From positions 1-21,867 of IMG/VR virus record IMGVR_UViG_3300035069_000169: 21,867 bases of DNA. The stretch is one strand, 5' to 3'. A program made the translations under genes and the position numbers. How positions within the stretch are numbered: position 1 is the first letter of the stretch; each line of letters begins with the position of its first letter. The stretch comes from a virus. The notes under the pieces are model-generated. The model was not told the DNA's origin, searched no databases, and was given only the letters and a program-made list of their open reading frames with translations. Positions 1 through 21,867 of this stretch are shown here, in pieces.

Positions 1-253
1 TATCACCCAGTTCACGTTTCATATGAAATAGATTTTCTTGGTTAACTGGTTTACCTTGGAAAACTATCTTCTTTACTATTTCTGTGAACTCACCTGACTC
101 AGCAGATAGTCCTAATGCAGCAGTTAATGCTCTGTGTGAAGAGAAGTCTTTAGAATCCAATTCTCTTATACGGTCTTTAAAATGTCCACCGTACTTACTT
201 TCATTTGATGTTACAGCATTAACAAACTTTGTATACTTTCGGAAATCAATCAT
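1..253 (-). CDS. mazG: MazG-like nucleotide pyrophosphohydrolase (C-terminus outside window)
   Basis: The gene starts at 253 with an ATG that overlaps the TGA of gp41 (ATGA), and it runs off the left edge, so only about 84 residues are visible. The visible part begins [14 protein letters not shown]. It contains an ALGLSAESGEFTEIVKK segment followed by ELGD, the spaced E..E...ELGD pattern of MazG-type all-alpha NTP pyrophosphohydrolases, where these acids bind magnesium. MazG proteins hydrolyse NTPs or dNTPs to monophosphates; cyanophage versions have been linked to nucleotide recycling or to altering the host stringent response. It is the last visible gene of the gp43-uvsX-gp41 operon, so it is probably made early with the replication proteins. 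The second half of the domain cannot be checked. Confidence 0.8.
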   Translation of the reverse strand, partial: MIDFRKYTKFVNAVTSNESKYGGHFKDRIRELDSKDFSSHRALTAALGLSAESGEFTEIVKKIVFQGKPVNQENLFHMKRELGD

Positions 254-1620
254 ACTTTAAATCCTTCAAAACTTCTGATCTTCTTGTCAAGAGATTCAGC
301 TAAATCATTATCTTGTCCAGAGTCAAGAATATTACCCTGAGCGCTAACCTCTACATTATACAATCTCATTCTAGCTCTGTCAATACCTATAACAAATCTT
401 TTGTTCATTGTAGGATCATTATATCTGTTCTTTAATTGTTTGACCATAATTTGATTCATATCTTCCAACTCCTCAGTAGATATGAGAGCGAACATAAGGT
501 CAGCAGTAGCAGGGAGTCCGAAAGATTCTGATGTGTCAGTAAGATCAATATCAGTAGACCCATAACCAGAACGAGTAGTTTGAGTAGCACTAACAATCGG
601 GAGATTTGCTTCGACAGCAAGACCACGAAGTTCTTCTGCAATCGCTTTAACGAACGTATAAGAATTGACAATGGTTCCTTTGTAACGAGATGATGAACAG
701 ATGTTTAGATAATCTACAAATATAATATCTGGTGCAAATCCTTTTTTGATTGACAACTCACTCAACAAACTTTTGAAATGTCCAGCATGTGCTGATGCTG
801 TAGGATATTCTTTGATGATCAAAGTACCCTGTGTTTTCTTTGCAACTTTTCCAATCTTAGTTTCAAATAATGATTTTGGTATGTCGGCAAGTTCTTTGAT
901 GTTTATTCCCAAGAGATTGGCGTCAATTCTTTCTGCTATCTTTTCTTCCGCCATCTCCAGAGTAATGTACAAAACATTTTTACCTTGAGACAAACATGAG
1001 CTAGCACAATGGCACATAAACAAAGACTTACCCACACCAGTGCCTGCAAGAGCAACATTGAGAGTCTTGTTAGGAAGACCGCCTTTTGTAATCTTGTTAA
1101 AGAGATCCAAATCAAATGGAATCTTGTCTTCTTTCTTGTGATAGAACTCAAATCGTTCTTCAGCATCCTGTAGATAGTCGTGACCGATGTGATCATCGAA
1201 AGATACTCCTAATGCTTCCGAAAGAATAGAAGGAATTGCTTCACGATTTTTTGTCTTATCTCTACCGTCTGCAAGTTTTACACTTTCCATAAGTGCAAGA
1301 TAAATTGCTCTTTCTTTACACCACTTTTCGGTTGTATCTAACAACCATTCTTGATCAACTTTTTCTTCTCGAAAGCTTTGTATGAGATCGACTGCTTCTT
1401 TAAATATTTCCTCTGATATATCCTTTCTTTTTTCTACTTCTATTTGTAATATATTTGCTGATGGTAAACCATCATAGTTATTCATGTACTGTTGTATCTC
1501 TTGAAAAATAATTTTCTCAGTTAAGACTTCAAAGTAAACATCTTTGATAAAAGGCAAAACTTTTCTGAGATACTTCTCATCATATACAAGATGAGATAAT
1601 ATTTTAGTTTCTATTTTCAT
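250..1620 (-). CDS. 41: Replicative DNA helicase, T4 gp41 / DnaB family
   Basis: This 456-residue protein is close to T4 gp41 in length. A Walker A motif GTGVGKS is seen at about residues 193-199, preceded by [14 protein letters not shown], as in DnaB-type RecA folds. A Walker B-like IIFVDYLNI lies near residue 300, and [12 protein letters not shown] fits the downstream DnaB motif. The N-terminal 150 residues are helical, as expected for the hexamerisation domain. The protein should unwind DNA 5' to 3' at the fork together with a primase, which is not in the window. Its ATG overlaps the uvsX stop by four bases, and its own TGA overlaps the mazG-like start. This indicates translational coupling within one operon. 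Confidence 0.95.
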
Positions 1621-2636
1621 ACAAATGATCCGTAACTAAATTCTTTTTTAGCACACTCATCCAAAGCCTGCATAACTTCTGGTGTGAAATAAACTTCTGG
1701 GTTCTTTAGCACTTCTTTAGGGTAAACTTTTTTCTCACCCATATTATAACGATTTCCAGTTTTTGTAAACACTCCATACTTCTCACCTAACTCTAGAAGT
1801 CCATAATAAGGATCTAATCCTCTTTCATCATAGAATAATCTAGTAGCAACCTGTGAGTTTTCTTTTGTAAATCTAGATTTGAATGTTTTACATTTTATAA
1901 TATTTCCAACTACCTCAGTACCATCTTTTTCTTTTGACTTACTGAGATATATTATAGTCGATGCAGCATACTTTAGTCCTGATCCACCACCCATTTCTTT
2001 GGTTGGCATGTATGACCCCACTACATCATATGTATGGTTTGTGACAATTAGAGGAATCTGTGCTTGACCTAATTTAAGAGATAAAATTCTAAAAATTGAT
2101 TTGACTATCTGAGCTCTTGTCATATCTCTAGTCTCTTTACCAGCTGAAGCATCTTCAACTTCCTTTGTAGTAGATAACATTCCAAGAGAATCTAATACAA
2201 ACATTAATGGTGGTCGATCTTCCAATTTAAGTTTTGTATATTCATCTACAATTTTGATTGCTTGTGTTCTAAATTCTTGTACTGTAGTTACAGGAACTAA
2301 ACCAAGACGTTTGACATCAATACCACGTTCACTCAACATATCTTTTGTGATCGCTGATTCAGATTCAAAATATATTACTTCTCCTTTTGGATTTTGTATT
2401 AGAAAATTTTTGACAATTGATAAAGCAAAAAATGTTTTACCTGTAGATGATTCTCCTGCTAACGCTGTAATCTTATTAGAAGGTAAACCACCTTTAATAC
2501 TACCACTAACTAAAGCGTTAAAAATATAAGAACCAGTATCAACAAAAGAATTACAATCTCCTGCTGCTATACCTTCGTCTGCTATTGAAGCAAACTCATT
2601 GTCGATTTCTTTAATAACTGTTTTTACAAATGACAT
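1617..2636 (-). CDS. uvsX: UvsX RecA-like recombinase
   Basis: This 339-residue strand-exchange protein is somewhat shorter than T4 UvsX (about 390). It has the RecA-type core: [20 protein letters not shown] with the Walker A at residues 61-68, [12 protein letters not shown] as the Walker B region, and [13 protein letters not shown] followed by [14 protein letters not shown], which matches the loop 2/DNA-binding region of UvsX. It would form filaments on single-stranded DNA and drive recombination-dependent replication. A very good ribosome site, GGAGGT, lies seven bases before the ATG, in the ten-base gap after gp43. The gene lies between polymerase and helicase genes, which matches its role in T4-type replication. 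Confidence 0.95.
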
Positions 2637-2645
2637 AATAACCTC

Positions 2646-5135
2646 CTATACGAAAAATGATTCAAGTGTGCCTTTCTTTTCAACCATCCATCCAATTGTT
2701 TCAACAACATTCTTCAATGGTTCTAAAAAACTTTTTTCAAATTGTAAATTGTAATCAATGTATTTTTGTAGATTAAATTCTTTTGGCAAAGTTTGAAGAT
2801 ATGCAATAACATTTTCTCCTATCGGATTTGGTTTCTTCAAATAAACAAATTTAATCTTTTCTCCTTCCTGTATGTAAGGATACTTATGTGTAAGTTTCAA
2901 TCTCTTCACATGATGATTGTATAAGATTGCCCCTCGAACATGAATCGGAGTTCCTTTTGCATACATATCAGAACTAGATTTGTATTTACCCAATCCATTC
3001 AATCCTCTTGGAAATGAGATGTCAGCAATCTCCATTTCTTTTGTTTCTTTTTTGACATTCTCAATAAATGATATCAGATCATCATTCGATTTGTCAATAA
3101 TAATCTTGAAAGCTTTCTTGAGTTTATCACGATAATATGCTGGTGTTGATGAACGTGCAGTTTCAAGACCCATGATTTTCATCTTCGGTTGTTCATATCT
3201 GACACCTTCACTATCCCACACGTTGAGAATATATCTTTTCTTGGCAGTCCAGATACCACGATCAGCAATGTTCTCACGTTTCATGAACATCTTTTGATCA
3301 TAAGCACCTACATAGTCCGCCAACGTTTGGTAAGAACTCGAAATATATTTTTCCAATTCCACATCACACACCTTATCGAGGAAAGAAACAATCTTTTCAT
3401 TAGTCGCCTCTCTCCCTTTGTATACAGTTTCAACCAAAGGACCCAGATTAAGGTAGATGGAATCAGTATCACTAGCAATGACATAATCTTCATTCTCCGT
3501 TTTTAAAATTTTGTTTAAATATTTGTTCATGCGATTCTCTATCCATCGAATCGAAACTTGACCAGATAGAGTAATCGCTTCAGCATTTGCTAGTTTGAAG
3601 TAACGGAAATATTCGTTACCAATAGCACCATAAGCAGAGTTAAGAGAAATCTTCTTTGCCATTTGAATGTTGTTACATCTAGCGATTTCTTTTTCCAAAG
3701 CTTTAGTAGGAGTCTTCTCGTACTGTTGCTTTGCGGTAAGCATTTTCTTTTTGTAGATGACACGATCATTGTACATATCAGACATTAGTTTAGGAAGAAA
3801 TCCTTTGATATCTTTACGATACTGAGCACCGTTGGCACATACAGCATACTTCCCATCAATCTCAACTTTTTGATTTAAGATCCCTTCAACATTCGCAGTG
3901 GGATGTCTAGCTTCCCTGAGTGTCTCTGGGGAGATATTATACTGCATAATAAGATGAGGGTACAGAGAGTTGAGATCGAAAGACACAACCCAATCATAGC
4001 GTCCAGGCTTCGGTTCTTTAACATAGGCCCCTGCATAAGCTCTTTCCTTTTTGTGTGATGTTTTTTGTGGAACTACAATATCTCTTTTCCGAAGAAAATT
4101 GAATATAATATTATCCCATGTTTTAACCTGAGAATATACATCCTCATAGTTTTGTCTAGCATCATATGCCATTGTCAAACATAATTCAATCAATCTCATC
4201 TTGTCTTCAAGACTATCTACAAGTTCAACGTCATGAATATTATAGTCAATAAACTTCTGCCAGTTTTTTGTATAGAAATCACTGAAGTTTTCAAACTCAC
4301 TGTGATCTAGTTTTTTCTCTCCAAGTTCGATCATAGCAATATGATCTAGTCTGTATGATTCTTGATTTGTATATGTAAACTTACGATATAGATCAAGGTA
4401 ATCAAGACAAGAAACACCAGCAAGATCATAAGCAAGATTCTTTCTACCTTGAATATAGATTTCTTTTTCTTGAATCAGATTCCAAGGCGATAAAGACTTC
4501 TTATGTTTTTCACTTAGAACTCTGTCAATACGTCTAGCAAGATATGGAATATCATACAAATAAACATTCCATCCTGTAATTACATCAGGTGTATTCTCAA
4601 CCCAATATTGTAAGAACTTCAATAAAAGATAATGTTCATCTTCACATAAGATAAATTTGACATCATCACGCTTGTTGTCATACTCACGAACACCCCATGT
4701 AATTAGTTGTTTTGTATTAAAGTCTTTAATTGTAATACAAAGAACTTTTTCTGCAGCAGATTCTACATCAGGAAATCCATTTTCAGATTGAACCTCAATG
4801 TCCAATGAAATAATATTCATCATAGACATATCAAATTTAAGCTCATCTTGTGGAAACTTGTCTGAGATATATTGATACAAAAATCTTTCATATCCTAGAA
4901 CTTCAAACTCATCAATATCCTCATACTTTTTTGCAAAGTCACGAGCATCACGAACTGAGTCAAACTTGATTGGTTTTACACATTTACCATCAAGCGTTGT
5001 GTACTTGGTTTTCTTTTTAGAAGAAACAAAAAGAGTAGGAGAAAATGAATCTCGATGAGTCACTTTCTCTCCACCCTCATATCCACGATATAGAATCGTG
5101 TTTCCTACGAGCTGTACGTTTGTATAAAAATTCAT
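2646..5135 (-). CDS. 43: DNA polymerase, family B, T4 gp43 type
   Basis: The protein has 829 residues; T4 gp43 has about 900. Proofreading exonuclease motifs are visible: Exo I SLDIEV at about 112, Exo II GWNVYLYDIPYL at 188-199, and Exo III YNIHDVELV at 298-306. The polymerase motifs are complete: motif A SFDLNSLYP (387-392), motif B KKISLNSAYG (494-503) and motif C ASDTDSIY (555-561), with both catalytic aspartates in DTDS. It is the replicative polymerase of the phage and should work with the gp45 clamp, whose gene lies at the right end of this window. The ATG overlaps the stop of the upstream 76-residue gene (ATGA), so the two are probably coupled. No inteins or breaks are seen. Confidence 0.97.
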   Translation of the reverse strand: MNFYTNVQLVGNTILYRGYEGGEKVTHRDSFSPTLFVSSKKKTKYTTLDGKCVKPIKFDSVRDARDFAKKYEDIDEFEVLGYERFLYQYISDKFPQDELKFDMSMMNIISLDIEVQSENGFPDVESAAEKVLCITIKDFNTKQLITWGVREYDNKRDDVKFILCEDEHYLLLKFLQYWVENTPDVITGWNVYLYDIPYLARRIDRVLSEKHKKSLSPWNLIQEKEIYIQGRKNLAYDLAGVSCLDYLDLYRKFTYTNQESYRLDHIAMIELGEKKLDHSEFENFSDFYTKNWQKFIDYNIHDVELVDSLEDKMRLIELCLTMAYDARQNYEDVYSQVKTWDNIIFNFLRKRDIVVPQKTSHKKERAYAGAYVKEPKPGRYDWVVSFDLNSLYPHLIMQYNISPETLREARHPTANVEGILNQKVEIDGKYAVCANGAQYRKDIKGFLPKLMSDMYNDRVIYKKKMLTAKQQYEKTPTKALEKEIARCNNIQMAKKISLNSAYGAIGNEYFRYFKLANAEAITLSGQVSIRWIENRMNKYLNKILKTENEDYVIASDTDSIYLNLGPLVETVYKGREATNEKIVSFLDKVCDVELEKYISSSYQTLADYVGAYDQKMFMKRENIADRGIWTAKKRYILNVWDSEGVRYEQPKMKIMGLETARSSTPAYYRDKLKKAFKIIIDKSNDDLISFIENVKKETKEMEIADISFPRGLNGLGKYKSSSDMYAKGTPIHVRGAILYNHHVKRLKLTHKYPYIQEGEKIKFVYLKKPNPIGENVIAYLQTLPKEFNLQKYIDYNLQFEKSFLEPLKNVVETIGWMVEKKGTLESFFV

Positions 5136-5362
5136 GAAGGAATCTGTTTTACGATCTCGGCGTCTGGTTCTGAAATTGTTACGATACGATTTGAGTATAT
5201 CAAAGCTCCTCTCTCAGAAGAATACAAAGGCCACTCTACAAGTGTACCATCTTCTTTAATAAGATAAGCATCTTTGAGATAACAATTTGGTTCTTCGTCA
5301 AGTTGTTCTATGTCAGCAAGCACATGATCTCCTGTAACTAGCTGCACTACCTGTATATTCAT
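5132..5362 (-). CDS. Small beta-rich protein, first gene of the gp43 operon (possibly Sm/LSm-like)
   Basis: This 76-residue protein starts MNIQVVQLVTGDHVLADI. The pattern (short hydrophobic strands, GDHVLADIEQL, then LKDAYLI, a WPL-containing turn, and IVTISEPDAEIVKQ) resembles small Sm/LSm-like beta barrels that occur in marine T4-like phages, but this is pattern reading only. It is the first gene behind the strong promoter at 5384-5412 and is coupled to gp43 by an ATGA overlap. The leader is only about 15 bases and no Shine-Dalgarno site is visible, so initiation may be nearly leaderless. RNA binding or control of polymerase translation is possible but not shown. Confidence 0.8.
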   Translation of the reverse strand: MNIQVVQLVTGDHVLADIEQLDEEPNCYLKDAYLIKEDGTLVEWPLYSSERGALIYSNRIVTISEPDAEIVKQIPS

Positions 5363-5383
5363 GTTTATTGCAATACTGTTTTT

Positions 5384-5412
5384 ATTATAGATTATCTATG
5401 TAGCTTTGTCAA
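5384..5412 (-). promoter_or_regulatory. Perfect sigma70-type early promoter of the gp43-uvsX-gp41-mazG operon
   Basis: On the minus strand, TTGACA (5407-5412) and TATAAT (5384-5389) are separated by exactly 17 bases, a full match to the bacterial housekeeping consensus. Predicted transcription would begin about 15 bases before the ATG at 5362. The -35 box lies inside the last codons of the upstream 49-residue gene. It probably serves as an early or middle promoter used by host RNA polymerase. Confidence 0.85.
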
Positions 5413-5545
5413 GCTTATTTTTTTGGTCATAGGTAATTATATATTGTTTCCATTCATTACCAACAGAATCAGCTCCTGTTCTCTTTTCTAATTTTCCATG
5501 TAAATTATCTGCTATAATTCTTAGCAGTTGTTCATTGTCACTCAT
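5396..5545 (-). CDS. Hypothetical 49-residue protein
   Basis: The ORF reads MSDNEQLLRIIADNLHGKLE and ends KNKLDKAT. The ATG at 5545 overlaps the end of the upstream 100-residue gene by eight bases, the usual tight packing in this window. The peptide is soluble, helical at the N-terminus and has no recognisable domain. Its last codons contain the -35 box of the gp43 promoter. It is probably co-transcribed with talC. Function unknown. Confidence 0.6.
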   Translation of the reverse strand: MSDNEQLLRIIADNLHGKLEKRTGADSVGNEWKQYIITYDQKNKLDKAT

Positions 5546-5840
5546 GATTTTGTAATTTTTGTAATACAGTTGTTTCTTGCATTGGCGCTATATCATTTAA
5601 TCCATTTGCATCAAACCAAGGAGCAGTCTCCCAATCAAATCCTTCTCCAAATGTATTGTCAGGTGCTACGACATACCAATGACACTTTGCATCAGGTATA
5701 TCTACAGCACAAACTGCCCAATCATCTGCCCACTGTGGCACTTGAACATACATCACAGGTAAATGATTTGCACTAGCAAATTTTGGTAATCCGATTAAAA
5801 CTCCCCATACCAAAGTTAATATAACAAAAATTCTTATCAA
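5538..5840 (-). CDS. Exported or membrane-anchored 100-residue protein, TTG start
   Basis: I place the start at a TTG at 5840 because GGAGG lies five bases upstream of it; a GTG at 5852 would put that ribosome site inside the gene. The product begins MIRIFVILTLVWGVLIGLP, a clear hydrophobic signal or anchor, ending near FASA, a plausible signal peptidase site. The mature part is Trp-rich (QWADDWAVCAV, CHWYVVAPDN, GFDWETAPW) with two cysteines about 14 residues apart that could form a disulfide outside the membrane. It overlaps the stop of the 24-residue gene and the start of the 49-residue gene. No known domain is recognised. Confidence 0.75.
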   Translation of the reverse strand: MIRIFVILTLVWGVLIGLPKFASANHLPVMYVQVPQWADDWAVCAVDIPDAKCHWYVVAPDNTFGEGFDWETAPWFDANGLNDIAPMQETTVLQKLQNHE

Positions 5841-5911
5841 ATGTGCCTCCACTTTTTAATTCCATAACTAACTGCTAACATTGTAGCAAAAAGAATTAGT
5901 AATTCTGTCAT
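5837..5911 (-). CDS. 24-residue single-pass membrane peptide
   Basis: An ATG at 5909-5911 has an excellent ribosome site (GGAGGA, five bases before), which is itself the last codons of talC. The product is MTELLILFATMLAVSYGIKK plus four residues: one hydrophobic helix with a basic C-terminal end. Its TGA overlaps the TTG start of the next gene. The strong ribosome site and the tight overlaps on both sides support real translation. Function unknown; such peptides in phages can act on membrane proteins. Confidence 0.65.
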   Translation of the reverse strand: MTELLILFATMLAVSYGIKKWRHI

Positions 5912-5912
5912 A

Positions 5913-6572
5913 TTATCCTCCAATCATTTTTTGTGTAATTTTAAAATCTTCATCAAATAATGCTAGTCCTTGATCTGTAAGAACATGATTATACATCTTA
6001 TGAAATACTGTAGGAGGTATTGTACAAATATTTGCACCATACTCAAATGCTCTACTTACATCTCTTACGTTACGAATAGATGCAGCAAGAATCTCTGTGT
6101 CATACCAACCTTGTTTCATATAAACATTTGATATATCTTTTACAAGGCATAAACCACCAAATGAATTGTCATCAACTCTACCAACAAAAGGTGAAACATA
6201 TTTAGCACCAGCTTTTGCAGCAAGTATTGCTTGTGATGGTGAGAAGATAAGAGTTACATTAACTCTAATTAATTTTCTTGCTAATTTTCTACAAGCATAT
6301 AATCCATCAGGTGTACAGGGAACTTTAATTGTTGCACAATCTCCAAATTTAGAATAGAGTCTTGTGCCTTCTTCATACATATCATCACCATCTCCCACGA
6401 CTTCCATACTAATATCTGAATATCCAATATCTTTGAGTTCTTGATAAACCGCTTCTGGATCTCTACCACTCTTTCTTATGAGTGTGGGATTCGTTGTGAT
6501 GCCGTCTATAAGACCAGTTAGATATCCATCATGTAAAACTTTAGTATCTGCTGAATCAAGAAAGATTTTCAT
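5913..6572 (-). CDS. talC: Transaldolase, TalC / fructose-6-phosphate aldolase-like (cyanophage auxiliary metabolic gene)
   Basis: The protein is a short (219 residues) transaldolase of the TalC/MipB/FSA group, far smaller than the host TalB type. MKIFLDSAD at the start, LIDGITTNPTLI (residues 21-32) and CATIKVPCTPDGL with the Schiff-base lysine at residue 83 are all present, as is VSPFVGRVDD. An in-frame ATG six codons upstream exists, but the family starts at MKIFLDSA. Cyanophage TalC is known to support pentose phosphate flux during infection, which supplies ribose phosphate and NADPH. It heads an operon with three small genes, and its last codons provide the ribosome site for the next one. 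A sigma70-type promoter lies at 6617-6645. Confidence 0.93.
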   Translation of the reverse strand: MKIFLDSADTKVLHDGYLTGLIDGITTNPTLIRKSGRDPEAVYQELKDIGYSDISMEVVGDGDDMYEEGTRLYSKFGDCATIKVPCTPDGLYACRKLARKLIRVNVTLIFSPSQAILAAKAGAKYVSPFVGRVDDNSFGGLCLVKDISNVYMKQGWYDTEILAASIRNVRDVSRAFEYGANICTIPPTVFHKMYNHVLTDQGLALFDEDFKITQKMIGG

Positions 6573-6616
6573 AGCGTTCGTTTTTAACATACTATTTTAT
6601 AAGGTCTTTTGCTTTT

Positions 6617-6645
6617 AGTATATCATAAACTATACAACTTGTCTA
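6617..6645 (-). promoter_or_regulatory. Sigma70-type promoter of talC
   Basis: TAGACA (6640-6645) and TATACT (6617-6622) on the minus strand are separated by 17 bases; each box differs from consensus at one position. The predicted leader to the talC ATG at 6572 is about 40 bases. Confidence 0.7.
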
Positions 6646-6668
6646 ATTTCACACACAAATCAACACAT

Positions 6669-6695
6669 AAAAAAAGGAGGGGTTTTATCCCCTCC
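6669..6695 (-). terminator. Intrinsic terminator after the 55-residue gene
   Basis: Read on the minus strand, GGAGGGG (6689-6695) pairs perfectly with CCCCTCC (6676-6682) around a six-base loop, followed by seven T. This is a textbook rho-independent terminator. It separates the late unit on its right from talC on its left. Confidence 0.9.
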
Positions 6696-6713
6696 CAAGA
6701 AATGTAAAATTTC

Positions 6714-6881
6714 TTACATCAGTAGCTCCTTACATATTCGTTTACAGCTTGGTTGATCACCCACACACTCAACAAGGCACTCATAGTAATCATCTAGTAG
6801 TTTATTTTCTTTTGAATAGGCATAACGGTTGTCGTTATGATTCCATGATGCCAGTTTGTTATGTGAAATGATATTGTGCAT
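6714..6881 (-). CDS. Hypothetical 55-residue late protein with four cysteines
   Basis: The ORF begins MHNIISHNKLASWNHNDNRY and ends CKRICKELLM. The ATG at 6879-6881 is preceded by GGAGGT with six bases of spacing, one of the best ribosome sites in the window. Four cysteines fall in the C-terminal half (CLVECVG, then CKRIC), suggesting a metal site or disulfides. The gene forms a complete single-gene unit: late-promoter box at 6953-6960, ribosome site, ORF and terminator at 6669-6695. No domain recognised. Confidence 0.75.
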   Translation of the reverse strand: MHNIISHNKLASWNHNDNRYAYSKENKLLDDYYECLVECVGDQPSCKRICKELLM

Positions 6882-6952
6882 CTTTACCTCCGCACTAAGG
6901 TTTACATAATATAGAGTTTTTGGTGCATCTTGCTAAGCCCCAACTCTGAAAT

Positions 6953-6960
6953 TATTTATA
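6953..6960 (-). promoter_or_regulatory. T4-type late promoter box
   Basis: The minus strand reads TATAAATA, the exact T4 late promoter element recognised by gp55-loaded polymerase. It lies about 70 bases before the ATG of the 55-residue gene. The rest of the 182-base gap between 6882 and 7063 shows only the terminator at 7023-7048. Confidence 0.7.
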
Positions 6961-7022
6961 TGTTGGTATCAACAAATACGTCAGGATTTTAACATATCGC
7001 AATTATGTATTTTTACTTAGAC

Positions 7023-7048
7023 AAAAAAAGAAGGGGTCGAAACCCCTT
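7023..7048 (-). terminator. Intrinsic terminator after the 34-residue riboswitch-controlled gene
   Basis: On the minus strand, AAGGGG (7043-7048) pairs with CCCCTT (7031-7036) around a six-base loop, then one C and a run of seven T. It lies 16 bases after the stop codon of the small gene. A second, AT-rich inverted repeat (TAAGCATT / AATGCTTA, 7057-7076) overlaps the end of the gene just before it. Confidence 0.85.
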
Positions 7049-7063
7049 TGTATGACTAAGCAT

Positions 7064-7168
7064 TTATGAATGCTTAATGCCTCTGTAAACTAATTCAGCG
7101 GCTTTTTTTTCTGTGGATTTTTTCTTGTCTGTATCATAGACAACTCCACGGTATGTGACTTGTGCCAT
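7064..7168 (-). CDS. 34-residue DUF4278-like peptide under riboswitch control
   Basis: I start the gene at the ATG at 7168 because AGGAG lies seven bases upstream; reading back to 7303 would only translate the structured RNA leader. The product begins MAQVTYRGVVYDTDKKK and ends LVYRGIKHS. The two YRG units, near each end, match the short DUF4278 pattern common in cyanobacteria and their phages. The peptide is basic (about eight Lys/Arg against four acidic residues). It follows a tandem glutamine-riboswitch-like leader and is followed by a terminator, so its expression probably answers to glutamine. The role is unknown; small basic proteins inactivate glutamine synthetase in cyanobacteria, which makes a nitrogen-related role a reasonable but unproven idea. 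Confidence 0.75.
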   Translation of the reverse strand: MAQVTYRGVVYDTDKKKSTEKKAAELVYRGIKHS

Positions 7169-7202
7169 TGGATTACTCCTAAAGTAGTTGGATTTTAAGG
7201 CC

Positions 7203-7247
7203 CGTTCCTTTAGTCGGCTTTTGCGTCCGTCAGATGACGGATGAACG
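7203..7247 (-). ncRNA. Glutamine riboswitch-like aptamer, copy 2 (Downstream-peptide/glnA type)
   Basis: Read on the minus strand, CGTTCA at the 5' end and GGAACG at the 3' end form the closing stem. Inside is a six-pair hairpin UCCGUC/GACGGA with a four-base loop, then CGCAAAAGCCGACUAAAG. The order CGUUCA - hairpin - GACGCAA - AAGGAACG is the core of the glutamine riboswitch family as I remember it (glnA and Downstream-peptide motifs), known from marine cyanobacteria and phage and typically placed before short ORFs. It ends 34 bases before the ATG at 7168. A covariance-model search would settle it. Confidence 0.72.
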
Positions 7248-7251
7248 AATC

Positions 7252-7294
7252 CGTTCCGAGTCGGCTTACTTGCGACCTCCGAAGAGGTTGAACG
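7252..7294 (-). ncRNA. Glutamine riboswitch-like aptamer, copy 1 (tandem)
   Basis: A second unit of the same plan lies four bases upstream of the other. CGTTCA pairs with a terminal GGAACG, and the inner hairpin is ACCTC-TTCG-GAGGT, a UUCG tetraloop. It is followed by CGCAAGTAAGCCGACT, nearly the same core sequence as in copy 2 (shared AAGCCGACT and GGAACG). The hairpin sequences differ but keep pairing, the sign of conserved RNA structure. The unit begins at about the predicted transcription start of the promoter at 7302-7330. Tandem glnA-type aptamers are known. Confidence 0.68.
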
Positions 7295-7301
7295 TAATGT
7301 C

Positions 7302-7330
7302 ATTATATCATGACATAGTTATTTATGCAA
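7302..7330 (-). promoter_or_regulatory. Sigma70-type promoter of the riboswitch and 34-residue gene
   Basis: TATAAT (7302-7307) is perfect; TTGCAT (7325-7330) matches the -35 partly; the spacer is 17 bases. A CATAAATA box, close to the late consensus, overlaps the -35 (7320-7327). Transcription would start near 7295, right at the first aptamer. Confidence 0.7.
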
Positions 7331-7340
7331 ACTGTATATT

Positions 7341-7520
7341 TTAATACGTTCCTCTATACAACCATTCATCTTCATAATCCAAACCATCATCTTCATCTTC
7401 GGGAAAATCATAAGGCCCTTCAAGTTTTTTCTTCATTTCTCTTTCATCTAAAACATCATTAATTAGTTGTCTTAGTTCCATCCTCATTTGTGAGGATAGC
7501 GCTGGTTGTTCCATGTCCAT
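7341..7520 (-). CDS. Hypothetical acidic 59-residue protein
   Basis: The ATG at 7518-7520 overlaps the TAA of the upstream gene (TAATG), a coupled start. The product starts MDMEQPALSSQMRMELRQLI, a likely amphipathic helix, and ends in a very acidic tail (PEDEDDGLDYEDEW). No domain is recognised. It is the last gene of the small early operon that begins at 7958 and ends just before the riboswitch promoter. Confidence 0.65.
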   Translation of the reverse strand: MDMEQPALSSQMRMELRQLINDVLDEREMKKKLEGPYDFPEDEDDGLDYEDEWLYRGTY

Positions 7521-7717
7521 TATTCTTTTATAGTGTAAGAGGGTGGAATGTGGTGATCATTCCAGTGCCGAATATTTCCACCAACAATAAAACAGTTGGT
7601 GATTATTAATTGGAGAAAGATAAAGGTTCTAATAATTGCAATGTAATCTGCTTCTTTATCATCTTTACCAGATTTGTCACCTAATGCCTTCGCCCATATT
7701 CTCCATATTTTATTCAT
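7520..7717 (-). CDS. Small membrane protein, 65 residues
   Basis: The product begins MNKIWRIWAKALGDKSGKDD and has one strong membrane segment (YIAIIRTFIFLQLIITNCFIVGG, about residues 25-47), followed by a His-rich tail (IRHWNDHHIPP). The ATG overlaps the TGA of the 23-residue ORF upstream, and its own stop overlaps the next start. From memory, similar proteins are widespread as unknowns in T4-like cyanophages. Function unknown. Confidence 0.75.
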   Translation of the reverse strand: MNKIWRIWAKALGDKSGKDDKEADYIAIIRTFIFLQLIITNCFIVGGNIRHWNDHHIPPSYTIKE

Positions 7718-7785
7718 TTTTTAAATACCCCTATCTCTCTAAGGATAAGGATAGTAACTGCTGTCCAAAAAATAATATACCACAT
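7714..7785 (-). CDS. 23-residue membrane peptide
   Basis: This very short ORF starts at an ATG two bases after the stop of the 56-residue gene and ends in TGA overlapping the next ATG (ATGA). The product MWYIIFWTAVTILILREIGV plus FKK is one membrane helix with a basic end. Start and stop fit the operon packing exactly, which supports translation, although no Shine-Dalgarno site is visible. Confidence 0.55.
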   Translation of the reverse strand: MWYIIFWTAVTILILREIGVFKK

Positions 7786-7787
7786 AA

Positions 7788-7958
7788 TTAATCGGGATAA
7801 CCATCATCATCATCACTATCTCCTACTCTCATATGTTGATCCCAAGGATGTACATAAGGTCTTAAGTAGGATTCTTTATCAGAATAAATTTCTGCTTCAA
7901 GATCATCTATACAGGTTCTTAACCTAGTAAAAATTTCTTTTAGCTTACTCTTTTTCAT
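7788..7958 (-). CDS. Hypothetical 56-residue protein, first gene of small early operon
   Basis: The ORF begins MKKSKLKEIFTRLRTCIDDL and ends with an acidic run (DSDDDDGYPD), encoded by a short repeat of one triplet. The N-terminal half is predicted helical (LKEIF.RLRT..DDLEAEI). It follows a perfect sigma70 promoter at 7986-8014 and leads an operon of four small genes. No known domain is recognised; similar proteins are, from memory, frequent in cyanophages. Confidence 0.7.
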   Translation of the reverse strand: MKKSKLKEIFTRLRTCIDDLEAEIYSDKESYLRPYVHPWDQHMRVGDSDDDDGYPD

Positions 7959-7960
7959 TG

Positions 7961-7968
7961 TATATATA
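7961..7968 (+). promoter_or_regulatory. Possible degenerate late promoter for the 7998-10258 gene block
   Basis: TATATATA differs from the T4 late box TATAAATA at one position. If used, transcription would begin near 7974, so the ATG at 7998 would be the first usable start. No better plus-strand promoter is visible before this block. Weak call. Confidence 0.3.
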
Positions 7969-7985
7969 GATTAGTTATGTTATGT

Positions 7986-8014
7986 ATTATAAACGTTATG
8001 CAGAAAATTGTCAA
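7986..8014 (-). promoter_or_regulatory. Perfect sigma70-type promoter of the small early operon
   Basis: TTGACA (8009-8014), 17 bases, TATAAT (7986-7991) on the minus strand: a full consensus match. It overlaps the first codons of the plus-strand gene starting at 7998, so the two divergent units overlap. Confidence 0.85.
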
Positions 8015-8270
8015 TGTACTTGCTATTGCGTCTAGCGTTGTATCTCTTGCCGTTGTTGGCGGTGGTATATATGTTTATACACAAAAGGATGCCATCATAG
8101 AGGACATCAAACAAAAAGCAATCGGCAGTATTGGTTTAGGAACTGGTGGATTTAGTGGAGCTACATCTCCAATGCGTGATCTTGCTCCAGACTTAGGAGC
8201 TCCAGATTTATCACCAACTGCACCACAATCATCACCAGGCATGATGCCTGATATCGGTCTAGGACAATGA
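7998..8270 (+). CDS. Membrane-anchored 90-residue protein of unknown role
   Basis: I prefer the ATG at 7998 (MQKIVNVLAIASSVVSLAVVG) because the upstream ATG at 7977 adds seven residues and would lie only a few bases from the likely transcription start; neither has a clear ribosome site. One N-terminal membrane segment (about residues 3-27) is followed by VYTQKDAIIEDIKQKAIG and a Gly/Pro/Ser-rich flexible tail with repeated APDLG/PDLS-like units. Its TGA overlaps the next ATG. No known domain. It is the first of five tightly packed plus-strand genes. Confidence 0.75.
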   Translation: MQKIVNVLAIASSVVSLAVVGGGIYVYTQKDAIIEDIKQKAIGSIGLGTGGFSGATSPMRDLAPDLGAPDLSPTAPQSSPGMMPDIGLGQ

Positions 8271-8926
8271 ATCAGGAAGAAGCAATGTTTGGTACTGAAG
8301 TAAAACCAAAGAAAAAGATAAATTTTTCTAAATGGTTTGCTCTAGGACTTGGCGGTATCTTTGGGATATCACATGTCGGAATGATAGGGCTACTTGCAAC
8401 CAGACAGCAACAATCAAAATTTCCAGTCATACAACCTCCTGTAGGGCCATATACTTCCTATGTAATATCATCAAGTGAAAATGGATATAAGATCAGCTAT
8501 TCAGCAAACGATCCAAAGACTGCATTTATTACTAAAGATATTAAGAAGAAAGGAGGGTTCTTAGGACTGTCAAACAATACAACTAAGGTTACAGAAGAAT
8601 ACTTTATGGATGGTCAGATCAATCAAGGAGGCCCAGTCTCTAATCATAGATCATGGCAAGATCCAGCTACATTAAATCCTAATGCATCAAAAGGAATTAG
8701 TTCTAAAACCGAAGAATGTATCAAAGCAATCGGAGGAGCAGAAGGAACTGGTCGTCTAGTAGGAACTAGTGTCGGAGCAGCTGCTGCACCAACTCTTAGT
8801 TCAATACCATTCGTAGGATGGGTTGCTGCTGGATGGGTTGCAATGTTTGGTGGAAATAAAGGTGCTGAAGTTGCGGGCAATATGGCTCAAGACTTAAATG
8901 AAGCCTGTATTGAAGAAGTAGAATAA
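8267..8926 (+). CDS. Membrane protein with glycine-zipper-like C-terminus, 219 residues
   Basis: The N-terminus (about residues 21-45, ALGLGGIFGISHVGMIGLL) is a membrane anchor. The middle is soluble with a repeated GYKISYS/KTAFITKD character. The last 70 residues hold a long Gly/Ala-rich stretch (GAEGTGRLVGTSVGAAAAPT, then IPFVGWVAAGWVAMFGGNKG), a glycine-zipper pattern typical of proteins that pack helices in membranes. Only one cysteine pair (CIKAI, ACIEEVE) brackets this part. The start is ATGA-coupled to the upstream gene, and the next gene begins at the base after its stop. Unknown function; a virion or membrane-insertion role can be imagined but not shown. Confidence 0.8.
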   Translation: MNQEEAMFGTEVKPKKKINFSKWFALGLGGIFGISHVGMIGLLATRQQQSKFPVIQPPVGPYTSYVISSSENGYKISYSANDPKTAFITKDIKKKGGFLGLSNNTTKVTEEYFMDGQINQGGPVSNHRSWQDPATLNPNASKGISSKTEECIKAIGGAEGTGRLVGTSVGAAAAPTLSSIPFVGWVAAGWVAMFGGNKGAEVAGNMAQDLNEACIEEVE

Positions 8927-9184
8927 ATGGATATTCAGAAAATAACCACAACTGGTACAGCAGTCGCAGTGCTAGGAACTGGTGCGTTTGTCGGTGGCAA
9001 TCATGTCATCGACCAACAAACTGGTGGGCCTCAAAAGAGGCAAGATGCACAAATAGAACTAATCAGACAAGTTGTTGCTGAAGAAATTTACAAACAACTT
9101 GTCAATGGATGGCCTGACAACAGTGGCCCTGTAAAAGGAAATCCAAAACCTCAAAATTATAAAGATCAAATTCCTCAAAAATAA
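8927..9184 (+). CDS. Small protein with hydrophobic N-terminus, 85 residues
   Basis: The ATG directly follows the TAA of the preceding gene. The product has a Gly/Ala/Val-rich hydrophobic segment near residues 8-24 (TTGTAVAVLGTGAFVGG), a helical middle (IELIRQVVAEEIYKQLV) and a Pro/Asn-rich end. The stop overlaps the next start (TAATG). No domain recognised. Confidence 0.75.
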   Translation: MDIQKITTTGTAVAVLGTGAFVGGNHVIDQQTGGPQKRQDAQIELIRQVVAEEIYKQLVNGWPDNSGPVKGNPKPQNYKDQIPQK

Positions 9185-9402
9185 TGGATTATTTCTCAGT
9201 ATTAAACGTAGTAGAAGCATGGAATGAAATCTCATGGGCAGATGCAATTCCATTCACCCTAGTTCTTATTGGACTTTATTGGGTTAAAGTAAAAATTGAT
9301 GCAAGTGTAGGTCTTGGAAGAAAGAAAAGCAGACAACTCAAAAAAATTATAGTTGATGCAATTGTGGAGGGTCACAAGCAAGCACATGCCAGATCCGATT
9401 AA
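9184..9402 (+). CDS. Small single-pass membrane protein, 72 residues
   Basis: The product MDYFSVLNVVEAWNEISWAD is followed by one membrane helix (IPFTLVLIGLYWVKVKI, about residues 22-38) and a basic tail (LGRKKSRQLKKI). The start is TAATG-coupled to the previous gene, and its 3' end overlaps the next gene by 17 bases. Unknown function. Confidence 0.75.
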   Translation: MDYFSVLNVVEAWNEISWADAIPFTLVLIGLYWVKVKIDASVGLGRKKSRQLKKIIVDAIVEGHKQAHARSD

Positions 9403-10258
9403 TCAAATAAATCAGATACAAACTAGTATCCCAATTATAACAATTAACGGTATACCAATCAGACAGATTGGTATCAATACTATTACTGTGGCTGATAGTC
9501 GGATGTGGATTTCTAATCCTCCTCAAGCAATACCACCAGTCGTTCCAGTTACGACTTATATTGGTAAACCAATTGTAGATATACCAGGCTGTGTTTCAGT
9601 ACATAAAGAAAATGCAGTCAATAGAAATAAAAATAAACAACTCGTAAATGATGATCCAAAAGGACAGACCACTTTATGTGATGGTGGAGCTCCTTACTAT
9701 ACTGCACCAGAATATGATGCAAGAGAATTAACTTGGCAAACAGTATATCAAGAACAAGAAGAAATTGATGAAGGTGTTCCAGTCGAACCTGATACAAGTG
9801 GTCTGGAAACGCCAGAACCTCCTCCAACACCAGAAGAAAAACAAGAAGATCCAGATTGTCCTCCACCTAATTCAATGAGAATTGGAGATACAAATACTGC
9901 ACAGACAGAAAAAGTATCTGGATATGAATTACAAATAGATAAAAATAATCCAAATGGGCCTAAGATTTGTGTGACCTTATGGGAAGACATTGGAACTGTA
10001 GAGAAAATGTTACCAAGTGTTCCAGCAGTATCTACTACAGCAACTATAGCTGTTGTTGCTACAACCTCTGCATTGCTAGCAAAACCCCTAGCAGATTTAC
10101 TACTAAGGGTTTTTAAACCTGTAATTAAACAAGGTATGACTAAGATTCAAAAGAAGTTTGGAAAACCTACGGATCGACTATCCCGATCTGTATATCTTTC
10201 AAACCAGTACCGTTTGAAGAAAGGTCTTCCTCCTTTAAAACCTCAGAAGAAGAAGTAG
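9386..10258 (+). CDS. Hypothetical 290-residue protein, possible virion protein
   Basis: I use the ATG at 9386 (MPDPINQINQIQTS); a GGAGG lies 15 bases upstream, rather far. The N-terminal 100 residues are Ile/Pro-rich beta-type sequence (IPIITINGIPIRQIGIN). A central acidic, proline-rich linker follows (VPVEPDTSGLETPEPPPTPE), then a hydrophobic segment near residues 213-240 (TIAVVATTSALLAKPLADLL). The end is strongly basic (KKGLPPLKPQKKK). Two cysteine pairs are present. It is the last gene of the five-gene block, and its final 92 bases overlap the end of an opposing gene. No family recognised. Confidence 0.75.
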   Translation: MPDPINQINQIQTSIPIITINGIPIRQIGINTITVADSRMWISNPPQAIPPVVPVTTYIGKPIVDIPGCVSVHKENAVNRNKNKQLVNDDPKGQTTLCDGGAPYYTAPEYDARELTWQTVYQEQEEIDEGVPVEPDTSGLETPEPPPTPEEKQEDPDCPPPNSMRIGDTNTAQTEKVSGYELQIDKNNPNGPKICVTLWEDIGTVEKMLPSVPAVSTTATIAVVATTSALLAKPLADLLLRVFKPVIKQGMTKIQKKFGKPTDRLSRSVYLSNQYRLKKGLPPLKPQKKK

Positions 10259-11372
10259 GATCTACCCAATTTGGTTTAGGTAAATCATGAGTATGAGGCA
10301 TGACAGTTCCGCCAGGAGCTGTTACTACGACATCTGCACATATACTATGATAAGGCGATGCTGGATGGAAAAATACGCCAGCTTTCTTGAGTTCACCACA
10401 ATTCTTAAGACGAGCTAACTCAAAGTCTAATCGCTTGTTAGATGTCAACTGAATCTGATAATCATTTTGTGCTTGTGCAGCCTGTTCACACAAGTCTCTT
10501 AATTTTTTGTTCAATGGTATAGAAAGAGTTGCAGAAACACCAACGTTAAATGATTGATTTGCTCTCATATCTGTTCTAATCGGTTTATACCAAATTGGTT
10601 CAAGTTGACCGTTTTCTACAGCATCAGGTACACCATCTCCAGCTGGTACATCAACTGTTATTTCCATATCAGCACCATCTTCAAACCATCTAGTACCATC
10701 ATCCTTAGTTCTGGTATCATACCATGTCTCCCAAGGATAGTTCTTAACTGTGATTACTTGTTCTACTGTTTTACCTTCTACATCTGTTAGGTTATATTGA
10801 GGCTCTTGATAAAAATCTTCCCAAGGATGTTTTCTACTATCTGAAAATTGTAAGTATGGAGTAACGTTTAAAGTACTTCCTTGGCATTGTACTCCGTTAC
10901 CATAAGTGTTAGTTATATAAGGGCCTTGTAGGACCTGAATGGCCTGATTGGTTACTGAGCCACTTGAGTTTGCAATTGGATTTGCTGTAGCACTAACTCC
11001 TCCTACACCTTCAGCTAATGCTACATTTGGTGATAGAAGAGACCCTACAGTTGCTATTGTGTAAAGGTACTTGTTGTATTTGTTACGCTTTCTATGGTTG
11101 TTACTCTTTGAATGACTGTTTGATTTGTCATGCCAGGGCCACTGTAGCTTTGAGTAAACTGAAACGCTTCGCCTGGATTGTTCAACTGAAAAGCATCCAT
11201 TGTTGAGAAATCCAAACTGTCGTAGGAACTTGTTACGCTTCCTGTTATTGTTGTGCCGTTTGTTGAAGTTGTTGCTGACGAAGGTGTCACTGTCACTGTT
11301 GAGGTTGTTACGGGCGGATTCAATGCGGCTCCATTGTTTTTTATGCCCGAACCTGTTACTGAGTATTCCCAT
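10167..11372 (-). CDS. Exported protein ORF with unresolved start (possible -1 frameshift product)
   Basis: The convincing protein begins near 11080: KYNKYLYTIATVGSLLSPNV ending ALA-EG is a clear signal peptide, followed by about 280 residues (GVGGVSATANPIANSSGSVT, later FFHPASPYHSICADVVVTAP). No ATG, GTG or TTG exists in this frame near there; the only ATG is at 11372, and the first ~95 residues from it (Asn/Ser/Arg-rich) are the out-of-frame reading of the upstream 163-residue gene. Options are a -1 frameshift from that gene, a non-standard start, or a base error that removed the ATG. A slippery A AAA AAC lies at 11336-11342. The 3' end overlaps the opposing gene by 92 bases. Function unknown; probably late, from the promoter at 12128-12135. 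Confidence 0.6.
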   Translation of the reverse strand: MGILSNRFGHKKQWSRIESARNNLNSDSDTFVSNNFNKRHNNNRKRNKFLRQFGFLNNGCFSVEQSRRSVSVYSKLQWPWHDKSNSHSKSNNHRKRNKYNKYLYTIATVGSLLSPNVALAEGVGGVSATANPIANSSGSVTNQAIQVLQGPYITNTYGNGVQCQGSTLNVTPYLQFSDSRKHPWEDFYQEPQYNLTDVEGKTVEQVITVKNYPWETWYDTRTKDDGTRWFEDGADMEITVDVPAGDGVPDAVENGQLEPIWYKPIRTDMRANQSFNVGVSATLSIPLNKKLRDLCEQAAQAQNDYQIQLTSNKRLDFELARLKNCGELKKAGVFFHPASPYHSICADVVVTAPGGTVMPHTHDLPKPNWVDPTSSSEVLKEEDLSSNGTGLKDIQIGIVDP

Positions 11373-11545
11373 CCTGTACGATAATCAATTGAATTAATAG
11401 TTTCTGTCACTGTGCTCTCAGTGGTCGTCTGGCTAGTCATCGAGCCCTGTGTGAAATTAGGCACCACAGGAACAGACATCGCAGTCGGGACATTCGCAAG
11501 GACAGACACAACCACAACCAGAGCATACTTCTTGTTGTTTTTCAT
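11054..11545 (-). CDS. Exported Ser/Thr-rich protein, 163 residues
   Basis: The N-terminus MKNNKKYALVVVVSVLANVP (cleavage probably after TAMS) is a standard Sec signal peptide. The mature part is very rich in Thr and Ser with many ACA codons. Near the C-terminus is NPGEAFQFTQSYSG, which matches TAGESFSFTQSFTQG in the next gene upstream (11600-12097), so the two are probably distant paralogues. The gene overlaps the cysteine-rich 47-residue ORF by 89 bases at its start and is followed by a -1 frame ORF at its end. No known domain; the beta-type, low-complexity composition would suit a surface or envelope protein. Confidence 0.75.
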   Translation of the reverse strand: MKNNKKYALVVVVSVLANVPTAMSVPVVPNFTQGSMTSQTTTESTVTETINSIDYRTGWEYSVTGSGIKNNGAALNPPVTTSTVTVTPSSATTSTNGTTITGSVTSSYDSLDFSTMDAFQLNNPGEAFQFTQSYSGPGMTNQTVIQRVTTIESVTNTTSTFTQ

Positions 11546-11600
11546 TGTGCATTTTTAGGTATTGCTGTGCAGCAAGGTTGTCTAAGAAATCGTTAATCAT
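11457..11600 (-). CDS. Cysteine-rich 47-residue protein, metallothionein-like composition
   Basis: The ATG at 11598-11600 overlaps the TAA of the upstream exported-protein gene (TAATG), the coupling used repeatedly in this window. The first 25 residues (MINDFLDNLAAQQYLKMHNE) look like a normal helix. The end carries nine cysteines in twenty residues, starting CSGCGCVCPCECPDC and ending DVCSCGA. Such CxC and CxxC density is typical of metal-binding peptides. Its second half overlaps, in another frame, the signal peptide of the 163-residue protein, whose alternating GTT/GTG codons create many TGT/TGC triplets. Part of the cysteine run could therefore be a by-product of the other frame. No Shine-Dalgarno site is obvious. 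Confidence 0.5.
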   Translation of the reverse strand: MINDFLDNLAAQQYLKMHNEKQQEVCSGCGCVCPCECPDCDVCSCGA

Positions 11601-12097
11601 TAGTTCACACTAATTTCACTAACAAATTGTCCAACAGCACTAGTACCGCCGCCTCCAGCAGTTAGTCCGATTGTTGAACTTGAATCAATAGTACCAGCTA
11701 AAGAACCAGCTGAACCAACCGCAGTGCTTGTTTGATTAGAATAAGCATGTACTGCACCTACACTAGGAGCAGTTGTGGTGATAGCATCGCCTTGAGTAAA
11801 GGACTGTGTAAAGCTGAAACTTTCTCCAGCAGTAGCCTGTACAGCTGAAAGAGTTGGTATAGATCCAACGCCTGAAGTGATAGTCATTGCACCAATTGAG
11901 TTGGTTGCTGATCCACCATCAGGAGTGTATTGTGTGGTAACATTATTACCAGACACACTATATGTATTTCCCATGCGCTGTACGTTTGTAGCAGCTGCAT
12001 CAACGGTCAATTGCACACTGCTAGATAGCTTGTGTGTGATATCAGCATTAGCGGGTGCCGAAATCAAAAGCATTACGATAGGTATGAATTTTTTCAT
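11600..12097 (-). CDS. Exported Ser/Thr/Gly-rich protein, 165 residues
   Basis: MKKFIPIVMLLISAPANADI is a short, clear signal peptide (cleavage likely after ANA). The mature protein is Ser/Thr/Gly/Ala-rich without cysteines and contains TAGESFSFTQSFTQG, shared in weaker form with the neighbouring 163-residue protein. It ends GGGGTSAVGQFVSEISVN. It is the first gene behind an exact late-promoter box at 12128-12135, 30 bases upstream, so it should be a late product. No known domain; envelope or virion-surface roles are possible. Confidence 0.8.
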   Translation of the reverse strand: MKKFIPIVMLLISAPANADITHKLSSSVQLTVDAAATNVQRMGNTYSVSGNNVTTQYTPDGGSATNSIGAMTITSGVGSIPTLSAVQATAGESFSFTQSFTQGDAITTTAPSVGAVHAYSNQTSTAVGSAGSLAGTIDSSSTIGLTAGGGGTSAVGQFVSEISVN

Positions 12098-12127
12098 TAC
12101 TTTATCTTTCGATAGAGACTCCTGCTG

Positions 12128-12135
12128 TATTTATA
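12128..12135 (-). promoter_or_regulatory. T4-type late promoter box, exported-protein unit
   Basis: The minus strand reads TATAAATA exactly. It lies 30 bases upstream of the ATG at 12097 and faces away from a second exact box at 12207, so the 12098-12271 gap is a divergent late promoter region. Nothing else is seen there except the leader hairpin at 12218. Confidence 0.75.
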
Positions 12136-12206
12136 CTTACAATTTTTTAGGTGTTATCCGTACCAAAAAAGGTGTATTACCCTATACCAAAATGTGACAT
12201 ATGTGG

Positions 12207-12214
12207 TATAAATA
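12207..12214 (+). promoter_or_regulatory. T4-type late promoter box of hsp20 (and probably the phosphorylase)
   Basis: TATAAATA on the plus strand, exact match. Predicted transcription starts about six bases downstream, at the foot of the hairpin at 12218-12238. The ATG of hsp20 is at 12272. Confidence 0.78.
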
Positions 12215-12217
12215 ATG

Positions 12218-12238
12218 GTGATTGCCTTCGGGGATCAC
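12218..12238 (+). promoter_or_regulatory. 5' leader hairpin with UUCG tetraloop in the hsp20 transcript
   Basis: GTGATTGCC pairs with GGGATCAC around a TTCG loop: eight pairs (one G-U) with one bulged G. Its foot coincides with the expected start of the late transcript. C(UUCG)G hairpins are very stable and could protect the mRNA 5' end. Confidence 0.6.
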
Positions 12239-12271
12239 AAATCAACCCTCGCTTATTTAAGGAGAACTATT

Positions 12272-12700
12272 ATGGGAAAACTAACAAAATATCATTCTGC
12301 CGACTTGCCAGAATTGATGGATACTATTCTAAAGAATAGTTTCGGAATGGATAACTATTTCGATCAGTTTTATAACACAACAACAACTAATTATCCACCC
12401 TACAATATTGTTCATGTAAACAACATTGAATCTAGACTAGAAATTGCACTAGCAGGATTCAAAAAGAAAGAAGTTAAAGTTTATACTGAACACGGTAAAT
12501 TAATTGTAGAAGGAAAGGTTGAATCAAAAGAAGAAGAAAATAAATTCTATCATCAAGGTTTAGCACAAAGATCTTTCAGTAGATCTTGGAGAATGTCTGA
12601 TGATGTAGAAGTAAAAGAAGTTAAATTCCAAGATGGATTATTAACTGTTAATATCTCTAAAGTCATTCCTGAGCATCATGCTCGAAAAGACTTTTTATGA
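12272..12700 (+). CDS. hsp20: Small heat shock protein Hsp20 (alpha-crystallin family)
   Basis: The ATG at 12272 has AAGGAG seven bases upstream; an earlier in-frame ATG at 12215 lies at the transcript start and is not needed. The 142-residue product has a short variable N-terminus (MGKLTKYHSADLPELMDTIL) and a typical alpha-crystallin domain from about residue 45. This includes IALAGFKKKEVKVYTEHGKL, VEGKV, RSFSRSWRMSDDVEVKEVKF and DGLLTVNISKVIPE. Hsp20 genes are standard in T4-like cyanophages, where they are thought to help virion assembly or protect against stress. A late promoter stands upstream and glycogen phosphorylase follows. Confidence 0.93.
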   Translation: MGKLTKYHSADLPELMDTILKNSFGMDNYFDQFYNTTTTNYPPYNIVHVNNIESRLEIALAGFKKKEVKVYTEHGKLIVEGKVESKEEENKFYHQGLAQRSFSRSWRMSDDVEVKEVKFQDGLLTVNISKVIPEHHARKDFL

Positions 12701-12714
12701 TTTGAACATATTTC

Positions 12715-12748
12715 ATTTTTGTTGCCTAAGTAAATTAGCAACAAAAAT
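12715..12748 (+). repeat. Perfect inverted repeat between hsp20 and the phosphorylase gene
   Basis: ATTTTTGTTGC (12715-12725) and GCAACAAAAAT (12738-12748) are perfect 11-base inverted repeats with a 12-base loop. The right arm ends three bases before the GTG start of the phosphorylase. It could be a weak terminator for hsp20, a translation-control hairpin covering the start region, or a protein binding site. Confidence 0.65.
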
Positions 12749-12751
12749 AAT

Positions 12752-15136
12752 GTGAAAAACAACCTTTATAATGGTATTAAAGAACGTCTTTTCTATACAC
12801 TAGGAAAGAAAGTAGATACTGCCACCTCTAAAGATCTCTATATGGCATTAAGTTATGCCGTCAGAGATCAGATGATGAGTTACTATTTAAGTAACCCTGA
12901 TCCAAAAAAAGAGGTGGCATATCTGTCAGCAGAATTTTTAGTAGGGCCTCAACTGAATAACAATCTATTCAATCTTGGAATACAGGAAGAGGCAAAAGAA
13001 GCAGTAAAGAATTTTGGATATCAATTAGAAGATATACTAGAGCATGCAGAAGAGCCTGGACTTGGTAATGGAGGTCTAGGTCGTCTTGCAGCATGTTACA
13101 TGGAATCCTTGGCAACTCTTGAAGTTCCTGCTACAGGATATGGAATTAGATATAAGTTTGGATTATTTAAACAGAAGATTAAAGAAGGTCAACAGATTGA
13201 AGTAACTGATAACTGGTTACATGGAGACTGGCCTTGGGAACTAGCATATCCTGATGAATCTTGTTTAGTTGGATTTGGTGGTAAAGTAGAACACTATCGT
13301 TCTGATAGAGACAACTATAGAGTTAGATGGATTCCAGAAGAACAAGTGGTTGCAGTTCCATATGATGTATTACAAATAGGATATAAAGCAGACAATTGTA
13401 ATCGAATCAGACTATGGAGAGCAGATGCTACTGAGATATTTGATTTCTATGCATTTAATATTGGTGACTATCTTGGATCAGTAGAACAGAGTGTAACCTC
13501 AGAAACTATCTCTAAAGTTCTATATCCGAATGATGGTACAGATCAAGGAAGACAACTTAGATTGAAACAACAGTTCTTCTTTGTGAGTGCATCTCTTCAA
13601 GATATGATTAGAAGTCTAAAGAAACGTGAGATACCCTTAACAAGTTTTTCTGATTACTATGCTGTTCAATTAAATGATACCCACCCTGCTATTGCAGTTG
13701 CAGAATTAATGAGACTGTTTGTAGATGATCATCACATTGATTGGGATACTGCATGGGAAGTTACACACAAATCTATTGCATATACAAACCATACACTTCT
13801 ACCAGAAGCATTAGAGAAGTGGGATCTTCGTTTGTTTGCAGATCTTTTACCAAGACATCTTGAAATCATATATGAAATTAACGCTAGATTTATGCAAGTT
13901 GTAAGACTTAAATATCCTGGCGATGAATCTATGATGGAGAAAATGTCAATCATAGATGAGAATGGTAACAAGTCAATTCGTATGGCAAACCTTGCAACAA
14001 TTGGATCTCATCATGTAAATGGTGTTGCAGAATTACATTCTCAGTTAATTAAAAGAGAATTGATGCCAGAGTTCTATGATCTATGGCCCGAGAAGTTTAC
14101 AAATGTCACAAATGGTGTAACTCCTCGTAGATGGTTAGCGTCATCAAATGTACCACTTGCAAAAGTATTAGATGAATATGTGGGTGAAAACTGGATTACC
14201 AATATGGAATCTCTGAAAAAACTTGAAGAAAATGAATGGAATCTAGATGTACTTGAAAAGATTGAAGAAACTAAACTTGAAGGTAAACATGATTTATCAG
14301 TCTATATCTTTGATCAACTTGGTATTACAGTAGATCCAAAGAGTATGTTTGATATTCATGTCAAAAGGATTCATGAATATAAGAGACAACACTTAAAAGC
14401 TCTTGAAGTTATTGTACAATATCTTCGTATCAAAAATGGGAAAACAGAGAATATAGTTCCTCGAACAATTGTCTTTGGTGGTAAAGCAGCGCCTGGCTAC
14501 TACATGGCAAAATTAATTATATACTTTATTAACAGTATTGCATCTACTATTAACAATGATCCAGATACCAAAGATTTGTTAAAGGTTATATTCCTACCAA
14601 ACTATAGTGTCAAGTTAGGAGAGAAAGTATACCCTGCTGCTGATCTATCAGAACAGATCTCTACTGCTGGTAAAGAAGCATCAGGTACAGGTAACATGAA
14701 GTTCCAGATGAATGGTGCTTTAACAATTGGTACACTTGATGGTGCGAATGTAGAGATAAGAAATTTAGTTGGCGGAGAAAACTTCTTTCTTTTTGGAAAG
14801 ACTGAGAAAGAAATACAGATGCTTAGAGACAATTATGATCCACAACATTATATTGGAACTGAACTTGGTGAAGCAATCAGTCTAATCGAAGGTGGATTTT
14901 TCAGTGGTGGTTTCAAAGATATGTTTAAACCATTGATTGATAATTTAAAATATCATGATCCATTTTTTGTAATGGCAGACTTTGAAGATTACATTGAAAC
15001 ACAAGATATGATCAGTCAAAAATGGAAACATAGAGAGAATTGGAATCGTACTTCTCTATTAAATATTGCAAGATCAGGGTTTTTCTCATCTGATCGTTCT
15101 ATCAGGGATTACTGTAAAAACATCTGGCACATATAA
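12752..15136 (+). CDS. glgP: Glycogen/starch phosphorylase
   Basis: The 794-residue protein is full length compared with bacterial GlgP (about 815). It would cleave glycogen with phosphate to glucose-1-phosphate, using pyridoxal phosphate. Diagnostic pieces are present throughout: GLGNGGLGRLAACYMESLAT (about 101-120), YGIRYKFGLF, LNDTHPAIAVAELMR, NVTNGVTPRRWL, RIHEYKRQ (from 539) and FGGKAAPGYYMAK. EASGTGNMKF holds the PLP lysine at residue 650, followed by NGALTIGTLDGANVE. The end FFSSDRSIRDYCKNIWHI matches bacterial enzymes. The start is a GTG without a clear ribosome site (an ATG two bases earlier runs straight into TGA). Codon use is AT-rich like its neighbours, so it is settled in the genome. 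It follows hsp20 and is probably late. Confidence 0.95.
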   Translation: MKNNLYNGIKERLFYTLGKKVDTATSKDLYMALSYAVRDQMMSYYLSNPDPKKEVAYLSAEFLVGPQLNNNLFNLGIQEEAKEAVKNFGYQLEDILEHAEEPGLGNGGLGRLAACYMESLATLEVPATGYGIRYKFGLFKQKIKEGQQIEVTDNWLHGDWPWELAYPDESCLVGFGGKVEHYRSDRDNYRVRWIPEEQVVAVPYDVLQIGYKADNCNRIRLWRADATEIFDFYAFNIGDYLGSVEQSVTSETISKVLYPNDGTDQGRQLRLKQQFFFVSASLQDMIRSLKKREIPLTSFSDYYAVQLNDTHPAIAVAELMRLFVDDHHIDWDTAWEVTHKSIAYTNHTLLPEALEKWDLRLFADLLPRHLEIIYEINARFMQVVRLKYPGDESMMEKMSIIDENGNKSIRMANLATIGSHHVNGVAELHSQLIKRELMPEFYDLWPEKFTNVTNGVTPRRWLASSNVPLAKVLDEYVGENWITNMESLKKLEENEWNLDVLEKIEETKLEGKHDLSVYIFDQLGITVDPKSMFDIHVKRIHEYKRQHLKALEVIVQYLRIKNGKTENIVPRTIVFGGKAAPGYYMAKLIIYFINSIASTINNDPDTKDLLKVIFLPNYSVKLGEKVYPAADLSEQISTAGKEASGTGNMKFQMNGALTIGTLDGANVEIRNLVGGENFFLFGKTEKEIQMLRDNYDPQHYIGTELGEAISLIEGGFFSGGFKDMFKPLIDNLKYHDPFFVMADFEDYIETQDMISQKWKHRENWNRTSLLNIARSGFFSSDRSIRDYCKNIWHI

Positions 15137-15157
15137 AGTTATCAATATATAGCCTAA

Positions 15158-15186
15158 TTGACATAAGCTAAGGTATATGTCATAAT
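15158..15186 (+). promoter_or_regulatory. Sigma70-type promoter of the 15208 gene pair
   Basis: TTGACA (15158-15163), 17 bases, CATAAT (15181-15186). The -10 has one mismatch. The leader to the ATG at 15208 is about 15 bases and includes AAGGAA. Confidence 0.78.
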
Positions 15187-15207
15187 ACATTTAACAATAA
15201 GGAATAC

Positions 15208-15525
15208 ATGACTGAAGAGAAAATTAAATCTCTATGTTATACTAAAGAAGAAGTAGACCAAATGATCGAAGCTGCAGTTGCAGAAGCAAGAAGAATCGAT
15301 GAAGAGTCTATGAGAAAGCATAACAGAGATGCAACTGTCATTAGTATGATATTAGGGTTTACCTGTCTTGCACTATTTTTAGATGGAACTCTAAGACTAC
15401 TAGGAGTTATTCCACCATTCATGGGTATTGATATAGATATTTTAGAAAAGATTGCTGATAAAGTAGAAACTGATGTTATTGACAAAATTAAACAAGTTCC
15501 CATTCAAAAACTCCTAAGACGATGA
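15208..15525 (+). CDS. Single-pass membrane protein, 105 residues
   Basis: The ATG has AAGGAA six bases upstream. The N-terminal 40 residues are charged and helical (YTKEEVDQMIEAAVAEARRI). One membrane segment follows (VISMILGFTCLALFLDGTL, about 45-63), then a short loop and a helical amphipathic tail (ILEKIADKVETDVIDKIKQV). The stop is ATGA-coupled to the next small gene. It is probably early, from its own promoter. No family recognised. Confidence 0.75.
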   Translation: MTEEKIKSLCYTKEEVDQMIEAAVAEARRIDEESMRKHNRDATVISMILGFTCLALFLDGTLRLLGVIPPFMGIDIDILEKIADKVETDVIDKIKQVPIQKLLRR

Positions 15526-15701
15526 CAATCTGGAAATCAAAAATCCCCGATGACAAAAGCGTAGTGCAAGTGCCAATCGAGGATATGAAAATTATTCTTC
15601 GCCAACTATGGAAGTCTAGATCAACTGAACCAGATGTAGGAAAGATATATGAGAAATATAAAGATCTTGATAATTTTCAAGAATCATTTATTAACTTTTA
15701 G
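15522..15701 (+). CDS. Hypothetical 59-residue protein
   Basis: The ORF MTIWKSKIPDDKSVVQVPIE ... FQESFINF starts with an ATG overlapping the previous stop (ATGA). It is soluble and helical in its second half (MKIILRQLWKSR, VGKIYEKYKDL). Its TAG lies 11 bases inside the end of the opposing gene at 15691. No domain is recognised. Confidence 0.65.
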   Translation: MTIWKSKIPDDKSVVQVPIEDMKIILRQLWKSRSTEPDVGKIYEKYKDLDNFQESFINF

Positions 15702-16104
15702 GTTTTGGTGAATTAGGAATTAACTGAACTGGTGCTGACTCAATTCTAATTGTTTGAGCAGGAGCAGTTTCAGATGCTTTAGCGATAAGATACTCCATAT
15801 CTTTTTTAGATATGTTTGCATCTCCACCACCTTTCTTTTTATTACCACCAGCTTGAACGCCGAAAGTTGCTAGCACGCCAGTAAAGACAGATGCTATGAA
15901 AGTTGGGTCAATTTTTTGTTCCTGTTTATAGCCTGGAATCTCAACATAGTTCAAAGTCAAGATAGCACCAGCCCATATCATTACACCAAGACGAACAAAT
16001 GTACTAAGTATTACTAGCTGTTCTTCTTTATCGTCTACTGCCTCTTTTAGTTTTCCAAGAGGACCTTTCTTTTTAGGTTCTTCCTTTTTAACTTCTTCAG
16101 CCAT
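15691..16104 (-). CDS. Two-segment membrane protein, 137 residues (holin-like layout)
   Basis: A charged N-terminus (MAEEVKKEEPKKKGPLGKLK) precedes two hydrophobic segments: LVILSTFVRLGVMIWAGAIL (about 30-49) and PTFIASVFTGVLATFGVQAG (about 67-86). A soluble tail follows (GGNKKKGGGDANISKKDMEY). Two helices with charged ends are the layout of class II holins and of many small phage membrane proteins; no lysis enzyme gene lies next to it, so the holin idea is weak. It stands 24 bases after regA, and no strong promoter or ribosome site is visible. The final bases overlap the convergent 59-residue gene. Confidence 0.75.
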   Translation of the reverse strand: MAEEVKKEEPKKKGPLGKLKEAVDDKEEQLVILSTFVRLGVMIWAGAILTLNYVEIPGYKQEQKIDPTFIASVFTGVLATFGVQAGGNKKKGGGDANISKKDMEYLIAKASETAPAQTIRIESAPVQLIPNSPKPKS

Positions 16105-16128
16105 GATTTTTATACTATGCAGCCCTAT

Positions 16129-16554
16129 TTAGGAAACTGTTGTTTTCTTCTTACCAATATTATATTTACTTTCTAAAGTCCAGTCTCCTTTATCTTTGTA
16201 AGATAATACTTTTATCTGACTTAGAGGAGCAGAGTCATTGACCTTACTGGATTCTACTATTTTTACTAAACCCCAATCCTGTAACAATTGTGTTACTCTA
16301 TTTCTTCTTTGTACATCATTCTCAAATAAATTTGCTTTCTTACCATCTAAAGCAAACAACTCTTTAAAGTGTACGATATAGTATCTACCTTGCTTATGTA
16401 GAATATGGCAAGATTGATATAATTTCTTTTCTTTTCTTGAGGCTACACCAATACGAGTTAATGTTTCTCTTACCTTAAGAAAATCATCTGGTTCATTTAA
16501 TGTGACTTCAATCATTTGGTCTGGCGACCAATTCACTTCAAGTTCCACGCTCAT
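16129..16554 (-). CDS. regA: RegA translational repressor
   Basis: The protein has 141 residues; T4 RegA has 122. The segment LTRIGVASRKEKKLYQSCHI followed by LHKQGRYYIVHFKELFALDG is characteristic of RegA and includes basic and aromatic residues of the RNA-binding surface. VQRRNRVTQLLQDWGLVKIV also fits. RegA binds the start regions of early mRNAs and lowers their translation. Its ATG overlaps the gp62 stop by four bases, the same neighbour order as in T4 (regA beside 62 and 44). The extra C-terminal tail is basic. Confidence 0.92.
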   Translation of the reverse strand: MSVELEVNWSPDQMIEVTLNEPDDFLKVRETLTRIGVASRKEKKLYQSCHILHKQGRYYIVHFKELFALDGKKANLFENDVQRRNRVTQLLQDWGLVKIVESSKVNDSAPLSQIKVLSYKDKGDWTLESKYNIGKKKTTVS

Positions 16555-16931
16555 CGCTTTCCTCCACGATCCATTCTTTTTTTAATATATTCAATTTGAT
16601 CATCGGTGAGAATTTTGAGAGCCACTCTTGCTTTCTCATCACTATAACCATAATATTCTTTGACCAATTCAAGGGAGTTGATTTTTTCCTTTTTTAACCA
16701 AGGAGCAAACCTTTTTTTCTGCCTCACTATATGTATAAAAAAGTCATATTGTAACTTAGGATCTAAATGAGAATTTATGTTTAATTCGTTTGCTAGAAGG
16801 ATTGTGTCAATGTGTGCAGACATACATCTATTGACAATGAAAGGAGGATATTGAGCATCTGGATCTTCATCAATAATGTTTTTCTTTGTATGGTTAATTG
16901 AGTTTAACCAATCCTTCAATTCATACTTCAT
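16551..16931 (-). CDS. 62: Clamp loader small subunit gp62
   Basis: The 126-residue product is shorter than T4 gp62 (187). AQYPPFIVNRCMSAHIDTIL and LANELNINSHLDPKLQYDFF are the conserved gp62 signature, followed by IHIVRQKKRFAPW. Gp62 joins four gp44 subunits to form the loader that places the gp45 clamp on DNA. The ATG overlaps the stop of the 48-residue gene and its stop overlaps regA. In this phage it is separated from gene 44 by three other genes, unlike the direct 62-44 neighbourhood of T4. Confidence 0.9.
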   Translation of the reverse strand: MKYELKDWLNSINHTKKNIIDEDPDAQYPPFIVNRCMSAHIDTILLANELNINSHLDPKLQYDFFIHIVRQKKRFAPWLKKEKINSLELVKEYYGYSDEKARVALKILTDDQIEYIKKRMDRGGKR

Positions 16932-17074
16932 TGTTTAAAAATAGCGTTAACACTTATCACAGTGGCATGTGGATTACGAGCAAGAGCCACTTTTCTTGCT
17001 TCATCGTAGTTTGTAGCAATGACTTCTTCTGAAAATACTTGTCCTGCTACATATAGTTTAACTTCACATCTCAT
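16928..17074 (-). CDS. Hypothetical 48-residue protein inside the clamp-loader operon
   Basis: The ORF MRCEVKLYVAGQVFSEEVIA ... TVISVNAIFKQ starts at 17074, overlaps the end of the glycosyltransferase-like gene by 11 bases and is coupled to gp62 by ATGA. The pattern strand-strand-helix-strand (EVKLYVAG, SEEVIA, YDEARKVALAR, ATVISVNAIF) suggests a small compact fold. The operon packing on both sides supports a real gene. Function unknown. Confidence 0.72.
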   Translation of the reverse strand: MRCEVKLYVAGQVFSEEVIATNYDEARKVALARNPHATVISVNAIFKQ

Positions 17075-18419
17075 GGTGTTTCCAACAGTATTCTGGTTCT
17101 GGATTCATAGTATCATAAATGTTTGGATGATTCAATAGAGCTCTTCTGTATGCACCAAATTTAATTCCTCTACCCCAACCAAGATGTTCTCCAAACAATT
17201 CTTTCTTGGTCATTGATGTATTTTCTTTAATCAAATGAATTAATTTGTCTGTTACTTCTGACTTTGTTTGATGTAATGTATCAACCAATTGATTAATATA
17301 GTCACTCATAAAGTCAATCTCATCTTCATATAAAAGATGGCGTTCAACATGTTCTAAAGACTCTACTGATTTTTTCGCACGATAACTTGGATCGTCTAGA
17401 TATTTATCCAAAAGGGCTATAGCTTCTTTATTAGAAGTAAAGAAGTCTGCTGTTGGATTTAGTTCGTGATAGTAGTCAGCATCATACATGATAAAAGGAC
17501 AACCATTCATCAAACCATCTGTAGTAGAAACACTCCATCCACCGTACTTTTGTTTGGGTGAAAACCCTACACAGCATTGACGAAGTTTTTCATAATAACC
17601 TTTTTTATTAAATTTATCTGTAATTATCCACTTCTCTTTTGGTTTTTGATCTAGCAAAGGAACCCATACTTTAAAATCTTTTCTGGTTTTCCGTAACTCT
17701 TTTACTATCTCTATAAAATTCTTATAGTCTTTATATGTTTCTGGTCTATGATTAAATACAATTGTTTTTTCATAAGGAACTACAGTTTTATCAATATCTC
17801 TTTTCTTAACGCCAAGATGTTGTACTTGAATAATATCTTCTAGATCTGATACAACAACTGGATTGAATACTTCAGCAGCTTGTTCTATCACCATTCTTTT
17901 TTGTGCTTGAGTATTTACATAACAAAGATTCATTTCTAGAATACCCAAAATGTTTTTGTTAAAAGTTGAATGAGACCATGTAACAATATCATGTAAATCA
18001 AACCAATGACAATATCCAAAATAAGCTGGACTATGATGTGTAATATTACTAACTACATTTTTGATATCAGTTGTATGTTCTGGAAGATGAGAGAATACTA
18101 AATCAAAATCATAGTCATGACCAACCAGTTTTTTAAATGCAAATACATCAAAGTGTGATCTCATCGTTGGCGGATAAGATGGAAACTTCATGTATAGTTG
18201 TTTGACATTTGGAAAATCTAAACAATCCATATACTGAGGTAAAATCATATAAAAGAATAGATCAGATCTAATCTTGTTTAGCTCAGTTATCATATTTGTA
18301 ACAACTTGAATATAACTATCCTTTCTTAAATCTTTTAAAAAAGTAATATTTGGATAGATTAAGATACGAATAGTTTTTCGTAAAACTAATTCATCGTCAA
18401 TAAAGCGAGTTAAATTCAT
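17064..18419 (-). CDS. GT-B glycosyltransferase-like protein with extra C-terminal domain
   Basis: The 451-residue protein looks like a two-domain GT-B enzyme. A first Rossmann-like half begins near RKTIRILIYPNI, with DFDLVFSHLPEH near 104. The second half begins with KTIVFNHRPETYKDYKNFIE (about 218-237), then a nucleotide-sugar site GGWSVSTTDGLMNGCPFIMY (293-312), the usual SxxE..G.P.I region of GT4-type enzymes. The last 60 residues (TKKELFGEHLGWGRGIKFGA YRRALLNHPNIYD split across 405-437) are an added helical, possibly DNA-binding domain. Target unknown: phage glycosyltransferases modify DNA bases, proteins or lipopolysaccharide, and its place inside the replisome operon favours DNA. It is coupled by ATGA to the DruA-like gene upstream. 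Confidence 0.7.
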   Translation of the reverse strand: MNLTRFIDDELVLRKTIRILIYPNITFLKDLRKDSYIQVVTNMITELNKIRSDLFFYMILPQYMDCLDFPNVKQLYMKFPSYPPTMRSHFDVFAFKKLVGHDYDFDLVFSHLPEHTTDIKNVVSNITHHSPAYFGYCHWFDLHDIVTWSHSTFNKNILGILEMNLCYVNTQAQKRMVIEQAAEVFNPVVVSDLEDIIQVQHLGVKKRDIDKTVVPYEKTIVFNHRPETYKDYKNFIEIVKELRKTRKDFKVWVPLLDQKPKEKWIITDKFNKKGYYEKLRQCCVGFSPKQKYGGWSVSTTDGLMNGCPFIMYDADYYHELNPTADFFTSNKEAIALLDKYLDDPSYRAKKSVESLEHVERHLLYEDEIDFMSDYINQLVDTLHQTKSEVTDKLIHLIKENTSMTKKELFGEHLGWGRGIKFGAYRRALLNHPNIYDTMNPEPEYCWKHHEM

Positions 18420-19531
18420 CGTATAATGTCAATAGTATTAAGAGTTTGTTCGTTCCAAACTTCAAGTTCAGTTCTAAGTTTATTCTCTTTCTTTAATTTA
18501 TCAAATCTTTTAGTAGCCTTTTTCTTCCACCACTGAACTAGATTCTTAAGATAAAACTTATCAAAATTAATTTCATTCTTAATTAACTTATCTGTCTTAC
18601 CAAGCAATACTTCTCTGACATTACTATATCCATAATCAGACATATAAAATCTTTTCTTCGTAGTTACATCTTCACGGCTTTTGATAAACTGTTTGAACTC
18701 CTCAAATTTATCTGGATGATTTTCTTTTAGTGAGTTCTTGATAATCGAAATCATCTTTGTTTGTACTTTTAGTTTACGACTAGAAGCACCTTTATGAATT
18801 AACTGTTCTCCATCATTCTTCTCTATAAACCACTTATGTAAATCGTGATATATGTTATCAGGTAGAGTAAGAAGAAACTTTGAATCAGTATCGCCAAGAT
18901 ATTTGACATATGGTTTTAGTCCATCATATTGACTAGTACCCTTTATATTACCATACAATGATGTAGTTTCAAATAAACACATTTCTGTATTGTATTTCTT
19001 ATTCAACATTTCTCTGACTTCATGAGAAGCACAGACTAAAGACAACAATTTACCACCCAGATAATTATATCCAAATGGTTGTACAGGTACAATAATGAAA
19101 CCCATTATAGCCCTTTTGTTGAATATGGTGAGGTCAGGCACCCCTCCAAGGTACTCGTTTCTAGGTCTTGAGTTAATTATGGGCGATCCAAGTTTAATAA
19201 ATCCTACAACCTTATTAGTGGTTGTTTCTTGAACAATGATTTTTACTTCTTTGCCAGGCGCATCTTCATATGTAAAAGATGCTGTCATTTCTAGAAGAGT
19301 ATTGAACGTAGAATGATCAGGAGTTACAATCTTAAAGTCCATATCTTGAGGACTCATATCATAACTTTGAAAAAGATCATCTTCCCATCTCATACCAAAA
19401 AGAGGAGTCGGAATCTTATTGATCCGCTCCATCTTTTTCATACGAAAATAATCATCAATACGTTCTACACCATCATACGCTTGATGAATTTTGTCATAAG
19501 CGTATAGTGTATCTTCTGAAGTTAAAATCAT
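18416..19531 (-). CDS. DruA-like (DUF4338-type) protein
   Basis: The 371-residue protein follows the order of conserved blocks I know from DUF4338/DruA proteins. These are KVVGFIKLGSPIINSRPRNE YLGG at 107-130 (family: VG...SS...RD.yIGW); NKRAIMGFIIVPVQPFGYNY LGGKLLSL at 138-165 (family: nnsRFLILPWv.v.nLAS..L.l); and MLNKKYNTEMCLFETTSLYG with KGTSQYDGLKPYVKYLGDT at 175-215 (family: Yg..PvLvETFV...y.GT.Y...nW..lG.T). The Trp residues are replaced, so similarity is distant. A basic helical C-terminus follows. DruA belongs to the bacterial Druantia anti-phage defence, biochemistry unclear. Here it is coupled by ATGA to gp44 and to the glycosyltransferase-like gene, suggesting a DNA-linked role. 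Confidence 0.6.
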   Translation of the reverse strand: MILTSEDTLYAYDKIHQAYDGVERIDDYFRMKKMERINKIPTPLFGMRWEDDLFQSYDMSPQDMDFKIVTPDHSTFNTLLEMTASFTYEDAPGKEVKIIVQETTTNKVVGFIKLGSPIINSRPRNEYLGGVPDLTIFNKRAIMGFIIVPVQPFGYNYLGGKLLSLVCASHEVREMLNKKYNTEMCLFETTSLYGNIKGTSQYDGLKPYVKYLGDTDSKFLLTLPDNIYHDLHKWFIEKNDGEQLIHKGASSRKLKVQTKMISIIKNSLKENHPDKFEEFKQFIKSREDVTTKKRFYMSDYGYSNVREVLLGKTDKLIKNEINFDKFYLKNLVQWWKKKATKRFDKLKKENKLRTELEVWNEQTLNTIDIIR

Positions 19532-20475
19532 TTAAATTTGCAATCACACATAATTTCAGTAAAGCAAGCAAGTGTATTGATCTCTTGATCAACAGCAAAT
19601 GCAGCCTGATACTGATATTTAGCAAGAATCAATATAGCCTGTGGAATCGACATTGGTTCTAGAGCATTATATAAGGTATCGTAGACTCTACGAATAACAA
19701 TATTAACATCATTGTCAAGATTGTCAACTGTCCACTTTCTTACATCAGCAAAGTTTTTTGTTTTCAATGCTGATATTAGTCCTGTAAGATTTACTTCTGA
19801 CATCATTGATAGGATGCCAGTATCTATTTTTCCACATGCAGAATATCTCTGCAATTCGTTTAGCGTTCTCCGAAAGTCTGGGAAATACTTTTGTATAACT
19901 TCTGCGAGTACTTTTTGATCGCACTCGATCCCTTCTCCGCTAAGGATCTTAGAAACCTTTTTGAAGAAAGACGATGCAAGAGAAGCTCTTTCTCTTCCTT
20001 TGAAAGTAAAGTCAAAAACGGCACATCTGGAATGGAGTGGTTCGATGATTTTGTTTTTGAAGTTGCAGGTAAAGATGAACCTACAGTTGGCGTGAAACGT
20101 TTCAATATTCGCTCGTAAAAGGAGTTGGACATCGTTGGTAGTATTGTCTGCTTCATCAATAATGATGACTTTTGGTTTACCGTTACCCTGTAACGATACA
20201 GTAGAAGCAAAGTTTTTTGCTTGGTTCCGTACAGTATCTAGGAATCTTCCTTCGTCTGAACCATTAATTACATAATAATCAACACCCAACTCATGACACA
20301 AAGCCTTTGCAATCGTTGTTTTTCCTGTACCAGCAGGCCCAGAAAGTAAAAGATTTGGAATCTCTCCTTTGTCAACAAATTCTTGAAAAGTATTCTTTAT
20401 GCTGTCTGGTAAAATACAATCTTCAATTTTGTGTGGTCGATACTTTTCGACCCAGAGAAAGTTCTCACGCTTCAT
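19528..20475 (-). CDS. 44: Clamp loader large subunit gp44
   Basis: I start at the ATG at 20475 (MKRENFLWVEKYRPHKIEDC), which gives 315 residues, close to T4 gp44 (319); an ATG six codons upstream is possible. WVEKYRP is the usual clamp-loader start. The AAA+ motifs are Walker A GPAGTGKT (46-53), Walker B VIIIDEAD (103-110), and HSRC with the arginine finger at 148-151. The sequence FPDFRRTLNELQRYSACGKI also fits gp44. It would hydrolyse ATP to load gp45. The start overlaps the gp45 stop by 11 bases, and the stop overlaps the DruA-like start. Confidence 0.95.
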   Translation of the reverse strand: MKRENFLWVEKYRPHKIEDCILPDSIKNTFQEFVDKGEIPNLLLSGPAGTGKTTIAKALCHELGVDYYVINGSDEGRFLDTVRNQAKNFASTVSLQGNGKPKVIIIDEADNTTNDVQLLLRANIETFHANCRFIFTCNFKNKIIEPLHSRCAVFDFTFKGRERASLASSFFKKVSKILSGEGIECDQKVLAEVIQKYFPDFRRTLNELQRYSACGKIDTGILSMMSEVNLTGLISALKTKNFADVRKWTVDNLDNDVNIVIRRVYDTLYNALEPMSIPQAILILAKYQYQAAFAVDQEINTLACFTEIMCDCKFK

Positions 20476-21130
20476 AAGTTGAATCAGGTTCAAGGGCGAT
20501 CCAATACACTAAATCTAAACTCTTGTGTTTGAACACAGATAGATTTGGATGGGATACAGTTACATCATATACGCCTGGCAAGATCTTCAAGTTTTCAACT
20601 TTGAAATTGAAACAGAAGTTTGCAGTTGTTGTTCCTACAGAAACAGCGAAAGTATTTGAACTATCATTTTGTTTGTCTCTTGCAACAAAAAGCATTTCTC
20701 CATCTTGACTAATCAAAGATAGATCAGCAAGTTGATATACACTTGAAGCTTTGAGCAATGAGTTGAGATCAACATCAGATAGTTGGAAAGTTACATCTTC
20801 ACTAGGAAGAGCAATATCCTTTTCTGGAGGAGCAGTAATTACACTAGCATCAGAATAAAAATATTTGACACTAGATCTACCACTCTTAATTTTAACATAA
20901 GATTCATCAAAAAGGAAGTCTGGGTCTTTGAATAAAGACACACCTGATAAAAACTCATTTAAATCATAGAGGGCAAAATCACGATCAAAAGTTTCTCCAC
21001 CATTATACTTAGCATAAATGTTTTTCATAGGAGAAATTGTCCTAAGAGTATTTCCAGTTTTTACAACTAAGGAAGGACTAATGTTTGAGAAATTTTTGAG
21101 AACGTTAAAAGTTTCAGAAGATAAATTCAT
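20465..21130 (-). CDS. 45: Sliding clamp gp45
   Basis: The 221-residue protein matches T4 gp45 in length (228). It begins MNLSSETFNVLKNFSNISPS and has the repeated beta-alpha clamp pattern (LYDLNEFLSGVSLF in the first half, FQLSDVDLNSLLKASSVYQL in the second). It trimerises to hold the polymerase on DNA and in T4 is also the activator of late transcription, so it links to the late promoters in this window. It is coupled by ATGA to the DUF3310 gene. Confidence 0.93.
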   Translation of the reverse strand: MNLSSETFNVLKNFSNISPSLVVKTGNTLRTISPMKNIYAKYNGGETFDRDFALYDLNEFLSGVSLFKDPDFLFDESYVKIKSGRSSVKYFYSDASVITAPPEKDIALPSEDVTFQLSDVDLNSLLKASSVYQLADLSLISQDGEMLFVARDKQNDSSNTFAVSVGTTTANFCFNFKVENLKILPGVYDVTVSHPNLSVFKHKSLDLVYWIALEPDSTYEA

Positions 21131-21435
21131 TTGTCATAATCAACAGAGAATGATGTAGTTCCATCATTAAGGGCCTGCGCTCGGGCAGTTTTGTCATTGA
21201 AGTGAAGAAGTAAAACAGCATAATGACATACTTTAATAATGTCCTTACGTGCTGAACCTTTTCTATCATAACGTGAAGCGTATTTCAATATATTCGATCT
21301 ACAGAACGCTTCGGCATCACCAACAGCATCAATGAGATCCAAAGTCTGAACCCCACCTGAGCTGTAGTGACCACTGTAAGTCGAACTTATATAATCTTGA
21401 ACTTCATTTAGAAGTTTATCCTCATTATACTTCAT
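21127..21435 (-). CDS. DUF3310 protein, related to T7 gp1.7 nucleotide kinase
   Basis: The 102-residue product contains SGHYSSGGVQTLDLIDAVGD and AFCRSNILKYASRYDRKGSA RKDIIKVCHYA, the HY..gg.e.iD ... f..gN.lKY..R...Kg...Dl.Ka..Y pattern of DUF3310. T7 gp1.7 of this family phosphorylates dGMP and dTMP, so a nucleotide-related role is plausible, but no kinase residues can be assigned here. It is the first gene after the strong promoter at 21461-21489 and is coupled to the clamp gene. Confidence 0.82.
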   Translation of the reverse strand: MKYNEDKLLNEVQDYISSTYSGHYSSGGVQTLDLIDAVGDAEAFCRSNILKYASRYDRKGSARKDIIKVCHYAVLLLHFNDKTARAQALNDGTTSFSVDYDK

Positions 21436-21460
21436 TCAATAATAATTTTAGGATAATTAT

Positions 21461-21489
21461 ATTTTACTATGAAAAGGTCTCGATGTCAA
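21461..21489 (-). promoter_or_regulatory. Sigma70-type promoter of the DUF3310-gp45-gp44-...-regA operon
   Basis: TTGACA (21484-21489), 17 bases, TAAAAT (21461-21466) on the minus strand; the -10 has one mismatch. The -35 lies in the last codons of the cobS-like gene. It would serve eight coupled genes down to regA at 16129. Confidence 0.78.
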
Positions 21490-21867
21490 CAACATCTGTT
21501 TTAGCAGTTGTTTTTTCTTCAGCAACCTCTTCAGGCATTACGATCTTATCGTATAAGTCTAAGAATGATTGTTTTGTTTCTTCATCAAAACGATTTAAGC
21601 AAACTTGAATTGCTTTAGTTTCATTTTTAAAGATAGAGAAAGCACGAACAATATGTGTTAGACGGCGAGTTGAAATAACTTCATCTACACCACCTTCAGC
21701 AAATGTCTTACGAATGATGTCTGCCCACTTAGTAAGATTTCCAATGAAGGTTTCATTTGTTTTACCATTCAACTGAATATCAAGAGCAGTTAGAATCTTT
21801 TGTTCTACTGTTTCGGAGGGATATTCTTGTTCAAAGGTGAGGGCGAATCGTTCGAGGAAGGCTTCAT
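21467..21867 (-). CDS. cobS: CobS-like AAA+ ATPase (N-terminus outside window)
   Basis: The frame stays open to the right edge, so only the C-terminal 132 residues or so are seen; a TTG at 21772 is an internal codon, not the start. The visible part includes AFLERFALTFEQEYPSETVE and TKWADIIRKTFAEGGVDEVI STRRLTHIVRAFSIF, then CLNRFDEETKQSFLDLYDKI. This is the lid and C-terminal region of cyanophage CobS. In bacteria CobS is the AAA+ subunit of aerobic cobaltochelatase in B12 synthesis; in phages it is very common and its true role is unsettled. The Walker motifs are outside the window. The acidic tail ends EKTTAKTDVVDIETFS. Confidence 0.85.
   Translation of the reverse strand, partial: EAFLERFALTFEQEYPSETVEQKILTALDIQLNGKTNETFIGNLTKWADIIRKTFAEGGVDEVISTRRLTHIVRAFSIFKNETKAIQVCLNRFDEETKQSFLDLYDKIVMPEEVAEEKTTAKTDVVDIETFS

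Follow-up and report, generated by a model that had tools for sequence, protein, structure and literature searches.

In tandem glycine riboswitches and in other tandem riboswitches, two similar units stand ahead of one gene and each unit is a complete aptamer, and group I introns carry open reading frames (ORFs) in their peripheral loops. The glutamine riboswitches of cyanobacteria, namely the glnA (type 1) and Downstream-peptide (type 2) aptamers, are located mainly ahead of DUF4278 genes, and glutamine activates (PMC6316151). It has been also known that T4-like cyanophages carry glutamine riboswitches (PMC9964418, PMC9602691). In addition, a glutamine riboswitch of a marine methylophage (PMC9004378) and tandem glnA RNAs (PMC2864571) have been published.

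The stretch of DNA analyzed here, which we call the window, spans 21,867 bases and makes up one entire IMG/VR record. It is a piece of a T4-like cyanophage genome, with genes for a DnaB-like helicase, a RecA-like protein, a family B DNA polymerase, a clamp and a clamp loader, a translation repressor, a transaldolase, an Hsp20-like protein and a carbohydrate phosphorylase; no tRNA gene was detected in the 21,867-base window. The Hsp20-like gene (12215-12700, plus strand) adjoins the carbohydrate (glycogen-type) phosphorylase gene (12752-15136, plus strand; Pfam, 1032.7 bits). The two glnA-like units described in the original prediction are present on the minus strand, unit A (unit 1, 5') at 7294-7252 and unit B (unit 2, 3') at 7247-7203, joined by a GATT linker at 7251-7248, and the AGGAG, the 34-codon ORF (7168-7064) and the terminator (7048-7031) are all borne out by the sequence. 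Along the minus strand from 7294 to 7202, the first part reads CGTTCA ACCTCTTCGGAGGT CGCAAGTA AGCCGACTC GGAACG GATT, and the second part reads CGTTCA TCCGTCATCTGACGGA CGCAA AAGCCGACT AAA GGAACG G. The features of the element are as follows.

7302 to 7331, minus strand: sigma-70-type promoter, with the -10 box TATAAT ending 7 nt 5' of CGTTCA (sequence, promoter scan).
7297 to 7316, minus strand: inverted repeat ATGTCAT-GATATA-ATGACAT enclosing the -10 box (sequence, comparison with relatives).
7252 to 7294, minus strand: unit A, comprising the P1 5' strand CGTTCA, the P2a hairpin, CGCAAGTA (5' half of the E-loop), the P3 5' strand AGCCGACTC and GGAACG (sequence, RF01739).
7248 to 7257, minus strand: GGAACG of unit A and linker GATT; the predicted partner is CGTTCA of unit B, giving an inner P1-like hairpin (folding, RNAalifold).
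7203 to 7247, minus strand: unit B, comprising CGTTCA, the P2b hairpin, CGCAA, the P3 3' strand AAGCCGACT, AAA (3' half of the E-loop) and GGAACG (outer P1 3' strand) (sequence, RF01739, RNAalifold).
7202, minus strand: G 3' of unit B, forming the outer linchpin with C7272 of unit A, the third base of CGCAAGTA (covariation, independent changes).
7208 to 7213, minus strand: putative anti-Shine-Dalgarno CUAAAG, which shares bases with the end of P3, with the E-loop half and with the first G of GGAACG (predicted pairing, purine/pyrimidine covariation).
7176 to 7184, minus strand: CUUUAGGAG, the Shine-Dalgarno and predicted target of the anti-Shine-Dalgarno (sequence, folding, covariation).
7064 to 7168, minus strand: DUF4278 gene of 34 amino acids, MAQVTYRGVVYDTDKKKSTEKKAAELVYRGIKHS (Pfam, PHROG, cyanophage homologues).
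7031 to 7048, minus strand: intrinsic terminator, followed by a T run (terminator scan).

In the Rfam covariance search, both units gave full-length matches to RF01739 (glnA), each covering model positions 1-53, with 30.0 bits for unit A and 25.4 bits for unit B (E-values of 1.5e-6 and 2.8e-5 in the single-family search), and both scores are below the Rfam gathering score of 35 bits. The match to RF01704 (Downstream-peptide) in the window reached 22.7 bits, below its gathering score of 33. Some relatives exceed the gathering score of RF01739 (L129 with 39.6 and 38.6 bits, L027 with 35.5 bits). When the window and its relatives were scanned with cmscan, the units were aligned as two separate matches and a nested alignment was not preferred. 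The P1 strands CGUUC/GAACG, P2 and the CG-AAGUA junction of RF01739 are present in the window. Of the E-loop parts, unit A supplies AGUA and unit B supplies AAA instead of GAA, so that the E-loop is complete solely in a fold in which the two units are nested. The Watson-Crick pair capping P1 is present as a cross-unit C-G, which we take to be the linchpin known from the crystal structure of the glutamine riboswitch. The proposed relatedness to glutamine riboswitches in a phage genome is supported, in agreement with earlier reports (PMC6316151, PMC9964418, PMC9602691), and so is the proposed control of a DUF4278 mini-protein, which agrees with the placement of glnA and Downstream-peptide aptamers (PMC6316151). 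Judged by sequence, the assignment to the class, that is, a feature that works like a glutamine riboswitch, appears broadly right, with the window scoring under the strict Rfam cut-off.

The relatives came from pattern scans of IMG/VR and isolate genomes, which gave at least 223 loci, at least 196 of them distinct, among the matches listed; frequencies among these matches are not population estimates, and since the pattern needs exact GGAACG and CGTTCA, P1 variation is outside its reach. Because the same two-part order occurs at at least 223 viral loci, the arrangement is not due to chance. The original prediction had missed that the units are not equivalent, unit A reading CGCAAGTA...CGGAACG and unit B reading CGCAA...CTAAAGGAACG, and that unit B of the window has an A in place of the E-loop G of the family. 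In the related viral loci, unit A retains the AGUA half of the E-loop and has no GAA beside its P1, and unit B retains the RAA half and has no AGUA. P3 consists of the strand after AGUA of unit A, which is complementary to the strand before RAA of unit B. In the short class, P3 is AGUCG with CGACU or AGUCA with UGACU, and for AGUCG with CGACU a local hairpin is impossible. In the long class, AGCCGACU pairs with AGCCGACU through six standard pairs and two A-C mismatches, and the mismatches are mostly kept.

Pair 8 of P3, read between the units, is U-A in 77, G-C in 27, A-U in 8 and U-G in 2 of 114 cores (shuffle mean 64), while the local alternative within unit A gives just 77 pairings in the same cores. 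The outer linchpin, between the variable position in CG[N]AAGUA of unit A and the base after GGAACG of unit B, is Watson-Crick in 172/172 distinct cores (C-G 95, G-C 77; shuffle mean 87). In these 172 cores, no such consistent complementarity links the linchpin position of unit A to the base that follows unit A. On the tree of the downstream genes, 7/7 independent changes of the outer linchpin and 10/10 of P3 pair 8 were concerted, counts that are limited to supported branches since the tree was built on short genes. When we compared the two arrangements in 30 compact natural sequences, 99.2% of the cells were paired in the nested form and 92.0% in the tandem form, the covariation scores were 0.323 and 0.231, and the linchpins paired in 100% and 93% of cases in the nested form versus 60% and 57% in the tandem form. 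RNAalifold returned the nested fold unprompted as its consensus, including the inner P1-like hairpin. In single-sequence folding of the window leader, the tandem P1 of unit A reached 0.00 (tandem P1s 0.00-0.01), the inner hairpin about 0.92 and the outer P1 0.04, and the ligand-free fold had a z-score of -1.26, a stability not unusual for its composition. Since the P1 strands are identical in all units, P1 cannot discriminate between the arrangements, and the case rests on the linchpin, P3 and folding; a scan for the P1 variants CGCTCA and CGTCCA found none with the right arms, leaving P1 uninformative. The P2 statistics are partly circular, because the P2 arms were required to match at 4/5 (P2a) or 3/5 (P2b) positions. 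Comparison of the leaders of related phages, which had been proposed as a check, did reveal compensatory changes, and these join the two units rather than lying within each unit alone. This sequence comparison shows the nested pairing itself, and the two units are probably one interlocked sensor and not two independent aptamers; the earlier idea of two separate aptamers with a steeper response is disfavoured by covariation and RNAalifold, which point to one nested RNA made from both units.

RF01739 matches were found in 71 of 386 genomes sampled from the cyanobacterial phylum. The 30 host aptamers examined are single and have a local P3 hairpin, a G in CGG and a C after P1 (a G...C linchpin). 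The composite pattern was found in 0/386 genomes of the phylum and in 0/300 genomes of one family, so that the composite form looks phage-specific as far as sampled. A loose version of the pattern gave matches in genome contigs and 17 host genomes that we took as chance, and tighter patterns gave none. One contig with a composite glutamine riboswitch, L052, also contains a PhotoRC-II RNA (5813-5907, minus strand; 80.6 bits).

In the relatives, the P2 hairpins are often swapped for whole genes of about 50-75 codons. The P2 lengths are bimodal, being either 11-47 nt or 186-229 nt (P2a) and 138-192 nt (P2b), and among 196 distinct composites P2b is gene-sized in 110, P2a in 41, both in 23 and neither in 68. 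The large P2a arms contain an ORF of 59-75 codons in 53/53 cases, starting in or near the stem, and the large P2b arms contain an ORF in 121/126, with the ATG 3-5 nt past CGTTCA in nearly all. Because the P2b ORF stops at URA of CURAAGG, the core encodes its last residues, usually DAKAD or DAND. Differences among relatives at P2b codon positions 1, 2 and 3 numbered 4324, 1940 and 7894, and this excess at third positions is as expected for translated genes under selection. Several annotated hypothetical genes of isolates (PSSM7_205, PHM1_179, PHM1_180, PSSM4_169.2, PSSM4_169.3 and SSZBM1_127) correspond to P2 ORFs. Comparison by hhalign relates the P2a peptides to those of P2b (probability 96%, E 2e-9); both have a hydrophobic start and two conserved cysteines, and both match PHROG families of unknown function. 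AlphaFold predicts a two-helix hairpin core for each, and a PDB search with the P2a peptide model gave no match at E 0.001 or below. One peptide family occurs in both positions (P2b of L015, P2a of L044), and gene presence switches at least 28 times for P2a and at least 45 times for P2b on the short-gene tree. With a shared peptide family and repeated changes of presence, the arms resemble slots whose content can be exchanged. The window represents the compact form, with P2 arms free of embedded genes. In the short class, the linker GAG (giving GGAG, a possible Shine-Dalgarno) went with P2b genes in 39/39 versus 0/17 cases, but independent branches gave no significant link (p about 0.25; 3-4 of 8 pairs). 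In about 48 relatives (among them L006, L052 and L097), P2b is a 22-nt hairpin that recurs as TTCGCTATTCGCAAATAGCGAA or a near variant. This hairpin can occupy either arm, being P2a in L102 and L203. We consider it fairly likely that the two repeats interlock into one nested aptamer whose P2 arms are exchangeable slots for complete small-protein genes, and that the sensing core is also coding, encoding the last residues (DAKAD or DAND) of the P2b gene along with its stop codon. A transcript of such relatives holds up to three short ORFs, and one glutamine-sensing RNA would then encode up to three mini-proteins.

The promoter is real in form, with TTGCAT, a 17-nt spacer and TATAAT recognized by eye as originally described; the promoter scanner lists the same site as TTTGCA, 18 and TATAAT, and about one chance match is expected for a stretch of this size. 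With a -10 box that ends 7 nt ahead of CGTTCA, the predicted transcription start lies near the first base of P1, and the corresponding spacing is 7-10 nt in 167 of 209 relatives. Inverted-repeat arms of at least 5 enclose the -10 box in 92% of 48 strict composite promoters, compared with 18% of 254 other promoters on the same contigs and 13% of shuffles. Among the relatives, 94 distinct arms were observed, in which the sequence varies and the symmetry is kept. Is the repeat a fast-evolving operator or a DNA/RNA hairpin?

The 34-residue peptide just reaches the Pfam cut-off for DUF4278 (PF14105; 25.4 bits, cut-off 25.3, E 1.9e-5), matches phrog_5049 (E 3e-14) and has homologues in cyanophages. 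A DUF4278-like (YRG) gene lies downstream in nearly all relatives, with two YRG motifs in the longer ones. In nine relatives (L120, L157, L160, L164, L167, L195, L198, L204 and L207), the downstream gene encodes another short basic peptide that is not DUF4278, such as MALILIKQKMLKEQRLREAQ... or MSQVKVKTNNNWQLVLIKKQKEKEQR..., which indicates that the riboswitch can serve other mini-proteins. In the window, the DUF4278 frame is open upstream across both units to an ATG at 7303 (7064-7303, minus strand, 79 codons), which we take as coincidence because the Shine-Dalgarno fits the inner ATG. An extra leader with an ACGGATC...GAAAG-type hairpin lies between GGAACG and the Shine-Dalgarno in L037, L087, L093, L099, L247, L257 and L269. 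The small PII-binding protein PirA regulates arginine synthesis; it reportedly does not occur in marine picocyanobacteria (PMC8092223) and thus offers no ready model for the phage peptide.

Based on these comparisons, it is quite likely that the element is a phage-specific two-unit glutamine riboswitch with interlocked repeats, which would act as a translational ON switch for the DUF4278 gene. One canonical-looking aptamer would be built from two halves: CGUUCA, P2a, CGCAAGUA and the P3 5' strand, which make up the 5' half of unit A, and the P3 3' strand, RAA, GGAACG and G, which make up the 3' half of unit B. What is left, namely the 3' end of unit A together with the first half of unit B, would form another, closed P1-P2 arm at the opposite end of the shared P3. 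When glutamine is lacking, the CUAAAG in unit B would pair with CUUUAG over the Shine-Dalgarno and keep the DUF4278 gene off. Glutamine would stabilize the outer P1, the E-loop, P3 and the linchpin; because these elements take up the bases of the anti-Shine-Dalgarno, the Shine-Dalgarno would be freed and the gene turned on. In folding of the ligand-free window leader, the helix CUAAAG:CUUUAG has p 0.73-0.81, and it is abolished when the nested P1 is enforced. In relatives of the window class, the E-loop purine and the Shine-Dalgarno pyrimidine combine as A-U in 23, G-C in 24, G-U in 23 and A-C in 0 (Fisher p 6.5e-6, uncorrected for relatedness). We propose that the release of the Shine-Dalgarno depends on the ligand. 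In the CGG...C class, with the host-like linchpin, the predicted partner of the Shine-Dalgarno in 90/95 is the leader segment immediately 3' of P1; since this class masks the Shine-Dalgarno with a different helix, the readout is not uniform. Since the window has A for G in the E-loop, ligand affinity or specificity could differ. The peptide may act on host nitrogen metabolism, by analogy with the presumed role of host DUF4278 proteins under glutamine riboswitches.

Other readings need to be considered here. It is highly doubtful that the locus holds two independent tandem glnA aptamers, each with its own P1, giving a more digital response. The two full-length Rfam matches and P1 strands that permit each unit its own closure are in line with it, and some glnA RNAs have been called tandem and tied to more digital control (PMC2864571). 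However, the linchpins that it implies fail in 72 and 75 of the 172 distinct cores, a local P3 is impossible in the short class and elsewhere pairs about 66-68% of cells, one E-loop half is missing from each unit, and both RNAalifold and the folding ensemble of the window avoid this arrangement. The evidence from linchpin, P3 and folding led us to reject the notion that unit A and unit B are complete aptamers, each forming a P1, a P3 and a linchpin by itself. A tentative refinement of the nested explanation, compatible with it, is that the shared P3 has a ligand site at either end and that the two sites bind cooperatively. The inner arm retains CGUUCA, P2b and CGNAA, and the inner linchpin covaries too (C-G 160 and G-C 3 of 172, flipped in L078, L129 and L176), but an E-loop is missing at the inner end of P3 (C stands against A) and the inner linchpin is not Watson-Crick in 9/172.

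The ligand may no longer be glutamine, but a related amino acid or nothing, with the RNA persisting as an aptamer-derived structural regulator; sub-threshold Rfam scores, a linchpin flipped in about half of the relatives and an E-loop G changed to A in 32/204 fit this idea. We consider it improbable, as the CGG class has an outer core that matches the host core letter for letter and the targets belong to the same DUF4278 family found after host glutamine riboswitches (PMC6316151). It is also rather unlikely that glutamine turns the gene OFF, or that translational coupling from ORFs in the P2 arms dominates. Where relatives carry such ORFs, the anti-Shine-Dalgarno would be covered by a ribosome that stops at URA of CURAAGG, and in the CGG class the Shine-Dalgarno is masked by the helix just 3' of P1; on the other hand, P2 of the window has no ORF, its anti-Shine-Dalgarno and bound aptamer are mutually exclusive, and the type 1 and type 2 glutamine riboswitches studied to date activate expression (PMC6316151).

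Compared with tandem glycine and other tandem riboswitches, the phage element likewise has two similar units ahead of one gene, but neither unit seems complete. As in group I introns, protein genes are placed in loops of a structured RNA, whereas the phage RNA is, by sequence, a metabolite aptamer whose sensing core includes the stop codon of one of the genes. With the type 1 glutamine riboswitch (glnA, RF01739) it shares the CGUUCA/GGAACG P1, P2, CG[N]AAGUA, RAA, the linchpin position and the DUF4278 target. It differs from type 1 in having two interlocked units instead of one, with the E-loop and P3 split between them, a linchpin often flipped to C-G, and a P2 that may hold a gene. The type 2 riboswitch (RF01704) has the marine picocyanobacterial context, a short downstream ORF and a similar core in common with it, but the window scores below the 33-bit cut-off and contains type 1 E-loop parts instead. 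The riboswitch of cyanobacterial gifB/IF17 and the DUF4278 gene PMM1846, which is ON with glutamine, shares the sensor and the protein domain (PMC6316151); those are host genes, whereas the interlocked form is absent in the hosts sampled and the phage peptide has just 34 amino acids. In our literature search, neither the interlocked fold nor aptamer-housed genes turned up, with key subscription papers beyond its reach. What appears to be new is the interlocked fold and the embedded genes, and what was already known is the cyanophage glutamine riboswitches, the 'tandem' glnA RNAs and the DUF4278 link.

Cultured isolates, among them P-SSM4, P-HM1 and P-SSM7, allow a direct test. If the proposed arrangement is true, the 'tandem' glutamine riboswitches of marine viruses would be one interlocked sensor and not two, and whole genes would be housed in an aptamer in which the same nucleotides sense and code. 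It would also tie the small phage proteins of phrog_504, phrog_6471, phrog_13397 and DUF4278 to the nitrogen state of the host in widespread marine cyanophages.
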